The position numbers were made by a program, and so were the translations under genes. A model generated the notes under the pieces. The model made no database searches. It was given only the letters and a program-made list of their open reading frames with translations, and was not told the DNA's origin. Positions 1 through 64,000 of a stretch of 64,000 bases of DNA are shown in pieces (the stretch's first letter is position 1; each line of letters begins with the position of its first letter). The stretch is from Gemmatimonadaceae bacterium (lineage in GTDB: Bacteria; Gemmatimonadota; Gemmatimonadetes; Gemmatimonadales; Gemmatimonadaceae): NCBI GenBank assembly GCA_037721215.1, contig JBBJNV010000009.1, forward strand, positions 62,001-126,000, written 5' to 3'.

Positions 1-690
1 GACAACTGTCCCGCTGTCGTCGCGGCCGTGGTCACGCAGCAATCCCATCATTCTCGCCATCTCCGGATCGTTCGTCGTCAACCCCCCGCCATCACCAAAA
101 CAGCCCAGGATTTTTGCCGGATAAAAACTGAATTCGGCGGCGGCGCCGAAACTTCCGGCGTTGCGACCTTTGAACTTCGACCCGAGCGCCTGAGCTGCGT
201 CTTCGATGATAAGGAGCTGGTGCCGGCTGGCAATCGTCTGGATCGCAGCCATGTCGCAGGTGCGGCCGTTCAGCTGGACGGGCATGATCGCACGTGTACG
301 CGAAGTCACTGCTGCCGCTGCCGATGCGGGGTCGATCATATGGTCGGCTCCACATTCCACGAGGACAGGCGTGGCCCCGGCAAAGTGAATGGAAGCCGCT
401 GATGCGACATAGGTGTGTGATGGCACTATGACTTCGTCGCCAGAACCGATTCCCGCTGCTCTCAGCGCGATGATCAGCGCATCGGTCCCGTTGGCGACAC
501 CAAGCCCGTACTTCGTCCCCGTAAAGCCTGCCAGCGCAGTCTCGAACTCGACGAGATCGCTCTGAAGTATGAACGCGCCCCTGTCCATGACGGCCGTCAT
601 GACAGCAAGTATCTCATCTCGCTGCTGAGCGAAAAGATGAGGATACCGGAAAAAGGGAATCGACATCGAGGTGGACGAGGGGGCTGTCAT
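1..690 (-). CDS. DegT/DnrJ/EryC1/StrS sugar aminotransferase (C-terminus cut off)
   Basis: PLP-dependent aminotransferase that would convert a nucleotide-linked keto-sugar to an amino sugar in the cytoplasm. About 230 residues are visible from the ATG at 690; the frame is still open at base 1, so the C-terminal 120 or more residues lie outside. Visible family marks are the NGTDAL segment near residue 67, EDAAQALGS near 162 and FYPAKILGCFGDGG near 188, whose lysine (about 192) should form the Schiff base with PLP. It is the last visible gene of the leftward polysaccharide operon, 134 bp after the GT2 gene. The substrate is unknown; the RfbB product made by this operon is one candidate (inference). 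The family call is firm. Confidence 0.9.
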   Translation of the reverse strand, partial: MTAPSSTSMSIPFFRYPHLFAQQRDEILAVMTAVMDRGAFILQSDLVEFETALAGFTGTKYGLGVANGTDALIIALRAAGIGSGDEVIVPSHTYVASAASIHFAGATPVLVECGADHMIDPASAAAAVTSRTRAIMPVQLNGRTCDMAAIQTIASRHQLLIIEDAAQALGSKFKGRNAGSFGAAAEFSFYPAKILGCFGDGGGLTTNDPEMARMMGLLRDHGRDDSGTVV

Positions 691-824
691 GCTTTGATGC
701 GAATCAGTTTCCGAAACGGGTGGCGGAGAGCCCGGCGACGCTTCGCGAGAAAGTGCTCAACTCGCCAACTGTTTGTCAGGGTGCAATTTATCTCACCTGA
801 GGCCGGGAGTGCCAGTGTACCCCT

Positions 825-1712
825 TCAAACCGTGAGGCTGAAATAGTGCTTTCGAGCCATGCGTTCCAATTCGTACTTGGGTTCCGTCAACTGCACGCCG
901 GTGGTGCTGTGCTCGCGGTGCGATACCTTGAGGTCGGGAACGTGCCAGACCCCCAGCTTCAGATCGTGCGCCACGGCGGCAAGGGTCAACTCTTCCGCAA
1001 ACATCGGCACCGTCGTGTCGAGCACTGCGCCCGAATCGAAGAACGCCTTCGAGAAAATGACAAACGCCCCGTGGGGTGCATAGATCTTTCGCTGTGCCGC
1101 TTCGCCTTGACGCGCGCGACGAAGCGGCGAATACCGCGCGGCAACCCGCATCGTGGCGTGCTTCATGACACGATGTGTCGCAAGCATAGCTGTCGCAACG
1201 CGGTAATCGACGTCGTAAATGCGCCACTTCAGCCGTTTCAGGGGGCCTGCTGGCTCGATCAGAAACGGATTCTGGTCCTTGCCGGTCGCTTCGGAAATGA
1301 TGGTGGGCGCGACAATAGGGTAGCTCGACGGATCCAGCGATCGGAGCCGCCTAAGAAACCACGGATCTTTGATATCGACGTCGTTGTTACAGACGATCAG
1401 CCACTGCGGGTGCGGCATTCCCGACCCAGACAAGGCTTCAATTGCAACCGCTGCGCCGCCCCAGTAGTAGAGATTGCGCCGCGGCCGGATAAGGCGGACC
1501 GCACAAGGCGCGTTATCGCAGATTTTTTGCAGTTCCGCCGAATCCGCTCCGGTCGAATCGTTGTCCACAATGATAAGCTCGCAACCGGCAATACCCTCGA
1601 TACGACCCAGACACGCAACGAACGAGGCAGTGTCGGCAACATTTTTGTACTGCACCGTGATGATCACGATGTTTGGCGCAGTTTCCGCGTCTGACCGGCT
1701 AACGAGTGTCAC
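825..1712 (-). CDS. Glycosyltransferase family 2 (GT-A fold)
   Basis: A 295-residue cytoplasmic GT2 enzyme that would add one sugar to the growing lipid-linked repeat unit. The nucleotide-binding start of the GT-A fold is at residues 14-22, VDNDS is at 49-53, and the DXD-like metal site NNDVD is at 109-113. The C-terminal region contains FAEELTLAAVAHDLKLGVW, resembling the ED-containing acceptor/catalytic segment of rhamnosyltransferase-like GT2 proteins. It sits 11 bp downstream of a methyltransferase gene in the same operon as the dTDP-rhamnose genes, so a rhamnosyl donor is plausible but not shown. No membrane segments are visible. Confidence 0.88.
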   Translation of the reverse strand: MTLVSRSDAETAPNIVIITVQYKNVADTASFVACLGRIEGIAGCELIIVDNDSTGADSAELQKICDNAPCAVRLIRPRRNLYYWGGAAVAIEALSGSGMPHPQWLIVCNNDVDIKDPWFLRRLRSLDPSSYPIVAPTIISEATGKDQNPFLIEPAGPLKRLKWRIYDVDYRVATAMLATHRVMKHATMRVAARYSPLRRARQGEAAQRKIYAPHGAFVIFSKAFFDSGAVLDTTVPMFAEELTLAAVAHDLKLGVWHVPDLKVSHREHSTTGVQLTEPKYELERMARKHYFSLTV

Positions 1713-1723
1713 GAGTTCGAGCG

Positions 1724-2524
1724 CTACCCCAGCCGGCCAGCACAGAGTATCACCTGGTGCACGGCGTCGGGGCGATTGATCTCGAGTTGCACCGGTGCGA
1801 CATCCGGGCCCGGAATCAATGCAATGTCCGTCGGCATTGGTTGGAGACGGCCAAAGACGATCCGCTTAAGGACGCGCCGGGCCTGCATGCTTTCCGGAAT
1901 CATGTTGAGACGCACCGCAAGCCGCTTGAAAGGCCGAAACGCCTTGGTTCTTATCGACGGCTCATTCATGGGAATGATCCCAAAACATTCCGGGGTGAAG
2001 CCGTGCTTACGGAACTCCCGCACGAGATCGATTACCCCGTATCGCTCGAAATACAGCGGATGGTTGGGGTTGAAATCCGGACAGTCCTTGTTGATGGACG
2101 ACACGAGAAGGTGCCCGCCAGGCACTAGCACGCGGCGCGCTTCCTTCAGAAACTCGGACGGTGACGGAAGGAAGTAGATCGTCTCGAGGAGCACGACCAC
2201 GTCGAGCGATTCGTCCGCCACTGGCAGGCGCTCCGCGTCCGTTCGAATCAGAGCGACCTCGGTGCCGTGCGTTTGACGGGCGCTGCTCAGGTTTTCCGCG
2301 CTGAGGTCGCATCCATAAACCTTGCGCGCGCGCGATTGCAGCAGGCCCAATCCCTGGCCGGTGCCACATGCCACTTCGAGCACGACGCGATTGTTGCAAT
2401 AACCAGCTGTCCAGTGATACCGCGCAACGAGCCGCGCGATCTGGGTAGAACCAGCGGGCTCACCGGCGACGTCCGTTATCGCCGGCCCGATGAGATGAGA
2501 AGCCGCGCCAGGATCAGCGCGCAT
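1724..2524 (-). CDS. Class I SAM-dependent methyltransferase
   Basis: A 266-residue Rossmann-fold methyltransferase. Motif I is VLEVACGTGQG at about residues 48-58, an acidic residue ends strand 2 at YGCDLS, and DAERLPVADESLDVVV gives the usual motif II/III region. It probably methylates a sugar or glycan intermediate, since its neighbours on both sides are glycosyltransferases. Its start overlaps the end of the upstream GT4 gene by 11 bp, which suggests translational coupling. The methyl acceptor cannot be read from sequence. Confidence 0.85.
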   Translation of the reverse strand: MRADPGAASHLIGPAITDVAGEPAGSTQIARLVARYHWTAGYCNNRVVLEVACGTGQGLGLLQSRARKVYGCDLSAENLSSARQTHGTEVALIRTDAERLPVADESLDVVVLLETIYFLPSPSEFLKEARRVLVPGGHLLVSSINKDCPDFNPNHPLYFERYGVIDLVREFRKHGFTPECFGIIPMNEPSIRTKAFRPFKRLAVRLNMIPESMQARRVLKRIVFGRLQPMPTDIALIPGPDVAPVQLEINRPDAVHQVILCAGRLG

Positions 2525-3779
2525 TGGCGACCTGATTTTTTGTGAAGCTCAGGACGAAGTCTGCCATATCGGCGTAGACCTTGTCGGCTGAAAAATGACT
2601 CCGGTATGCCTCGAGGCTGTTCGCCGACATACGACGCTGCACCCCCTCACTCCCCAGCTGGTTGACTGCATCCACAAGACTGTCAGGGTCGGCACCGGCG
2701 TAGGCGATGCCGCAGTCGTGCTTCTCGATGAGCTCTTTGGCATCGCCGCCAATGCTGAGCAGAACGGGAAGACCGCCAGCCATGTACTCGAACAGCTTGT
2801 TGCCAACGGTGTTGAATCCGGGCCTGTACGGGGCGAGACCAGCCCACGCAATGCTCCGCATGTGAGCGATACCGGGGATGTCGATCCAGCCGGTGAACAC
2901 GACATTGGGCAGTGACGCGGCAAGGGCTCGCCAGTCGGAGTCGAATCCTCCGGAACCGCTGAGCACGAACTGAATGTCGGAGCGGCCCTGTTCCGCCAGA
3001 ATGCGTGCAGCGCGGATGGGGGTCTCCAGATCAATCCAGCGATTGAACGTCCCGACGTACCACACAATCTTCCGGTCGGATCGAACCCCGGCCGCTTTGA
3101 GCCGATTGGCAGCTTCACGGAGTTCATGGTCCGATGTCACGAGATCCGGATAGGCTAGCGGGAATACAGCATCCGTTGCGCTGACGGGCCGGCCAGCGTG
3201 GCGAAGTGCCCATGCAAGAAACGAGGGCGCGATCGCAATCAGTCCTGTCGCAAGACGCACCGACGTTCTCAGATCCCGGTACAACGGGGCCAGCGCAAGC
3301 CTGGCGAGCGGCCTGACGACGCCTGGCACGAGCGATTGATAGATATCGGGGTGTAGATCTCGCACATCGACGACCACCGGAATTCCGAGCCTGCGGCCGT
3401 ATTTTGTGGCCGCTGCAGAAAGCTCCAGCGTCGGCATGCTGGCAAAAATCACATCCGGCCTCGCTCCGGGATCCACCTGGCCAGAGATGCGCACGAACGC
3501 CTGAGCCAGCTGACGATGATTCACCAGTCGGCTGAGGGAGATGTTGGACATGTAGGGTCTGGCATGCATCAATTGAAGGGTCAGCCGATTGCCCACAGGA
3601 ACAATCGTGTCCTTCATGAATCGCTGGCGTTTGTGAGTATGATCGAATGTCGACGACCACCACACGACATCGTGCCCGAGCTGGGCGAGCGTCGTTGCGA
3701 AGAGGCTCATTCGGAGTTGGCGTTCATTGAGCGCGTCGATGGGAAGCGGCTCGCCAACGTGAACCAGCCACACCTTCAC
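2514..3779 (-). CDS. Glycosyltransferase family 4 (WbuB-like)
   Basis: A 421-residue GT-B glycosyltransferase. The N-terminal acceptor domain starts MKVWLVHVGEPLPID and the C-terminal donor domain starts near KIVWYVGTFNRWIDLETPI. NKLFEYMAGGLPVLLS carries the conserved glutamate that contacts the nucleotide-sugar in GT4 proteins. VVDVRDLHPDIY in the middle resembles the linker seen in WbuB-type enzymes of O-antigen clusters. It overlaps the aminotransferase upstream by 4 bp and the methyltransferase downstream by 11 bp, so all three are probably translated from one message. Donor and linkage are unknown. Confidence 0.88.
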   Translation of the reverse strand: MKVWLVHVGEPLPIDALNERQLRMSLFATTLAQLGHDVVWWSSTFDHTHKRQRFMKDTIVPVGNRLTLQLMHARPYMSNISLSRLVNHRQLAQAFVRISGQVDPGARPDVIFASMPTLELSAAATKYGRRLGIPVVVDVRDLHPDIYQSLVPGVVRPLARLALAPLYRDLRTSVRLATGLIAIAPSFLAWALRHAGRPVSATDAVFPLAYPDLVTSDHELREAANRLKAAGVRSDRKIVWYVGTFNRWIDLETPIRAARILAEQGRSDIQFVLSGSGGFDSDWRALAASLPNVVFTGWIDIPGIAHMRSIAWAGLAPYRPGFNTVGNKLFEYMAGGLPVLLSIGGDAKELIEKHDCGIAYAGADPDSLVDAVNQLGSEGVQRRMSANSLEAYRSHFSADKVYADMADFVLSFTKNQVANAR

Positions 3780-5005
3780 GCGCTTGACTCCATCGAATAG
3801 GCATTGAGGCAGTTTACGGCGCGTCGCACCTGCCCGTCGTTGACCTGCATACCCGTTGGCAGCGATACAATGCGGTCAGCGATCCATTCCGCCCGCGGGC
3901 ATGACCCTGGCTCGTAAGCGACGTCACGCAGTGCGTCGCCTTTGAGGGGATGCACCGGCGTCGAATAGAAATCGGCAAGCTCCACTTTCGCGTTGCGCGC
4001 GCGTGCCAGCAGCTCCGGACGATCGTCGGCAAGCAGCGGATAGCGGCCGAACACCGGTTCGGCTCCCGAGGGAAGCGGCAGGTGGGCCACGTCTTCCGCA
4101 GTAATTCGCGCGCGGTACTGCTCTGCGACCCAACGGCGGTGTGCGCTCTGCCTGTCAATGTCCGCCAGCTCGCTGCGCAGCAACACCGACTGTCGATTGC
4201 CCATGCGCAGAGTGAAATCCGGCGATCCCGTAACGTGGCCCGCGGCCGACTCGGATCCGCCAGGCGCGGCGACGGCCGCAACCTTGTTGTAATTCCCCCG
4301 GATCATGCCAGTGGCCACGACGGCGCGGAAAACCGCGCGTACAGTCCAGTACGTCGACGGCCGGTATGTTACGCGGTGAGCAAGGCGCATGGCGTCGAGC
4401 TGCAGCTGCACAAGCCTGGAAGGCTGAACATATCGCCGCTCGTAGTCGCGCATCAGCACCCCTGAGAGCGCCGCATCATTACTGACGGCGCTACCCCCGA
4501 TGCCGATGAAAACGGGCTTGGATGCCTCGTAGGAATAAAAGGCTGCGGCTCCGAATGATCCCACCCGACGCCCGTCGACGCGCGAGGCTATCGTGTGCGC
4601 ACAATCCTCAACGATCGGGATATCCATCGCGCTGGCGACGGCAACAAGTCTCGAGACGTCCGCTGGCAGGCCGAACGTGTGCTGGATGACAATCGCGCGA
4701 GTCCGCGTCCCGATTTTTCGACGCAGATCGTCAGGATCCATGTTCGGAGACCCGGCCGCAACATCCGCATAGCATGGAATCGCACCCAGGCTCAGTATCG
4801 CCTCCGGGACGGCGATGCAGGTGAACGCTTGAATGATGACCTCGTCGCCCCGCTTGACGCCAAGCCCTCGCAGAATAGCTGCGAGTGCCACACGGCCACG
4901 GAAGTAGGTCAGGCGGTTGAGATCGGAAATGCTGCTTTCAGGAGCCTGCGACAGGCGGGCGACATTGGTCATGCGAAGGCTGAGGGCATCGGGATGTATA
5001 GGCAT
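3776..5005 (-). CDS. DegT/DnrJ/EryC1/StrS family aminotransferase
   Basis: A 409-residue PLP enzyme of the sugar aminotransferase family. VEDCAHTIAS is at about 132-141 and the expected PLP lysine is K163 in SYEASKPVFIGIGG. The N-terminal LTYFRGRVALAAILRGLGV and the hydrophobic EVIIQAFTCIAVPEAIL match the family fold. It differs clearly from the partial aminotransferase at the window edge (SYEASKP against FYPAKIL), so the two probably handle different sugars. It is the first gene after a 283-bp gap and may start its own transcript. The ATG at 5005 has no strong Shine-Dalgarno sequence; an in-frame ATG 33 bp downstream is an alternative. Confidence 0.88.
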   Translation of the reverse strand: MPIHPDALSLRMTNVARLSQAPESSISDLNRLTYFRGRVALAAILRGLGVKRGDEVIIQAFTCIAVPEAILSLGAIPCYADVAAGSPNMDPDDLRRKIGTRTRAIVIQHTFGLPADVSRLVAVASAMDIPIVEDCAHTIASRVDGRRVGSFGAAAFYSYEASKPVFIGIGGSAVSNDAALSGVLMRDYERRYVQPSRLVQLQLDAMRLAHRVTYRPSTYWTVRAVFRAVVATGMIRGNYNKVAAVAAPGGSESAAGHVTGSPDFTLRMGNRQSVLLRSELADIDRQSAHRRWVAEQYRARITAEDVAHLPLPSGAEPVFGRYPLLADDRPELLARARNAKVELADFYSTPVHPLKGDALRDVAYEPGSCPRAEWIADRIVSLPTGMQVNDGQVRRAVNCLNAYSMESSA

Positions 5006-5288
5006 AATTGCGAGAGGGATGTAATGCTAGGGGCCGGTCTCGAAGTGTTCCATTTGATCGCGTAGATCGTTTTGGATGTGAGTAGCGGTGTATTTTTTCG
5101 GACGGGCCCACGGCCAGCGAGGCTCAGGATCTTTTGCGCTTCAATTCTGGCGATCACGGGCGCCCGCGCGGCTATTGGATGGGTAAGGCGGGATCGTTCA
5201 GATATCCAGAGAACAGGTCGCCACGCACGTGTTGCTTGGGAGGGGCTAACGCGGAGGAGGGCCTGTCAGCGGATTTAGGATCATACTG
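5006..5288. other. Intergenic gap between the Wzz-like gene and the aminotransferase
   Basis: A 283-bp stretch inside the leftward operon. I see no convincing gene, RNA or intrinsic terminator on either strand. It is large enough to hold a separate promoter for the five genes to its left, but I could not identify clear -35/-10 boxes. Confidence 0.4.
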
Positions 5289-6314
5289 CTACAGTAAATC
5301 AGGGTTGCGGCCACGAAGGCGCGGCAGCGTCGACACCGCCTGGCGAAAGCGGTCGCTTTCCACGTCCCTCCTGCGCAGCCGGCGGCGCATCATGTCCGTG
5401 ATCATCACCAGGAGCGACAACGCGACAAAGCTGGCAACCGCGGCGATGATGGTCTTGACGATGACGCGCTTCCGCACCTTTGGGAGCTTGCCAGGCAGCG
5501 GATCATGCACAATGACGGTCGGCGTGGCTTCCAGTTCTCTCGCAAACGCGGCATCGCGTTCTATCGTCGCCTGTGTGAACGACTGCTCCGCAAACCGGAT
5601 CTCGCGCATGATGCGCTCCCGCTCCACGCCGGCAATCGAGAATGACGGCGTCGCGCGATTACCGAAGTTGAACTCCCGCAGCCGGTTTTCGGCGGCTGCC
5701 AGCTGTGAGCCGGCATTGGCGACGCGTGCCTCCTGCGCCAAGCGCAGCTGCTGGGCCTGCGCGCGGGAGGTCTCAACGAAAATCTGGCTGGCGGTGTCGA
5801 CGACACGTGCGGCGATCATCCTTGCAAGCGCGCTATCGCGGTGGGACACTGCGAGGGTGATCGTGCCGGTTTCCTTGTTTGAGCCGACCGTCATCAATCT
5901 GTTGATTCGCTTCTGAACATCTTCGTCATCATTCACCACGTATCGCTCGTCGAGCATTCGGTCGACAAGGCGTTGATCCGATCCGGGTTTTACTGGCGAG
6001 AAACCCACGCGGGCAAGCACTTTTCGCGACTTCAGCAGTTCCACCATCCTTGCTGGAGTGAGCTGATATCCTGTATTCAACGTCGCCCCCGCAAGCGCGG
6101 CAATTCCACCAAGCGCGGGTGAGGACCTGTTGTTCATTACCGGTGTCAGTGATAGCTCAGCCTTGTACTTGCGGGGCATCGCGAAGGCCCACCCTCCCAC
6201 GACGGCTGATATGAGGAAAACGCCCAGCACGATCTGACGCCGCTTCTCGATCAGCGGCGTGAGCAGTGTCAGTGCGTCTACTCCCTCCTCCACGTAAGTC
6301 TCTCTCAGTTGCAC
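5289..6314 (-). CDS. Wzz/GNVR chain-length determinant-like inner-membrane protein
   Basis: Polysaccharide co-polymerase of the Wzz family, expected to sit in the inner membrane and set glycan chain length with the Wzy polymerase encoded just upstream. The first membrane helix is IVLGVFLISAVVGGWAFAM near the N-terminus; a long helical periplasmic stretch with LREFNFGNRATPSFSI follows; the second helix is VIVKTIIAAVASFVALSLLVMI near the C-terminus. It ends in a short basic cytoplasmic tail with no kinase domain. I chose the GTG at 6314 (341 residues) because the longer reading frame would run back over the upstream gene; the GTG lies 8 bp after that gene's stop. Confidence 0.82.
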   Translation of the reverse strand: MQLRETYVEEGVDALTLLTPLIEKRRQIVLGVFLISAVVGGWAFAMPRKYKAELSLTPVMNNRSSPALGGIAALAGATLNTGYQLTPARMVELLKSRKVLARVGFSPVKPGSDQRLVDRMLDERYVVNDDEDVQKRINRLMTVGSNKETGTITLAVSHRDSALARMIAARVVDTASQIFVETSRAQAQQLRLAQEARVANAGSQLAAAENRLREFNFGNRATPSFSIAGVERERIMREIRFAEQSFTQATIERDAAFARELEATPTVIVHDPLPGKLPKVRKRVIVKTIIAAVASFVALSLLVMITDMMRRRLRRRDVESDRFRQAVSTLPRLRGRNPDLL

Positions 6315-6321
6315 CGCCAAA

Positions 6322-7626
6322 TTATATCCCTGGGGACAATGCGTTTTGCCGGCTGCCTCGCCAGGCTCTGATGAACCAGCCAAGCAAGCCGATTGCAAGC
6401 ACAGTAGCAGTCAAGCTGTTGTATATCCAGAACCAGGTGATTGGAGACCACAAGACGGTAAGGTAGGTCCCGATCAACAACGGCACCGCGCTCCAGTTTC
6501 CGGCGGCCACAAGGCGGAAGCCCGTTCCTCCAACAAAGCCGACCAGCGCCAGAACGAGCAGCGCCCCGGGGATGCTGAAGTCCTGAATCAGCGGCCTGAA
6601 CGCAGTGTAGATGTTGCTCGATTCCCCCACGATAAGATCGATGGCATTCGAAAAAATTCCCGGAATGCGCTGTTGATATCCCAGCATCTCCAGGGGCCCG
6701 GCAAATGTCACTTTCCCGAAGCTGGGGTCAAGGGGCTGTGACGTGTACTCGGCCAGCCACTGCGAAAACACCGTCATGTGCCCGAAGGCCGCCGTGACCA
6801 GCTTCACGAGCACGATGTTGAGCAGGGCAACGTCGGTCGATGCCATTCGCGCCAGGCCTATCGCAAAAAAGAACGCTGTAACGACTGACGTGAGGGCGGC
6901 TGCGACAAGAAGGTGAGGCCATGTAAAAACGGACAACCGGCCGAAGCGAAGCCGTGCGGAGAAATACCCTGCAAGCCACAGCGACAGACTGAAGAGAACG
7001 GCCGCCTTGGTGGTCTGTAGGATGGTGACGATGATGGCCGGTACGAACGAAAAAAGGCAAAGTGTCTTCCATAAGCGCTCGTTTCGCAGGATGAAGAGCG
7101 TTCCGCCAACGGCCGGTGCCAGATAGACGAACGGGAGCAGCGCCTGGCTTATCGCGGGCGGTGATGGTGCTCCCGTTTCGGCGTAGCGTGCAACGTACAG
7201 CTGATTCGACACGACAACGAGCCGCTCTAGGTTCAATACCTCCGTCAGCGGGATGCCAGAGCCGGTGAGATACACGATGTTCGATATTGTGCCAAATACG
7301 ATCGATACAACGAGGACCGCTCCAAACATCCGGAGCTCGCGGTCCGTCGCTGGCTGGTATCGCACGAGCATGCGGGTACGAAGACCACCGTTTCCGGCAA
7401 TACCGCCCAGGCTAACGGCGACGCTGGCCGCCATCAGCCAGACGATTGCGTTGGGGCCCACCGGTTCATTTGGCGCAAGTATCAGCGGAGCAATGCCGGC
7501 GAAGCACCACCACAGGGGAAAGAAAGCCGCAGGCTGCAGCCACGTGCCCACCGCAAGCCGCATCAGGATGGCCCAGCCAATGAGACCGGTGGAAAGAACG
7601 AGCGCCGCAGTCGTCGGACCGCTCAA
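6322..7626 (-). CDS. Wzy-like O-antigen/exopolysaccharide polymerase
   Basis: A very hydrophobic protein of 434 residues with about ten to twelve predicted membrane helices and few recognisable motifs, which is typical of Wzy polymerases that join lipid-linked repeat units in the periplasm. Its position between the dTDP-rhamnose genes and a Wzz gene supports this. The frame is open to an ATG at 7665, but that start overlaps rfbB by 43 bp. The TTG at 7626 overlaps the rfbB stop as TTGA and has GGAG about 8-12 bases upstream, so I prefer it. A periplasmic loop lies around FSQWLAEYTSQPLDPSFGKV. The polymerase function is inferred from topology and context. Confidence 0.75.
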   Translation of the reverse strand: MSGPTTAALVLSTGLIGWAILMRLAVGTWLQPAAFFPLWWCFAGIAPLILAPNEPVGPNAIVWLMAASVAVSLGGIAGNGGLRTRMLVRYQPATDRELRMFGAVLVVSIVFGTISNIVYLTGSGIPLTEVLNLERLVVVSNQLYVARYAETGAPSPPAISQALLPFVYLAPAVGGTLFILRNERLWKTLCLFSFVPAIIVTILQTTKAAVLFSLSLWLAGYFSARLRFGRLSVFTWPHLLVAAALTSVVTAFFFAIGLARMASTDVALLNIVLVKLVTAAFGHMTVFSQWLAEYTSQPLDPSFGKVTFAGPLEMLGYQQRIPGIFSNAIDLIVGESSNIYTAFRPLIQDFSIPGALLVLALVGFVGGTGFRLVAAGNWSAVPLLIGTYLTVLWSPITWFWIYNSLTATVLAIGLLGWFIRAWRGSRQNALSPGI

Positions 7627-8696
7627 AGCGGCCGCTCCAGGTGGCGTGGGTTCGCAAGATACCACCGCACTGTCTTATTGATTCCGCTCTCGAACGTCTC
7701 CTCCGCACGCCACCCCAGCTCTGATTCGATCAATCCGCAATCGATGGCGTACCGGAAGTCGTGTCCGGCCCGGTCCGTGACCGTGGTCAGCAACTCGTCG
7801 TACGTGCCGCTGCTGCGTGGTTTCAGCTCGTCCAGTATGCCGCATATCTGGCGCGCGATATCGATATTCCTGTGCTCGCTTCTGCCGCCCACGAGGTAAG
7901 TCTGACCGACTCTGCCGCGGCGAACGACGGTGTCGATTGCGCGGCAATGATCTGAAACATGGAGCCAGTCACGAACATTGAGGCCCGCGCCGTAAATGGG
8001 GATCGGCAGGCCGGCGACCGCCGATCGGATGACCGTTGGAATGAATTTCTCAGGATGCTGGTAGGGCCCGTAGTTGTTCGAACAATTTGTCACGACGCAT
8101 GGGAGCCCATACGTATGATGGTACGCCCGGACGAGATGGTCCGAGCCTGCCTTGCTCGCCGAATAAGGCGAGTTGGGTGCGTAGGGAGTTGACTCGACGA
8201 AGGGCGGGTCGGTTTCGTTCAGGCTTCCGAAAACCTCGTCGGTCGATACATGATGGAAGCGGACGGGTCTCGCACGTGAATGACCCGTCCACTCGCTTCG
8301 CGCTGCTTCGAGCAGTGTGAACGTGCCCACGATATTGGTGCCGATGAACGCGGCCGGCCCGGAGATCGATCTGTCAACGTGGGATTCGGCAGCGAAGTGC
8401 ACGATTGTGTCGATTCGACGGTCCGCGACAATCGATCGTACCATCGACGCGTCAGTGATATCACCCCGGACAAAATCGTGCCTGGGATTGGCGATGACCT
8501 CATCGAGGTTGTCGAGTGACCCTGCATACGTCAATGCATCGAGCGTCGTGACGCGTGCTTCCGCATCGGTTGCAAGCACATGTTCAACGAAGTTGGCGCC
8601 GATGAATCCGGCGCCGCCGGTGATGAGAATTGAGCGGGGCACATGCACTGCCGGTGGTGTCACCCGCGCTCCAGCGTCGAAGTCAGGCGGAGACAC
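7623..8696 (-). CDS. rfbB: dTDP-glucose 4,6-dehydratase
   Basis: Second enzyme of dTDP-L-rhamnose synthesis; it removes water from dTDP-glucose to give dTDP-4-keto-6-deoxyglucose using bound NAD. GGAGFIG at 27-33 binds NAD, STDEVFG at 151-157 supplies the Thr-Asp-Glu catalytic residues, and YSASK at 178-182 is the Tyr-Lys pair. FAAESHVDRSI is also diagnostic. The GTG at 8696 gives about 20 residues more than usual before the fold; in-frame GTGs near residues 16-18 are possible starts. It follows rfbD by 10 bp, and its stop overlaps the polymerase start. Confidence 0.96.
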   Translation of the reverse strand: MSPPDFDAGARVTPPAVHVPRSILITGGAGFIGANFVEHVLATDAEARVTTLDALTYAGSLDNLDEVIANPRHDFVRGDITDASMVRSIVADRRIDTIVHFAAESHVDRSISGPAAFIGTNIVGTFTLLEAARSEWTGHSRARPVRFHHVSTDEVFGSLNETDPPFVESTPYAPNSPYSASKAGSDHLVRAYHHTYGLPCVVTNCSNNYGPYQHPEKFIPTVIRSAVAGLPIPIYGAGLNVRDWLHVSDHCRAIDTVVRRGRVGQTYLVGGRSEHRNIDIARQICGILDELKPRSSGTYDELLTTVTDRAGHDFRYAIDCGLIESELGWRAEETFESGINKTVRWYLANPRHLERPL

Positions 8697-8706
8697 AGCG
8701 TCGATT

Positions 8707-9567
8707 TCACAAAAGCTCCAGGGTGGATCTCAGCGCGTCTCGCCATGGCCGGGGTTGTCTGCCGAAGGCCGATGTAAACGCGCTCGTGTCCAGGACTGAA
8801 TAGCGCGGCCGTCGGGCCGCCGTAGGGTACTCGCGCGTAGCGATCGGACGCACGATGATGGCGGAGTTCCGCCGTTCCTCGAAGATTGCCCTGGCGAACC
8901 CGCACCAAGTAGTCGAACCCGAGTTTGTAAAATGGTACGTGCCCCCTACGTCGGCATTGTTGGCAACAAGGGAAGCAACGCGCAGGAGAGCCACGGCAAG
9001 ATCCGAAGCACACGTTGGACTGCCATGCTGGTCGTCGACTACTCGTATCTCTTTGCCATCGGCGGCAAGTCGCAGCATCGTCCGCAGAAAATTGTCTCCC
9101 GTGTGGCTGTAGACCCACGAGGTGCGGACGATAGTGTGACGCTGATTGTGCATCCGCACTGCCTGTTCACCCGCGAGCTTTGATTCGCCATATGCGGAGA
9201 CCGGGTGGGGCTCAGCGTCGGGAGCGTATGGAGTCGCGCTCTCGCCGTCGAAAACGTAATCACTGGAGATGTGCACGATGGCGGCACCGGCTTCCGCGGC
9301 CGACTGTGCCAGGTTTGCGGCCCCATCGCGGTTAACGCGCATTGCGGCATCCCTCGCGTTTTCTGCAGCGTCGACAGCCGTGTACCCGGCAGCGTTGATG
9401 ACAACATCAGGCCGGGCTCGTCGCGTTGATTCGGCAACCTGCACCGCATCGCCGATATCCAGATTATCCCTCGTCAGCGCCGTAACATCCCAGTCCGCAG
9501 CGAGTGCGTGACGTGTCAGCGCGGTTCCCGTCATGCCGCCAGCTCCGACGATGAGCAAGCGCTTCAC
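8707..9567 (-). CDS. rfbD: dTDP-4-dehydrorhamnose reductase
   Basis: Last enzyme of the pathway; it reduces dTDP-4-dehydro-L-rhamnose to dTDP-L-rhamnose with NAD(P)H. The 286 residues show the GAGGMTGTAL nucleotide-binding loop near the N-terminus, INAAGYTAVDAAE, the strongly conserved HISSDYVFDG, YGESKLAGE with the Tyr/Lys pair, and the family C-terminal block RRPRYSVLDTS. Length matches the family. The start overlaps the rfbC stop by 4 bp (ATGA-type overlap). Confidence 0.96.
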   Translation of the reverse strand: MKRLLIVGAGGMTGTALTRHALAADWDVTALTRDNLDIGDAVQVAESTRRARPDVVINAAGYTAVDAAENARDAAMRVNRDGAANLAQSAAEAGAAIVHISSDYVFDGESATPYAPDAEPHPVSAYGESKLAGEQAVRMHNQRHTIVRTSWVYSHTGDNFLRTMLRLAADGKEIRVVDDQHGSPTCASDLAVALLRVASLVANNADVGGTYHFTNSGSTTWCGFARAIFEERRNSAIIVRPIATREYPTAARRPRYSVLDTSAFTSAFGRQPRPWRDALRSTLELL

Positions 9568-10115
9568 GCAGTGACCGACCGCTCGCGTGACAGCTGCCTC
9601 AGCCCTCCGTACGCGGCGTCCTTTGCGGAAACCGTTGGATGCTGGACGGGCCAGGAAATTCCAATGTCGGGGTCATCCCAGGCAATTCCCCTGTCGTCCG
9701 CGGCGTCATAAGGCGCAGTGCACTTGTAGACGACATCGGCCAGAGGGGAAAGCGCTGCAAACCCATGAGCAAACCCGGGAGGAATCCACAACGACCAGAG
9801 GTTTTCGTCATTGAGCTCGACTCCGAACCAGTGGCCGAATGAGGGCGACCCGGCTCTGATGTCCACCGCGACATCAAAAATTCTTCCCCTCGCGACGCGC
9901 ACCAGTTTTCCCTGCGGGTTGTCGTTCTGGTAGTGCAGCCCGCGCACTACCCCTCCAATGGAACGGCTGTGGTTGTCCTGCACGAAATCGCTCGCAATAG
10001 CCGACCCTGCGAAAGAGGTCTTGCTGAATGTCTCAATGAAGAAACCGCGGTCGTCGGTAAATATTCTGGGCTCAACGATCAGCACCCCGTCGAGTGGCGT
10101 TTGCCGGACGATCAT
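9564..10115 (-). CDS. rfbC: dTDP-4-dehydrorhamnose 3,5-epimerase
   Basis: A 183-residue cupin-fold enzyme that epimerises C3 and C5 of dTDP-4-dehydro-6-deoxyglucose. [18 protein letters not shown] and VVRGLHYQ carry the conserved substrate-binding Arg and catalytic His residues; [10 protein letters not shown] and YKCTAPYD complete the family pattern. Full length. It overlaps rfbA and rfbD by 4 bp on each side, so the four rhamnose genes should be made together. Confidence 0.96.
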
Positions 10116-10999
10116 CGCGCGGGAGTGACTGAGCCGATCAACCCGAGGAGGTATTCACCATATGAGCTCGACCCCATAGCTGCCGCGAGACTCTGAAGAG
10201 CCTCATCGCCGATGAACCCCATTCGATGCGCGGCTTCCTCGGGCGAGCCGATCTTGAGACCCTGACGCGCTTCGACAACCGACACGAAGTTCGATGCGGC
10301 AAGAAGAGCATCGTGGGTTCCGGTATCGAGCCACGCCATTCCGCGACCGAGCGTTTCCACAGTCAGCTGGCCTCTCTCGAGATAGTGTCGGTTGAGATCC
10401 GTAATCTCCAGTTCTCCGCGGATTGAGGGCGCCAGCTCTTTCGCCCTTCCCACGACGGTGTCGTCGTAGAAATAGAGGCCTACGACTGCATACGATGACG
10501 CCGGGCGCGCGGGCTTTTCCTCGATGCTCCGGGCCCGCCCGTATTCGTCGAAGTCGACAACTCCGTACCGCTCGGGATCCTTCACGTGGTATGCGAATAT
10601 TGTCGCGCCCTCGCCTTTCAGCGCGGCGCGCTGAAGTTGTTCAGGCAAGCCCTGCCCGAAAAAAAGATTGTCACCGAGAATCAGTGCAGACGATTCATCG
10701 CCTATAAAATCGGCACCGATGATGAACGCTTGCGCCAGGCCGTCGGGACGCGGCTGAACTGCGTAGCCGAGCTCGACGCCGAGGTGTGTTCCATCTCCCA
10801 GAAGCTCCTGGAAGCGAGGTGTATCCGACGGCGTGCTGATGATCAGGATCTCGCGGATGCCGGCCAGCATCAGGGTGGTGAGTGGATAATAGATCATCGG
10901 CTTGTCGTAAACCGGGATGAGCTGCTTGCACACGACCCGCGTCGATGGCCATAAGCGAGTACCGGCCCCACCCGCCAGAATTATCCCTTTGCGACTCAT
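10112..10999 (-). CDS. rfbA: Glucose-1-phosphate thymidylyltransferase
   Basis: First enzyme of the dTDP-rhamnose pathway, making dTDP-glucose from dTTP and glucose-1-phosphate. The 295 residues begin with the nucleotidyltransferase signature [48 protein letters not shown] and EEKPARPAS are all typical of RmlA. Full length. It overlaps the flippase gene upstream and rfbC downstream by 4 bp. RmlA enzymes are commonly feedback-inhibited by dTDP-rhamnose (known of the family). Confidence 0.97.
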
Positions 11000-12267
11000 G
11001 CCGTCACCGCGAGTGGCCGATCAGGCGCTGCCCTGAGGCGGGCGTATGTCTCGCGGACAGTCAGGACGCCCAGCAGCGAGAGGGAGGCGACAAGGCTCCC
11101 CGACATCCACATGATCGTCGGACGGAAGAAACACAGCATAAGCAGCACACCCAGTGTGATCATCAGGTTGCGGCTGTTGAGCGCACGGACGTCGAGGGCA
11201 TCGAGAATGTTTCTCAGCAGAACGTAGACGACATACGGAATTGCAGCAAGGAGGCAGACACGAAAGACGGGAACGGCTGGCATGAACGCCGGTCCAAAAT
11301 ACCATTGAATCAGCGGCGGTATGACAAGTTCACCAGCCAGCACCCCAACAGTGGCGACAAGAGTGCCCGCGAAAAGGATTCGTGCAGTCATCCGCCGGAC
11401 TGCCGTAAGATCGCCGGTTGCTGCCTGCGCACTTGCCCGCGGGAGCAAAATCAAACCGACTGGTGTGAACGCACCAGAGATAATCGTGACCAGCGACATC
11501 GCTGCCGAGAAATGTCCGGCTGCCACCAGCCCTTCGGTCCGGAGCGCAATAAGAGCCGGGATGGCGAACAATCCAATCAGCGCGAACTCCCCTGGAACCC
11601 GCGGAATTCCAAATCGCAGCAGCAGGATGGCGTGCTTACCGAGACCCGCCTCGCCGGCATGCTCGCGTCGCAGTCGAAACGACAGGGCAAAAAGCGCAAC
11701 CGAGCTGACTGTGATCCAGCCAATGCCGGTTGCCTGAATCACTGCCGCCGCTTCCGAATCGACGACAGCGAAGGCGACCAGGGGAACGATCCCGAGGCTC
11801 GCCAGCTGCATGGTGTTGGCAAGACCCATTTCCAGTCGGCCCCGGAACACGGCGTACACCATGCTATGGAGCGAAATGCCGAGAATCGCAAGCGACACCG
11901 GCTGCACAAGGTGCCTCAACATCGTACTCCCGAACAGCAAGGCCGATGCGGAGGAGGGGCTCAGCGTGAGCAGAATTGCAACAATGACCGGGGGAATCAG
12001 CCCGGCGATCAGTGCAGCGGCCGCGAACGAGCGCTCCGAATGCCCACTCAGTGCACCAGTTCTGGCGATTGCCAGATACCGCGGTGCCGCGATTCCCAGG
12101 CCCATGACGAGCGGAAGGTAGAGCAGTCCAATCGCGCGGCGGCTCAGCGCATATTCCCCGAACCCGCCAGGCCCGAGCAAGTTCGCTGCAAGCTTGAGCA
12201 ACAGAACTCCCGAGACCATGACCACCAGCTCCGCCGCCATCGTCCACGCGAGCTGGACGCGCATCAA
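10996..12267 (-). CDS. Wzx-like polysaccharide flippase (MOP/MATE superfamily)
   Basis: A 423-residue membrane protein with about 12 predicted helices that would flip undecaprenyl-linked repeat units across the inner membrane. The N-terminal [20 protein letters not shown] is the typical start of the polysaccharide-synthesis MOP group (helix followed by a GxxxFGxYA-like turn). It is the first gene of the leftward operon with the rhamnose genes and the Wzy polymerase. A second flippase lies at 19,058, so either two glycans are made or the substrates differ. Which one serves this locus's main polymer cannot be told from sequence. Confidence 0.85.
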
Positions 12268-12651
12268 CGAAACTTGTACGCCGGCGCCAACATGGATCTC
12301 TGTAGATTACTCAGATAATTCCCGGGCTGGCGTCAGAACATGGGGTGAGGTGGTTTTCAGATTCCGCACAATCTAAGGCATGCGCACCGGTTCGGGCTAT
12401 ATTTCCGCAACGTTTCGCAGCAACCTTAGTTGAATTCTTTCGCGAGCAGACTGGATGAGACATGGGATGGCGCGCAGATCATCTAGGCAAAGCACTTCGT
12501 CCCTCAGCCCTATCCCCCCGGTTGCCGTTGGCCTCGAGGGGCGAGGCTTCCGGACGGGGCGCTGGCAGAAAATTTGCTTCCAGAAGTCCGCGCAGGCTGC
12601 CCGCCGTAGTATGATGGGCCCGCAGCTACGCCTCAACCATCGCATGCATTG
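12268..12651. promoter_or_regulatory. Divergent intergenic region between the two main glycan operons
   Basis: 384 bp separate the leftward flippase-rfb operon from the rightward initiating-transferase operon, so promoters for both should lie here. A weak leftward candidate reads, on the minus strand, TTGCTG (12423-12418), a 16-bp spacer, then TATAGC (12401-12396). On the plus strand TATGAT at 12610-12615 could be a -10 box for the rightward operon, but I see no good -35 box. I see no gene, RNA or clear long operator here. Confidence 0.35.
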
Positions 12652-14196
12652 ATGGCAAAACGCTCGACGCTCGCGACACAGCATCACCTGCGTCTGACCT
12701 CGTCCCTCGCCCCCGCTCCTGCCCCGGGGCGCTCCGAGTCGCCGTTGCACGTCCGGACCCGTCTGCGGGAAAGGCGGCCGGTATCGGTTAAGCGGCACAC
12801 GGCGCGAATCGCGGCCCGGTTCTGCGCTCTTCTCATCGGAGATGTTGCAGCAATTGCAATCTGCGCTCTGCTTGCTACCCTCGCAGCCACCGGCGCGACA
12901 TCGGCCGGGTGGATTAACGCCGAGTTTGCCAGAGCGATCGGCGCCAGTTATGGCGGGGGCGTTGTCTTCGGGCCTCTGCTTATCCTGATGCTTGTGATCA
13001 CCGGAAGTTACAGCAGGCACCGAAGTCTGAATGGCAGGATCCGCCTGCTCGCCGCCGCCGCTCTCGCTTGCCTTATCGTCCCCTGGCAGCTCGCAAGGAG
13101 CGGAGACTTCCCGGGTGCGGTCTTTCTTTATCTGGTGACTGCAACGCTCACCTGGAGCGGGATCCTCACAGTTCGGGCGGTCACGGAAGCCTTTCTGAGT
13201 CGCATCTGGCCGGGCACGCGGGGCTCGGCACCAGCGCTCCTTATTACCGACCGGAGCGAGTCGAGTATTCAGCTCGAGCACGCCGTGCTCGCCGCCGGTG
13301 GCGACTACTCGCTTGCAGGCTACGTAGCTATCGGCCGTCGTCCCTTTGAAGGAGCTCTGGGTACGATCTGGAACCTTGCCGATATCATCGATGCGCATCG
13401 GGCAGAGACGGTCATCGTGTGCAAGCATCTGAACGATCAGCAGATCACAGGCGTGCGCGAGGCCATACTCGCGTCTGGTTGCCAGCTTCTGTACCCCGCG
13501 CGCGCAGTAAAAATCGCGGGCGTGCGGCCTGCACTCGTCTGGCACCAGGATCAGCCATTTTTCGAGTTGGGCGCTCCGGTGCTCAAGGCGTCCGCGGTGA
13601 TCCTTAAACGAATCGTGGATACGTTCGGTGCAGCGCTGGGCTTGTTGCTGCTGTCGCCGGTGTTCGTCATCATCGCTGCCGCCGTCAAGCTCGACTCCCC
13701 GGGGCCGGTGTTCTTTGCCCAGGATCGCGCCGGGCTGGGCGGGCGCCGCTTCCGCATGCTGAAGTTTCGGACGATGCGCGTCGGTGCCGATGCTGAGAAG
13801 TATGCGTTGTCTCACCTGAATCACAGCGGCGACTCGCGGCTGTTCAAGATTCCCCAGGACCCACGAGTTACGCGGCTTGGCGCGTTGCTCCGCCGGTGGA
13901 GTCTCGATGAGCTGCCGCAGTGCTGGAACGTGTTGTGGGGGGACATGTCGCTCGTAGGTCCGAGACCATTTTTCGAGGCGGATTTCGCGAACTACCAGGA
14001 CCACCATTTCCGCCGGCTCGACGCCAAGCCCGGTATTACGGGGTTATGGCAGGTCAGCGGACGCAGCTCTGTCGTGGACTTCGAGGATGTCGTCTATCTC
14101 GATCGTCAGTATATCGAGCAGTGGAGCTTCTGGCTGGACGTGAGCATCATGTTTCGAACACTGCCCGCGGTGATGCGCCGCACCGGCGCCTACTGA
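12652..14196 (+). CDS. Undecaprenyl-phosphate sugar-1-phosphate transferase (WbaP/WcaJ-like)
   Basis: Initiating enzyme of repeat-unit assembly; it moves a sugar-1-phosphate from a nucleotide sugar to undecaprenyl phosphate at the inner membrane. About 514 residues: a basic N-terminal tail, four or so membrane helices (LIGDVAAIAICALLATLAA, VVFGPLLILMLVI, LLAAAALACLIVPW, VFLYLVTATLTWSGIL), a Rossmann-like middle domain, one further helix (FGAALGLLLLSPVFVIIAA), and the catalytic PglC-like domain with FRMLKFRTM, SLDELPQCWNVL, SLVGPRPFF and KPGITGLWQVSGR. The ATG at 12652 follows an in-frame TTG by one codon. It opens the rightward operon. Glucose or galactose is the usual sugar for such enzymes, but this is not certain here. 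Confidence 0.95.
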   Translation: MAKRSTLATQHHLRLTSSLAPAPAPGRSESPLHVRTRLRERRPVSVKRHTARIAARFCALLIGDVAAIAICALLATLAATGATSAGWINAEFARAIGASYGGGVVFGPLLILMLVITGSYSRHRSLNGRIRLLAAAALACLIVPWQLARSGDFPGAVFLYLVTATLTWSGILTVRAVTEAFLSRIWPGTRGSAPALLITDRSESSIQLEHAVLAAGGDYSLAGYVAIGRRPFEGALGTIWNLADIIDAHRAETVIVCKHLNDQQITGVREAILASGCQLLYPARAVKIAGVRPALVWHQDQPFFELGAPVLKASAVILKRIVDTFGAALGLLLLSPVFVIIAAAVKLDSPGPVFFAQDRAGLGGRRFRMLKFRTMRVGADAEKYALSHLNHSGDSRLFKIPQDPRVTRLGALLRRWSLDELPQCWNVLWGDMSLVGPRPFFEADFANYQDHHFRRLDAKPGITGLWQVSGRSSVVDFEDVVYLDRQYIEQWSFWLDVSIMFRTLPAVMRRTGAY

Positions 14197-14337
14197 CCGC
14201 TGCTTTCAAATCGCTGCTGCTGACACGCGCCGCCTGACTGGCTTGCGTCGAGTGTTGATGCTCCCGGAACTCACTACATTTGTAAATTCATCGCGGGCAC
14301 AACCCGCGGCCAAGCAGACCATCCAGGAGTTGGAAAT

Positions 14338-15339
14338 TTGAAAGTATTTGTTACCGGTGCCGCGGGATTTCTCGGCAGCCATCTGGCTGATTCATTCATC
14401 GCAAGGAACGATCACGTCGTAGGGTGCGATAACCTCATCGGCGGAGATCTCCAGAACCTTCCGGAAGGCATCGAATACGAGACAGCCGACTGCAACGACC
14501 TTGCGGCGATGAAACGGCTCACGAAGGGAGTGGATGTTATCTACCATGCCGCGGCAATCGCGACAGAAGGCTTGAGTGTTTTCTCCCCCGCACTCATCGC
14601 CACGCATGTGTACAACAACACCGCCACCGTCCTCGCCGCGGCGGCCAGTAACAACGTCAAGCGGTTCGTCCACTGCTCGAGCATGGCGAGGTACGGGAAC
14701 GGGCCCGTGCCCTACGTTGAAGACCAGCCACTGGAACCAACGGATCCCTACGGCATCGCTAAGTACGCCAGCGAATTACTGGTGCGAAACGTCTGCGAGA
14801 CCCACGGAATGGAGTACATGATCGCGGTTCCGCACAACATCATCGGACCGAAGCAGAAGTACGACGATCCCTACAGAAATGTCGCCAGCATCATGATCAA
14901 CCGGATGTTGCAGGGTAAGCAACCGCTGATATACGGCGACGGCGGGCAGAAGCGTTGTTTTTCCTTCATTCAGGATTGCGTCAACCCCCTTATCAAAATG
15001 GGAACGCTGCCTGATGTAGCCGGCGAAACGATCAACATCGGACCCGATGAAGAGTACGTGTCGATTCTCGAGCTCGCGCAATTGATCGGCGAAATTCTGA
15101 ATTTCCCTCTCGACCCGATAATGGTTCCCGAGCGACCGCGCGAAGTGCGCTACGCGACATGCTCGGCCGACAAGGCACGCAGGCTGCTGGATTATCGCAC
15201 CACGGTCAGTCTGCGGGATGGGCTCCAGTCGATCATCGACTGGGTAGCCGCCAACGGAACGAAGCCGTTCGAGTACCACTTGCCGATTGAAATCGACTCT
15301 CCTCTCGTACCCGCAACCTGGACTGCACGGTTGCTCTAG
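14338..15339 (+). CDS. NAD-dependent sugar-nucleotide epimerase/dehydratase (extended SDR)
   Basis: A 333-residue SDR acting on a nucleotide sugar. GAAGFLGSHLAD binds NAD, YHAAAIAT is the second conserved block, SSMARYGNG carries the serine, and YGIAKYASE is the Tyr-x-x-x-Lys catalytic pair. The C-terminal half (NINIGPDEEYVSILELAQLIGEI) resembles UDP-glucose 4-epimerase/UDP-glucuronate epimerase-type proteins. The start is TTG at 14338 with AGGAG at 14325-14329, 8 bases upstream, which decides the start. The exact reaction is not clear; 4-epimerase is one option. Confidence 0.88.
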   Translation: MKVFVTGAAGFLGSHLADSFIARNDHVVGCDNLIGGDLQNLPEGIEYETADCNDLAAMKRLTKGVDVIYHAAAIATEGLSVFSPALIATHVYNNTATVLAAAASNNVKRFVHCSSMARYGNGPVPYVEDQPLEPTDPYGIAKYASELLVRNVCETHGMEYMIAVPHNIIGPKQKYDDPYRNVASIMINRMLQGKQPLIYGDGGQKRCFSFIQDCVNPLIKMGTLPDVAGETINIGPDEEYVSILELAQLIGEILNFPLDPIMVPERPREVRYATCSADKARRLLDYRTTVSLRDGLQSIIDWVAANGTKPFEYHLPIEIDSPLVPATWTARLL

Positions 15340-15376
15340 CACGCCTCGGCCACCTGTCTCGCGCTGAGACCCGGAT

Positions 15377-16522
15377 GTGACCGAATCGCCCCCAACCGGG
15401 CGCCCCCTTCGTATCGGCATGCTGGGACTCTATGGCATGCCGATGCCCAATCTTCATTTCACCGGTTTTGAGACCGGCTTCGGTGAGATAGCGCCGCGAC
15501 TCGCTGAAGCGGGTCACGATATCGTGATGTACTGCAGGCGCGGCTCGTTCCCGGCCGAAATCCGCCTCCCCAGTTACAAGGGCGTTCGACTTGTGTACGT
15601 GCCGTCCCCTGGCGGAAAAAACTTTTCCGGGGTGATTTCCACATTCTTCGCAATGCTCCATGCACTTGCTGTCGGACGGTACGACGTCTTCTTCTTCGTG
15701 AATGTGGGAATGGGACATCACGCGGCAATTTGTCGGCTGTTCGGAAAAAAGGTTGTCATGAATGTCAACGGCCTCGACTGGACCCGCGCAAAGTGGGGGC
15801 CGGTAGCCCGCTGGTATTTTCTTTCGGCCGCGAGGTCTGCCGTGCGATTCTGCAACGAGCTGGTTACGGATGCCGAGGCAATGCGGCAGTTCTACCTTGA
15901 GCGTTTCAGCAAGCAGACGACGATGATTGCATACGGCGCGCATGTCGAGGTCTCGGCGCGACCCGAACTGATCTCGCAGTTCGGTGTTGCCGCGGATGAT
16001 TACTACCTGATTGCCAGCCGCTTGATTCCTGAAAACCATGCGGATCTCATTGCGCGTGCGTTCCTTGCCTCCGGCACGAAGAAAAAACTGTTGATCGCCG
16101 GAGGTGCCAACTATGATAGCCAGTTCCACCGGGATCTTCAGGCAATGGTCGGCGATCGAATCATCCTTGCCGGTCACATCAACGATCAGGATGTGATCCG
16201 CGAGCTGCACTGTAACTGTTTTGTCTATGTACACGGTCACTCGGTGGGGGGCACCAATCCCTCGCTGCTGAAAGCAATGGGGTATGCGAACTGTATCCTC
16301 GCGCTCGACACGGTATTCAACCGGGAAGTGCTCGCCGACGGTGGAGTTTTCTTCCCGCGCGACGAGACCATACTCGCCGCGCAGATGCAGGCGCTGGAGG
16401 GTGATCGCTCCCGCGTAATGCAACTGAGGCAGATGGGACCCGAGCGAATATGGGACAACTATACCTGGCAGAAGATTGCCAGTCAGTATGATGCTTTGTT
16501 CATGGAAGTCGCCGCACGGTGA
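15377..16522 (+). CDS. Glycosyltransferase family 4 with DUF1972-type N-terminus
   Basis: A 381-residue GT-B enzyme starting at GTG 15377. RIGMLGLYGMPMPN followed by TGFETGFGEIAPRLAEAGHDIVMYCR is the pattern of DUF1972 glycosyltransferases, several of which are rhamnosyltransferases in O-antigen or capsule clusters. VVMNVNGLDWTRAKWG and HGHSVGGTNPSLLKAM are the central and donor-binding motifs. It lies 37 bp after the SDR gene and 23 bp before a GT9 gene. Given the complete dTDP-rhamnose pathway nearby, rhamnosyl transfer is a reasonable guess (inference). Confidence 0.87.
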   Translation: MTESPPTGRPLRIGMLGLYGMPMPNLHFTGFETGFGEIAPRLAEAGHDIVMYCRRGSFPAEIRLPSYKGVRLVYVPSPGGKNFSGVISTFFAMLHALAVGRYDVFFFVNVGMGHHAAICRLFGKKVVMNVNGLDWTRAKWGPVARWYFLSAARSAVRFCNELVTDAEAMRQFYLERFSKQTTMIAYGAHVEVSARPELISQFGVAADDYYLIASRLIPENHADLIARAFLASGTKKKLLIAGGANYDSQFHRDLQAMVGDRIILAGHINDQDVIRELHCNCFVYVHGHSVGGTNPSLLKAMGYANCILALDTVFNREVLADGGVFFPRDETILAAQMQALEGDRSRVMQLRQMGPERIWDNYTWQKIASQYDALFMEVAAR

Positions 16523-16545
16523 TTGCCGGTGAAGGCTAAGCCCGG

Positions 16546-17775
16546 ATGGCGCAAACCTGGCCAGTAACGCGGAGGAAGCTCATGGCGCTGCGCATCGCGG
16601 ACGCCCTGGGCGTTGCAGGCTCGCTGATACCTCGTCTCATTTGGCGTCCGAGGCGGGACACGGGGCAGGGAATCAGGAACATTCTTGTCATTGAACCCTG
16701 GCTCATTGGAGATGTCGTTCTTGTCACTCCTGTGCTCCAGGCCCTGCGCGCGCGATTCCCCGACGCGCGACTTTCGCTCCTCGGCAAGCCGCACGCGGCA
16801 GAGCTGCTGCGGAACAGCGGTTTGGTTGACGACGTTATCGAGTTTGATCTGCCGTGGACGGCAAACACTCACAAGTACCGGGCGAGCCGCTACGATCGGC
16901 GAGCTATCCGTAATCTCCTCGGCCGTCTAAGACAGTCTGAGTTTGATGTGACCATCGACTGCCGCATGGACATTCGCAGCAACCTGGTTGCATTCGCCAC
17001 GGGCGCCCCGCGACGAATCGGATATGACTTTGGAGGCGGGAGCTACCTGCTCACTGACGCGCTGACTGCCGCACCCGATGATCACCACAAGGTCGACGAC
17101 TGGCTCGCGCTTCTTGGCCCTCTTGGCGACAGCGGTCACCGCGGGCATGTCTCATCAACCGCCGCTGGGACGAGCTACAGGCCCCGCTTGTCTGTCACGC
17201 CGGGTGAGCGCGCGGAGGCGGTGCGACGGCTGCGAGCACTCGGTTACATGGAAGGGGATGTTGTTGTTGGCGTTCACCCGGGCGCGAGCCAGCCACGCCG
17301 GAGGTGGCCTCTGGAAGATTTTGCATGGGTCATTGATTCGCTCGTCGCGCGGGATAGTAAAACTGTTCCGGCTCCGGCATCTCTTGAGTCGTCGCAAGTG
17401 CGCGCGGGCACGGTCAGGGTGTTGGTGTTCGTGGATCCCGAGAACTATGGCGCGGACATGCAACTCCAGACAGACGCACGGTTCATCCGCACATCTCTGC
17501 GTGAGATGATGGCTGCGTTCACCCTTTGTGACGTCGTCATTTGCAACGACAGCGGACCAATGCACATCGCTGATGCGTTGCAGGTGCCGGTGATCGGCAT
17601 CTTCACCACGGGGAACCCGGTCTGGCATCGTCCATACGGTGAGCATCAGATAACGGTCGGACACGGAACCGGCCACGACTTTGTTTCTTATCCTGACCGG
17701 GCCGCTGTGCTCGATGCGGCCGAGCGACAGTTGAAACGGTCCCTCGAGACGCGCAGTGTGCGCCCGCCGGCGTGA
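16546..17775 (+). CDS. Glycosyltransferase family 9 (heptosyltransferase-like)
   Basis: A 409-residue GT9 protein related to ADP-heptose:LPS heptosyltransferases. RNILVIEPWLIGDVVLVTPVLQALRARFPDARL is the GT9 N-terminal block, GVHPGASQPRRRWPLEDFA the middle motif, and VICNDSGPMHIADALQVPVIGIF the donor-binding block. A paralogue lies at 20,597 with the same three blocks. A stretch near residues 272-288 (SKTVPAPASLESSQVRA) is absent from the paralogue and looks like a variable loop. AAGG-type Shine-Dalgarno sequence lies upstream of the ATG. Last gene of its operon; the next gene converges on it. Confidence 0.88.
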   Translation: MAQTWPVTRRKLMALRIADALGVAGSLIPRLIWRPRRDTGQGIRNILVIEPWLIGDVVLVTPVLQALRARFPDARLSLLGKPHAAELLRNSGLVDDVIEFDLPWTANTHKYRASRYDRRAIRNLLGRLRQSEFDVTIDCRMDIRSNLVAFATGAPRRIGYDFGGGSYLLTDALTAAPDDHHKVDDWLALLGPLGDSGHRGHVSSTAAGTSYRPRLSVTPGERAEAVRRLRALGYMEGDVVVGVHPGASQPRRRWPLEDFAWVIDSLVARDSKTVPAPASLESSQVRAGTVRVLVFVDPENYGADMQLQTDARFIRTSLREMMAAFTLCDVVICNDSGPMHIADALQVPVIGIFTTGNPVWHRPYGEHQITVGHGTGHDFVSYPDRAAVLDAAERQLKRSLETRSVRPPA

Positions 17776-17809
17776 CAATATGAGCAAGGATCGTGTGCAC
17801 CTGAGGGTC

Positions 17810-18880
17810 TCATACGAGTTCCTGGTACACGGCGACCGTGCCAGCGGCAGAGCGCGACCATTTGAACAGCTTCGCATGTTCGTGGCCCCGCGTTGCATGT
17901 AGTTCGCGGGTACCGATGCAGTGTGCGATTCCATCGGCGATGGCCGCCGTATCCAGTGGGTCGACAAGTGTTGCAGCGCCGCCAGTGATTTCTGGAAGCG
18001 CGCCTGCATAGGATGCAACAACGGGCGTTCCTACCGCCATCGCTTCAAGGGCTGTGAGGCCGAACCCTTCGTGAAGTGAAGGCAGTGCCAGACAGGACGC
18101 CCGCTGGTACAGCGCACGGAGCTGGACATCCGACACCTTACCGATTCGATGAACTAACTGTCCGTCGGCGCTCTGTGTCGCTGCCCCCCACCCACCCGCA
18201 CCGACCAGGACGAGCCTCTCGTCGAAACCCCGCTGCCGCAAAAGCAACATCGCGGCAATGAGACGCGCGAGATTCTTGCGAGGCTCGGGTGTACCCACGA
18301 ACAGGACGTAGGGCCCGTCGATTGCATCGGCAACGGCCGGCTCTGCGAAGGGCCCAAAGAAAATATCGTCAACGCCGTTATGAACGACCCGAATTCGATC
18401 CGCCTCAAGCTTCAGTAGCGACTTCAGGTCGTCTGCCGTTTTCTGCGACGGCGTGATGATTCTGTCAGCTGCATCGAGAACCTTTCTCAGTGTCAGCCGG
18501 CTGTAGATGCGGCTCCACGGGGTGGTTGTTTCGGGATACAGCAGGGGTACCAGATCGTGCACCGTGATAACCAGCGGCGGTTTCCCTCGCGCAAGGGGGC
18601 CGCGGGGAATTGGCACGTGATACACGTCGGCTCCGAGCAGGCGTGCGCGCCTCCTGCCCGCCCACGGATACCAGTGGAAATCCTGCCGCAGCGTCAGCAT
18701 TCGTTTCGCCGTCGTTCCCCGTGCAACCACCTCGCCACCACCCAGTTCAATCACCGAAACGTCATCGCGCTTTCTGAACTCGGCGGCCAGGCTTCGGCCG
18801 TATCTTGCAACCCCTGCGTCCGACTGACGTGTGTGCTCCGCGTCAAGAGCGACAACAACTGGTCTCATGGCGCGCGACAC
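17810..18880 (-). CDS. Glycosyltransferase family 4 (mannosyltransferase-like)
   Basis: A 356-residue GT-B enzyme. ALDAEHTRQSDAGVARYGRSLAAEF is the glycine-rich start, TVHDLVPLLYPE the acceptor-side motif common in mannosyl-type GT4 proteins, VLFVGTPEPRKNLARLI the start of the donor domain, and HEGFGLTALEAMAVGTPVV the EX7E motif. It is the only minus-strand gene between two plus-strand GT9 blocks, 35 bp from a convergent gene, so it must have its own promoter in the 177 bp to its right. Confidence 0.9.
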   Translation of the reverse strand: MSRAMRPVVVALDAEHTRQSDAGVARYGRSLAAEFRKRDDVSVIELGGGEVVARGTTAKRMLTLRQDFHWYPWAGRRRARLLGADVYHVPIPRGPLARGKPPLVITVHDLVPLLYPETTTPWSRIYSRLTLRKVLDAADRIITPSQKTADDLKSLLKLEADRIRVVHNGVDDIFFGPFAEPAVADAIDGPYVLFVGTPEPRKNLARLIAAMLLLRQRGFDERLVLVGAGGWGAATQSADGQLVHRIGKVSDVQLRALYQRASCLALPSLHEGFGLTALEAMAVGTPVVASYAGALPEITGGAATLVDPLDTAAIADGIAHCIGTRELHATRGHEHAKLFKWSRSAAGTVAVYQELV

Positions 18881-18953
18881 GCGTCCATGCGAATTACGAC
18901 TGCACGGTCATTGAGCGGGTCACGGCTGCAATCGGTCATCTGCGATCGACAAT

Positions 18954-18971
18954 GTACACACTGCTGTGCAC
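18954..18971. promoter_or_regulatory. Imperfect palindrome in a divergent promoter region
   Basis: GTACACA, 4-bp spacer CTGC, TGTGCAC: seven-base arms with one mismatch, lying between the divergent GT4 (start 18880) and flippase (start 19058) genes. The 18-bp spacing is typical of a dimeric repressor site, but no regulator gene is nearby and I do not recognise the motif. Confidence 0.25.
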
Positions 18972-19057
18972 CTCGGATGCCTGTCGATACATTTCGCGCC
19001 ATGAACGCCATTCGGTGTCAGGATCCTTGTTGCCCGTCCAGCCCGCACTGACGCGCG

Positions 19058-20593
19058 TTGACGCCTAGCGTGGCGGGCGCAACTTCGCAGAGAGTTGCGC
19101 GAAACAGCGCGCTCTATTTCTCATCGCTCGCACTTCCCGCCGCAGCGGCAGTTTTTCTGGTACCGGTGACAATCCGGGCACTTGGTGCCTCCAGGTTCGG
19201 ACTCCTGGCGCTGGCATGGGCGGTAGCGGAGGGGAGCGGAATGTTCGACTTCGGACTGGGACGCGCAACTGTCCGGTTCGTGGCTGACGCGACGGAAAGA
19301 AGCCGAGACCGGCTAAGGGAAGTAGTGTTTGGGTCCCTCTTGTTTCAGGCTGCGGCCGGGCTGGTCGCGGGATTACTGCTTTTTTTCCTTGCTCCAATTC
19401 TCGTAACCCGCGTATTCACGATTCTTCCGGCGGCCATACCCGAAGCGACCGCCATGTTCCGGGTGCTCGCCTTTCATCTTCCCGTTCTCCTCGCGGCGGC
19501 TGCCTTGCGAGCGGCTCTGGAGGGTGCTCAGCGCTTCGACCTCAGTGCCGTGTTGCGCATTCCGAGCGGACTTGCTTCAGTGGGTGTTCCGGCCTTTGTT
19601 GCCTCTGCAGGATATTCCCTGTCCGTCATTCTGTGGTGGCTGCTCGCCGTTCGTGTTACGCTGCTGCTGATCAGCGCGACCGCCGTAAGCAGGTCGCTGC
19701 TGCGAGGGCGGTGGGGCCTTCCCGCAGGATTTGAAACGCTGCGTGAGATGCTCGGATATTCCGGATGGGTCGCCATTTCTACCGCGCTCGGGCCTCTGCT
19801 TGGGAGCTTCGACAGATTCGTCGTGGGGTCGGCGGTGGGCGTGACCGCTCTCGGGTACTACACGGGCGCTGCTGAGGCGGCGAATCGCTTTCTGCTCATC
19901 CCCGTAACGGTTTTCAGCGCGTTACTGCCTGCACTTGCGGCGACCGATGCGAGCGGGTCGCGGGCGCGCGCACTGGCTGTGACCCGTGCCTCCCGACGAC
20001 AAATGGCCGCGCTGCTGTTTCCGCCGTGTCTGCTGTTGTTTGCCTTTGCTCCCGCCGTGCTCGAAACCTGGCTCGGCTCGGAGTTCGCGGTTGCGGCGGG
20101 TGACGCTCTCCGCATCCTCGCGGCAGGAGTGTTCCTGAACGGGCTGGCGCATCTGCCGCTTGCTCTGCTGTATGGATCGAACCGGCCCGATCTTCCCGCA
20201 AAGATTCATCTGGCCGAGATTGTCATTCATCTGCCGCTGACAATAGGTCTCGTGCGTGCATTCGGGATAACCGGAGCAGCTCTGGCGTGGACAATCAGAT
20301 GCGTAACCGACCTTGTGTTATACGAATTGGTCAGCCGGCGGACGCTCGGACGCTGCGAAGCGGATACCGCGGAACGTGCGCGCACCGTGCGGTTACTGTG
20401 GACGGTTGCAGGGCTCTCAGCCGCACTTGCCTGCGCCGTCCGACTCGCGGGTGCATCGCTGCCGGCGGCACTCACGCTGATGGTGATTGGTCTAATGTCA
20501 TACACTGCACTTTCGTGGATGACAGTTTTGAGCGGTGAAGAGCGGAGAGCGTGGCTGGGCACGTTGTCGCGGACTCGCGCGGGCGGGGTCTAG
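19058..20593 (+). CDS. Second Wzx-like flippase (MOP superfamily)
   Basis: A 511-residue membrane protein with about 14 helices. SALYFSSLALPAAAAVFLVPVTIRALGASRFGLLALAWAV is the usual N-terminal region of polysaccharide flippases, and the next segment GMFDFGLGRATVRFVAD fits. It would export a lipid-linked glycan unit. It is longer than the flippase at 10,996 and not obviously a close copy. The start is TTG at 19058, or GTG four codons later; neither has a good Shine-Dalgarno sequence. The next gene begins 3 bp after its stop. Confidence 0.85.
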   Translation: MTPSVAGATSQRVARNSALYFSSLALPAAAAVFLVPVTIRALGASRFGLLALAWAVAEGSGMFDFGLGRATVRFVADATERSRDRLREVVFGSLLFQAAAGLVAGLLLFFLAPILVTRVFTILPAAIPEATAMFRVLAFHLPVLLAAAALRAALEGAQRFDLSAVLRIPSGLASVGVPAFVASAGYSLSVILWWLLAVRVTLLLISATAVSRSLLRGRWGLPAGFETLREMLGYSGWVAISTALGPLLGSFDRFVVGSAVGVTALGYYTGAAEAANRFLLIPVTVFSALLPALAATDASGSRARALAVTRASRRQMAALLFPPCLLLFAFAPAVLETWLGSEFAVAAGDALRILAAGVFLNGLAHLPLALLYGSNRPDLPAKIHLAEIVIHLPLTIGLVRAFGITGAALAWTIRCVTDLVLYELVSRRTLGRCEADTAERARTVRLLWTVAGLSAALACAVRLAGASLPAALTLMVIGLMSYTALSWMTVLSGEERRAWLGTLSRTRAGGV

Positions 20594-20596
20594 GGG

Positions 20597-21763
20597 ATGG
20601 CACAAAGTTGGGTTGCTACACCCTGGAAGCGCCTCAAGCTCGCGAGCCTCAATGCAATTTCACGAGCGACGCGTCCGCTCGTACGTGGCGCACTTGCAAC
20701 ATCTGCGGAGCCCCGGGATGTTCGCCGCATACTCGTGGTGGAGCTCTGGAATATCGGCGACGTTGTCCTCACAATACCGTTTCTCGCGCAGCTTCGAGCT
20801 CGTTTTCCGGATTCCAGTATCACTCTTCTTGCGCGTTCGCACGCTACGCAGATTCTGCGCGGGATGGCGCTGGTGGATGAGTTTCTCGTTACCGAGACAG
20901 AGCCGGCGGCGAGCTGGCTCACCTACAGCTCATCCGCGCTGAATCCAGCCGACTTGCGGCGGTTTCGCAGGCGTCTCAAAGAGCGTGATTTCGACATTGC
21001 ATTTCAGAGCAGGATGCACGTTCGCGAGCATGTAATCCTCGCCATGTCTGCCGCCCGCCGACGGGTTGGTTACGCTTTCGGGTACGGCGATGACATGTTG
21101 ACCGACGCATTGCCGGCGGATGATCCAGCCCGTCACAAAGTCTCCGACTGGCTCGAACTGCTGAAGCCGTTCGGGGGTGCGATGGAAATCGTCACCCCGA
21201 TGCTGCATGTGTCAGCGGCCGAGCGGCGGTGGGCAGCCGAGTATCTCACCGATCGCGGAGTTGCGCCAACTGACACTCTCATCGGCATTCATCCCGGCGC
21301 AAGTATTGTTGCGAAGCGGTGGCCACTGGAGCGTTTCGCTCAAGTGGCCGAGGCATTGTCTGCCCACAGCGGGGTGCGCCTGGTCACATTCGTCGAACCT
21401 GGTGGTTACGGAGCCGGGTTAGCAAGCGACTACGGCGCGGTTACGGCCAGCGTAACACTGCGCGAGCTTATTGCGCTGGTGGAGCGATGCACTGTTGTCG
21501 TTTGCAACGACAGCGGACCGATGCACATCGCGGGAGCGCTGGGGGTACCAACGGTCGCAGTTTTCGGACATGGAATAGCGCGATGGTTTTCTCCCCTGGG
21601 CGAGGGGCATGAAGTTGTAAGCGCTGACGAAGCCGCGCGGGAGTCCAGCGATGGCAACCATTCCCTAACACGGTCAGCGCTCGAAGCGATCCCCGCAGCA
21701 TCGGTTGTTCGGGCCGTCGAGCGAATGCTGAGTAAGCGACGGTTGGACGCTGAGTTCCAATGA
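20597..21763 (+). CDS. Glycosyltransferase family 9 (heptosyltransferase-like), paralogue
   Basis: A 388-residue GT9 enzyme. VRRILVVELWNIGDVVLTIPFLAQLRARFPDSSI, GIHPGASIVAKRWPLERFA and VVCNDSGPMHIAGALGVPTVAVFGHG match block for block with the protein at 16,546; the N-termini (MAQSWVATPWKRL and MAQTWPVTRRKL) are also alike. A tandem or dispersed duplication within the locus is likely. It is tightly linked to the flippase upstream. ADP-heptose is the classic donor of this family, but use here is not shown. Confidence 0.88.
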   Translation: MAQSWVATPWKRLKLASLNAISRATRPLVRGALATSAEPRDVRRILVVELWNIGDVVLTIPFLAQLRARFPDSSITLLARSHATQILRGMALVDEFLVTETEPAASWLTYSSSALNPADLRRFRRRLKERDFDIAFQSRMHVREHVILAMSAARRRVGYAFGYGDDMLTDALPADDPARHKVSDWLELLKPFGGAMEIVTPMLHVSAAERRWAAEYLTDRGVAPTDTLIGIHPGASIVAKRWPLERFAQVAEALSAHSGVRLVTFVEPGGYGAGLASDYGAVTASVTLRELIALVERCTVVVCNDSGPMHIAGALGVPTVAVFGHGIARWFSPLGEGHEVVSADEAARESSDGNHSLTRSALEAIPAASVVRAVERMLSKRRLDAEFQ

Positions 21764-21855
21764 GCCTTAGATTCGGCCCGTATGGGCACGCCCCGACATC
21801 AGTGCATTTGGCCCCTGCAGATCGATCGCAGACTTCCACCTGACACCTCCGGTAA

Positions 21856-22671
21856 ATGACGCAACTGGCCAGTCGAATACGCCGCGGTCTGGGCGGCTCC
21901 GCCCTCCTTCCGCTCGCTTTTGTGGTCTGGCGAAATATGAAGGGCTGGAGTCCTCAGCTTGCCGTGCGAAACAGGCGAGCACGGCTGGCCTCCAAGTTAC
22001 CGATACCTCCCGGGCGCCTGATTTTCAGCGCCACGGGCACCCGAGATGTTTCCTGGTTTTTGCGCACGGGCGAGCTGACAGTACAGAGCTTGCGTGAGGC
22101 CCTCGATGATTTGAAGCGTCCCATTGAATCGTTTCGTGCGGTGCTCGACCTGGGGTGCGGCTGTGGCCGCGTACTGCGACAATGGTCGGCGGTGTCCGGC
22201 CCGCATTTTTTCGGAACGGACTACAATCCCGATGGAGTAAAATGGGCGGCTGAAAATCTCGAGGGCATTAACCTCAGCACCAACGGAATCGAGGCGTCGT
22301 TGCCATTCGCCGATGCAATGTTCGATCTGGTCTACGCCATTTCGGTGTTCACGCACCTGCCTGAAGCCTTACAACGCCCATGGATTGCCGAGCTGCACAG
22401 GGTTATAGAGCCTGGCGGAGTGTTGCTGCTCACGCTCAGCGGCGAGGGAGATGCCGAGAGGGTAACAGACGCCGAAAGGGAGCGGTTCAATCAGGGTGAG
22501 CTCATCGTCGTCGACCCGCAGTATGCCGGCACCAACATGTGCGGCGTGTACCATCCGGCCTCATATGTGAGAACGCACTGGGGTGATCTGTTCGGCATCC
22601 GCAGGATTTATCCTCAAGGCGCGCTGGGTGTACCCAGGCAGGATCTGTACGTGTTCGAGAGACTTCAATAG
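21856..22671 (+). CDS. Class I SAM-dependent methyltransferase
   Basis: A 271-residue methyltransferase with motif I VLDLGCGCGRVLRQW at about 96-110, FGTDYNPDGVKWA carrying the acidic ribose-binding residue, and ASLPFADAMFDLVYAISVFTHLPE downstream. The first 60 residues are a basic, partly hydrophobic extension (GLGGSALLPLAFVVWRNMKG) that could lie on the membrane surface. Its neighbours are a glycosyltransferase and a lipase-fold protein. Probable glycan or lipid-linked glycan methylation; acceptor unknown. Confidence 0.82.
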   Translation: MTQLASRIRRGLGGSALLPLAFVVWRNMKGWSPQLAVRNRRARLASKLPIPPGRLIFSATGTRDVSWFLRTGELTVQSLREALDDLKRPIESFRAVLDLGCGCGRVLRQWSAVSGPHFFGTDYNPDGVKWAAENLEGINLSTNGIEASLPFADAMFDLVYAISVFTHLPEALQRPWIAELHRVIEPGGVLLLTLSGEGDAERVTDAERERFNQGELIVVDPQYAGTNMCGVYHPASYVRTHWGDLFGIRRIYPQGALGVPRQDLYVFERLQ

Positions 22672-22713
22672 CAGCGGCCTACCGTTCGTCAGAACGCCAC
22701 ATCATATTCAGAA

Positions 22714-23412
22714 ATGCTCGGGACAGGGTCAATCAGCTTCTTCAGGTACGTCGTTCTTGTCGGTTTGATTTCCGCCGCGTGCAGCGATGCCACCGGCGTT
22801 GTCAGGCCGAAGGCACTTCCGCAGCTGAATCACGATCCGATCCTGTTTGTCCATGGATTGGGCGGATCGTCGGCGAGTTTCGCGCAGATGCGCGCCCGGT
22901 TTGTGGCCGATGGCTGGAGGGATGGCGTGGAGCTATTCGGGTTCACATATAGCTACCTGGTAACAAACGCTGCGGCGGGTCAGGAGATTTACAACCAGGT
23001 AAATCACATCATGACAGTCACCGGCGCGAAAAAAGTCGACATCATCTCTCATCACGCAGGAAGTCTGTCGTCCCGTTTTTATTTGAGGAACTTCGGTGGT
23101 GTGGAGAAAGTGGATGCGTGGGTGTCGCTCGGCGGCCCGAATCATGGATCAACGGCAGTGGGTCAATGCTCTTCGATTGCATGTCAGGAGATCGCGCCCA
23201 AGTCGGCATTCATGACCGCGCTGAATGCGGTGGTCGAGGCACAGCCGCCAGTACGATACGCAACATGGCAGAGCCCGTGCGATGAGCTCGTTGTTCCGCA
23301 GTCGAGCGTTGCCATCCACGATGCTGCAAACTCTGTGACAGCCTGCATGAAAAATGCTGCGTTGATTACCGATGCCGCGGTCTACGAACAGGTAAAGACG
23401 TTCGTCAGATAG
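22714..23412 (+). CDS. Lipase-fold (class 2 lipase-like) secreted protein lacking the catalytic Ser and His
   Basis: A 232-residue alpha/beta-hydrolase similar to small secreted lipases. The N-terminus is a signal peptide with a possible lipoprotein cysteine (C23 in LISAACSD). FVHGLGGSSASF at 45-56 is the oxyanion-hole loop. At the nucleophile elbow, where these lipases have G-H-S-M-G, this protein reads S-H-H-A-G (112-116), so the serine is histidine 114. The acid D190 is kept in SPCDELVV, but the usual HxxLL histidine reads NAALI, giving N214. Two of three triad residues are therefore missing while the fold looks intact. Possible roles are glycan or lipid binding or a structural part of capsule assembly (inference). 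Its neighbours are a methyltransferase and, 13 bp on, a Wzi gene. Confidence 0.75.
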   Translation: MLGTGSISFFRYVVLVGLISAACSDATGVVRPKALPQLNHDPILFVHGLGGSSASFAQMRARFVADGWRDGVELFGFTYSYLVTNAAAGQEIYNQVNHIMTVTGAKKVDIISHHAGSLSSRFYLRNFGGVEKVDAWVSLGGPNHGSTAVGQCSSIACQEIAPKSAFMTALNAVVEAQPPVRYATWQSPCDELVVPQSSVAIHDAANSVTACMKNAALITDAAVYEQVKTFVR

Positions 23413-23425
23413 GGATTTCTCCGTC

Positions 23426-25162
23426 ATGAAGCTTGTTTCCAGAGTCGCGGCATGCGCGGGGATTTTCGTTGCGTGTTTCAGCGCAGCTTCGCACGCTGGA
23501 GCCCAGAGCGTGGCAGACACCGCCCGGGATTCCGTGAGTGTCGCCGCCGCCGCCCGCCCGACCGACTCCGCCACCAAGATACAACTGCCCTCGCTCACCC
23601 TTGTGACAGCTCACGAAGTCGATCGGATGCGAGCCGATCAGCTTGTAAAGGGCGTGGCGCCGGGTCAGTCGCTGCTATTGCGGTCGGCGTCTTCGCTGGC
23701 GACCCCGCCAGCGCTGGGCAATCGATGGTTTGCGGGCGAGCTCATCTATCCCCAACTCCTGTTGGTACGAAATTCAGGCCTGCCATTCTCGCAGAACAAC
23801 AGCTCGCTCTGGGCCGGGCGCGGAATCAGCAGGCGAGCGTTGCTCGGTTTCAGGCTGGAGGCACCACACGTCAGCCTTGTCTTTGCTCCACAAATTATCG
23901 CATCCGACAATTCCTACTGGCTGCTCAGGCATGACTACTTCCAGCCCACCGTCCCCCTCAGATACCTCGGACGCGGTTACACGTTTCCGTACTACTTCTA
24001 CACTTTCCCAATCGACCAGCCGCTGAGCTTCGGAAGTCGCCCCATACGGAGTTTCGACATGGGTGAGTCGACGCTACTGTTGCACGCGGGTGGCGTTCAG
24101 CTGGGAGTTTCGAATGAGAACCAGTGGTGGGGGCCGGGAATCCGAAATGCCATGCTCCTGAGCAACAATGCGCCGGGATTTCCTCACATCTTTCTGCGCA
24201 CCGGGCGTCCCATCAGCACGCCGGCAGGTGGCCTGGAGTTTCGCTGGCTCGCGGGCGCGCTCACCGAGTCGCGATACTTCGACACGGTGTCTACAAATGA
24301 CATTCGCTCCCTAGCCTCGATTGGTGCGACTCTGCAGTCGCGCTGGGATCCCAATCTGACGATCGGCTTTGCCCGGTCTGTCTACGCGGCGGCGAGAAAT
24401 TGGGAACTGATCCCTGGTCGCCTTGGCGATGTCTTCAAAACCGCGAGCAGGCCCAATCCGGACGTTCTTGCTGATATACTGACTGATGAGCCGGTGGAAG
24501 AAGGTGGGAGGGACCAGCTGTTCTCCCTTTTTGCCCGGTGGGTGTTTCCACGTAACGGCGCCGAGGTCTATGGCGAGTGGGGGCGGACGCGGCCAGCGAC
24601 AGGGTTAGCGGATTTCCTGAAGACTCCAAATCACACGCAGGGGTACACGATCGGAATGCAGTGGCGGGGAGATGCGTGGGGCGGCGGAAACGTTCGCGGG
24701 CAGGCAGAAATCACGCAGCTCGAGCAGAGCGCCACGTTCCGCGACCGTCCCGTCGGTTCGTGGTACACGAGCAACCGCGTGCTTCAGGGATACACCAATC
24801 GCGGACACATCATTGGAGCATCAATCGGTCCAGGCGCCTCGAGTCAGTTTGTCGCGCTTGACTACATGAAATCATTTTGGCAACTCGGCGCCTTCGCTGG
24901 ACGAATCCGGTGGAACGAAGATGTGCACAGCACATTCGGATTTCCGGACTATGTTTCGTACTGCAACCATGACATAAGCGTTTATCCGGGAGTGCGGGCC
25001 GCACTGTTCGGCGGATTCGGCTCGATGACAGCGGAGCTTACCCTCCAGAACCGGCTGAACGTACTGTTTCAGAACAAAGGCGGGTGTCCGAACAACGGTG
25101 AGCGCCTCGACCTCAGGACTATCTCACTGAAGATCGGAATGACGGCGTTCCGTTACCGTTAG
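23426..25162 (+). CDS. Capsule assembly Wzi-family outer-membrane protein (copy 1)
   Basis: A 578-residue protein with a signal peptide ending near SHAGAQ, then a long beta-rich region. The segments NENQWWGPGIRNAMLLSNNAPGFPHIFLRTGRPI and FARWVFPRNGAEVYGEWGR are shared with the protein at 25,196 and are typical of Wzi, the outer-membrane barrel lectin that anchors capsule to the cell surface. The aromatic-rich strand pattern and C-terminal basic/aromatic end (KIGMTAFRYR) fit a barrel. It follows the lipase-like gene by 13 bp and converges with the second Wzi gene. Confidence 0.85.
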   Translation: MKLVSRVAACAGIFVACFSAASHAGAQSVADTARDSVSVAAAARPTDSATKIQLPSLTLVTAHEVDRMRADQLVKGVAPGQSLLLRSASSLATPPALGNRWFAGELIYPQLLLVRNSGLPFSQNNSSLWAGRGISRRALLGFRLEAPHVSLVFAPQIIASDNSYWLLRHDYFQPTVPLRYLGRGYTFPYYFYTFPIDQPLSFGSRPIRSFDMGESTLLLHAGGVQLGVSNENQWWGPGIRNAMLLSNNAPGFPHIFLRTGRPISTPAGGLEFRWLAGALTESRYFDTVSTNDIRSLASIGATLQSRWDPNLTIGFARSVYAAARNWELIPGRLGDVFKTASRPNPDVLADILTDEPVEEGGRDQLFSLFARWVFPRNGAEVYGEWGRTRPATGLADFLKTPNHTQGYTIGMQWRGDAWGGGNVRGQAEITQLEQSATFRDRPVGSWYTSNRVLQGYTNRGHIIGASIGPGASSQFVALDYMKSFWQLGAFAGRIRWNEDVHSTFGFPDYVSYCNHDISVYPGVRAALFGGFGSMTAELTLQNRLNVLFQNKGGCPNNGERLDLRTISLKIGMTAFRYR

Positions 25163-25195
25163 AAACCAGGCGCTCGAAGGGCGAAGACGGTCGTA

Positions 25196-26899
25196 CTACC
25201 AGCGGCGAACGCGCGCCATGAGCTGGACGCTCAGGTTTGCGACATCGTCAGTGAAGTTTCGGTTGTAATTCTGCATCGCCTCGACCTTCACGCCAAAGTC
25301 CGCATACCGCGTGAACTGCATCCGTTCCAGGCCAAGCGCGACGATAACGTCTGTTTCCTTGTTCGCAGAGGCCGTAAATCCGGGCGGCAATGGATTGTAG
25401 CCGCCGTTGGTCTTGATAGCGTCCAGGTAGTCTCCCGCCTGATCCCTGACGATGCGCCGGAGAGTCAGTCCAGTGCGACCTATCGGCGAATAGCGCATCC
25501 ATGACAGAGTGGATGCCGCCGCCGCGCCCACCCCGGGACTGGCCCCCAGGAGCTGGCCGCGATTCGTATGGCCTTGCCGCAGCGGCGAGTGAAGGTAAAC
25601 GGCGTTCTCGATACGAAGCCGCGCGAGCGTTGGAATCTGATAGTTGACCAGCTCACCCTTGATGACGTCGATCCGGTTCGACCTGCCTAGAAATGTTTTC
25701 TGAAAACCGAGCATGTATTCGCGCTCGTGATCGATGTCCTGAATGAATTCGCGGAGATCGTAAAACTGATCTTCATATCCGCGCTCTCCGTACACCTCAA
25801 ATCCACTCTGGGGAAACGTCCACCGAAAGAAGAGCGACGCCAGCTGATTATCGAAACCCGCGCTGTCGCCCTCGGCGAACTCATTCTTCAAAAACAGCAC
25901 CTTGAACGGCTTCGACCAAAACTTGCCGCTCGGCTCCCCGTTTTCGAACGGCACATGAAAATACCGGGAAACACCGACTTCGAGGCCGGGAAAGCCGCGA
26001 GGAAGAACCAGAAAAGTCGCCGCAGTCGTCAGTCGCTCCGTGCCGGTCTCGCCTGTGGTAAAACGGGTGCCTCCAGTAACAGGGCCGAACTCTGACTGGT
26101 AGAGCTTTCCCCACATCACCCGCGCATGAATCTTCGCGATCCACAGATCGATTGGAGAACCACTGCCGACGAAGAGATGCGGAAATCCCGGCGCATTGGT
26201 GCCAAGAAGGAACGGATGCTCGGTGGCCGGACCAATCCACTGATTCCCCGTCCCGAATCCGACCGTCGCATACTTCGAGTCGAGCCGAATCCCCGAGTTG
26301 CCGAGGTCGACCCGCGAGTATGCGCCGGCTCCGAACCGGAGTGGCATGTCCACGAGGTCGGTAAAAGTGCTGCGGTTGAATGACTGTGGCCCCGTCTTTC
26401 CGTTTGGCAGGACCGGGAAGGGCGAGTTGCCGGCGCGAAACACAACCGGAGCCAGCGTGAATGAGAGAGGCCCGTATCGTCCTGAAACTGCCGCGGAAGC
26501 GGCGACCGTCAACCCGCGGCCGATCCAGACTGCGCCATCGTTGGCGCCGTAAGGATATGCAGAGTTGAAATTGGACGTCAGGGTGGCAGGACCTGCATCG
26601 AACCGCGAAGCAGTGAAGCGATTCTTCAAAGCCCAGGGGCCAGCAGTATCGGATGCGACCAAAGTGTTCAATTCCCGTGGCGAAAAGCCCCGAATAGACC
26701 ACGGGTAGTGCGGAGCCACTCCGGCAACCTGAAGAACCCTGAGATAATCCTCAAACTCACTTCCGGTTGCCAAATCGCCTATTGAAGCGCTGCGCGGTTG
26801 GGCGTTCGCTTCAAACGGATTCGCGCAAAGGATTGCCGAAAGCGCCAACGCAGGAATCAAAGCCAGCCGACGCGGCGGGTACATCGGTCGTACTGTCAT
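25196..26899 (-). CDS. Capsule assembly Wzi-family outer-membrane protein (copy 2)
   Basis: About 567 residues from the ATG at 26899. The frame stays open to 27001, but that would run into the upstream gene and lack a signal peptide. MTVRPMYPPRRLALIPALALSAILCANPFEANAQ is a good signal sequence; an ATG five codons later is an alternative. GTGNQWIGPATEHPFLLGTNAPGFPHLFVGSG and FFRWTFPQSGFEVYGERG match copy 1. The barrel should sit in the outer membrane and bind exported polysaccharide. It is the distal gene of the block containing Wza and the Wzz proteins. Confidence 0.85.
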   Translation of the reverse strand: MTVRPMYPPRRLALIPALALSAILCANPFEANAQPRSASIGDLATGSEFEDYLRVLQVAGVAPHYPWSIRGFSPRELNTLVASDTAGPWALKNRFTASRFDAGPATLTSNFNSAYPYGANDGAVWIGRGLTVAASAAVSGRYGPLSFTLAPVVFRAGNSPFPVLPNGKTGPQSFNRSTFTDLVDMPLRFGAGAYSRVDLGNSGIRLDSKYATVGFGTGNQWIGPATEHPFLLGTNAPGFPHLFVGSGSPIDLWIAKIHARVMWGKLYQSEFGPVTGGTRFTTGETGTERLTTAATFLVLPRGFPGLEVGVSRYFHVPFENGEPSGKFWSKPFKVLFLKNEFAEGDSAGFDNQLASLFFRWTFPQSGFEVYGERGYEDQFYDLREFIQDIDHEREYMLGFQKTFLGRSNRIDVIKGELVNYQIPTLARLRIENAVYLHSPLRQGHTNRGQLLGASPGVGAAAASTLSWMRYSPIGRTGLTLRRIVRDQAGDYLDAIKTNGGYNPLPPGFTASANKETDVIVALGLERMQFTRYADFGVKVEAMQNYNRNFTDDVANLSVQLMARVRRW

Positions 26900-26969
26900 C
26901 GTTGAACATTGGGTTTGATGTTTTCTTCGCAGAGTTCGGAATCTTAACACTCCGCTCAGCCCGTTGTAG

Positions 26970-29402
26970 TTACGCCAGCTGCAAGCCGTCACGCGCACCA
27001 TGCACTCGCTTTGTGGCCATTCGGGCCATTGGCAACCGCTGAGCGACCGTCACGGCCGCACCAGCAAGCCAGAAGAAAATCCACCCCAGGGTTATGGAGT
27101 TGAAGACGACCGCCGTGACGCCGTTGATCGCGATGCCGACAACCGACAGCCACATTGCAAGTCCCATTCTTTGCTGGGCCAGGCTCTCGCCCTGCCGATA
27201 GAGACGCATCGCCGACCCACCGATTGCACCGAGCACGAGCAGGAGCAGGCTCAGGCCCAGCACGCCCATTTCGACGCCGTATTTGAGGTAGAGGTTGTCG
27301 CCCGTCAGATGCTTGAGGCCCGCGCGTACAGCCGTCTGATCCGCGGTGCCAAGGCCCGAGCCCCATGGGTTTTCGGCGAGCACCGCCAGCCCTTTCGTCC
27401 AGTCGGTAACATGCGATATGCTGCTTCCTTCCTGCCACGAAAGCGTGTGCCAGACGAAGGTGGGGAACCCGGGGATGCTGACGAAAGCGGCTGCGAATAC
27501 CACCGATGCGAGTGCCACCCCGGCAACGGCCCACTCGGGTCGCCTGATGAGGCATACGAACAGAACGAGCTGGATCAAGGCAACCAGAATCGTCATGCGG
27601 GTGAGCGTCAGCACCAGGCCTGTCACTACTACTGCATAGGCAGCAGTCAGCAGCCGCGTTCGGCTCTCGCGCAAAAACACCCATGCGGTTGCCAGTGGGA
27701 AGAAGAGGATGAAAGGAACCGCGAAACCCTGCCCGCTTAGATATACAGAGCCGGCTCTGCGAAAGAGATTGCCGCCTATCATCGTCCAGTAGTTGAGCGG
27801 CAGGCCATAATCGTTGCCGACCGTGAACGCGGAAACCCCGAGAAAGTTCTGGAAATACGAAGCGACACCGAGCGCAACGAGCATTTCAGGTGTCACAACA
27901 ATTCTTTCCAGGACACCGATGCCGCATGTCAGAACGATGAGGATAAACAGACTTCGCATCGCTCTGTCATCGGACACGAGTTCCGGCATCGCGCGACCCA
28001 CAAAGTAGGCGATCATGAAATAGACAGAATCGCGGATACCCAGAAACTCGGCGCCGGCCGGCAGATTGAAGCCCAGCCACAGATTTTCCACTAGAAGAAA
28101 CAGGGCGGCAGTCGTCATGAGTCCGCCAATCCACAGATCGGGCCAGGCAATCGCTGCCCGACCTCCGCGACCAGTCATGGCGCGCACCATTATAATCACC
28201 AATAGTACCGCGAGGCCGGCCTCCTTCCACGCAGCAATCGTTCTGACAGTGTTCTCCGGAAGTCCGAACCAGCCGAACAGCACCGTGATGATAAGGCTGT
28301 GAAACGCGAGTCCCCAGGCGAACAGAGGGAAGGCGACGCGGGCAGGGAACGACCGCGCGTCGGCGACGCCAGGAGAGCCCGACGCCTGCAACCAGGAAGA
28401 GCCAGGATTCTCACGTCGTTGTCCAGTCGCAAAAACTGCGACGCCCGCAGCCGCCACCGCGAGAACCCCACCGACAACGAGCGCATTCAACATCAGCAAC
28501 CAGTAATGCGGCCATACCGCGCGGCGGGGCGGCACCGCCCCGTCTATCACTGTGATTGCGCCCGCATTGTCCGCTTCGTCGATGCGAGCCGCGTCAAGTT
28601 GGCGTTGAAGCGAAATGCCCAGCAACGTCGCAGCGCTGCCGGCCCTCTGGAGCTGAGATTCCTCGAACACCAGCCGCGGCGAGTTTTCCCATTGCCGGTT
28701 GCGCTCGCGAAACTCACGCATCGCCTCACCGGACCGAGCCAGCGCAGCGTCAGCCTCGCGGACGCGCTGCTCGAGGAACAGGCGCCTGGATCGCTCACGC
28801 GACCCACGCTGCTCCTCGCCGAACACCTGCACCAGACTGACTGTGCGATTTGCGATCGCCGCTGAAACCTCCGGCCAGCGGGACTCAACCCTCAGCTCGA
28901 CAAGGTTGGATTCACCATTCACATTTGGCGACATCGCTTTACCAAGCTTCCTGAGCGCAATTTCCTCCGCGCGCCTCGGATCGTCCGCCTTTACCTGATA
29001 AATCTCGAGAAGTGAGGCGCTGTCGCCCTCTTGCGCACTGCGGGGGTCAGAAAATCTGGCCTGCAGCAGGCGCCGCCGCACTTCCACGCTCTCGATGAGC
29101 TGCACATAAAATTCGGGCGGCGGCATTGGTTCGGCTGCGGCCATTGTGAGCGACTGTGTCGTAGAAGCGGCGCCTCCCAGGGTAGCGGAAATCGCTGACG
29201 CGATATCCGTTTCGCTCCGTGCCGCAGTTATGAATGACGCGTGAGCCCGGTAGACCGGCGGCCGTAATAGTACGACGGTCGCGGCGACGAGCAGCGTCGC
29301 GCCCATCACTTTCAGCATCAGCCGCCGCCGCGAAGCGATGCCGACCACCCACATACTGAAGGTCAGTGGCGACGGGTGGGGCAGTTCCGGCATTGGAGCC
29401 AT
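26970..29402 (-). CDS. Fusion of a Wzz chain-length domain with an O-antigen ligase/polymerase domain
   Basis: An 810-residue inner-membrane protein with two parts. Residues 1-325 are a complete Wzz-type unit: helix 1 at about 28-47 (LMLKVMGATLLVAATVVLL), a helical periplasmic region, PPRR at 291-294 before helix 2 at about 298-325. Residues 355-790 form a ten-or-so-helix Wzy_C/WaaL-like domain with LTLTRMTILVALIQL at about 598-612, ENPWGSGLGTADQ at 677-689 and GDNLYLKYGVEMGVLG at 701-716, the conserved periplasmic-loop region of ligases and polymerases. The Wzz part is paralogous to the next gene upstream (same FYVQL, AQWPE-type and AARIDE blocks). It may both measure and transfer or extend the chain (inference). 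No kinase domain. Confidence 0.88.
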   Translation of the reverse strand: MAPMPELPHPSPLTFSMWVVGIASRRRLMLKVMGATLLVAATVVLLRPPVYRAHASFITAARSETDIASAISATLGGAASTTQSLTMAAAEPMPPPEFYVQLIESVEVRRRLLQARFSDPRSAQEGDSASLLEIYQVKADDPRRAEEIALRKLGKAMSPNVNGESNLVELRVESRWPEVSAAIANRTVSLVQVFGEEQRGSRERSRRLFLEQRVREADAALARSGEAMREFRERNRQWENSPRLVFEESQLQRAGSAATLLGISLQRQLDAARIDEADNAGAITVIDGAVPPRRAVWPHYWLLMLNALVVGGVLAVAAAGVAVFATGQRRENPGSSWLQASGSPGVADARSFPARVAFPLFAWGLAFHSLIITVLFGWFGLPENTVRTIAAWKEAGLAVLLVIIMVRAMTGRGGRAAIAWPDLWIGGLMTTAALFLLVENLWLGFNLPAGAEFLGIRDSVYFMIAYFVGRAMPELVSDDRAMRSLFILIVLTCGIGVLERIVVTPEMLVALGVASYFQNFLGVSAFTVGNDYGLPLNYWTMIGGNLFRRAGSVYLSGQGFAVPFILFFPLATAWVFLRESRTRLLTAAYAVVVTGLVLTLTRMTILVALIQLVLFVCLIRRPEWAVAGVALASVVFAAAFVSIPGFPTFVWHTLSWQEGSSISHVTDWTKGLAVLAENPWGSGLGTADQTAVRAGLKHLTGDNLYLKYGVEMGVLGLSLLLLVLGAIGGSAMRLYRQGESLAQQRMGLAMWLSVVGIAINGVTAVVFNSITLGWIFFWLAGAAVTVAQRLPMARMATKRVHGARDGLQLA

Positions 29403-29409
29403 AATCCGC

Positions 29410-30603
29410 TCAGACGGCTGGTCGCTGCGCGGGACTCAAGGGTTCCTCGGACCGCCCGACAGCGGATAGCGCTGACGAATTTGCATGGGATCCCATATAA
29501 AAAGCCGGCTGCTGGGCAGGTGCTCCCGGTTGTTCCTCTCGCGTCTCGGGTACAGCTCCGGGCCGTGCTGGCCTGAGGGCACCACGAAGATCAGCCCACG
29601 TGTTGGGATTCCGCCGCCGCCAGTCGGCCAATATCGCGGCGCTCCCCGCCACCACCAATCCCGCCAGGAGGCCAAGTGCGGCGGCGGAAAAGACGAGTAC
29701 TCCATAACGCGGCCACTGCGCCTTCCGTGGCGCAACGGCTGTGTCCACGACGGTTATCAGCGCGGCATCATTAATCTCGTCGATTCGCGCGCCTTCCAGT
29801 TGCCGATCGAGGTTTACGTAAAGATCAGACGCGAGTTCGACGTCACGCCTGATGCGCTGCTCCTCAAATTTCAGACTCGGGGCACTGACAAAACCGCGAT
29901 TCTGCTCATAAAAAAACCGCTGCCGCTCCTCTGCACTGCGCAATGCATCCTGAGCACTGTCGCGACGCATCTGCAAAAACGCACGCTTCGATTTGGAGCG
30001 TGACACTCGAATCTCACGGTTGAATGACCCTACCTGGCCGACCATCTCGTTGGCGATCTGCGCACTCAGCTCCGGCCACTGAGCGTCGACAGAAAACCAG
30101 ACCAGATTAGTCTTTGCGTCCCAGCCCGGGCTAACGGCGTCAGACAACTGCTTGACTGCCAGCTCGACGCGACGTTGCGGGTCTGCGTTCCTGATGCGCA
30201 GGATGGAGATGAGTGGTGCACTATCGCTCGCCGCAACAGTGCGCGGATCAGGGAAGCGCGTATCGAGCAGACGAGTCAGAAGTTTGCGGCTGGCCAGAAG
30301 CTGAACGTAAAACACTGGTGACTCGGACGGATCTCCGCCCATACTGCCGCCAAACTGGGAGATAATCCCGCCAAGCGCCGAACTTCCGCCGAGGCCACCA
30401 GGTAGCTTGGACCCGCCAGCACTGTTTGCGACAAAGGAGGCATTGCTCCGATACACCGGAGGGATTATGAAGGTTGCCGCAAGTGCGAGGGCGACAGCAC
30501 CAACCGTCGTGAGCGCGATGAGCCTCCAGCGCGCAGAAACACCAGCGATCCATCCCGTGAACGTGAGATGGCCGCCGGCAGTCGTCTCGTCTGCTTGTCG
30601 CAC
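29410..30603 (-). CDS. Wzz/GNVR polysaccharide co-polymerase
   Basis: A 397-residue inner-membrane protein. Helix 1 is LIALTTVGAVALALAATFII near residue 30; a Gly/Ser-rich stretch and a long helical periplasmic region follow; helix 2 is YGVLVFSAAALGLLAGLVVAGSAAIL near 315. A proline-rich cytoplasmic tail of about 50 residues ends the protein, without Walker motifs or a tyrosine cluster. It lies 7 bp from the Wzz-ligase fusion and 10 bp from wza, whose product it probably contacts in the export complex. Known Wzc homologues carry a tyrosine kinase here; this one does not. Confidence 0.88.
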   Translation of the reverse strand: MRQADETTAGGHLTFTGWIAGVSARWRLIALTTVGAVALALAATFIIPPVYRSNASFVANSAGGSKLPGGLGGSSALGGIISQFGGSMGGDPSESPVFYVQLLASRKLLTRLLDTRFPDPRTVAASDSAPLISILRIRNADPQRRVELAVKQLSDAVSPGWDAKTNLVWFSVDAQWPELSAQIANEMVGQVGSFNREIRVSRSKSKRAFLQMRRDSAQDALRSAEERQRFFYEQNRGFVSAPSLKFEEQRIRRDVELASDLYVNLDRQLEGARIDEINDAALITVVDTAVAPRKAQWPRYGVLVFSAAALGLLAGLVVAGSAAILADWRRRNPNTWADLRGALRPARPGAVPETREEQPGAPAQQPAFYMGSHANSSALSAVGRSEEPLSPAQRPAV

Positions 30604-30613
30604 GCTCTCCTTG

Positions 30614-33208
30614 TTACCTCTGCGCGATCGCGATGGCCGTTAGCAGGCTTGCGGCCAGCGCCGTCAAGCCGCTCAGCGTGGCAATGAAATCGACGCGCCG
30701 TTCGTTTTTGTCGCGCTCCGGCACATACACGCTGCTCCCCGGGCGCGGCTCGGGATTGTTCCTGAAGATGAACTTGCCCGACGTTGCCTCGACCTTTCCA
30801 TTTGGCTGCGTGACGTATGCGTACCGCAGATCCCCTCCCCGCGTGATACCACCTGCTGCTCGAACATAGTAATCCAGGTCTGCGCCCGGCCGGTACGTGA
30901 CCGCCACCGGCGAGTTCACTGCTCCCTTGACGCTCACTACGGCGTTGAAACGCGGAATGAAAATGGAGTCGCCGTCTACGAGCTGCAGATTGTCGCGCGA
31001 CCTGTCAGCGCGGAGAATTTCCGGAAGTGCAATCCCGATGCGCCCCACGCTGTCGCGCCTGCGAAAAAACGTGACCCCGTCCGCATATGCCTCGGGCGTG
31101 AGCCCGCCAGCGCGCCGGATGATATCCATCACCTTCTCGGTTTTCGTGCGAAGTGTGTATTCACCTGGGAAACGCACCTCTCCGGCGATCGTAACGCGTC
31201 GTTGCAATTCCCAGTTCGGCTGCCTGAGAATAAGCACGTTGTCGTAGGGACGAAGTGCCACTTCAGGTGACCCGCCGGCCGCTGCGGGAAGTCCGGGAGG
31301 CCCGAAATACTGGCCATTCGGCCCGATCTCGAAGATGTAACTCGAGTCGAGTGGCACTCGGAAGGTCGTTGCCGTGGCCCCCGCACGGCGATCCAGCGGC
31401 AACCGGGCGATCTCGGCTTCACGAAGATCCGCGCTCTGCTCGAGTCCTCCAGCCAGCAACACCAGATCGCGGACTGTCATCCCGTCCCGAAACGGCACCT
31501 GCCCGCTGGTGCGCACTGCGCCAGTGATTCCGACGAATCGCGTAGGCCGGAATTCGGTAACGGAGAATACGCGAATCTGATCGTCTTCCCTCAGCACGAA
31601 ATCTCCGATTACTCGCCCTGTCGTATCGGCAAGCGTCGCGTGCAGCTGAACCCTGGTCGAGTCGGAATTGAGCCGGGAAACCAGGACCTTGCCAAGATAG
31701 GAATCGGGTTTGAGTCCCCCGGCGGCGCGGAGTGCCTGCGACACGTTCATGCCGGCAGTCAGTCCGAGATTGCCTGGCTGCCATACGTTGCCTTCGACAG
31801 AGATGCGGTTGCGGATGCGTTCGGTAACCGGGAACACGCGGATAATGTCCCCCGCCAGCAACGGCACGTCAGAAGGGCTTCCCTCGGCCAGACTTACCGG
31901 GGAGATGTCGATGGTTACCCGGTCCCGCCCGCCTTCTCCGCGAGTAGCCGGGGCCTGGATACGCTCGATCTGCACCCGACGCCGAGAAGCATTCGGCGTG
32001 AAGCCGCCCGCGAATCGAATCGCGTCGGAGAGCGTCTCTCCCTGCTGAATTTCGTATGTAGCCGGCCGTGTGACCTCTCCCACGATTCGAACCCGCGGGG
32101 CGTGCACCGGGACGAGAATGACGTCTCCAGTTAGCAGCCGGACGTCGTGCGATGCGTCGCCGTTGATCAGATAGTCGTACACATCGAGAACGTCTACGGT
32201 TCTGCCTGCCCGCTTGATCTGGATGTTGCGCAGTGTGCCGTTGTCGGAAGGTCCCGCCGCCGCGAACAGCGCTGTGAGCGCGGTCCCCGCACTCGACACG
32301 CGAAAGCTCCCCGGCCTTATCACATCGCCCACCACATAGATCTGATTGCTGCGAAGTCGCACCGGGCTCACGGAAAAGCGGGTCGTGGCACCCCGGCCCC
32401 GCCTTACTCCGGAATACACGCGGCCGAGCCGGTCATAGAGGATACTCTCAAAATTGCCAAGCGTGATGTTGTTGACAAACACCTGTCCCACTTCGGGTAT
32501 CACCACGAACCCTTCACGCGTAACGTCCAGCTCGTAGGAAGCTGAAACGTCGCCAGTGAGGATCAGTGCCAGCCGGTCGCCAGGTCCAAGGCGATAATTT
32601 GCGTCAACCGGCCCGCTGAGATTCGGATCAGCCAGTGAGCTGGATCGGCGAAACGCGTCGAGACCAAAAATCACAAAGCCGCTGTCACGGTCGGCGCGGG
32701 TCGTGTTGTCCTTGAAGCCGGCGAGTCGTGCCTCGCATTGCTGGCGAAGCAACCGCTTGTTGGCGAGCGCCTTGGCAGCGCCGATTCCAATGGTATCAGC
32801 AGGATTGAGTGTCGCGTCATCCGTAAGCGCGTCGACGCTGCACCGAAGTGACGCGAGATCGGCGGTGTCGGTGATTGCGAGGGAGCGGAGCGCGTCAAAG
32901 ACCTGCTGACGAGGCGCTGCGCCGGGCGCTGCGCCGGGCGCGGAAAGCTCTCCTCCAGCCTGATCGCCGCCAAGAAGGTACGCATCGAGAATTGATTCCG
33001 GGTACCCCTCGGCGCGGAGCCGGGCCCGAACCTGATCGGGTGTCAAACCGCTCGAGAGAATTCGGGAGCGCAGTTCGCGGAGCAACGCAGGATTCGACTC
33101 AAGCATTGCCTGCGCCTGTGCCGGTGATGGATTCTGAGCACCGGCAACCACAGGTACAAGGCAGAGAATTGCGGCAGCGGCAAGCGACCGCAGTCTTGAT
33201 GGATTCAT
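30614..33208 (-). CDS. wza: Wza-type polysaccharide export protein with six SLBB domains
   Basis: An 864-residue export channel, much longer than E. coli Wza (about 380 residues). Signal peptide 1-24 (cleaved after AGA), no lipobox cysteine. Residues 25-200 are a low-similarity helical extension with an APGAAPGAAP linker. The polysaccharide-export domain is about 203-285 (YRLGPGDRLALILTGDV). SLBB repeats begin near 288, 372, 468, 557, 671 and 757, each with a G-x-V-x-x-P-G-like core. A terminal hydrophobic helix is at 842-862. It would form the periplasmic-outer-membrane conduit for the polymer. First of three genes with two Wzz proteins. Confidence 0.93.
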   Translation of the reverse strand: MNPSRLRSLAAAAILCLVPVVAGAQNPSPAQAQAMLESNPALLRELRSRILSSGLTPDQVRARLRAEGYPESILDAYLLGGDQAGGELSAPGAAPGAAPRQQVFDALRSLAITDTADLASLRCSVDALTDDATLNPADTIGIGAAKALANKRLLRQQCEARLAGFKDNTTRADRDSGFVIFGLDAFRRSSSLADPNLSGPVDANYRLGPGDRLALILTGDVSASYELDVTREGFVVIPEVGQVFVNNITLGNFESILYDRLGRVYSGVRRGRGATTRFSVSPVRLRSNQIYVVGDVIRPGSFRVSSAGTALTALFAAAGPSDNGTLRNIQIKRAGRTVDVLDVYDYLINGDASHDVRLLTGDVILVPVHAPRVRIVGEVTRPATYEIQQGETLSDAIRFAGGFTPNASRRRVQIERIQAPATRGEGGRDRVTIDISPVSLAEGSPSDVPLLAGDIIRVFPVTERIRNRISVEGNVWQPGNLGLTAGMNVSQALRAAGGLKPDSYLGKVLVSRLNSDSTRVQLHATLADTTGRVIGDFVLREDDQIRVFSVTEFRPTRFVGITGAVRTSGQVPFRDGMTVRDLVLLAGGLEQSADLREAEIARLPLDRRAGATATTFRVPLDSSYIFEIGPNGQYFGPPGLPAAAGGSPEVALRPYDNVLILRQPNWELQRRVTIAGEVRFPGEYTLRTKTEKVMDIIRRAGGLTPEAYADGVTFFRRRDSVGRIGIALPEILRADRSRDNLQLVDGDSIFIPRFNAVVSVKGAVNSPVAVTYRPGADLDYYVRAAGGITRGGDLRYAYVTQPNGKVEATSGKFIFRNNPEPRPGSSVYVPERDKNERRVDFIATLSGLTALAASLLTAIAIAQR
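32916..32943 (-). repeat. 12-bp tandem repeat in wza
   Basis: Two and a third copies of gcgctgcgccgg, encoding the APGAAPGAAP linker near residues 91-100 of the export protein. The copy number is a multiple of three bases, so slippage would change linker length and not frame. Confidence 0.7.
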
Positions 33209-33262
33209 CGCAAAGTAGGAGGTGAAGTAGAGTCTCGTTCGGCGCCGGCGAAAGGAAAAGCA

Positions 33263-33336
33263 TGGTCGCGCAGGGACTCGAACCCCGGACCTCTGCTGTG
33301 TGAAAGCAGCGCTCTAACCAGCTGAGCTACGCGACC
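33263..33336 (-). tRNA. tRNA-Val (anticodon CAC)
   Basis: A 74-base cloverleaf on the minus strand. The acceptor arms GGTCGCG and CGCGACC pair fully, the D arm contains AGCTCAGCTGGTTAGAGC, the anticodon stem CTGCT/AGCAG closes the loop TTCACAC with anticodon CAC, and the T arm has GGTTCGAGTCC. The discriminator base is A; CCA is not encoded. Confidence 0.95.
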
Positions 33337-33342
33337 GACATT

Positions 33343-33359
33343 TGGCCGCTCAGCGGCCA
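33343..33359. repeat. Perfect hairpin between the two tRNA genes
   Basis: TGGCCGCT, one base, AGCGGCCA: an 8-bp perfect inverted repeat just upstream of tRNA-Val. No T-run follows on either strand, so it is not a standard terminator. It could be a processing or pausing element or a protein site. Confidence 0.4.
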
Positions 33360-33481
33360 CAGCAATATTTCAGCGCCGACCGGAACGAAACCAACCGGAA
33401 AAGTAACGGCCGACCTGAAACCGAGTAAGTAGCCCCGCTCACGGTACACCAGGACCAGGCACGGGTGCCGCTACGGCTGGA

Positions 33482-33555
<74 letters not shown>

Positions 33556-33602
33556 GAACGGATATCAGAATTTAAGCCGCGTGGCACGGGTGACGAAAGG
33601 TG

Positions 33603-34256
33603 TCACCGGACGGCAATCAGGAACGCCGACCAACCCGTCCAGTGCTGCTGCGCGACATAGCGCTTTCGTGTATTCATCCGCAGCGCGCGGAATACCGGAT
33701 ACGCAGCGGTAAATATCCAGTTTCTCGACGTGCCACTTTCCACCGGCTTCAACCCGCACTGCTCAGCAAGCACCGCCAGCTCATCCACGGGTACCGGACG
33801 TATGTGGGTAGGGTCGTCATAGAAGTTCATGGTCACACATCCAGCGGCCTCGCCAGTTACGGTCGCCATCGTCTCCGTCTTCGGGTGTGGAGTCTCAATG
33901 TAAAGGCGACCACTGGGCTTGAGCAGTCTCGCTGACTCGAGCAGCAGGTGACGTGCGCTCGAGAGATGCTCAACCACGTGCATGCAGGTAATAGCGTCGA
34001 ACTTCGACCTGGACCATGGCAGCACATCGCTCTCGAAGTTCGCACGGTGGAACTCTGTCCCCGTGGGATAAGAATCAGGCGAGCCCGAGATGTCCGCGGC
34101 CGCCAGCGAAATGTCTGGACGAAGCTCGGCAAAATGCCGGAGCGTGCTTCCGTCCGAACTCCCGAGATCGAGCAGCGATCCGTTTGGCGGAACCAGGCTG
34201 ACGAATCTTGAACGAGTGTCAATCCACGGCACCGCTCGCCAGCGCTTCCAGTTCAT
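33603..34256 (-). CDS. Class I SAM-dependent methyltransferase
   Basis: A 217-residue methyltransferase. LLDLGSSDGSTLRHF at about 28-42 is motif I; AAADISGSPDSYP carries the acidic residue of motif II, and FDAITCMHVVEHLSSARHLL the following strand. LLKPSGRLYIETPHPKTE matches the methyltransferase-11/23 type used on sugars or small molecules. It is upstream of the tRNAs on the same strand and 45 bp downstream of the third Wzi-like gene. Substrate unknown, probably glycan-related. Confidence 0.82.
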   Translation of the reverse strand: MNWKRWRAVPWIDTRSRFVSLVPPNGSLLDLGSSDGSTLRHFAELRPDISLAAADISGSPDSYPTGTEFHRANFESDVLPWSRSKFDAITCMHVVEHLSSARHLLLESARLLKPSGRLYIETPHPKTETMATVTGEAAGCVTMNFYDDPTHIRPVPVDELAVLAEQCGLKPVESGTSRNWIFTAAYPVFRALRMNTRKRYVAQQHWTGWSAFLIAVR

Positions 34257-34301
34257 GCGCCGCGGGTCTTTGAAATACGGCAGTGACAGGTCAGAGCTGA
34301 A

Positions 34302-35840
34302 TCAGTCAAATCTCACGAGCCACCTGGGCACCCATGTCACTCTGGCACGCCCTTCAAAGACATTGATGTCGTAGCCGGCCATGTTAGCCCGGTTCGTGCT
34401 TTGATTCACACCGGCGTCCGCGGTTATCTGCCAGTCGCGGAACAGGATCGCTGCTCCCGACAAGCCGATCCGGTTGGTGGTCCATACGACTCCCGACAGA
34501 ATACCCGGTGTTCCTTCGAACGATGACGGTACCGGGTAAGCGTCGCGGTAGTCGCCCTGTCCCTGCCGCCTCCGGGCGACGTAAAGCCGAAGCGGCGCTC
34601 CCCGGACGATTGCCAGGTCCGACCCCAGCCGCACCTCGTCGTAATCGCTGTATCCGCGACCGAGCCCCACGCCGCGGATTGCGTATCTCTCGGCGATGTT
34701 GGGAGTGCGATAAGCCAGGTTCGAGACTCTCGTGTACGACGCGAAAATTCGGTGCTCGTCGAACGCCGGCAGTCCCTCCGCCGAAATTGTAAGGCCATAT
34801 GCGGAAGGTTCCCTGCACACGGTATCGCATCGATCGATCTGAATATCGTCGAGCAGAATCTGCCCACTGATGTTGCCCCTGGAGCGTGAGCGGAAGGCAG
34901 CCTCGAAACCGAACGCGAGATTCCCATCGGTCCGTTCGTTCTTCCAGCTCAGCCCGTAGACGTTCAATGGATTGAGAAGCGAGAACTCGAGCCCCCGGCC
35001 AACTCCGGAATACACGAACGACTCACTGAGCGCCGCTTCAAACCGGCCTCGATTTACCGCAAGGCGGTGTGCAGAGAGATAGCGCGATGATTCTACACCC
35101 GGGGTGAGGACGAAATTCTCCAGTTTGGCGATCACCGTGGACACGTTGAAACGCGACGTCCCCGCGCGGCCGTAAAGGTGGTCGTACGTGTAGGCGTCAT
35201 CGCCGAGGATGAGGCCTGAGAAGCGGGCTGGGCCCCACGATCGGGCGACGCGTCCGAACGTTGCCTCTCCGTATTTCCACTGGCTCCCGATGTAGGCGTC
35301 TTCGGTGCGACCCGCGATCGGGCGGTCCTGACCGCCGGTGAATTCGGGATCCGAGTTCAAACGATTGTCGAGAATCGCGCGCACTGACCCGGTAAGATGG
35401 CCGCCTCCCATCACGAAGTATCCCGCGACTGCCGGCGACAGATCATCGCCGGAATCCCCAATCATCAGCTCCCGCCGCGCAGAGGTCTGGGCGGTCGCGT
35501 AAACGTCAAATGTCGCTTTCGCCCGAAACTGGGACCGGCTGTTGGTTGCTTCACTGCTGTTTCGCAGATCATAACGACCGATTGAGGCGCGCAATGCACC
35601 GACATAGCTGGCGAGGACGCCGGTTGCATCGCGCCGGGAGCTACTGTCCAGAGCGTCCCGGACGCTGTTCACTGTGTAGGGTCTAGCGAGCACTGACAGC
35701 CCTGGCAGGAAGCCTCTCGCCAGCAGCGCATCGATGTAGCTGTAGGCAATGTCGTCGTTCGGCACGTAGGCAGAAGCCTGGCCGAACAGGCATGCCGGAA
35801 CCAACATCGCCACCGCGATAAAAGACCTTATCGAAACCAC
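34302..35840 (-). CDS. Wzi-like outer-membrane beta-barrel protein (copy 3)
   Basis: A 512-residue protein with a signal peptide ending near FGQASA, then a domain YSYIDALLARGFLPGLSVLARPYTVNSVRDAL that looks like the N-terminal helical part of capsule assembly (Wzi) proteins. The rest is beta-strand-rich with GRVARSWGPARFSGLIL, corresponding to the W-G-P segment of the other two copies, and ends in a strand with a terminal aromatic (WVPRWLVRFD), as barrel proteins need. It is more divergent than copies 1 and 2, so function in capsule attachment is an inference. Its start overlaps the DUF2279 gene by 13 bp. Confidence 0.75.
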   Translation of the reverse strand: MVSIRSFIAVAMLVPACLFGQASAYVPNDDIAYSYIDALLARGFLPGLSVLARPYTVNSVRDALDSSSRRDATGVLASYVGALRASIGRYDLRNSSEATNSRSQFRAKATFDVYATAQTSARRELMIGDSGDDLSPAVAGYFVMGGGHLTGSVRAILDNRLNSDPEFTGGQDRPIAGRTEDAYIGSQWKYGEATFGRVARSWGPARFSGLILGDDAYTYDHLYGRAGTSRFNVSTVIAKLENFVLTPGVESSRYLSAHRLAVNRGRFEAALSESFVYSGVGRGLEFSLLNPLNVYGLSWKNERTDGNLAFGFEAAFRSRSRGNISGQILLDDIQIDRCDTVCREPSAYGLTISAEGLPAFDEHRIFASYTRVSNLAYRTPNIAERYAIRGVGLGRGYSDYDEVRLGSDLAIVRGAPLRLYVARRRQGQGDYRDAYPVPSSFEGTPGILSGVVWTTNRIGLSGAAILFRDWQITADAGVNQSTNRANMAGYDINVFEGRARVTWVPRWLVRFD

Positions 35841-36865
35841 CTGATGCCCTCGAACTGCGGTGTGAGCTGCAACGCGGGAGAGGGAAGGTGGATGTATCCA
35901 AGCTGGCGCTTGATGGTTTTCCAGACCCGACCCTCACCTGGCAGCTTTTCGGCGTCAATATCGAGCGTCAGCAGGATTCTGCGCTTTGCTCGCAGGTTCG
36001 CCCCCGTTGCAGGGTCGATCCAGTCGGTGATCGTATGCCCCGCAGACACCCTCAGAAATCCCGGCCAGTAGCGCTTTGCCTCCGCCGGCAGCAACGCATC
36101 GACATCTGCCGAGATCCAGTAAGTCTGCCCAGCGTAGTCGAGTGTCGGCCGCAGCTCGCCTGGAATATTGTCGGCATTCCGCAGGGCCGCGGTGGGCGAG
36201 TAGGATATCGTGGGCTTCACCGCACGCGTCTTCGGGTAGGCCGCATGCAGCACAGCTATCGCCGTTCCAGTGGTGTTGGCAATCAGGTCGGGGTAAGAGA
36301 AGCCGTACTTTTCGTACTTCCCATCCCAGATTTCGATCTGGAGCTGAAATGCGGCTGCATAAGCAGCGCTCCATAACGTGGCGCGCCCTTTCGACATGCA
36401 GGCACTTCGGAGCAGCGCGTCGCCGAACCGCGCCAGATGATATCCGCCGTGGAGGTGGCCGAACTTGTCCTGATCGCGGAAATTCTCGTCCCAGTCGGCA
36501 TTGAAGAAAAACCCTTCGGATTTCTCGCCCGACCACCACGCGCGCTTGAAATAGCTGTAGAGGGCAGCGTTCCCGCCGACGAAAGCTGCGGCCACAGCCG
36601 TCCGTTTGAGTGCGACATCAAGCGAACCGTTTCCGCATTCCACGCGCGGCTCCGTCTTCGCGATCGCCAGAGTGTCGGTGGGAGCAATGGGGACCGAAAT
36701 TCCGGCGCGGCCGGACAAATCGCTCGCGCTCGAGGCATGCTGTGAAGGAATCGACGTTGAGTCGGACAATGCCTGCGCATGCGCGACATTGGTGCCGGCC
36801 GCAGATCCGAAAGCCGCAGCCCAGATCGCCGTTATGCAAAAACCAACGCTTCTCAACCGATGCAA
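35828..36865 (-). CDS. DUF2279 (YfiM-like) exported protein
   Basis: A 345-residue protein with an N-terminal signal region (VGFCITAIWAAAFGSAAGTNVAHAQ). The DUF2279 core is ADWDENFRDQDKFGHLHGGYHLARFGDALLRS, with conserved Asp-Lys-x-x-His, followed by WDGKYEKYGFSYPDLIANTTG, another conserved helix. The final 130 residues form a lipid- or barrel-like extension (SADVDALLPAEAKRYWPGFLRVSAGHTITDW). The molecular function of DUF2279 is not known. Overlap with the Wzi-like gene suggests the two act together at the outer membrane (inference). Confidence 0.8.
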   Translation of the reverse strand: MHRLRSVGFCITAIWAAAFGSAAGTNVAHAQALSDSTSIPSQHASSASDLSGRAGISVPIAPTDTLAIAKTEPRVECGNGSLDVALKRTAVAAAFVGGNAALYSYFKRAWWSGEKSEGFFFNADWDENFRDQDKFGHLHGGYHLARFGDALLRSACMSKGRATLWSAAYAAAFQLQIEIWDGKYEKYGFSYPDLIANTTGTAIAVLHAAYPKTRAVKPTISYSPTAALRNADNIPGELRPTLDYAGQTYWISADVDALLPAEAKRYWPGFLRVSAGHTITDWIDPATGANLRAKRRILLTLDIDAEKLPGEGRVWKTIKRQLGYIHLPSPALQLTPQFEGIRWFR

Positions 36866-36920
36866 TCAATCTCCAGTTTTACGTTGCTGTCGAGCCATGC
36901 GCCGAAGCCCAAGTCACACT

Positions 36921-37928
36921 TCATCCCGGCACCGGTGCGCCCGCGCTGAAGTCATCGTACGCTTCGACGACCTCGGCGGTTCTCACCGTCGCCGCACCAA
37001 GTTTCCGCACTTCGACTCCGGCTGCAAAGTTCGCAATCACGGCCGCCTCGGCCGGGGTTCCTCCGGCGGCGAGTATAGTTGCAAGATAAGCGGTTACGGT
37101 GTCTCCGGCGCCGACAACGTCATAGACCTCGCGAGCTGTTGTCGGTATGCGGCCCACCTCCCCAGCTGCCGACAAAAGCGCCATGCCCTGTTCGCCGAGC
37201 GTCAACAACAGATGTTGTACTCCCAGGCGCCCGAATGTTGCCGGGAGGGCTTCGGGATGCTCGAGGTCCACCGCGGCGCCCAGCGCCGATTCCAGTTCTC
37301 GCCGGTTGGGCTTGAAGATCGTCGCTCCCCGGTAGGCGAAAAAATTCCGGTATTTTGGATCGACGACGATCGGGATGCCGCATTCATTCGCTCGACCGAT
37401 CGCCATCGTTATCACCCCGCGTGTGAGAACGCCCTTGTTGTAGTCCTCCAGCACCAGCGCATCGGCCCCATCGAGTGCTGTAGCGATGGCACGGTTCAAT
37501 TGTCCCGTTTCCTCACCGGCAATGTCACTGTCATCTTCTTCATCGTATCGCAATAGTTGCTGAGACCGGGCAACGACTCTTGTCTTCGTAGTCGTGGGCC
37601 GCGAAACCCGCACCACCGAGCGCGTCTCCGTTGGAACACCCGCGAGCATCTCCAGCAGTGTGGCTCCGGCGGCATCGTCCCCAACGGCGCAGACGATCTC
37701 GCATCTGGCGCCGATCGCTACGACATTGTTTGCAACGTTTGCGGCGCCGCCAAGTGCCAATTTCCGCTCGCTCACTCTTACGATCGGCACCGGAGCTTCA
37801 GGCGATATTCGGGCGACTTCGCCTCGCAGGTAGACATCAAGCATCGCGTCGCCAACCACGACGACACGTTTGCCCTGTGCCGCCGCAAGCAGCGCCATCA
37901 AGCGCTCTCGCGAAATGGTTTCGATCAT
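36921..37928 (-). CDS. hldA: D-glycero-beta-D-manno-heptose-7-phosphate kinase (PfkB family)
   Basis: A 335-residue ribokinase-fold enzyme similar to the kinase half of HldE (RfaE1). GDAMLDVYLRGEVARISPEAPVPIV at about 26-50 and LALGGAANVANNV at 58-69 are characteristic of this kinase; VVGAGDTVTAYLA at 271-283 has the anion hole and catalytic Asp276. The cytidylyl/adenylyltransferase half is absent, so that step must be encoded elsewhere, as in lineages with separate HldA and HldC. Its product would feed ADP-heptose to heptosyltransferases, which agrees with the GT9 genes of this locus. It is divergent from mlaE, 93 bp away. Confidence 0.9.
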   Translation of the reverse strand: MIETISRERLMALLAAAQGKRVVVVGDAMLDVYLRGEVARISPEAPVPIVRVSERKLALGGAANVANNVVAIGARCEIVCAVGDDAAGATLLEMLAGVPTETRSVVRVSRPTTTKTRVVARSQQLLRYDEEDDSDIAGEETGQLNRAIATALDGADALVLEDYNKGVLTRGVITMAIGRANECGIPIVVDPKYRNFFAYRGATIFKPNRRELESALGAAVDLEHPEALPATFGRLGVQHLLLTLGEQGMALLSAAGEVGRIPTTAREVYDVVGAGDTVTAYLATILAAGGTPAEAAVIANFAAGVEVRKLGAATVRTAEVVEAYDDFSAGAPVPG

Positions 37929-38021
37929 CGTGCAGCAAGCTAAGGGCGCGGGTTGCGGCCGGCAAACCGGGCGTCAGGCGCGTCTACGGCATAAATTATT
38001 CTTCTCGCACAAACGCGATGG

Positions 38022-38876
38022 GTGGCCCGGGTGTCGCCCGAGGCAGCATCGGCTAATCACAAGAGACTCCATTTGCTCGAGCGCTTCAATAACGCTGCTA
38101 AGCAAAAAATTCAGTCGTTGCAGGAATACTTCGTCCTTGGTGGAAAAGGGATCGGATTCGCGTTTTCGCGCCCGTTCTACAGGGGCGATCTGATTCAGCA
38201 GATGGAAGCGATAGGAGTGCAGTCTCTCGCCATCGTGCTGCTGACAGGATTCTTCACCGGCATGGTTCTGGCACTCCAGTCATCGATTGCTCTCAAGACG
38301 TTCGGGGCAACGCTTTACATTGGCCGCCTGGTTGCCGGCTCCATGATTCGTGAATTGGGGCCTGTGCTCGCCGGGCTGACGGTCGCGGGCCGGGTTGGAT
38401 CCGGTATCGCCGCGCAGCTCGGGTCGATGAGAGTGACGGAGCAGATTGATGCGCTCAACACTCTTGGCACGGATCCAATCCGTAAGCTGGTCACGCCCCG
38501 GGTACTGGCAGCGCTGATCATGCTGCCGACACTCACCGTGATCAACGATTTCGCTGGGATTCTGGGTGGCAGCGTGATCACGTCGGCCTATGTCGGAATC
38601 CCCACCTCGGTGTATTGGGCGACGGTCTGGGATCAGATCGCGTCAGGCGGATTCATTTTCAAGTATGTCCCGATCGACTTCGTGCATGGATTGGTAAAGC
38701 CGTTCGTGTTCGGAGGAATAATCGCGCTGACAGGCTGTCACTTTGGGCTCAAGACCACTGGCGGCACGGAAGGAGTTGGAATAGCGACCACGCGCACCGT
38801 CGTCACCGCGAGTATCCTGATACTCGTGACCGATTACTTCATTACGCAGTTACTCATCGCCATTCTGGGATCGTGA
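38022..38876 (+). CDS. mlaE: MlaE-type ABC transporter permease
   Basis: A 284-residue inner-membrane permease of the Mla phospholipid-trafficking complex. TGFFTGMVLALQSSIALKTFGA, GLTVAGRVGSGIAAQLGSMRVTEQIDALNTLG and RVLAALIMLPTLTVI are the hallmark blocks of the MlaE family. About five helices. It starts the mlaE-mlaF-mlaD operon. The GTG at 38022 or a second GTG three codons later may be the start. Its stop overlaps the mlaF start as GTGA. Confidence 0.94.
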   Translation: MARVSPEAASANHKRLHLLERFNNAAKQKIQSLQEYFVLGGKGIGFAFSRPFYRGDLIQQMEAIGVQSLAIVLLTGFFTGMVLALQSSIALKTFGATLYIGRLVAGSMIRELGPVLAGLTVAGRVGSGIAAQLGSMRVTEQIDALNTLGTDPIRKLVTPRVLAALIMLPTLTVINDFAGILGGSVITSAYVGIPTSVYWATVWDQIASGGFIFKYVPIDFVHGLVKPFVFGGIIALTGCHFGLKTTGGTEGVGIATTRTVVTASILILVTDYFITQLLIAILGS

Positions 38877-39829
38877 CAGACGCTCCGAACGATCGACGCA
38901 CCGGGCGGCCGGATAACCGTCGGAGTGACGGGTCCGACGCGGAAACAGCGCCTGACACTCCCATTCGCCGCCCGGACGACGATCTAAGAGTTCGCGCCGC
39001 AATCCGCCGCGAGCTTGCGGATGATGAGAAGACGGATGAGGCCACCGCTGAGCCTAGCGCGGAAAACGGTAGCCAACCACAGGCAGCAGCGGGCGAACGA
39101 GGGGTAGCCGCGCTTGAGAACATCTACCTCGCGTTCGACGAACCGATTCTCGAGGACGTGTCATTCTCCGCAACGGAGGGCGAGACAATAGTCGTTGCCG
39201 GCGAATCGGGCACCGGCAAGTCGACAATCCTCAAACTCCTCTTGCGCCTGCTCGTTCCGGAACGCGGTTCGGTCTACATCGATAATGAGGAAATCACCGG
39301 GCTCAACTTCAACGATGCGCTGAAAGTCCGTCAGAAAATGGGCATGGTTTTTCAAAGTGCGGCTTTGTTCGATTCCATGAGTGTGTTCGAAAATATTGCC
39401 TATCCACTCCGTGAGCATACGGAGCTCAAGGATGATGAAATACTCGATCGCGTCCGTGAAAAATTGTCATTCGTCGATCTTGATCCGGACCGCGTGCTTG
39501 ACCAGATGCCCTCTGAACTTTCCGGTGGCATGAGAAAGCGGGTGGGAATCGCCCGCGGGATGGCGGACAATCCGAAAATCATGCTGTATGACGAGCCGAC
39601 CTCAGGCCTCGATCCACTTACGACGGCGACGATCACGCACCTTATCATCAAGCTCCAGCGTGAGCTAGGGGTCACGAGCGTAGTCGTCACCCACGATATC
39701 CGGTCCGCCTTTCGCATGGCCAGCAGGATTGCCATTCTCGCGAACAGGAAAATTGCTTTTTTTGGCACGCCCGAGGAGTTGTCGGGCAGCGACGACAAAT
39801 ATCTGCGCGACTTCCTCGGCGGATTCTGA
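38873..39829 (+). CDS. mlaF: MlaF-type ABC transporter ATPase with a charged N-terminal extension
   Basis: ATP-hydrolysing subunit of the Mla system, 318 residues from the GTG at 38873, which overlaps the mlaE stop by 4 bp. Walker A is GESGTGKST, the Q-loop is MVFQSAALFDSM, the signature is LSGGMRKRVGIARGM, Walker B is IMLYDEPTSGLDP and the switch is VVTHD. Before the ABC domain there are about 75 highly charged, low-complexity residues (rich in D, E, R, A, P) that ordinary MlaF proteins lack. An upstream open frame would extend it further but lies inside mlaE. Confidence 0.94.
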   Translation: MTDAPNDRRTGRPDNRRSDGSDAETAPDTPIRRPDDDLRVRAAIRRELADDEKTDEATAEPSAENGSQPQAAAGERGVAALENIYLAFDEPILEDVSFSATEGETIVVAGESGTGKSTILKLLLRLLVPERGSVYIDNEEITGLNFNDALKVRQKMGMVFQSAALFDSMSVFENIAYPLREHTELKDDEILDRVREKLSFVDLDPDRVLDQMPSELSGGMRKRVGIARGMADNPKIMLYDEPTSGLDPLTTATITHLIIKLQRELGVTSVVVTHDIRSAFRMASRIAILANRKIAFFGTPEELSGSDDKYLRDFLGGF

Positions 39830-39856
39830 TATGATCACACCGAACGGTGCAATCGG

Positions 39857-40846
39857 ATGAAGAGATCGACATTTATAACCTGGGATCAGCTGAAAGTCGG
39901 GGCCATGATACTTGTTGCCCTGCTTGTCATCGGCGTCGCAATCACCAGGCTCGGAGCTGCTGCCAACCTCTTTACGAAGCGCTATACTCTCGTCACCCTC
40001 GTCCCAAGCACGGCAGGCCTCAGGGAAGGGGGACAGGTGACACTCGCGGGGAAGCTCGCAGGCATTGTAAAATCGATCGAGTTCCTGCCGGTGGATACTG
40101 ACACTACCCGTAACCTTCGTATTACGGTTGAGATCGACCGCAACGTGCAACAGCAGATACGGAGAGACTCGGAGGCCAAACTCAGGACGCTCGGACTGCT
40201 CGGAGACAAGGTGTTCGACATCAGCCCCGGCACCCCGCGTTTCCCCGTTCTGCGACAGGGTGACACGCTTGAACTCGGCGTGGCGCTGGACTACGAAGAA
40301 GTCCTGCTTCAGGCATCGGGGGCGCTTGGCGAGGTTGTCGTACTGACCCGGGCAGTGCAGAAGATCGCCACCGGCGTGGCCGCCGGCGAAGGGTCGGTTG
40401 GCCAATTGCTCACGAGCAACGAGCTCCACGACCAGCTGACTTCGACGCTCGGGAGCACGAACTCGCTGATGACCCGCCTTCAGAATCCGAGAGGTACAGT
40501 CGGCCAGCTGCTCAACGACCCCGCTTTGTACAACAATCTCAACCGTGTTCTCGTTTCGGCGGATACCATCGTGTCGCAGCTTGGCGGCAGCGTCGGTTCA
40601 AATACAGGTACCGTCGGCAAGCTCCTGCGGGACGACGCTTTGTACAATCGGCTCGTGTCGGCTGTTTCTGGCGTCGATACCCTCGTCAGCGGCATGGCAA
40701 GTGGCAACGGAACCATAAAGAAAATTTTCACCGACGATCAGCTGTACACTCAACTGCTTGGTGCTGTCACGTCGCTCAACGCCGTGCTCGTCGATGTTCG
40801 CCGCGATCCAAGACGGTACACAAAGGGATTCATCGAAGTATTTTGA
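39857..40846 (+). CDS. mlaD: MlaD/MCE-domain lipid-binding protein
   Basis: A 329-residue protein with one N-terminal helix (VGAMILVALLVIGVAITRLG) anchoring it in the inner membrane and an MCE domain in the periplasm (YTLVTLVPSTAGLREGGQVTLAGKLAGIVKSIEF). A long helical C-terminal part has three repeats of a G-T-V-G-x-L-L-x-x-x-x-L-Y-N-like pattern (VGQLLNDPALYNNL, VGKLLRDDALYNRL, IKKIFTDDQLYTQL), as in MCE proteins of non-enteric bacteria. It completes the transporter; no mlaC or mlaA homologue is visible here. Confidence 0.92.
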   Translation: MKRSTFITWDQLKVGAMILVALLVIGVAITRLGAAANLFTKRYTLVTLVPSTAGLREGGQVTLAGKLAGIVKSIEFLPVDTDTTRNLRITVEIDRNVQQQIRRDSEAKLRTLGLLGDKVFDISPGTPRFPVLRQGDTLELGVALDYEEVLLQASGALGEVVVLTRAVQKIATGVAAGEGSVGQLLTSNELHDQLTSTLGSTNSLMTRLQNPRGTVGQLLNDPALYNNLNRVLVSADTIVSQLGGSVGSNTGTVGKLLRDDALYNRLVSAVSGVDTLVSGMASGNGTIKKIFTDDQLYTQLLGAVTSLNAVLVDVRRDPRRYTKGFIEVF

Positions 40847-40850
40847 TGAT

Positions 40851-41888
40851 GTGATCCATTCCCATGAGCTCGATGTCATAACCACCCGCGGAAACTCCCT
40901 GGAATCGTTTCACCGGGTGCACGCAGCGGTCGTGAACGGCAATGACGTACTGCTCGGCGGGGCGGGGGATCCCTCCCTGGTGACTTTCTGGAGATCCTGC
41001 GCGAAGCCTTTTCAGGTCATGCCGCTCATAGAGGGGGGCGGATTCGACGCCCGCGGCTGGGGCGACGAGGAGCTTGCGCTGGCTTGCGCCTCGCATGGTG
41101 GCGAACCTGAGCATGTGGCCATCGTCGAGTCGATGTTGCAAACACTGGGGCTCGAGGAAGGCGATCTCGCGTGCGGACCCCAGGAGCCGCTGTCGGCGCG
41201 CGGCGCCCGCTTTGTTCGTGAGTCCGGTATCCGGGTCAAGCGGACACACAACAACTGCTCCGGCAAACACACGGCTATGCTGGGGCTGGCTCAGCATTCC
41301 GGTTGGCCAATCAGGGAATACGAGCGCGCCGATCACGCGGTGCAGGAGGCCATGCTGAACCAGGTTTCGCTTTGGACGGGGGTGCCGAAGTCCCAGGTGG
41401 ATGTGGCGATAGATGGTTGTGGAGCCGCGGTATTCGGTATTCCCCTCGACCGAATGGCGCGGGCCTATGCGCGGCTCGGCTGCGCCGCCGCGCGGGGGGA
41501 GGAGATTCCAGCCCGCATCACGAATGCAATGGCGAAGAATGCGTTTCTCATCGGGGGCACCGATCGATTCGATTCGATTCTGATTGAAGAGTCAGAAGGT
41601 CGCATCCTCTCCAAGATAGGAGCCGAAGGCATCCACTCGGCGGTGATCCTCGAGGGCGCTATCGGTATCGCTCTCAAAGTCGAAGACGGCAACCAGCGCG
41701 CGCAGTTTCCAGCATTGCTGCAACTGCTGCAGAACCTGGGGGCTCTGCCGGCGGAACTCCCCCCGCGCCTTGCGGAGTTCAAGCTTAAGGCGCTGAAGAA
41801 TACCAGAAATGAGGTAATCGGCGACGTGATGATGCTGGCCGGTTCGGGTATCGAGGGACGGCGATCTGCGGAAGCAGCGGCGTTCTGA
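40851..41888 (+). CDS. Asparaginase II-family L-asparaginase
   Basis: A 345-residue enzyme of the Rhizobium-type (thermolabile, asparaginase II) family that hydrolyses asparagine to aspartate and ammonia. CAKPFQVMPLIE near the start, RTHNNCSGKHTAMLGLA in the middle and GCGAAVFGIPLDRMA and ITNAMAKNAFLIGGTDRFDS toward the end are the family blocks, with conserved Ser-x-x-Lys and Cys residues. GTG 40851 lies 4 bp after the mlaD stop; an open frame extends back to 40758 inside mlaD and I reject that start. Cytoplasmic. Close linkage to mla genes is probably only positional. Confidence 0.88.
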   Translation: MIHSHELDVITTRGNSLESFHRVHAAVVNGNDVLLGGAGDPSLVTFWRSCAKPFQVMPLIEGGGFDARGWGDEELALACASHGGEPEHVAIVESMLQTLGLEEGDLACGPQEPLSARGARFVRESGIRVKRTHNNCSGKHTAMLGLAQHSGWPIREYERADHAVQEAMLNQVSLWTGVPKSQVDVAIDGCGAAVFGIPLDRMARAYARLGCAAARGEEIPARITNAMAKNAFLIGGTDRFDSILIEESEGRILSKIGAEGIHSAVILEGAIGIALKVEDGNQRAQFPALLQLLQNLGALPAELPPRLAEFKLKALKNTRNEVIGDVMMLAGSGIEGRRSAEAAAF

Positions 41889-41904
41889 CCACATCGGTGG
41901 TTAT

Positions 41905-42582
41905 TTGGTGCAGTCGTTGGCGGCATTGACGCCCAACGTTCCCGGACTCGATTCACAAACGCGTAATCTGGTGAGAATCGCAGCGGCGATCGCAGGATCA
42001 CGCGAAGCGGAGATCCGAACTGTTATGGAACAGGCGGTTGGATGTGTCGATGCCGGGCATGTCGATGAAGTGCTTCTGCAATCCTGTCTCTTTGCGGGAT
42101 TTCCTCGCGCACTCAATGCAGCGCGGATATGGCGAACCGTTTCGGGCGAGCCTGCGCCCGCGTCGGAGACCCATGCGCCTGCTTTGGACTCCACTCAGCT
42201 GGTCGAGCAGGGGACGAAAACGTGCGCGCGGGTCTATGGGGAGTCGTACGTGGTCCTCCGGGAAAACATCCGAGCGCTTCACCCTGCGCTGGATGCGTGG
42301 ATGATCGCCGATGGTTATGGCAAGGTGCTGTCGCGTCCATACCTCGACCTGAAGCTGCGCGAACTTTGTATCGTCGCTGCATGCGCGGCGAGCATGCAGC
42401 AGCGTCAGCTCCATTCGCATCTGCACGGGGCCTTGAACTGTGGCGCCACGCCGGGAGAAGTAGCTGGAGTGTTCGATTCCCTTGAAGGACTGGTTGGATC
42501 ATCTGACATTGAGCGGTATCGGACATTGCTCTCCCACGCGCTTTCCGGACGGCAGCCTAACCCCCTCACAACGACGCAATGA
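41905..42582 (+). CDS. Carboxymuconolactone decarboxylase (AhpD-like) family protein
   Basis: A 225-residue helical protein with two CMD-like halves. The first has LTPNVPGLDSQTRNLVRIAAAIAGS and HVDEVLLQSCLFAGFPRALNA; the second has LDLKLRELCIVAACAASMQQRQLHSHLHGALNCGATPGEV. The second half keeps the Cys and His positions of the family but the CxxC redox pair of AhpD is not clear, so peroxidase-partner activity is doubtful. Start TTG 41905 or the GTG next to it. It follows the asparaginase gene by 16 bp. Physiological role unknown. Confidence 0.75.
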   Translation: MVQSLAALTPNVPGLDSQTRNLVRIAAAIAGSREAEIRTVMEQAVGCVDAGHVDEVLLQSCLFAGFPRALNAARIWRTVSGEPAPASETHAPALDSTQLVEQGTKTCARVYGESYVVLRENIRALHPALDAWMIADGYGKVLSRPYLDLKLRELCIVAACAASMQQRQLHSHLHGALNCGATPGEVAGVFDSLEGLVGSSDIERYRTLLSHALSGRQPNPLTTTQ

Positions 42583-42630
42583 TCCCGCATCGAGCCCTTC
42601 AAACCAATTACCCGCAACTCTGGCCGCTCC

Positions 42631-43656
42631 ATGTTCGTTGACCGCGTGATCGTGCGAACCGAGGCCGGTACCGGAGGGTCCGGCTGCACTTCGTTTCGTC
42701 GCGAGCATCGTGTTCCCATGGGTGGCCCGGACGGCGGCGATGGCGGCCGGGGCGGTGATGTCGTAATCCGCGGCGACGGGAACCTTGCCACGCTGCTCGA
42801 CTACACCTACCGCGACAGATGGGCCGCTGAGCGAGGGGATCACGGATCGGGGAGTAACAAGACGGGCCACTCCGGTGCTGGCGTCGTTCTGCCGGTGCCC
42901 CCCGGAACGCTGGTAAAGGACGCCGACACTGGCGAAATCCTCGTCGAGATACTCGAAGACGGTCAGGAAGCGATTGTCGGGAGGGGCGGGAGAGGGGGGA
43001 AGGGCAATGCGTTCTTCGCTACCGCAACACACCAGTCACCGCGTGAATGGCAGCCGGGCGAGGCGGGCGATGCCCGCACGCTCGAGCTGGAGCTCAAGCT
43101 AATCGCCGATATCGGTCTGGTAGGTCAGCCAAATGCCGGAAAATCGACGCTCCTCTCCGTTATTTCAGCCGCGCGACCGAAGATTGCAGATTACCCCTTC
43201 ACGACTTTGGCACCGAACCTTGGCGTAGTTCAGCTCAGCGACCACAGAACGTTCGTGGTTGCCGACATTCCCGGAATCATCGAAGGAGCCCATGAAGGTA
43301 AAGGGCTCGGGTTACAGTTTCTCCGCCACATCGAACGCACGCGGATACTCGCCTTTCTCATCCCCATCGACGCGATGGACTGGCAGGCCGAATATGAGCA
43401 GCTTCGACACGAGGTCGCCTCGTATTCCGAAGAGCTGGCGACGAGGCCCCATTGCGTGGTTTTTACCAAGATGGATCTGTTTGGGGAGGACTACATTCCG
43501 CCAATCGACACGGACAACGCGTTCCGAATGTTTGCAATCAGCGCGGCAGGAAGACAGGGTCTCGACGAATTGCTCTCGTCGTGGTGGAGCGAGCTGCTCG
43601 ACCTCAAGCAAAACATTATCGTCAACATCGCAAACACAACCCAACCTTTGCCTTAA
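42631..43656 (+). CDS. obgE: GTPase Obg/CgtA
   Basis: A 341-residue ribosome-associated GTPase needed for large-subunit assembly and stress signalling. The N-terminal Obg domain is glycine-rich (MGGPDGGDGGRGGDVV and GRGGRGGKGN). The G domain has GLVGQPNAGKSTLL (P-loop), DIPGIIEGAHEGKGLGLQFLRHIERT (switch II), and VVFTKMDLFG in place of the usual NKxD. The variable C-terminal OCT domain is missing, which is common. It starts the housekeeping run after a 48-bp gap. Confidence 0.97.
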   Translation: MFVDRVIVRTEAGTGGSGCTSFRREHRVPMGGPDGGDGGRGGDVVIRGDGNLATLLDYTYRDRWAAERGDHGSGSNKTGHSGAGVVLPVPPGTLVKDADTGEILVEILEDGQEAIVGRGGRGGKGNAFFATATHQSPREWQPGEAGDARTLELELKLIADIGLVGQPNAGKSTLLSVISAARPKIADYPFTTLAPNLGVVQLSDHRTFVVADIPGIIEGAHEGKGLGLQFLRHIERTRILAFLIPIDAMDWQAEYEQLRHEVASYSEELATRPHCVVFTKMDLFGEDYIPPIDTDNAFRMFAISAAGRQGLDELLSSWWSELLDLKQNIIVNIANTTQPLP

Positions 43657-43670
43657 CCGGCGTGTCTCAC

Positions 43671-44549
43671 ATGCTGGATTTCCAGGGTCACGCGTCAGGG
43701 CAGGTCATTGCCTGTCGGAGTCCGGTGACTGCCGATTACCCAGGTTGTCTTCGGGATCTTGCGCACCCACCGCAGTCCCTTTACTCGATAGGGTCGATGT
43801 CAGCTTTATCGGGACCACGGGCGTCAATTGTCGGCACCCGCATTCCTTCTGCTTACGGACTGCGAATCACAAGGGCACTCTGTGCAGCCTTTGCCAGAGC
43901 CGACGTCTGCGTGATAAGCGGTATGGCGCGAGGCATCGACGCTGAGGGGCATCGGTCGATGCTTGGTGCCGGAGGAAAAACGGTTGCCGTTCTGGGCACG
44001 GGAATCGATGTCGCCTATCCCGCTTCTCACCGCGGCCTTCACCGGGCAATTGGCGCTTCCGGCCTCCTGATTTCTGAAAACGCTCCCGGAGCGTCCGCAC
44101 ACAAGGGGGCGTTCCCGAAGCGGAATCGAATCATTGCTGCGCTCGCGCCCCTGACAATCGTGGTCGAGGCCGGTCACCGGAGCGGTGCGCTCAACACGGC
44201 TGCTCACGCGTTGGATCTGGGAAGGCTCGTAGCGGCCGTTCCCGGCCCAATCGACTCGCCGCAAAGCGAAGGAACCAACCAGCTCATTCGCGACGGCGCT
44301 GCAGTAATTGCGTCGATCGACGATGCGCTTGCACTGGCTGGCGTGGCGGCCCCGGCCCGAAGCGCGCCAATGCAACTGGAGGGGGACGACGAACGCGTAT
44401 GGTCGGCACTGGGCGCGGGGCCGCTGGCCATGGATGACCTTTCGGCCAAAGCCGGCCTTCCGGCACGGCAGTGCCTTATGACCGTGACCTCGCTAGAGCT
44501 TATGGGAATGGTCGAATGCCTTGTCACGGGGGAAGTGCGCCGGCGGTAA
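43671..44549 (+). CDS. dprA: DNA-processing protein DprA
   Basis: Single-stranded-DNA-binding protein that loads RecA during natural transformation. 292 residues from the ATG at 43671; a longer open frame would overlap obgE by about 200 bp. The DprA Rossmann-like core is clear: SIVGTRIPSAYGLRIT, VISGMARGIDAEGHRSML, GKTVAVLGTGIDVAYPASHR, FPKRNRIIAALAPLTIVVEAG, SGALNTAAHALDLGR and SEGTNQLIRDGAAV. The C-terminal 60 residues form a winged-helix-like tail (AKAGLPARQCLMTVTSLELMGM). It shows that the cell may be competent, though other competence genes are not in view. Confidence 0.94.
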   Translation: MLDFQGHASGQVIACRSPVTADYPGCLRDLAHPPQSLYSIGSMSALSGPRASIVGTRIPSAYGLRITRALCAAFARADVCVISGMARGIDAEGHRSMLGAGGKTVAVLGTGIDVAYPASHRGLHRAIGASGLLISENAPGASAHKGAFPKRNRIIAALAPLTIVVEAGHRSGALNTAAHALDLGRLVAAVPGPIDSPQSEGTNQLIRDGAAVIASIDDALALAGVAAPARSAPMQLEGDDERVWSALGAGPLAMDDLSAKAGLPARQCLMTVTSLELMGMVECLVTGEVRRR

Positions 44550-44593
44550 GTCGGAGCTGGGTGGGTGGGCGTCAGCGGCAGGTATATTCAACT

Positions 44594-45751
44594 GTGCCAC
44601 CCCGCCATCTGTACATCCACGTCCCGTTCTGCGCACGCCGCTGCTCATACTGCGATTTCTCGATCGCGGTTCGGCGCGTCGTTCCCGTCAGCGCGTACCT
44701 CGACGCTCTCCGTGCAGAGCTCTGGGTCCAGAAACTGGGACACTATGTTGAGCGCTCCGCTTTCTCGGGCGGGCGGCACTCTCCAACGCCACCTGACCAA
44801 TCTCCGCTCGAGACCGTTTACGTTGGAGGCGGTACTCCGTCCCGGTTGGGAGCCGAAGGAATTCGGGAGCTGCTTGCGATCGTGCGCGAGGTTCATCCGA
44901 TTGCCCCGGGCGCCGAAATCACTATCGAAGTGAATCCCGACGATATTTCAGCTCGATCGCTGGAGGCATGGGCCGCGGCTGGTGTCAGTCGCCTCTCGAT
45001 TGGCGTGCAGACATTCGACGATAGAGCGCTGGAATGGATGCATCGAACACATTCGGCAGAGCAAAGCCTCGATGCCCTGAGGCTCGTGCGGCAATCAGGC
45101 ATTCAAAATTTCTCTATCGACCTGATATTCGCGCTGCCGCTTTCGCTCAGCCGGTCATGGAAAGACGACGTCGATCGGGTGCTGACATTTCAGCCGGCCC
45201 ACATTTCTCTCTACGGACTGACGGTCGAGCCGTCGACGCCACTCGCCCGTTGGACTGCCGCCGGAATCACCCGGACCGCACCCGACGACTGTTATGCAGA
45301 TGAGTTTCTTTACGCGCATGAGGCAGCAACCGCCGCCGGCTACGATCATTATGAAGTGTCCAATTTTGCGTTGCCTGGCAGTCAGTCGCGCCACAATTCC
45401 GCATACTGGTCGGGTGCCTCGTACATCGGCGCGGGGCCCTCGGCCCATTCGTTCGACGGAGCGTGCCGGAGCTGGAACATCGCGCCTTATGCAGCATGGT
45501 TAGCGCGCCTTGAAGCTGGCGAGAGTGTGACGTTCGGCGAGGAGACGCTTACTGAAGCAAACAGGCTGGCGGAAAAGGTCTACCTCGGTCTTAGAACAGC
45601 GGCGGGTCTGACAGTGCAGGCTTCAGATCTCGAAGCCGCTTGCGCCTGGGTCGCGCAGGGCTGGGCTGTTCTCAGCGACGCGCGAGTGCGTCTTACGCCC
45701 GAAGGGTGGCTCCGGCTCGACACGCTGGCTGCCGGGTTGACAGGGATTTGA
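44594..45751 (+). CDS. hemW: Radical SAM heme chaperone HemW
   Basis: A 385-residue radical-SAM protein related to oxygen-independent coproporphyrinogen III oxidase but now regarded as a heme chaperone. YIHVPFCARRCSYCDFS has the CxxxCxxC cluster motif. VYVGGGTPSRLG, EVNPDDISARSLEAWAAAGVSRLSIGVQTF and DLIFALPLSLSRSWKDDVDRVL follow the family order. The HemW C-terminal block GAGPSAHSFDGACRSWN is present. The start is GTG 44594; longer frames run back into dprA. The true HemN motif of three extra cysteines is absent, supporting HemW. Confidence 0.93.
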   Translation: MPPRHLYIHVPFCARRCSYCDFSIAVRRVVPVSAYLDALRAELWVQKLGHYVERSAFSGGRHSPTPPDQSPLETVYVGGGTPSRLGAEGIRELLAIVREVHPIAPGAEITIEVNPDDISARSLEAWAAAGVSRLSIGVQTFDDRALEWMHRTHSAEQSLDALRLVRQSGIQNFSIDLIFALPLSLSRSWKDDVDRVLTFQPAHISLYGLTVEPSTPLARWTAAGITRTAPDDCYADEFLYAHEAATAAGYDHYEVSNFALPGSQSRHNSAYWSGASYIGAGPSAHSFDGACRSWNIAPYAAWLARLEAGESVTFGEETLTEANRLAEKVYLGLRTAAGLTVQASDLEAACAWVAQGWAVLSDARVRLTPEGWLRLDTLAAGLTGI

Positions 45752-45766
45752 ATTCATTGCTACGTT
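45737..45766 (+). promoter_or_regulatory. Candidate sigma-70 promoter for hrcA
   Basis: TTGACA at 45737-45742, 18 bp, then TACGTT at 45761-45766. The -35 box is perfect and the -10 box keeps the TA....T positions. A start site about 7 bases on would fall at the hrcA ATG (45774), so any transcript from here would be leaderless. No CIRCE element (TTAGCACTC and inverted copy) is visible. Confidence 0.3.
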
Positions 45767-45773
45767 CGAGGTT

Positions 45774-46817
45774 ATGGCCTTTCCCGAGCTGAGCGAGCGA
45801 GAGCGCCGGGTACTCGAGGCGGTGATCCAGTCGTACGTCGAAACCGCTCAACCTGCCGGGTCCAACGCGATCGCGCGCAGGTTCGGGCTCGGCGTATCAT
45901 CGGCTACGATTCGCAACACGATGAGCGATCTCGAGGAAAAGGGATTGCTCTATCACCCGCATACATCAGCGGGCCGCGTTCCTACGGACGTGGCGTACCG
46001 CGTATACGTGAACTCGCTGATTCCGCTCCCTTCGGCGACGCTGCGTGACCGGGAGCAGCTCAGTGCACACATCGCCGCCGGCGGCTCTGCTGTAGACGGC
46101 ATAATTCGCCGCGCCGCGCAGAGCCTCGGCGTTATCACACAGGAGCTGGGGATTGCTCTTGGGCCCCGGCTCGACGCCAGCATACTCGAGCGTCTCGATC
46201 TGGTACGTCTTTCCTCAGACCGCCTGCTCCTGGCGCTCACACTCGCGGGTGGTGCGGTGCGCACCATCTTCGTGGAAGCAAAAGGTGAAATTGCCGACGC
46301 CGCGATTGCCGAAGTGACGCGATTGCTGAATGAGAGAATTGGAGGACTGACGTTGCGCCAGATACGCACGTCGGTAGGCGAACGGCTTCGCGACTCTGAT
46401 CCCACCCGCGACGCAGCCGAGCTGCTGAATGTCTTTATCGAGGAGGGCGATCAGCTCTTCGATTCGGCAATGCAGGGATCGGACGAAACGGTTCTGCTGG
46501 GCAAGCCGTCGCTTCTTGCCGATCAACCAGAGTTCGCGAGCGTCGACAGCATGCGCAAGCTCGTCGCACTTACCGAGACGAGCGAACATCTTGCTGATCT
46601 TCTGCGGAGCCGCAGTGAAACCCCTGGTATCACGATCACCATCGGAAACGAGCACCAGGATCCAAAGCTGGAGAATTTCACTATCGTGACGGCGCAGTAT
46701 CGCTCCGGCGCCGTTACCGGCGTGATCGGAGTTATCGGCCCCACGCGCATGCCCTATGACAAGGTGATATCGCTTGTGACACACACGTCACGGCTCCTTA
46801 CCGACTTACTGGATTAA
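45774..46817 (+). CDS. hrcA: Heat-inducible transcription repressor HrcA
   Basis: A 347-residue repressor of chaperone genes that binds the CIRCE operator and is kept active by GroEL. The N-terminal winged helix is LSERERRVLEAVIQSYVETAQPAGSNAIARRFGLGVSSATIRNTMSDLEEKGLLYHPHTSAGRVPTD, nearly textbook. The middle and C-terminal HrcA domain includes GKPSLLADQPEFASVDSMRKLV and ITIGNEHQDPKLENFTIV. It lies 22 bp after hemW and 10 bp before dnaJ. grpE and dnaK are not between them, unlike the classic Gram-positive order. Confidence 0.96.
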   Translation: MAFPELSERERRVLEAVIQSYVETAQPAGSNAIARRFGLGVSSATIRNTMSDLEEKGLLYHPHTSAGRVPTDVAYRVYVNSLIPLPSATLRDREQLSAHIAAGGSAVDGIIRRAAQSLGVITQELGIALGPRLDASILERLDLVRLSSDRLLLALTLAGGAVRTIFVEAKGEIADAAIAEVTRLLNERIGGLTLRQIRTSVGERLRDSDPTRDAAELLNVFIEEGDQLFDSAMQGSDETVLLGKPSLLADQPEFASVDSMRKLVALTETSEHLADLLRSRSETPGITITIGNEHQDPKLENFTIVTAQYRSGAVTGVIGVIGPTRMPYDKVISLVTHTSRLLTDLLD

Positions 46818-46827
46818 CAGAACACAG

Positions 46828-47964
46828 ATGGCTGATTTTTACGTAACCCTCGGCGTTCCGCGCGACGCCTCTGACGAAGACATCAAAAAGGCGTACCGAA
46901 AGCTGGCGATGGTCAACCACCCTGACCGGAATAACGGATCACCGGCGGCGGAGGAAAAGTTCAAAGAGATCATCGAAGCCTACGACGTGCTGCGAGACTC
47001 GTCCAAACGCGCGATGTACGATCGGTATGGCGAAGCCGGACTTCGTTCGGGGGCGGGCGGATTCCACCATGTGGATCTGAGCGAAGCGCTGAATATTTTC
47101 ATGCGTGACCTGGGAGGCATGTCTGGTTTTGGAGACCTCTTCGGTGCGCAGCAGCGAGGCGGCAGGACTGAGGCTCGCAAGGGATCTGACGTCCGCATCA
47201 CGATGCCCCTCACGCTGGCTGAAGTAGAGAGGGGGGTCGAGCGAGCGGTCACCGCGAAACTGCTGACGAGCTGCGACCGCTGCAACGGTACGGGCGCCGA
47301 CGAAGGAACATCGGCCACACGCTGCACCACTTGCGTAGGTACGGGTGAAGTCCGCCGAGCCCAGAAGTCTTTCTTCGGGCAGGTGATCAGCGTCACCGCG
47401 TGTCCAGCCTGTGCCGGTGAGGGCACCCTCATCGCATCGCCGTGCCGGAAATGCAGAGGTGAGGGGCGGCTGCGCCAGGAGGAGAGCGTCACTATCAAGG
47501 TGCCTGCGGGTGTAGCGACGGGGCAGTACATGACAATGCGATCGGCAGGGAACGTCGGACCGCGCGGAGGGGCGAAGGGAGATATTCTGGTCGTCTTCGA
47601 GGTAAGAGAAGATGCGAGGTTTGAGCGCGACGGAGAAGACCTGTATTGCGAGGTCCTCGTCACTTACGCGCAGTTGGTGCTTGGCGCCGACGTTCAGGTG
47701 CCGACAGTCTCCGCCAGTGTCGCGCTACATGTGCCCGAACGCACTGAGAGCGGTCAGGTGTTTCATCTCCGGGGACGCGGTTTGCCACGGGTGAATGCAT
47801 CCGGCACTGGTGATCTGCACGTACGGCTTCAGCTGCACACACCGGAGCAACTCACAGCCGAAGAGGAAACGCTCATCCGGCGGCTCGGCGAATTGCAGGT
47901 CGCCCCGTCGGAGCGGAACGCGAAAGGCTTCTGGTCGAAGGTCAAGGAGTCGCTGGGTGCATGA
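46828..47964 (+). CDS. dnaJ: Chaperone protein DnaJ
   Basis: A 378-residue Hsp40. The J domain has HPD at 31-33; a Gly/Phe stretch follows (GLRSGAGGFHH); and four zinc-finger repeats are C149-C152 (CDRCNGTG), C166-C169 (CTTCVGTG), C192-C195 (CPACAGEG) and C206-C209 (CRKCRGEG). The C-terminal substrate-binding region is complete. It activates DnaK in protein folding. The start is 10 bp after hrcA, so HrcA and DnaJ are co-transcribed and probably heat-regulated together. Confidence 0.97.
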   Translation: MADFYVTLGVPRDASDEDIKKAYRKLAMVNHPDRNNGSPAAEEKFKEIIEAYDVLRDSSKRAMYDRYGEAGLRSGAGGFHHVDLSEALNIFMRDLGGMSGFGDLFGAQQRGGRTEARKGSDVRITMPLTLAEVERGVERAVTAKLLTSCDRCNGTGADEGTSATRCTTCVGTGEVRRAQKSFFGQVISVTACPACAGEGTLIASPCRKCRGEGRLRQEESVTIKVPAGVATGQYMTMRSAGNVGPRGGAKGDILVVFEVREDARFERDGEDLYCEVLVTYAQLVLGADVQVPTVSASVALHVPERTESGQVFHLRGRGLPRVNASGTGDLHVRLQLHTPEQLTAEEETLIRRLGELQVAPSERNAKGFWSKVKESLGA

Positions 47965-47982
47965 GGCCGCGCCCGGTAGCTA

Positions 47983-48840
47983 TTGGCGCGCGTGAGCGCC
48001 ACGGTTGCGCCGGCACCCGATGCATTGTGGCTGACCGTTCGCATTGAAGGTTCGGCAAACCGCGATGGTGTGATCGGCGCATTGTTCGCTGCCGGTTCGA
48101 CTGGCCTCCATGAGGATGGCCAGGCAATCGTCACTCATTTTCCCCCGGGCACCTCGACAGAGCTGTTGATGGATTTTATCACGGCCGCCGACCCCGCGGC
48201 CACGGTCCGTATCGGCGAAGCGGCCCCCACTGACTGGAGCGCCTGGCGCGCGGCCGTCGGAAGCCATCAGCTCGGTGCCGTGACGGTTGCACCGCCGTGG
48301 CTCGCATCATCGACACCCGGCGACACTATGGTGATCATTGAGCCAGCAATGGCGTTTGGAACCGGCGAACATCCTACCACGCGTAGCGTCATTCGACTGA
48401 TGCAGAAGATACCGGTGCCGCTGGGCATGGTTGCTGATCTCGGTGCTGGCAGCGCGGTGCTCTCCATTGCTGCGGCAAAATTGGGAAGCAAGCGCGTGGC
48501 GGCTGTGGAGCTGGATCACGACGCCATCGGTAACGCCGAACAGAACATCGCGGCGAATGGAGTTGCCGGCAGGGTACGGCTCATTGAAGGAGACGCAGCG
48601 CTGATGCTGCCACTCCTGGCGCCGGTGGAAGTGGTGCTCGCAAACATCATATCGTCGGTATTGAAAGAGTTGTTGCCGATAATTGTGTCATCGGTACGGA
48701 CGGGCGGGCATGCAATCCTGTCGGGACTGCTAGCCGAAGAACGGGCAATGATGCTGGTGGCGATTGGCATCGCCGATTGGCGAATCGCCGCGGAGGACAC
48801 TGAAGAAGCCTGGTGGAGCGTCCTGCTGGAGCGGCGTTGA
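47983..48840 (+). CDS. prmA: Ribosomal protein L11 methyltransferase
   Basis: Trimethylates ribosomal protein L11. About 285 residues from TTG 47983; a GTG three codons on is equally likely. IEPAMAFGTGEHPTTRSVIRLMQ is the diagnostic PrmA block and VADLGAGSAVLSIAAAKLG is motif I; EVVLANIISSVLKELLP contains the N-x-x-x catalytic region. The N-terminal 100 residues form the L11-recognition domain. Its TGA stop overlaps the rsmE TTG start. Confidence 0.93.
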   Translation: MARVSATVAPAPDALWLTVRIEGSANRDGVIGALFAAGSTGLHEDGQAIVTHFPPGTSTELLMDFITAADPAATVRIGEAAPTDWSAWRAAVGSHQLGAVTVAPPWLASSTPGDTMVIIEPAMAFGTGEHPTTRSVIRLMQKIPVPLGMVADLGAGSAVLSIAAAKLGSKRVAAVELDHDAIGNAEQNIAANGVAGRVRLIEGDAALMLPLLAPVEVVLANIISSVLKELLPIIVSSVRTGGHAILSGLLAEERAMMLVAIGIADWRIAAEDTEEAWWSVLLERR

Positions 48841-49562
48841 TCACATTCTTCTGCAACGAGCCGTTCTCGGCACCAGGGCAGATATTGCTGGGCACCGAGG
48901 CGGCGCAACATCTGCGCGTCTTGCGTGCGGGCGCGGGCCAGGCAGTGGCGTTGAGGGATGGAAAGGGGAGCGCCGCATCCGGCGTGGTCGCGCGTCTGGC
49001 CAAACGGTCCGTGACCATCGATGTCACCGAAGTTTCCCGCATCGAAGCCCAGCCTCCTGTACATCTGATGGTCCCTGTCGCCGACAGGGATCGCATGTTG
49101 ATGCTCGCGGAAAAGTGCACAGAATTGTCGGCGACCAGCTGGCGACCCGTGATGTGGCGACGATCCCGGAGTGTCGGGCCACTTGGCGATGGTCCGGCAT
49201 TTCAGGCGCGGGTACAGGGGAGAATGGTCGCGGCATTGACGCAGTCCGGAGGCGGATGGGTTCCAGACGTGCATCCCTCGGCACCTCTCTCCCGTGCGAT
49301 GGCAGCTGCCCCGGCGGGAACGCGTCTCATGCTGGACGCCCGCGCCGAGCAGCCGCTGGCGGTCGTAACAATGACGGCGCCGGTAGTAATCGCTATCGGG
49401 CCAGAAGGGGGAATTGAACCGGCGGAAAGTGCTGAGCTGATATCGGCCGGATTCACTCCCGTGAGGATCGCCGGTTCGGTTTTGCGTTTCGAGACAGCGG
49501 GCATGTCGGCTCTGGCTGTCGTTCGCTGCCTGCTTGATAAGGGGGGTTCATCAAATGCCTGA
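48837..49562 (+). CDS. rsmE: 16S rRNA (uracil1498-N3)-methyltransferase
   Basis: SPOUT-class enzyme that methylates U1498 of 16S rRNA. 241 residues from a TTG at 48837 that overlaps the prmA stop as TTGA; an earlier start at 48813 lies in prmA. ITFFCNEPFSAPGQILLGTEAAQHLRVLRAGAGQ is the N-terminal PUA-like domain, VPVADRDRMLMLAEKCTELSATSWRPV the start of the SPOUT fold, and IAIGPEGGIEPAES the cofactor-binding knot loop. The end overlaps the HIT gene by 8 bp. Confidence 0.94.
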   Translation: MITFFCNEPFSAPGQILLGTEAAQHLRVLRAGAGQAVALRDGKGSAASGVVARLAKRSVTIDVTEVSRIEAQPPVHLMVPVADRDRMLMLAEKCTELSATSWRPVMWRRSRSVGPLGDGPAFQARVQGRMVAALTQSGGGWVPDVHPSAPLSRAMAAAPAGTRLMLDARAEQPLAVVTMTAPVVIAIGPEGGIEPAESAELISAGFTPVRIAGSVLRFETAGMSALAVVRCLLDKGGSSNA

Positions 49563-49896
49563 AGATTGTCTTTTCTGCCGGATCGCGGCGGGCGAGATCC
49601 CGGCGGATGTCGTCGACCAAACGGAGCGCGCCATCGCATTTCGCGATATCACGCCTCAGGCACCAGTGCATGTACTGGTAATTCCGCGTCGTCACATAGC
49701 TACGCTTTCACTTGCCGATGACGGACCTGAGCTGGGTGACCTGATGCTGCTGGCAGCGAGGGTTGCCCGCGCCGAAGGAATTGCAGAGTCCGGTTTTCGC
49801 ACCGTCATCAACACAAACGACGACGGCGGCCAGATGGTGCACCACCTGCACATTCACGTACTTGGCGGCCGTCGGCTGAGATGGCCACCGGGGTAA
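49555..49896 (+). CDS. HIT-family purine nucleoside phosphoramidase (HinT-like)
   Basis: A 113-residue HIT-domain protein that hydrolyses adenosine phosphoramidates and related nucleotides. CLFCRIAAGEIPAD is the start of HinT/PKCI proteins with the CxxC zinc pair; HVLVIPRRHIATL and the active-site QMVHHLHIHVLGGRRL (His-x-His-x-His) follow. ATG 49555, with a run of G upstream as Shine-Dalgarno sequence. It overlaps rsmE by 8 bp. Confidence 0.94.
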   Translation: MPEDCLFCRIAAGEIPADVVDQTERAIAFRDITPQAPVHVLVIPRRHIATLSLADDGPELGDLMLLAARVARAEGIAESGFRTVINTNDDGGQMVHHLHIHVLGGRRLRWPPG

Positions 49897-50026
49897 CGTC
49901 AGCCGCGAAGTTGATGTGCGGTGCTACATCGGGCGCGGTTTCCTTGCCCGTCGGAACCGGCCCCGCTAAGTTGTTTATTCTGTACCTGCACCGGCGCAAA
50001 AACGCCACGAAGGGGGGAAGTAGATA

Positions 50027-50215
50027 TTGTCGGAAGTCATCATCCATGACGACGAAAATTTTGAACGCGCGCTGAAGCGCTTCAAGAAGAAATGCGAGAA
50101 AGCGGGCATTCTTTCCGATCTTCGCAAGCATCGTCACTATGAAAAACCGAGCGAGCGGCGTAAGCGCAAGCTGAATACTGCGATGCGCAAGAACCGTCGC
50201 ACGCGCCGCGTCTAG
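50027..50215 (+). CDS. rpsU: 30S ribosomal protein S21
   Basis: A 62-residue small, very basic ribosomal protein. [28 protein letters not shown] and the tail [26 protein letters not shown] match S21. The start is TTG 50027, preceded by AGGGGGGAAG at 50011-50020, a strong Shine-Dalgarno sequence. It follows 130 bp of non-coding DNA that must hold its promoter. yqeY starts 2 bp after its stop, the common rpsU-yqeY pair. Confidence 0.96.
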
Positions 50216-50217
50216 AA

Positions 50218-50661
50218 ATGTCCGAGCTTCTCGCGCGGTTGCAGGGCGACCTGAACGCCTCGCGAAAAGCCCAGGATAAGCAAGCCACGCTGTTGCTTGG
50301 AACAGTGTTGTCCGAGGTGAAGAACCGCCGTATCGAGATGCGTCAGGAGCCCACGGACGCTGATGTGACAGACGTTATCCGCAAGTCGATCAAGAAGCGG
50401 CGCGAGTCGGTTGGCATGTACAGCAAGGCTGGCCGTTCCGATCTCGCCGGCCGGGAAAGCGCCGAAGCGGCAGCGCTGCAGAATTACCTGCCTCCGGCAG
50501 TGGACCCTCAGGAAATCCGGGCGGCGGTCAACGCCGCGATCGCTGGCGGTGCGACAACAATCGGCGCCCTGATGGGATTGGTTTTGCCCCAGTTCAAGGG
50601 AAAGGTCGAAGGCGGCACGATAAACGCCATCGCGAAAGAGGAACTCAGCCGGCGAGGGTGA
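50218..50661 (+). CDS. yqeY: GatB/YqeY domain protein
   Basis: A 147-residue protein of the YqeY family, homologous to the tail domain of GatB in the tRNA-dependent amidotransferase. SELLARLQGDLNASRKAQDKQATLLLGTVLSEVKNRRIEMRQEPTD, YSKAGRSDLAGRESAEAAALQNYLPPA and the C-terminal GALMGLVLPQFKGKVEGGTINAIAKEEL are family blocks. Its exact role is not known. It is immediately after rpsU, as in many bacteria, and is followed by an intrinsic terminator. Confidence 0.93.
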   Translation: MSELLARLQGDLNASRKAQDKQATLLLGTVLSEVKNRRIEMRQEPTDADVTDVIRKSIKKRRESVGMYSKAGRSDLAGRESAEAAALQNYLPPAVDPQEIRAAVNAAIAGGATTIGALMGLVLPQFKGKVEGGTINAIAKEELSRRG

Positions 50662-50683
50662 AGATGCGACGATCCTTGTACAC

Positions 50684-50723
50684 AGCCCGAACTTGCGATA
50701 CCAGTCGCCTGTTCGGGCTTTTT
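50684..50723 (+). terminator. Intrinsic terminator between yqeY and mutS2
   Basis: AGCCCGAAC (50684-50692) pairs perfectly with GTTCGGGCT (50711-50719), 9 bp with an 18-base loop, and runs into TTTT. It should end the rpsU-yqeY transcript and excludes the upstream candidate start of mutS2 that lies in its loop. Confidence 0.75.
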
Positions 50724-50728
50724 CGTCG

Positions 50729-53119
50729 ATGAATTCACATACACTCGGCGTTCTGGAATACGGCCGGGCAGTCGAGACTGTGGCCGCGCGCGCGCATTCC
50801 GCGCTGGGCGCCGAAAGGGTTCGCGAGGCTTTGCCGGCGCGCGACCGCGGTTGGATAGAGCACGAGCATGCGCGAGTATCGGCTGTGCGAGCCCTGATTG
50901 ATAATGATGCAGCCTGGAAACCGGAGCAGATCGCCGATATCCGGCCGTCCCTTGGCCGGCTGCGCGTTGCCGGCGCATCGCTGAACGCGGCGGATTTTCT
51001 CACTCTGCTCGCTTTCCTACGCGCATCGCGAATCACCGCTGAGAGACTTGCTGACGACCGGCTTCCAGTAATTTCGATCGCTCTCATCCGTAGCGAGATC
51101 GCGGCGCTGGTCGCTGCTCGTCGAGAAGAAAAGGCGATCGATGACGTAGTGCGGGACGACGGTGATGTCCGCGACGATGCTTCGCCACAGCTCAGGCGCA
51201 TCCGACGCGAGCTGCGCGGGGCGCAGGGTGAGCTGGTGAAGCTGCTCGAGCGGCTGATGTCGCGCCTGGAGGAACATCATCAGGTTCAGGACATGTCAGT
51301 GACGGTACGCAACGGACGGTTCGTCATTCCGGTCCGACGAGAGGCGCGTACAGCCATCGGCGGATTGGTGCACGATACGTCGAGCACAGGTGCAACGTTG
51401 TTCGTTGAACCACCAGCAGCGATCGAAGCTGGAAATCGAATCCGGGAGCTGGAGTCCGACGAACTGCGTGAAGTAGATCGAATTCTTTCGGAGTTGACAG
51501 AGGTCGTCCGTCCGCTGAGGGAGCCTCTGGCCGCGGCCCTCGAAGCACTGGTCACTCTCGATTCCCTGTATGCCCGCGCGCGCTACGCGACCGAAGACGG
51601 TTGCGGACTCGTCGAATTTGACGCTGAAGGTTCCGGCTTTACCATCATCCGAGGACGCCATCCGCTGCTTGTATCGCAGGGAATCGATGTGGTACCGTTC
51701 GACCTGACACTCGACACGCACGAAAAAACGCTCCTCATTTCGGGTCCGAACACCGGGGGCAAGACAGTGCTCCTCAAATCAGTCGGGTTGTTCGCTGCCA
51801 TGGCTCAGGCCGGTTTCCCTGTGCCCGTCAGCACGGGCTCACGCTTCTCGGTTTTTGATGACGTCTACACGGACGTGGGCGACGAGCAGTCGATTTCTTC
51901 GAGCCTGTCGACTTTCAGCGCTCATCTGAAGAATTTGTCGGAAATACTGAGCGCCGCGACTTGCGCTTCACTGGTCCTCATTGACGAGCTCGGCTCGGGT
52001 ACCGACCCCCTGGAGGGAGCTGCACTCGGCGGCGCGATTCTCGAATCACTGACTCGGCGCGGCAGCCTCTCGGTAGCAACTACTCACCTCGGGGCGCTCA
52101 AGGAATTGGCTGCCGAGGTGCCTGGTGTGGTCAACGCATCGTTGCAATTCGATGCCGTTGCACTTGCCCCGACATACCGCCTGATCAAGGGCATCCCCGG
52201 CCGGTCCTACGGTATCAGCATCGCGCGGCGCCTCGCGCTTCCGGAGGATGTTCTGGTCCGAGCCGAGGCCCGCCTTCCAACGGGAGAGCGTGACGTCAAC
52301 TCGCTTCTCGCGGAACTCGAGTCACGCGAGCAGCGCCTCACTGCAAGCGAAACAGAAGCTGCGTTGATCGCCGAAGACGTCAGAGTCCGCGCCGGCCGGG
52401 TTGCCGAGCGCGAACAGGCAGTGCGGGAAAAGGAACGGAGCGCCGAGAGGGATGCGCGCAGGGAGGCGCGGCGCCTGATCCTCGACGCGCGAGCGGAGGT
52501 CGATCGCACGATCAGAGTTCTCAAGGAATCGGCGGCTGAGGCGTCAGATGCGGCCGCCCGCGATGCGAGGCGCCGAATTGAACAGCTGGCGGCGGCGGAA
52601 GGCAACGCTTTGGTTGCAGTCGACCATCCGGGGGAGTCGGATGCGCCGACGGAAATTGGCTCCGGCGGCGAACGGATTGCGGAGGGCGATTTTGTCGCGG
52701 TTCCTGCGTTGGGTGGGCGCACTGCCCGAGTGATGGAGCTGCGCGACAACGACGCCATTGTAGCGGCGGGTTCGATCAAGCTTTCAGTCCCTGTCGGCAG
52801 CCTCCGAATCGTTGCCCCTCCCGCGCCTGGAGAAAAAATTCATGTTGCGGTCCGGGGCGACATCCCCGAGCCTGAAGCAAAGAGCGAGATAGACCTTCGT
52901 GGAATGCGAGTAGGCGAGATAGACGATTTGGTTATGCATGCCGTCGACTCCGCAGTTCGCGCGGATCTCAGGACGTTGCGCATCATCCACGGAAAAGGGA
53001 CTGGGGTGCTCCGCGAACGCGTCGCGGAAATGCTCCGGAAAGAGACGCGAATTGTGTCATTCAGGCTGGGTGCGTGGAACGAAGGGGGTGCGGGTGTCAC
53101 CATGGCGGACCTCGCTTGA
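50729..53119 (+). CDS. mutS2: Endonuclease MutS2
   Basis: A 796-residue MutS-family ATPase with a C-terminal nuclease, involved in recombination control or ribosome-collision rescue. The ATG at 50729 begins HTLGVLEYGRAVE, the normal start. NGRFVIPVRREARTAIGGLVHDTSSTGATLFVEP is the clamp region; Walker A GPNTGGKTVLLK is at about 339-350; SLSTFSAHLKNLSEIL and LVLIDELGSGTDPLEGAALG contain Walker B. A long coiled coil follows, then a KOW-like strand region and a Smr domain (EIDLRGMRVGEIDDL, RIIHGKGTGVLRERV). Its stop overlaps the dnaG start. Confidence 0.96.
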   Translation: MNSHTLGVLEYGRAVETVAARAHSALGAERVREALPARDRGWIEHEHARVSAVRALIDNDAAWKPEQIADIRPSLGRLRVAGASLNAADFLTLLAFLRASRITAERLADDRLPVISIALIRSEIAALVAARREEKAIDDVVRDDGDVRDDASPQLRRIRRELRGAQGELVKLLERLMSRLEEHHQVQDMSVTVRNGRFVIPVRREARTAIGGLVHDTSSTGATLFVEPPAAIEAGNRIRELESDELREVDRILSELTEVVRPLREPLAAALEALVTLDSLYARARYATEDGCGLVEFDAEGSGFTIIRGRHPLLVSQGIDVVPFDLTLDTHEKTLLISGPNTGGKTVLLKSVGLFAAMAQAGFPVPVSTGSRFSVFDDVYTDVGDEQSISSSLSTFSAHLKNLSEILSAATCASLVLIDELGSGTDPLEGAALGGAILESLTRRGSLSVATTHLGALKELAAEVPGVVNASLQFDAVALAPTYRLIKGIPGRSYGISIARRLALPEDVLVRAEARLPTGERDVNSLLAELESREQRLTASETEAALIAEDVRVRAGRVAEREQAVREKERSAERDARREARRLILDARAEVDRTIRVLKESAAEASDAAARDARRRIEQLAAAEGNALVAVDHPGESDAPTEIGSGGERIAEGDFVAVPALGGRTARVMELRDNDAIVAAGSIKLSVPVGSLRIVAPPAPGEKIHVAVRGDIPEPEAKSEIDLRGMRVGEIDDLVMHAVDSAVRADLRTLRIIHGKGTGVLRERVAEMLRKETRIVSFRLGAWNEGGAGVTMADLA

Positions 53120-54927
53120 TTCCGGAAGAAGTAGTGGAACAGGTGCGGGAAGCAGCGGATATCGTTGCGATCATCGGTGAATACGTTCCCCTCAAGCGAA
53201 CCGGCTCCGACTTCAGGGGGCCGTGTCCGTTCCATCAGGGCACACGCCGCAATTTTTCAGTGGTGCCGGCCAAACGTATCTATCACTGCTTCGTATGTGG
53301 CGAAACCGGAGATGTCTTCAGGTTTCTGACAAAGCGCCTCGGAATGGAATGGCCTGAGGCCGTGAGGATGGTCGGCGACAAGGCTGGCGTGCAGGTGCCC
53401 GAATCCAGGGCACGCACCCAGGGCCCCGATCCTCGCGAACCGGCGTGGGAGCTGCAGGCCACTGCCGCTGCATACTTCCAGCAGATGCTTTGGAACGAGG
53501 GAGTGGGAGCGGCCGCTCGGCGGTATCTTGAAGAGCGCGCGATAAGCCGTCCGGTTGCCGAGGAGTCGGGTGTAGGATTCGCACCGCGAGAGATTGGCCT
53601 GATGCGCTCATACATGAACGCGCTTGGCTTCGACGATGCGCGCCTGCTTGACGCAGGCCTTCTGGTGACGAAGGATCAGGATAGTGAACCCCGGCCGCGG
53701 TTCAGGGACAGGCTCATGTTCCCGATTCTGGACACGCTCGGGCGCAACGTGGGGTTTGGCGGGCGCCTGCTAGGGCCGGGGGAGCCGAAATACCTCAATT
53801 CGTCAGAGTCTTCCGTCTTCCTGAAAGGAAAACTTCTTTACGGATTGAATCGATCGCGTAACGCCATTCGACGAGCCGACCGAGCGCTTGTGGTGGAAGG
53901 TTACTTTGACGCGCTCCGGCTGGTTGCTGCGGGCGTCGATGAAGTCGTGGCCCCGCTGGGCACGGCGCTTACCGAGGCGCAGGTGACGCTGCTTGGCAAA
54001 TACTCGAGAAACGTCTTTCTGCTCTATGACAGCGATGCCGCCGGCCTCAAGGCTACCTTTCGCGCCGGAGACGAACTTCTCCGCCAGAAGTTCTCTGTTC
54101 GGGTGGTGACATTGCCGCCCGGCGAGGACCCGGACAGCTTTGTTCGCGCTTCGGGAGCGGAGGGTCTCGAGGCAGCATTGTCGTCCGCTATCGATGTCTT
54201 CGATCGGAAGATTCAAATTCTCGACCGGGCAGGCTGGTTTGGTGAACTCCAGAAAAAACGTCGCGCGCTGGATCGACTGCTTCCGACGATACGAGCTACG
54301 TCTGATGCATTGATGCAGGATCTGTACATCAGGCGAGCGAGTGAGGTCACGGGTGTTGATCGCGAGATCCTGCTTCGTGAAATTGGTCCGACGGCCGGTG
54401 ACATCGCTCCGGCTGCGAGTCGTGCCGAACCGCGGCGGGTGGCAACCCCGGCAATCCGGAGCCGTCCCGGCGACCGGGTTGAAACTGTTGCCGACGGGGG
54501 AGCGTCTGCAGAGAAGGAGCTTGTGCGCGCAATGTTGCAACAACGGTCGCGCGTGGAAAGCATTGCCGAACGAGTCGGTCCTGACAGCTTCAGGAATCCG
54601 CGGTTCAGTGAGATCTTTGCCGCGATGCTGCAAAGCGACCCCGAGGCGTCGATCGAAGACATCTCGGCGAAGCTAAGCGCCGATGGTATCGCAGTAGCCG
54701 AGGAACTGCTTGGAGATGGCGAGACACATGTGAATCCGGCGAAGACGATCGAGGATTCCCTGACGCGGCTGCACGTGCGCGACATGGAAGACAGGATGAA
54801 TGCGATAGATCGATTGTTGCCACTGGGGAATGATATTGACAAGGCGGAGTTGGACGAGGAGCGTAATAACCTCATCGTTCAGATGCGAGCTTCCGGGAGG
54901 GGGCCGTGGAAGGCAATACGGACGTGA
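53116..54927 (+). CDS. dnaG: DNA primase
   Basis: Makes RNA primers at the replication fork. 603 residues from the TTG at 53116, which overlaps the mutS2 stop (TTGA). The CHC2 zinc finger has C37, H40, C58 and C61; the catalytic core has RFRDRLMFPILDTLGRNVGFGGR and KYLNSSESSVFLKGKLLYG; the TOPRIM domain is LVVEGYFDALRLVAAGVDEVVAPLGTAL with LLYDSDAAG. The C-terminal helicase-binding region follows. Full length. In many bacteria dnaG sits with rpoD and rpsU; here mutS2 separates rpsU from dnaG and rpoD is absent. Confidence 0.97.
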   Translation: MIPEEVVEQVREAADIVAIIGEYVPLKRTGSDFRGPCPFHQGTRRNFSVVPAKRIYHCFVCGETGDVFRFLTKRLGMEWPEAVRMVGDKAGVQVPESRARTQGPDPREPAWELQATAAAYFQQMLWNEGVGAAARRYLEERAISRPVAEESGVGFAPREIGLMRSYMNALGFDDARLLDAGLLVTKDQDSEPRPRFRDRLMFPILDTLGRNVGFGGRLLGPGEPKYLNSSESSVFLKGKLLYGLNRSRNAIRRADRALVVEGYFDALRLVAAGVDEVVAPLGTALTEAQVTLLGKYSRNVFLLYDSDAAGLKATFRAGDELLRQKFSVRVVTLPPGEDPDSFVRASGAEGLEAALSSAIDVFDRKIQILDRAGWFGELQKKRRALDRLLPTIRATSDALMQDLYIRRASEVTGVDREILLREIGPTAGDIAPAASRAEPRRVATPAIRSRPGDRVETVADGGASAEKELVRAMLQQRSRVESIAERVGPDSFRNPRFSEIFAAMLQSDPEASIEDISAKLSADGIAVAEELLGDGETHVNPAKTIEDSLTRLHVRDMEDRMNAIDRLLPLGNDIDKAELDEERNNLIVQMRASGRGPWKAIRT

Positions 54928-54955
54928 CGACTACCGTGACCAGGAGATAGACAGG

Positions 54956-55663
54956 ATGCCCAGCGAAGTCGAAGCACTATTGGCGCTGCAGTCGGACGAT
55001 TCACGGATAAGGGATCTTGAGGAGCAGATTCGCGCGCTCGATCCGCGGCTCGCTGCCCTCGACAAGAAACGGGAGTCGGCTGCGACCGCGCTTGCGAGAT
55101 CTCGTACTGCGGTCGAGGGGGAAGAAAAACGCCAGCGCGAGCTGCATGAAAAGATTGCACAGCACAAACAGATTCAGGAGCGCAACCTCGCCCAGTTCGA
55201 CGCCGTCAAAAAGCTGAAGGAAGCTACCGCGGCGATGGCGCAGGTTGAGTCCGCGCGGCGGATCATCGCCGAGGACGAAAGTGAGCTGCTGGCGCTTACT
55301 CGCCGGCTCGCTGACATGCGAATCGCCGTTCAGGCGCAGGAGGCAACGCTCCATGCTGTAGAAGAGGAACAATCGACCGCTCGCCAGGCGATAGCTGAAG
55401 AACGAGCGGAGATCGACGCGGCGCTGGCGCAATCGCGTCTCGACCGGGGCGCGAAAACAAGTGGTGTGTCAGGCTCGATGCTCGGAAAGTATGACCGCAT
55501 TCGCACCAGGCGCGCGCAAGCGCTGTATCCGCTGCGAGGGGAGTCTTGCGGGCATTGCGACACTGCTATCCCCATGCAGCGGCGGAATCACCTTGCGGTT
55601 AACGGAACCATCGACGTTTGCGAAGCGTGCGGCGTACTGCTGTACCGCTCGGCAATGGTTTGA
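54956..55663 (+). CDS. Coiled-coil protein with C4-type zinc ribbon
   Basis: A 235-residue protein: a long coiled coil (residues about 5-170) and a zinc ribbon at the C-terminus with CGHC and CEAC pairs about 20 residues apart. This domain order matches the CT398/C4-zinc-ribbon family, of which some members bind the flagellar or secretion machinery or act with RNA enzymes; the role here is not known. ATG 54956 follows a GGAGATAG Shine-Dalgarno region; the earlier start lies in dnaG. It is placed between dnaG and recJ. Confidence 0.87.
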   Translation: MPSEVEALLALQSDDSRIRDLEEQIRALDPRLAALDKKRESAATALARSRTAVEGEEKRQRELHEKIAQHKQIQERNLAQFDAVKKLKEATAAMAQVESARRIIAEDESELLALTRRLADMRIAVQAQEATLHAVEEEQSTARQAIAEERAEIDAALAQSRLDRGAKTSGVSGSMLGKYDRIRTRRAQALYPLRGESCGHCDTAIPMQRRNHLAVNGTIDVCEACGVLLYRSAMV

Positions 55664-55724
55664 TCGGAGCTCGCACGACATCAGTTCGTTTCGATCCGGT
55701 TTTCCGGCTGGGGCCGGCGCCGTG

Positions 55725-57455
55725 ATGGCGCTGGCGGCTCGGCCAAGGGCGCGGTGGGTTGTGCCGCGCGTCCCCGATCCGGCTGCCGTGGCCGGACTCT
55801 GCTCGTCACTCCACGTCCCGGAGCCCGTCGCCAACCTGCTGCTGTTGCGCGGGCATGCCGACGCTGGCCTGGCGCAGCGATTCCTGCGGCCCAGCCTCGA
55901 TCAACTGCACGATGCATCGACAATGCGTGGTGCGGCCCAGGCAGTGGAGCGACTTGCCCGTGCGTGTGTGACTGGAGAAACGGTCATGGTTCACGGCGAT
56001 TATGATGTCGACGGAATATGTTCCACGACGATCATGGTCAAAGTGCTTCGCAAGTTCGGATCGAATGGGGTCCCATTCATTCCGCATCGCGTCGACGATG
56101 GCTACGATCTGGGCAAAGCCGGCGTGCGGGCGGCGGTTGCGGCGGGTGCATCGGTTGTCGTCACCTGCGACTGTGGAACGAGCGCGACCGAACCCGTTGC
56201 CGAGCTTTGCGCCGCTGGAATCGATGTGATCATCAGCGATCACCACCTTCCGGGAGGTGCCCTGCCGGATTGTCTCGCCGTGCTCAATCCGCAGCAGAGC
56301 GGGTGTGAGTATCCCGACAAGGATCTGGCCGCCGTAGGTGTCGCCTTCAAGCTTGCACTTCTTCTGGCGAAGAAACTTGGACGAAGCGACAATTTCATAT
56401 GGGCGATGCTGGATCTGGTTGCTCTCGCCACAATTGCAGATGTCGCTCCGCTTCGCGGTGAGAACAGGATTCTGGTTCGGTACGGTATGCGAATGCTGGC
56501 CGAAACAAGGAACTTCGGATTGCGGGCAATGCTGAGGGCCTCAGGGATGGACGGAAAACCACTGACCACCGGGAGGGTCGGCTTCATTCTCGCGCCGCGG
56601 TTGAACGCGGTTGGACGGATCGGTCACGCGCTTCGGGGCGTCGAGCTCCTCATGACGGACAACGACCATGACGCGAATGTCATCGCGCGTGAGCTGGAGG
56701 AGCTGAATGCGCGGCGACAGGAGATCGATCGCGCCGTCCTCGCAGAGGCGCGCGAGATGGTCGAGGCGCTGAGTCTTCCAGATACTTTTGGTATTGTGCT
56801 GGCCCGGGAAGGCTGGCACCCGGGCGTGATCGGGATCGTCGCCTCGCGGATCGTCGAAGAGTTCGGCAGACCCACCGTCCTCATCGCGTTGGATGGCAAT
56901 CAGGGAAAGGGTTCAGGGAGAAGTATCTCTCCGCTCGATCTTCACCGGGCGCTCGGAAAATGCAGCGACCTCCTGCTTCGATACGGGGGGCATCGAGCAG
57001 CTGCCGGCGTCACGATCGCGAGAAATAAAGTTGACGAATTTGCCCACCGGTTCAACAGCGTTGCCGCTTCCGTCCTCAAGCCCGAGGATCTTATTCCGGA
57101 AATCAAAATTGATATCGAGCTGGGCATCGAGTGCGCCAACGAGAATCTCGAGCGCATGCTCCGTCACTTCGAGCCGTATGGGGTCGGCAATCCGACACCG
57201 GTGATGGTCGCCCGTGGTGTCCGACTTGCAGCGTCGCCCCGGAGTGTTGGCAAGGATGGGCTGAAGTTGAGATTGTCAACCGGCACAGGGGAGATCGAAG
57301 CGATCGGCTGGGGCATGGCGAAGCGTATTGGAGAATTCAGTATCGACACGCCTGTCGACATTGCTTTCCGGCTGGAGAGAGACCAATACCGCGGAGAGAG
57401 CCGGCTGCAGGCGCGCATCGCCGACATCTATCCACAATCCACTATCGCGGACTGA
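55725..57455 (+). CDS. recJ: Single-stranded-DNA-specific exonuclease RecJ
   Basis: 5'-3' exonuclease in recombination and mismatch repair, 576 residues from ATG 55725. DHH-family motifs are GDYDVDGICSTTIMV (91-105), VVVTCDCGTSA, DHHLPGGALPDCLAVLNPQQ (172 on) and ALATIADVAPLRGENR; then the DHHA1 region GWHPGVIGIVASRIVEEFGRPTVLIA and GGHRAAAGVTI, and the OB-fold tail. A GTG one codon upstream could also start. rsmD begins 1 bp after its stop. Confidence 0.96.
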   Translation: MALAARPRARWVVPRVPDPAAVAGLCSSLHVPEPVANLLLLRGHADAGLAQRFLRPSLDQLHDASTMRGAAQAVERLARACVTGETVMVHGDYDVDGICSTTIMVKVLRKFGSNGVPFIPHRVDDGYDLGKAGVRAAVAAGASVVVTCDCGTSATEPVAELCAAGIDVIISDHHLPGGALPDCLAVLNPQQSGCEYPDKDLAAVGVAFKLALLLAKKLGRSDNFIWAMLDLVALATIADVAPLRGENRILVRYGMRMLAETRNFGLRAMLRASGMDGKPLTTGRVGFILAPRLNAVGRIGHALRGVELLMTDNDHDANVIARELEELNARRQEIDRAVLAEAREMVEALSLPDTFGIVLAREGWHPGVIGIVASRIVEEFGRPTVLIALDGNQGKGSGRSISPLDLHRALGKCSDLLLRYGGHRAAAGVTIARNKVDEFAHRFNSVAASVLKPEDLIPEIKIDIELGIECANENLERMLRHFEPYGVGNPTPVMVARGVRLAASPRSVGKDGLKLRLSTGTGEIEAIGWGMAKRIGEFSIDTPVDIAFRLERDQYRGESRLQARIADIYPQSTIAD

Positions 57456-57456
57456 T

Positions 57457-57978
57457 ATGCGGATCGTCGCCGGACGCTGGCGCGGACGGAAAATCGAGGC
57501 GCCAACCGATAAGCAGGTGCGTCCAACGCTCGACAGCGTCCGCGAGGCCTGGATGAACATCCTGCAGCTCAGCATTCCGGGAGCGAAAGTGCTCGATCTC
57601 TATGCTGGTTCCGGTGCACTGGGCCTGGAGGCACTGTCGCGCGGTGCGGTTCACGCGGACTTCGTGGAGAAGGATGGCCGCGTGGTTCGCGCACTGAGGA
57701 AGAACGTCGAGATGCTCGATGCAGGTGCGGCGACGACAGTTCATCAAATGGATGCGCTGCGGTACGTGAGCGCGCTCGCGAGCTCGAGCTACGATATTGC
57801 GTTCGCAGACCCGCCTTATCTGAGTGAATCGGCGACAGCACTTGCAAGCAAATGGCAGTTGATTCCTTTCGCCGCGCTCCTCAGTATCGAGCACGCCGCC
57901 ATTCAAACAATGCCGGGCTCGCCGGAAATCCGGCGTTATGGATCCACCGCGATTTCCATCTACCGAAGCGAGGATTAG
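57457..57978 (+). CDS. rsmD: 16S rRNA (guanine966-N2)-methyltransferase
   Basis: A 173-residue RsmD enzyme. MRIVAGRWRGRKIEAP and RPTLDSVREAWMNIL form the classic N-terminus; VLDLYAGSGALGLEALSRGA is motif I; AFADPPYL (118-121 DPPY) is the catalytic motif of N2-guanine methyltransferases. Slightly short at the C-terminus but complete. recJ and coaD lie 1 bp on each side, so it is transcribed with them; the rsmD-coaD pair is very common. Confidence 0.95.
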   Translation: MRIVAGRWRGRKIEAPTDKQVRPTLDSVREAWMNILQLSIPGAKVLDLYAGSGALGLEALSRGAVHADFVEKDGRVVRALRKNVEMLDAGAATTVHQMDALRYVSALASSSYDIAFADPPYLSESATALASKWQLIPFAALLSIEHAAIQTMPGSPEIRRYGSTAISIYRSED

Positions 57979-57979
57979 C

Positions 57980-58477
57980 GTGGCGACTATCGCGATTTAT
58001 GCCGGCAGCTTCGATCCGATCACCCGCGGTCATGAGGACCTCATCAAGCGTAGCTGCGCATTCGTCGATCAACTGGTTGTAGCAGTTGCGACCAATAACT
58101 CGAAACAGCCTCTCTTTACGCCAGATGAAAGGGTTGAGCTCATCACCAGCGCAGTAGGGTCGGATCCATGCATCGAGGTGAGGCAGTTCCAGGGTTTGCT
58201 CGTGAACTTCGCCCGCGACGTGGGAGCGTCACTCATCATCCGCGGACTGCGCGCTGTCAGCGATTTTGAATACGAGTTCCAGATGGCGCTGATGAACCGG
58301 CATCTTTCTCCCGAGCTCGAGACTGTCTTCATGGTTCCGTCGGTCGAGACTACCTACATCAGCTCCAGCATCATCAGAGAGATTGCGCAGCACGGTGGTG
58401 AGCTGGAAGGACTCGTCCATCCTTCGGTTGAGGCAGCTTTGCGGCATCGATTCGACCGGCAGCAGCCACCGGCGTGA
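57980..58477 (+). CDS. coaD: Phosphopantetheine adenylyltransferase
   Basis: Makes dephospho-CoA from ATP and 4'-phosphopantetheine. 165 residues from the GTG at 57980. [17 protein letters not shown] has the GxFDPxTxGH nucleotide-binding motif; the substrate pocket includes [40 protein letters not shown] is the ISSTxIR motif. Full length. Its TGA overlaps the pta GTG start (GTGA). Confidence 0.97.
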
Positions 58478-59409
58478 ACGATTTCATCACGAGCGTGCGC
58501 GCGCGCGCGCGGTCTCTGGGCTGTACGGTGCTGTTTCCGGAGAGCAGCGACGAACGGATACTCGAGGCCGTCCGCATCCTCGACCGCGAGGGCATCGTTC
58601 GTCCTGTCCTTGTACTCGACCCCGCGACGCCCGGCTCGCACAACGCCGCACGTGAGACCGGCATCGATTGCATAGTCGCGGACGGATTGCCGCTCCTGCG
58701 CTTCGCTGGCGCTCTCGTTGCGCGAGGCGAGTACGATGCCTGCGTCGCCGGTGCTGTGTTTCCCACCAGTCAGGTGGTGCGAGCGGCGTTGCGAACGATC
58801 GGGCCGGCGGCGGGAGTGACTACGATCTCGAGCGCGTTTTATATGGTTGCCAACGGTCCGTGGGAGGCACGCGCCAGTGTACTTACGTTTACCGATTGCG
58901 CTGTGGTTCCTCATCCGACCGCCACCCAGCTGGCAGATATTGCAATATCGGCCGCTGGTGACCGGCGGCGAATCGTCGGGGATGAGCCGCGGGTGGCGCT
59001 CCTGTCCTTCAGTACTCGAGGTAGCGGTCGCGGCCCGTCGATCGACACCATCAGCCACGCGCTCACAATCATTCGCGAGAGGGAGCCCGAGCTCGCCGTG
59101 GACGGAGAATTGCAAGGCGACGCCGCATTGGTTCCATCGGTGGCGGCGCGCAAGGATCCTGGCGGAATTCTGGGTGGCGAAGCGAACGTACTCGTGTTTC
59201 CTACTCTCGACGCGGGCAATATCGCTTACAAGCTCGTTCAGCGTCTGTCCGGAGCGAGCGCAATCGGACCGATACTCCAGGGCCTTGCGCGGCCGGCCGC
59301 CGATCTCTCGCGCGGCGCCCGGCCAGAAGACATTATTAACGTCGCCGCGATCGCTGCGCTGCAGTCGGTGACGACACCGTTTGATGTACACACCCGGAGA
59401 AGAGAATGA
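58474..59409 (+). CDS. pta: Phosphate acetyltransferase
   Basis: Interconverts acetyl-CoA and acetyl phosphate. 311 residues, the short form with the catalytic domain only and no regulatory DRTGG/P-loop part. [30 protein letters not shown] at the start; [19 protein letters not shown] and SSAFYMV are in the phosphotransacetylase fold; [41 protein letters not shown] is the signature end. It shares CoA chemistry with coaD upstream. The 13-base GC dinucleotide run in codons 8-12 is a sequence curiosity only. Confidence 0.94.
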
Positions 59410-59738
59410 GCTTTGCAATGAACAAGCAGGACGAAGTCGTTGTGGTGGATGTCGAAGGTCAGCTGATAGTCGGCAACCGTCAGGAACTGAAGCAGAAAGT
59501 TCTCGATGAGCTGGAGAGGGGGGAGAAAAAGTTCCTCATCGATTTCAGCCGGACAGGCTACATCGACAGCTCAGGTCTCGGCGTCCTGGTTTCGCTGTCG
59601 AAGAAGATCCGCGAACAGGGCGGGGAGCTGAGGCTTGCCAATCTGAACGACGATCTCCAGACGCTTTTCGAGCTCACCAAGCTCGATACGCTCTTTCAGA
59701 TTTCCGATACGCGGGAGCGCGCGCTCGAGAGTCTCTGA
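59406..59738 (+). CDS. Anti-sigma factor antagonist (RsbV/SpoIIAA-like STAS protein)
   Basis: A 110-residue STAS-domain protein. When unphosphorylated it would bind the RsbW-like kinase encoded next and free that kinase's target. The phosphorylation motif is [14 protein letters not shown], with Ser56 at the place of the Bacillus phospho-serine. ATG 59406 overlaps the pta stop; a second ATG four codons later is possible. Its stop and the next start share one base (TGATG). Confidence 0.94.
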
Positions 59739-60157
59739 TGGCCGAGCCGCACGTCGCGCTCGATATCGAGATTCCCAGCGACGTTAGTTATATCGAAGGA
59801 GTGGTGGAGCTCGCGGCACTGCGATGCCATGAACTCCACATCCCTTCGAGGAAATGCACACTCAATGTCCGCGTTGCTCTCGCTGAGGCGCTGTCCAATG
59901 CGATCCTGCGTGGCAATGGCGGTACCGGCAGGCACGTGCGTGTCCGCGCAATGGTGAGTGATGACGCGCTGGTGTTCGATATCGTCGATGACGGACCGGG
60001 CTTCGACATGAACTCCACCCGCAAGGATCCCACGACCCCCGAGAACATTTTGCGCGAAGACGGGCGTGGCCTGTTTCTGATGCACCGTTTGATGGACCGG
60101 GTAGAGCGCTTCGTCGACGAGGGAAATGTTGTCAGGTTGACGCTCAACCGGGAATGA
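59738..60157 (+). CDS. RsbW-like serine kinase/anti-sigma factor
   Basis: A 139-residue GHKL ATPase. The N box is RVALAEALSNAILRGN (Glu and Asn of Mg-ATP binding), G1 is DIVDDGPGFDM, and GRGLFLMHRLMDRV is the G2-like motif. It would phosphorylate the STAS protein and hold a target, classically a sigma factor; no sigma gene is in the window, so the target is unknown. Overlaps both neighbours. Confidence 0.93.
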   Translation: MAEPHVALDIEIPSDVSYIEGVVELAALRCHELHIPSRKCTLNVRVALAEALSNAILRGNGGTGRHVRVRAMVSDDALVFDIVDDGPGFDMNSTRKDPTTPENILREDGRGLFLMHRLMDRVERFVDEGNVVRLTLNRE

Positions 60158-61746
60158 AAGAGCTGGAATCGGTATTCGCGGCTTTCCGCGAGACAACCCA
60201 TTGCGATGCGGCGGTGTGGACTGCCCGCGGCAGTGCCGGAACCGCGCTCACTCCGATCGTTCGGTCCAGCCAGCGCCTGGCGCCGCCGGACACGCTTCCG
60301 GACTACGGTTCAACCGCAGCGATCCGGGCTGACTCCGGAACCACTGTCGTAGTCAGCGTGCCGGGGGCGAATCGCACCTGGCTCGTCGTCGGACCGACCG
60401 AGTCGGATATGGCGGAGGCGAATGCCCATGTGCGGCTGCTGCTTCCGGTCGTTGCGCACATGCTGCGTGGCGCGCAGGAAGTTGAGCATGCCGCAATGGA
60501 GCTCGCCGAACGATATGAGGAGATCAATCTCCTGTACACGATCGGCGACATACTCGGCCGAACCGTTACCCTCGAGGAAGCTGCAGCAACCATCCTCACC
60601 GAGATATCCGAGACCGTCGGCGCGCGTCGTTCCTCCATACTCGTCCATGAGCCGATTACAGGAATGCTGCAGGTAGTTGCCTCGATCGGCGTCGACGCCT
60701 CGGGAGCGAAGGCAATAAGTGTCGATGACCCTGCCTGCGTTTCTGCCCGCGTTTTCAGAACCCAGCATCCGCTGACCGTGGATGAAGGGGAAATGGATTG
60801 CGAACTGGAGCTGCCATATCGCCGGGGTGAGATGCTATCGGTTCCGATCATGTGGACAACACCGTCAGGAGGCGAGCCCCTTGGCGTGGTCAATCTGTCG
60901 GACCGGCGGTCGCGCCAGCCTTTCAGCGCGGGAGATCAAAAACTCGTAGCGGCGATAGCCACGCAGATCGGTACCGCCATTCAGAACGCCCGCCTCGTTC
61001 GGTCGTCGATGGAGCAGCAGCGGCACATGCAGGAGATGCGCCTTGCTCATGATCTCCAGATGAAACTGCTGCCCAACCCGTCGATCGTTGCGCCAGAGGC
61101 AGACGTTGCGGCGAGAGTTGTTCCGGCCGAAAGTGTCGGCGGGGACTTCTATCATCTCTTCCGGGCGCCGGGCGGACGAACGGGAATCATGATTGGTGAT
61201 GTCTCCGGCCACGGCTACAGAGCAGCGCTAATCATGGCGCTCGCGATGAGCGCGTCTGCAATTCACGCGCAGAACACGTCCGATCCCGGACAGATGTTGT
61301 CGATGCTTTACTTATCCCTCCGCGACGAGCTGGCAACGACCGAGATGTTCATCTCGGTTTTTTTTGGCCTTCTCGAACATGACGGGTCGATGTTTCGCTA
61401 TGCCAACACCGGCCACCCTCACGCCTTCATCTTTCCCGCCGCGGGAGAGCCGTCGCGGCTTCTGGCGAGCAGCCCACCGCTTGGCATGAGCGAGCAGGCT
61501 CCACTCGCCTCGGCCGCGCCCTGGAGCGCGAAATCTGATCTCCTCGTTCTGTTTACCGATGGAATTCCCGACTTACGCAACTCCAATGGAGATCGCCTCG
61601 GTGAGGCGCGCGTGCTCGAGGTCATCTCGAAACACCGTAGCGAGCCCGTCAGTGACATCCTCGACCGCGTCTTTGACCTGTTGCGCAGTTACAGCGGGGA
61701 AGTCCCAAGTCCGGACGATCTTACGCTCGTGGTGCTCCGAAGCTGA
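60154..61746 (+). CDS. GAF-domain PP2C phosphatase (RsbU/SpoIIE-like)
   Basis: A 530-residue protein that should dephosphorylate the STAS protein and so activate the module in response to a signal. Residues 1-110 are an unassigned sensory region; a GAF domain is at about 130-285 (YTIGDILGRTVTLEEAAATIL, LGVVNLSDRRSRQPFSAGDQKLVAAIATQIG); a linker helix and the SpoIIE PP2C domain follow from about 310, with ESVGGDFYHLF and IMIGDVSGHGYRAALIMALAMSA giving the two metal-binding aspartates, and LVLFTDGIPD later. An 8-T tract at 61358-61365 lies in the phosphatase part. Its stop shares a base with rsmA. Confidence 0.93.
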   Translation: MKELESVFAAFRETTHCDAAVWTARGSAGTALTPIVRSSQRLAPPDTLPDYGSTAAIRADSGTTVVVSVPGANRTWLVVGPTESDMAEANAHVRLLLPVVAHMLRGAQEVEHAAMELAERYEEINLLYTIGDILGRTVTLEEAAATILTEISETVGARRSSILVHEPITGMLQVVASIGVDASGAKAISVDDPACVSARVFRTQHPLTVDEGEMDCELELPYRRGEMLSVPIMWTTPSGGEPLGVVNLSDRRSRQPFSAGDQKLVAAIATQIGTAIQNARLVRSSMEQQRHMQEMRLAHDLQMKLLPNPSIVAPEADVAARVVPAESVGGDFYHLFRAPGGRTGIMIGDVSGHGYRAALIMALAMSASAIHAQNTSDPGQMLSMLYLSLRDELATTEMFISVFFGLLEHDGSMFRYANTGHPHAFIFPAAGEPSRLLASSPPLGMSEQAPLASAAPWSAKSDLLVLFTDGIPDLRNSNGDRLGEARVLEVISKHRSEPVSDILDRVFDLLRSYSGEVPSPDDLTLVVLRS

Positions 61747-62576
61747 TGTCGCGCGGATTACGCGCGCATCCTCCGGTACTCAAGCGGTTTGGACAACACT
61801 TCCTGATCGATTCAGATGTTGTCGAGGCAATCGCGGATGCTCTGAATCCGCTGTCCGACGATGTCATCGTCGAAATCGGATCGGGGCGGGGGGCGCTCAC
61901 AGACGTTCTGGCACGGCAGGCGCACGGTTCCCAATTGGTGCTTGCGATAGAAATCGACCGTGCGCTGGCGGCGATTCTGATCAGGCGTTTTCAGGCGGTC
62001 CCCAATGTCAGGGTAATCGAGGGCGACATTCTCGAAATGGACGTCGCCTCTCTTGCCAATGCCCCGTTTGTTGTAGCGGGAAACGTTCCGTACTACATCA
62101 CGACGCCGATACTATTTCGCGTATTGCGCCCGCCTTTCCCGCGTCGCGCCGTGTTTCTCCTGCAGCGGGAGGTTGCGGACCGGATAGTGGCTTCACCGGG
62201 ATCGAAGACCTATGGTGCCTTGTCGGTCACCATTCAGGCAACCTCGGATGCAGTCATCGTCTGCAACGTTCCAGCCGCGGCCTTTAAACCGCCGCCGAAG
62301 GTGGAATCGGCGGTAGTCCGAATCTCGCCGCGAGCAACAGGATTGATCGAACCGCACGAGGTTGAGGATTTCCGCGTGTTCGTCCAGGGATCGTTCGGAA
62401 TGCGCCGGAAGCAGATGATCAATGTGCTGAGGGCGGTCGGACGTCAAGCGTCTGCCGATGCAGCCCGGATTCTTGAAAGCCTGGGGATCGATCCGAAGGC
62501 ACGGCCCGAAACGCTGACACCAGAACAGTTCGTTGCCCTCATGCGGCGAGCAGCCGCCGGCGATGCGAGAAAATAA
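61746..62576 (+). CDS. rsmA: 16S rRNA dimethyladenosine transferase
   Basis: KsgA enzyme that dimethylates A1518 and A1519. 276 residues: KRFGQHFLIDSDVVEAIADAL, VEIGSGRGALTDVLAR (motif I), AIEIDRALAAIL and AGNVPYYITTPILFRVLR with NVPY replacing the usual N-L-P-Y. The C-terminal helical domain (PPKVESAVVRI, MRRKQMINVLR) is present. It is the last gene of the long plus-strand run; convergent with rex at 66 bp. No clear terminator is visible in the gap. Confidence 0.96.
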   Translation: MSRGLRAHPPVLKRFGQHFLIDSDVVEAIADALNPLSDDVIVEIGSGRGALTDVLARQAHGSQLVLAIEIDRALAAILIRRFQAVPNVRVIEGDILEMDVASLANAPFVVAGNVPYYITTPILFRVLRPPFPRRAVFLLQREVADRIVASPGSKTYGALSVTIQATSDAVIVCNVPAAAFKPPPKVESAVVRISPRATGLIEPHEVEDFRVFVQGSFGMRRKQMINVLRAVGRQASADAARILESLGIDPKARPETLTPEQFVALMRRAAAGDARK

Positions 62577-62642
62577 AACGCCCAGTGTGTGCCCAGCCCC
62601 CCGCCATTTCAAGCTCGCGAGCCATTCGACTTCCAGCCCTCT

Positions 62643-63275
62643 CTAGCGCTCAGGATTTCGATTCGTGAGTGCGAACGTTAGCGCTTCGAGTTCCATCGCC
62701 ATGTTCATGGTGCGAAGCGTAACGTCTGCTGGCACCGTTAGCTGAACGGGGGCGAAGCTGAGGATTGCCTTGATTCCCATAGCTGAAACGCGGTCGGCAA
62801 GCAATTGTGCATCGTCGGCCGGGACAGCCAGAACGGCGATCTGGAACTGCATCTGTGCGTTGTCCGACTCGAGTGCGGCAACATCACGTACCGACACCGC
62901 GCCCCAGCGACTTCCAATCTTGTCGCTATCAGTGTCGTAAACCCCGCTGACCATAAAGCCGCGCTCGACGAATCCAGCGTAACGCGCCAGTGCTGCGCCG
63001 ATTTTGCCAGCACCGATTATGCACACCCGCCATTGACGCCCCAGACCAAGGATCTCGCGAAGCCGGGACGAAAGCTCGGGTACCGAATACCCCAGACCGC
63101 GCTTTCCGAAAGATCCGAAAAACGACAGGTCTTTTCGCACCTGGGCCGAGGTCGTGCCTCCCAACCTGGCCAGCTCCTCACTCGATGTCGTGAGCATGCC
63201 TTGTTGTTCGATCTCCTCAAGGAAGCTGAGATATACCGACAGCCGTCGGATCTTTGATTCTGCTATGCGTTTCAC
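62643..63275 (-). CDS. rex: Redox-sensing transcriptional repressor Rex
   Basis: A 210-residue repressor that leaves its operator when NADH rises. The N-terminal winged helix (KIRRLSVYLSFLEEIEQQGMLTTSSEELARLGGTTSAQVRKDLSFFGSFGKRGLGYSV) and the Rossmann domain with IIGAGKIGAALARYAGF are complete, and FVERGFMVSGVYDTDSDKIGSRWG follows the family. Starts at GTG 63275. A perfect Rex box lies 12-30 bp upstream of it, so it should control itself. Confidence 0.96.
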   Translation of the reverse strand: MKRIAESKIRRLSVYLSFLEEIEQQGMLTTSSEELARLGGTTSAQVRKDLSFFGSFGKRGLGYSVPELSSRLREILGLGRQWRVCIIGAGKIGAALARYAGFVERGFMVSGVYDTDSDKIGSRWGAVSVRDVAALESDNAQMQFQIAVLAVPADDAQLLADRVSAMGIKAILSFAPVQLTVPADVTLRTMNMAMELEALTFALTNRNPER

Positions 63276-63287
63276 GTATGGGCGGGC

Positions 63288-63305
63288 TTGTGAATTAGTT
63301 CACAA
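63288..63305. promoter_or_regulatory. Rex operator between rex and arcA
   Basis: TTGTGAATTAGTTCACAA is a perfect palindrome and matches the Rex consensus TTGTGAA-N4-TTCACAA at all fixed positions. It sits 13 bp before the rex start codon and 75 bp before the arcA start, so it can act on rex and perhaps on arcA. Confidence 0.9.
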
Positions 63306-63379
63306 GATAGAAGCTGGCCGACGGAGCGGCAACCGACTCACGGGCAAGCCGCGCCAGCAGGAGCTATGTTGATCGCTCA

Positions 63380-64000
63380 ATGGCTGTGCATGTGAGTTCC
63401 GAGATTGGACAGATGCGCGCGGTGCTCGTTCACCCGCCGGGGGCTGAGCTTCTGGCGGTGACCCCCGCAACCCGCGCCGATTATCTGTACGACGACATCA
63501 TGGATGTCTCACAGGCGCAACGCGAACACAAGCGTTTCGTTGCGATTCTGGAGCGGTTCACCGACGTCTACGAGGTGCGAGACCTCTTGGCGGAAGTCGT
63601 TGCCGACGACGCAACCAAACAGGCACTGATCCGGGATACGCTCGATATAATTCCGTCGGAGCCGCTGGCTCGAGAGCTCCAGGAGCTTGCTCCCGGGGAG
63701 TTCGTGCAAACATTAATCGAAGGGAAAGAGGAAACGCCGGGCCAGCTCACGCGAGCGCTCAACGAAACCGGCTACATGCTGCCGCCGCTACCGAATCTTT
63801 TTTTCACGCGCGATGTCGCGATGGGAATCAACGACCACGTCATGATCGGGTCGATGCGGTACGGCGTGCGATGGACGGAAGAGCTGATCATGAAAGCGAT
63901 CTTTCAATACCACCCGCTCGCCGCCAACCGCGGCATCCTGTACGACGGATCGCGGGAACACCGTATGAATTACACCCTCGAGGGCGGTGACGTGCATCCT
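63380..64000 (+). CDS. arcA: Arginine deiminase (C-terminus cut off)
   Basis: Hydrolyses arginine to citrulline and ammonia, the first step of a pathway that yields ATP without oxygen. 207 residues are visible from ATG 63380 and the frame runs off the window. MRAVLVHPPGAEL at the start, DDIMDVSQAQREHKRF, LPPLPNLFFTRDVAMGI with the conserved Phe-Thr-Arg-Asp, and the final LEGGDVHP, where the Glu-Gly-Gly-Asp supplies substrate contacts, are all diagnostic. CAGGAG at 63358-63363 is 16 bases away, rather far. A nine-codon frame (63366-63395) overlaps the start; significance unclear. Rex control is likely (inference). Confidence 0.92.
   Translation, partial: MAVHVSSEIGQMRAVLVHPPGAELLAVTPATRADYLYDDIMDVSQAQREHKRFVAILERFTDVYEVRDLLAEVVADDATKQALIRDTLDIIPSEPLARELQELAPGEFVQTLIEGKEETPGQLTRALNETGYMLPPLPNLFFTRDVAMGINDHVMIGSMRYGVRWTEELIMKAIFQYHPLAANRGILYDGSREHRMNYTLEGGDVHP

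Follow-up and report, generated by a model that had tools for sequence, protein, structure and literature searches.

A single-frame gene uniting a Wzz-type co-polymerase and a putative Wzy polymerase in a Gemmatimonadaceae export operon

The window analyzed here, a stretch of 64,000 nucleotides from a Gemmatimonadaceae draft genome, carries on its minus strand an operon in which a gene for an SLBB/Poly_export protein is followed by a stand-alone Wzz gene (P0002), the fused gene P0001 and a gene for a Wzi-like barrel, in that order (Table 1). P0002 begins 10 nt after the SLBB/Poly_export gene. The listed start of the Wzi-like open reading frame overlaps the end of P0001, and its real start probably lies near 26899, where a signal peptide would begin. 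Elsewhere the window holds glycosyltransferases, a Bac_transf priming enzyme and two Wzx-like flippases (10996-12267 and 19058-20593). Such a gene complement is that of a locus for a polysaccharide exported by a Wzx/Wzy-type route. A second, unfused Wzz/Wzy set lies at 5289-7665 on the minus strand, where a Wzz of 369 aa directly follows a TIGR04370-type polymerase of 447 aa, their frames overlapping.

Table 1. Positions of P0001, its parts and the neighboring operon genes within the window
Feature	Position	Strand	Basis or remark
Fused Wzz-Wzy gene P0001, 810 aa	26970..29402	-	Frame, Pfam, AlphaFold, Foldseek
Wzz/PCP unit of P0001, residues 1-334 (TM1 26-46, periplasmic coiled coil, TM2 300-331, terminal RRxNP)	28401..29402	-	
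P0001 linker, residues 335-349	28356..28400	-	In relatives this place holds the end of Wzz, its stop and the start of Wzy; low pLDDT at 332-347
P0001 Wzy half, residues 350-810, polytopic membrane enzyme, WaaL/SEDS fold	26970..28355	-	
Wzy_C (PF04932), P0001 residues 589-721	27240..27638	-	Pfam
D702, clade-specific, at the His of the H[NSQ]X9GXXG motif	27297..27299	-	Alignment
H664, clade-specific; column is Arg in 29/29 compared Wzy_C proteins	27411..27413	-	Alignment
Outer-membrane export protein, 864 aa, Poly_export + SLBB, Wza-like	30614..33208	-	Domain scan
Stand-alone Wzz P0002, 397 aa	29410..30603	-	Domain scan; stop 7 nt before the fusion ATG
Wzi-like beta-barrel (Caps_assemb_Wzi)	25196..27001	-	Pfam

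The frame of P0001 is open from the ATG at 29402 to a stop at 26970-26972; the plus-strand reading of the same interval contains many stops. The initial annotation, which had described one continuous frame joining a Wzz unit to an O-antigen ligase/polymerase domain, was thus right about the coordinates and the frame, the gene lying on the minus strand, and the observation of a single-frame Wzz and Wzy gene is confirmed. Among the domain families expected in the protein, Wzy_C was found over its cut-off in a Pfam scan (E = 6.5e-11), GNVR on residues 251-319 fell just under (E = 2.6e-5, 24.5 bits against a cut-off of 27.7) and Wzz (PF02706) was absent from the list. For P0002, GNVR passes (32.2) and Wzz is just under its cut-off (24.7 versus 25.5). 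No tyrosine kinase domain was found in the Pfam scan of P0001, and the NCBIfam Wzc match is weak and confined to co-polymerase residues 265-318. The N-terminal part of P0001 (residues 1-334) shares 37% identity with P0002 over 323 aa in an ungapped alignment, in agreement with the earlier description of a stand-alone Wzz neighbor with matching sequence.

The AlphaFold model of P0001, a monomer model computed from an alignment of 20 sequences, has a pLDDT of 80.7 and bears out the proposal that both folds sit in one chain. After TM1 (26-46) come a periplasmic coiled coil with long helices at 177-234 and 242-277 and then TM2 (300-331); confidence is low over 332-347, beyond which the C half is polytopic. 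Two TM helices flanking a periplasmic coiled coil are the PCP layout, so that the Wzz unit does appear complete, with both helices, and extends here to residue 334. A Foldseek search with the single chain returned Wzc, KpsE and WzzE (8c0e, 8bhw) for the Wzz part and WaaL (7tpg) for the C half. When the C half was folded alone, WaaL again came first (E = 4e-8), with weaker matches to the SEDS polymerases FtsW and RodA. The Wzy_C/WaaL-like character assigned earlier to the second domain therefore stands, the half spanning residues 350-810. Features expected of a Wzy are present: a polytopic C half with a predicted WaaL/SEDS fold, flippases in the window and adjacent Wzz genes. The C-terminus of Wzz and the N-terminus of Wzy are both expected to be cytoplasmic, and the helix order in the model agrees, which makes the join topologically possible.

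We then surveyed the relatives of the C half. Its clade is present in 17 of 395 sampled genomes (the source and 16 others), to which G398 from the full genus set was added, giving 17 other genomes; all 14 aligned clade members match Wzy_C. None of these 17 other Gemmatimonadota genomes carries the Wzz-Wzy fusion, so the survey for a shared architecture proposed earlier came back empty, and among the genomes examined the fused form is found only in the source. Wzz directly precedes Wzy in 12 relatives, with measured gaps of -41 to +24 nt; one of the 12 (G202) was judged from an in-frame match with one TGA. In three relatives Wzz and Wzy lie in one frame, yet the stop codon is retained. Long open frames in the genome search had suggested recurrent fusion in G010, G245 and G036, and this was rejected because direct translation shows an intergenic stop in each. 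G016, G246, G306 and G398 have Wzy without a preceding Wzz on the contig seen, and the G095 locus is interrupted by a contig end. In G016 (L036/L037) and G246 (L038/L039), Wzy lies apart from the SLBB-Wzz block, on another contig. Among 12 genomes checked, two close-type Wzz copies occur in the source (G000) alone, and every relative has at most one.

A pattern scan of 84,980 species genomes, from which records very close to the window may be excluded, placed the C-half clade in Gemmatimonadota alone. A Wzz part was absent from the other Wzy_C proteins at all 15 long-open-frame loci read among the matches listed. A search of genome contigs with P0001 as the lone query gave no match, and plasmids and viral contigs gave none. 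Wzz plus Wzy_C architectures may sit unremarked in InterPro. We found no natural Wzz-Wzy fusion in the literature searched, an open collection of 5.4 million papers that omits most subscription titles.

In the window, two convergent Wzi-like barrels lie end to end (23426-25162, plus strand, and 25196-27001, minus strand), and a third, weak candidate lies nearby (34302-35840, minus strand; E = 1.8e-4, under cut-off). In G202 (L052:2559-6908; also L118, JAJTHG010000065.1), a one-frame protein of 1450 aa matches two tandem Wzi-like barrels, another fusion in a similar type of locus.

To trace the origin of P0001 we aligned it to its relatives (alignment A3, in which three relatives were read through the stop codon purely as alignment anchors). 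Compared with them, the fusion is missing sequence equivalent to several tens of residues, covering the end of Wzz, its stop and the beginning of Wzy. Since the Wzy half is separate, and usually right after Wzz, in the 17 relatives, the fusion swapped the Wzz tail, stop and start for a linker of about 15 residues. An adjacent Wzz-Wzy pair would thus have been joined by an in-frame deletion of these elements. In phylogenetic trees, the fused Wzz clusters with the Wzy-partner Wzz of G136, G010, G276, G245 and G113 (support 89/84 in the large tree and 86/85 in the small one), and P0002 clusters with the SLBB-linked Wzz of G016, G246, G397 and G306 (100/99). Forcing the fused Wzz and P0002 to be sisters costs 30 log-likelihood units (p-AU 0.0004). 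The initial annotation had favored duplication of the neighboring gene followed by fusion; a recent duplication of P0002 as the source of the fused Wzz is rejected by this AU test. The Wzy half and its counterpart in G136, a genome with Wzz and Wzy as separate adjacent genes, form a sister pair (100/100). G136 as the exact sister of the fused Wzz has modest support (96/72, 68/55), the fused Wzz lying on a long branch. The SLBB protein is closest to those of G246 (77%) and G016 (73%). P0002 and the SLBB protein thus point to one set of relatives and the fused Wzz to another, so that the locus resembles a mosaic in which an SLBB-Wzz block and a Wzz-Wzy pair are of different types and the pair was later fused.

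The two halves of P0001 differ in evolutionary tempo. Of 57 residues that are invariant in all other members, 12 are lost in the fused Wzz (45/57 kept), against 0-4 in any other member, and P0002 retains 57 of 58 invariant residues. The branch of the fused Wzz measures 0.92-1.32 versus mostly 0.15-0.5 for the others; the branch of the Wzy half, at 0.46 against 0.41 for its sister, is of ordinary length. Changes in the fused Wzz nevertheless follow conservation, with rates of 0.21 at invariant, 0.45 at intermediate and 0.75 at variable columns, and across its 323 aa we looked for and did not find gaps, stops or odd codon-position GC. The fused Wzz is therefore accelerated yet still constrained.

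The only measured complex of this kind has WzyE inside a WzzE octamer, with TM2 turned inward, at a ratio of about 8:1 (PMC10030265). In the cavity described by that study there is a single Wzy, and its authors regard the proposal of a scaffold for many Wzy as invalidated by their data. The ratio comes from a PCP-1 system and may not transfer to the GNVR-type Wzz found here, whose matches to Wzc and KpsE are no weaker than that to WzzE. A literal one-to-one working unit, as the initial annotation had imagined, is thus unlikely, given the measured ratio and the position of Wzy within the ring. A 2025 review still describes the stoichiometric interplay of the pathway as awaiting description (PMC12004945). 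Based on the 8:1 ratio, we propose that the fusion acts as one polymerase-bearing seat in a P0002 ring. About seven of the eight subunits of the membrane ring would be P0002, and the fusion would fill one position through its own Wzz part. Exactly one polymerase would thus be delivered to the central cavity, beside the inward-facing TM2 that tethers it. Length control would fall mainly to P0002, with the fused Wzz serving chiefly as a permanent seat, a role that would relax the constraint on it. The free Wzz next door and the fast evolution of the fused Wzz both suggest such a mixed ring with one seat. The acceleration is what the seat model predicts, and it would also be expected from decay or a new specificity. 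The 37% identity between the two Wzz is low for co-assembly, which argues against a mixed ring. We infer the mixed ring, the division of labor and the polymerase activity, and we give about even chances to the whole account of a true Wzz-Wzy fusion, a deletion origin and a mixed ring with a single polymerase seat. That P0001 would be a covalent Wzz-Wzy polymerase requiring a second, free Wzz in a mixed ring, the linkage fixing the polymerase number per ring, we put forward more tentatively, as a possible reading.

Other arrangements of the same proteins have to be weighed. The fusion might assemble by itself into a ring in which every Wzz subunit brings its own polymerase, the polymerases lying around or partly in it, and P0002 would then serve another polymer or step. 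The predicted PCP fold and the invariant residues that the fused Wzz retains are compatible with this, and P0002 may belong with the SLBB protein, as its kin (G016, G246, G397 and G306) sit beside SLBB with Wzy elsewhere or unseen nearby. However, the measured ratio, the one-Wzy cavity and the declared invalidity of a many-Wzy scaffold (PMC10030265) speak against it, eight fused polymerases could not fit the one cavity described, and the acceleration confined to the fused Wzz would go unexplained; we consider a fusion-only ring rather unlikely. Slightly less probable in our judgment is that the Wzz half is a redundant leftover, drifting and in frame by chance, with the Wzy half working in a P0002 ring as in the relatives. 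Such drift would account for a long branch and a loss of invariant residues confined to the Wzz half beside an intact, conserved P0002, but changes are far rarer at conserved than at variable columns, and the 323-aa stretch is ungapped and stop-free with normal codon-position GC.

The fusion is known from one draft genome and the genes are separate in all relatives, so that assembly or sequencing might have dropped roughly 100-200 nt between two genes. Against this, the Wzz RRxNP is in frame at the junction and Wzy homology starts about 15 codons downstream in the same frame. Because homology is in frame on both sides, a single miscalled base cannot explain P0001, and a frameshift or miscalled stop is ruled out. 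The locus is also internal to a 131.5-kb contig, away from its edge, in a 97% complete genome of 45 contigs, and we regard an artefact as most improbable. The frame could instead yield two proteins, through internal initiation or cleavage in the linker, and function as in the relatives. The linker is of low confidence in the model and probably disordered, and a TTG at residue 338, its sole candidate internal start, could begin the Wzy half. No clear ribosome-binding site was found before this TTG, however, and ATG and GTG are absent from the linker, which makes two products very unlikely. It is somewhat less improbable, although still quite unlikely, that the C half acts as a ligase of the WaaL or PglL type, coupling length measurement to the transfer of a finished chain. 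The best solved-structure match is WaaL 7tpg, Pfam names the domain 'O-antigen ligase' and P0001 is the only protein of the genome over the Wzy_C cut-off. The solved structures matched include no Wzy, however, so the WaaL match cannot discriminate ligase from polymerase, and the operon is of the capsule/exopolysaccharide export type (SLBB, Wzi).

The active site offers a further argument against a ligase. We compared the 14 clade members with 29 other Wzy_C proteins of the phylum, which were picked by score and motif and hence lean to the canonical form. Among the 30 best Wzy_C loci in the phylum, 29 have His at the motif H[NSQ]X9GXX[GTYS], where 14/14 clade members have Asp (D702); H664 and D702 occur in all 14, against Arg and His in 29/29 others. 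The clade also carries Asn to Gln (Q558) beside the Arg to His change. R602, a candidate equivalent of WaaL R215, is invariant in the clade and the comparison group. The entire Gemmatimonadota Wzy clade thus has an active-site variant in which WaaL-type Arg/His is His/Asp and Asn is Gln (27297-27413, residues 664-702; alignment A1). R288 and H338 are functionally important in E. coli WaaL and are conserved in PglL as R298 and H349 (PMC3643930). By motif, H664 and D702 appear to correspond to R288 and H338. Their clade-wide replacement makes a polymerase likelier than a ligase, and the earlier label of 'ligase/polymerase' can be narrowed accordingly: a membrane enzyme of this family it is, and the C half is likelier a Wzy with its own active-site variant than a WaaL/PglL-type ligase.

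Altogether, P0001 represents a variant within the known Wzz/Wzy framework rather than a separate system, seen in one genome: a genuine fusion of a Wzz-type co-polymerase to its inferred Wzy polymerase within an export operon. The WzzE-WzyE pair of enterobacterial common antigen (PDB 8c0e; PMC10030265) consists of the same kinds of protein, and WzzE is a Foldseek match to the Wzz half, but there the two are separate, at about 8:1, whereas P0001 combines them in a single chain and is accompanied by an additional free Wzz. Wzc (PCP-2a), among the top fold matches of the Wzz half, is likewise a co-polymerase with a second domain after TM2; its attached domain is a cytoplasmic tyrosine kinase, in contrast to the membrane enzyme of P0001. 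The C half has the same fold as WaaL (PDB 7tpg) and PglL and falls into the same Pfam family; P0001 departs from them by His/Asp in place of the critical Arg/His, the fused Wzz and the export-type operon. The Wzy_C proteins encoded in Gemmatimonadota MAGs (e.g., QHUA01000164.1, 58% identity) belong to the same His/Asp clade and usually lie beside a Wzz gene, and they are unfused in the 17 other genomes.

The numbers and membrane arrangement of Wzz and Wzy are still under debate, and a natural fusion beside a free Wzz offers a natural test, as the combination implies either a mixed ring or several polymerases per ring. As Wzy is hard to purify, the fusion is also a ready-made construct toward a Wzz-Wzy structure. 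Independently of this, the His/Asp swap of the clade is a starting point for telling polymerase from ligase chemistry.
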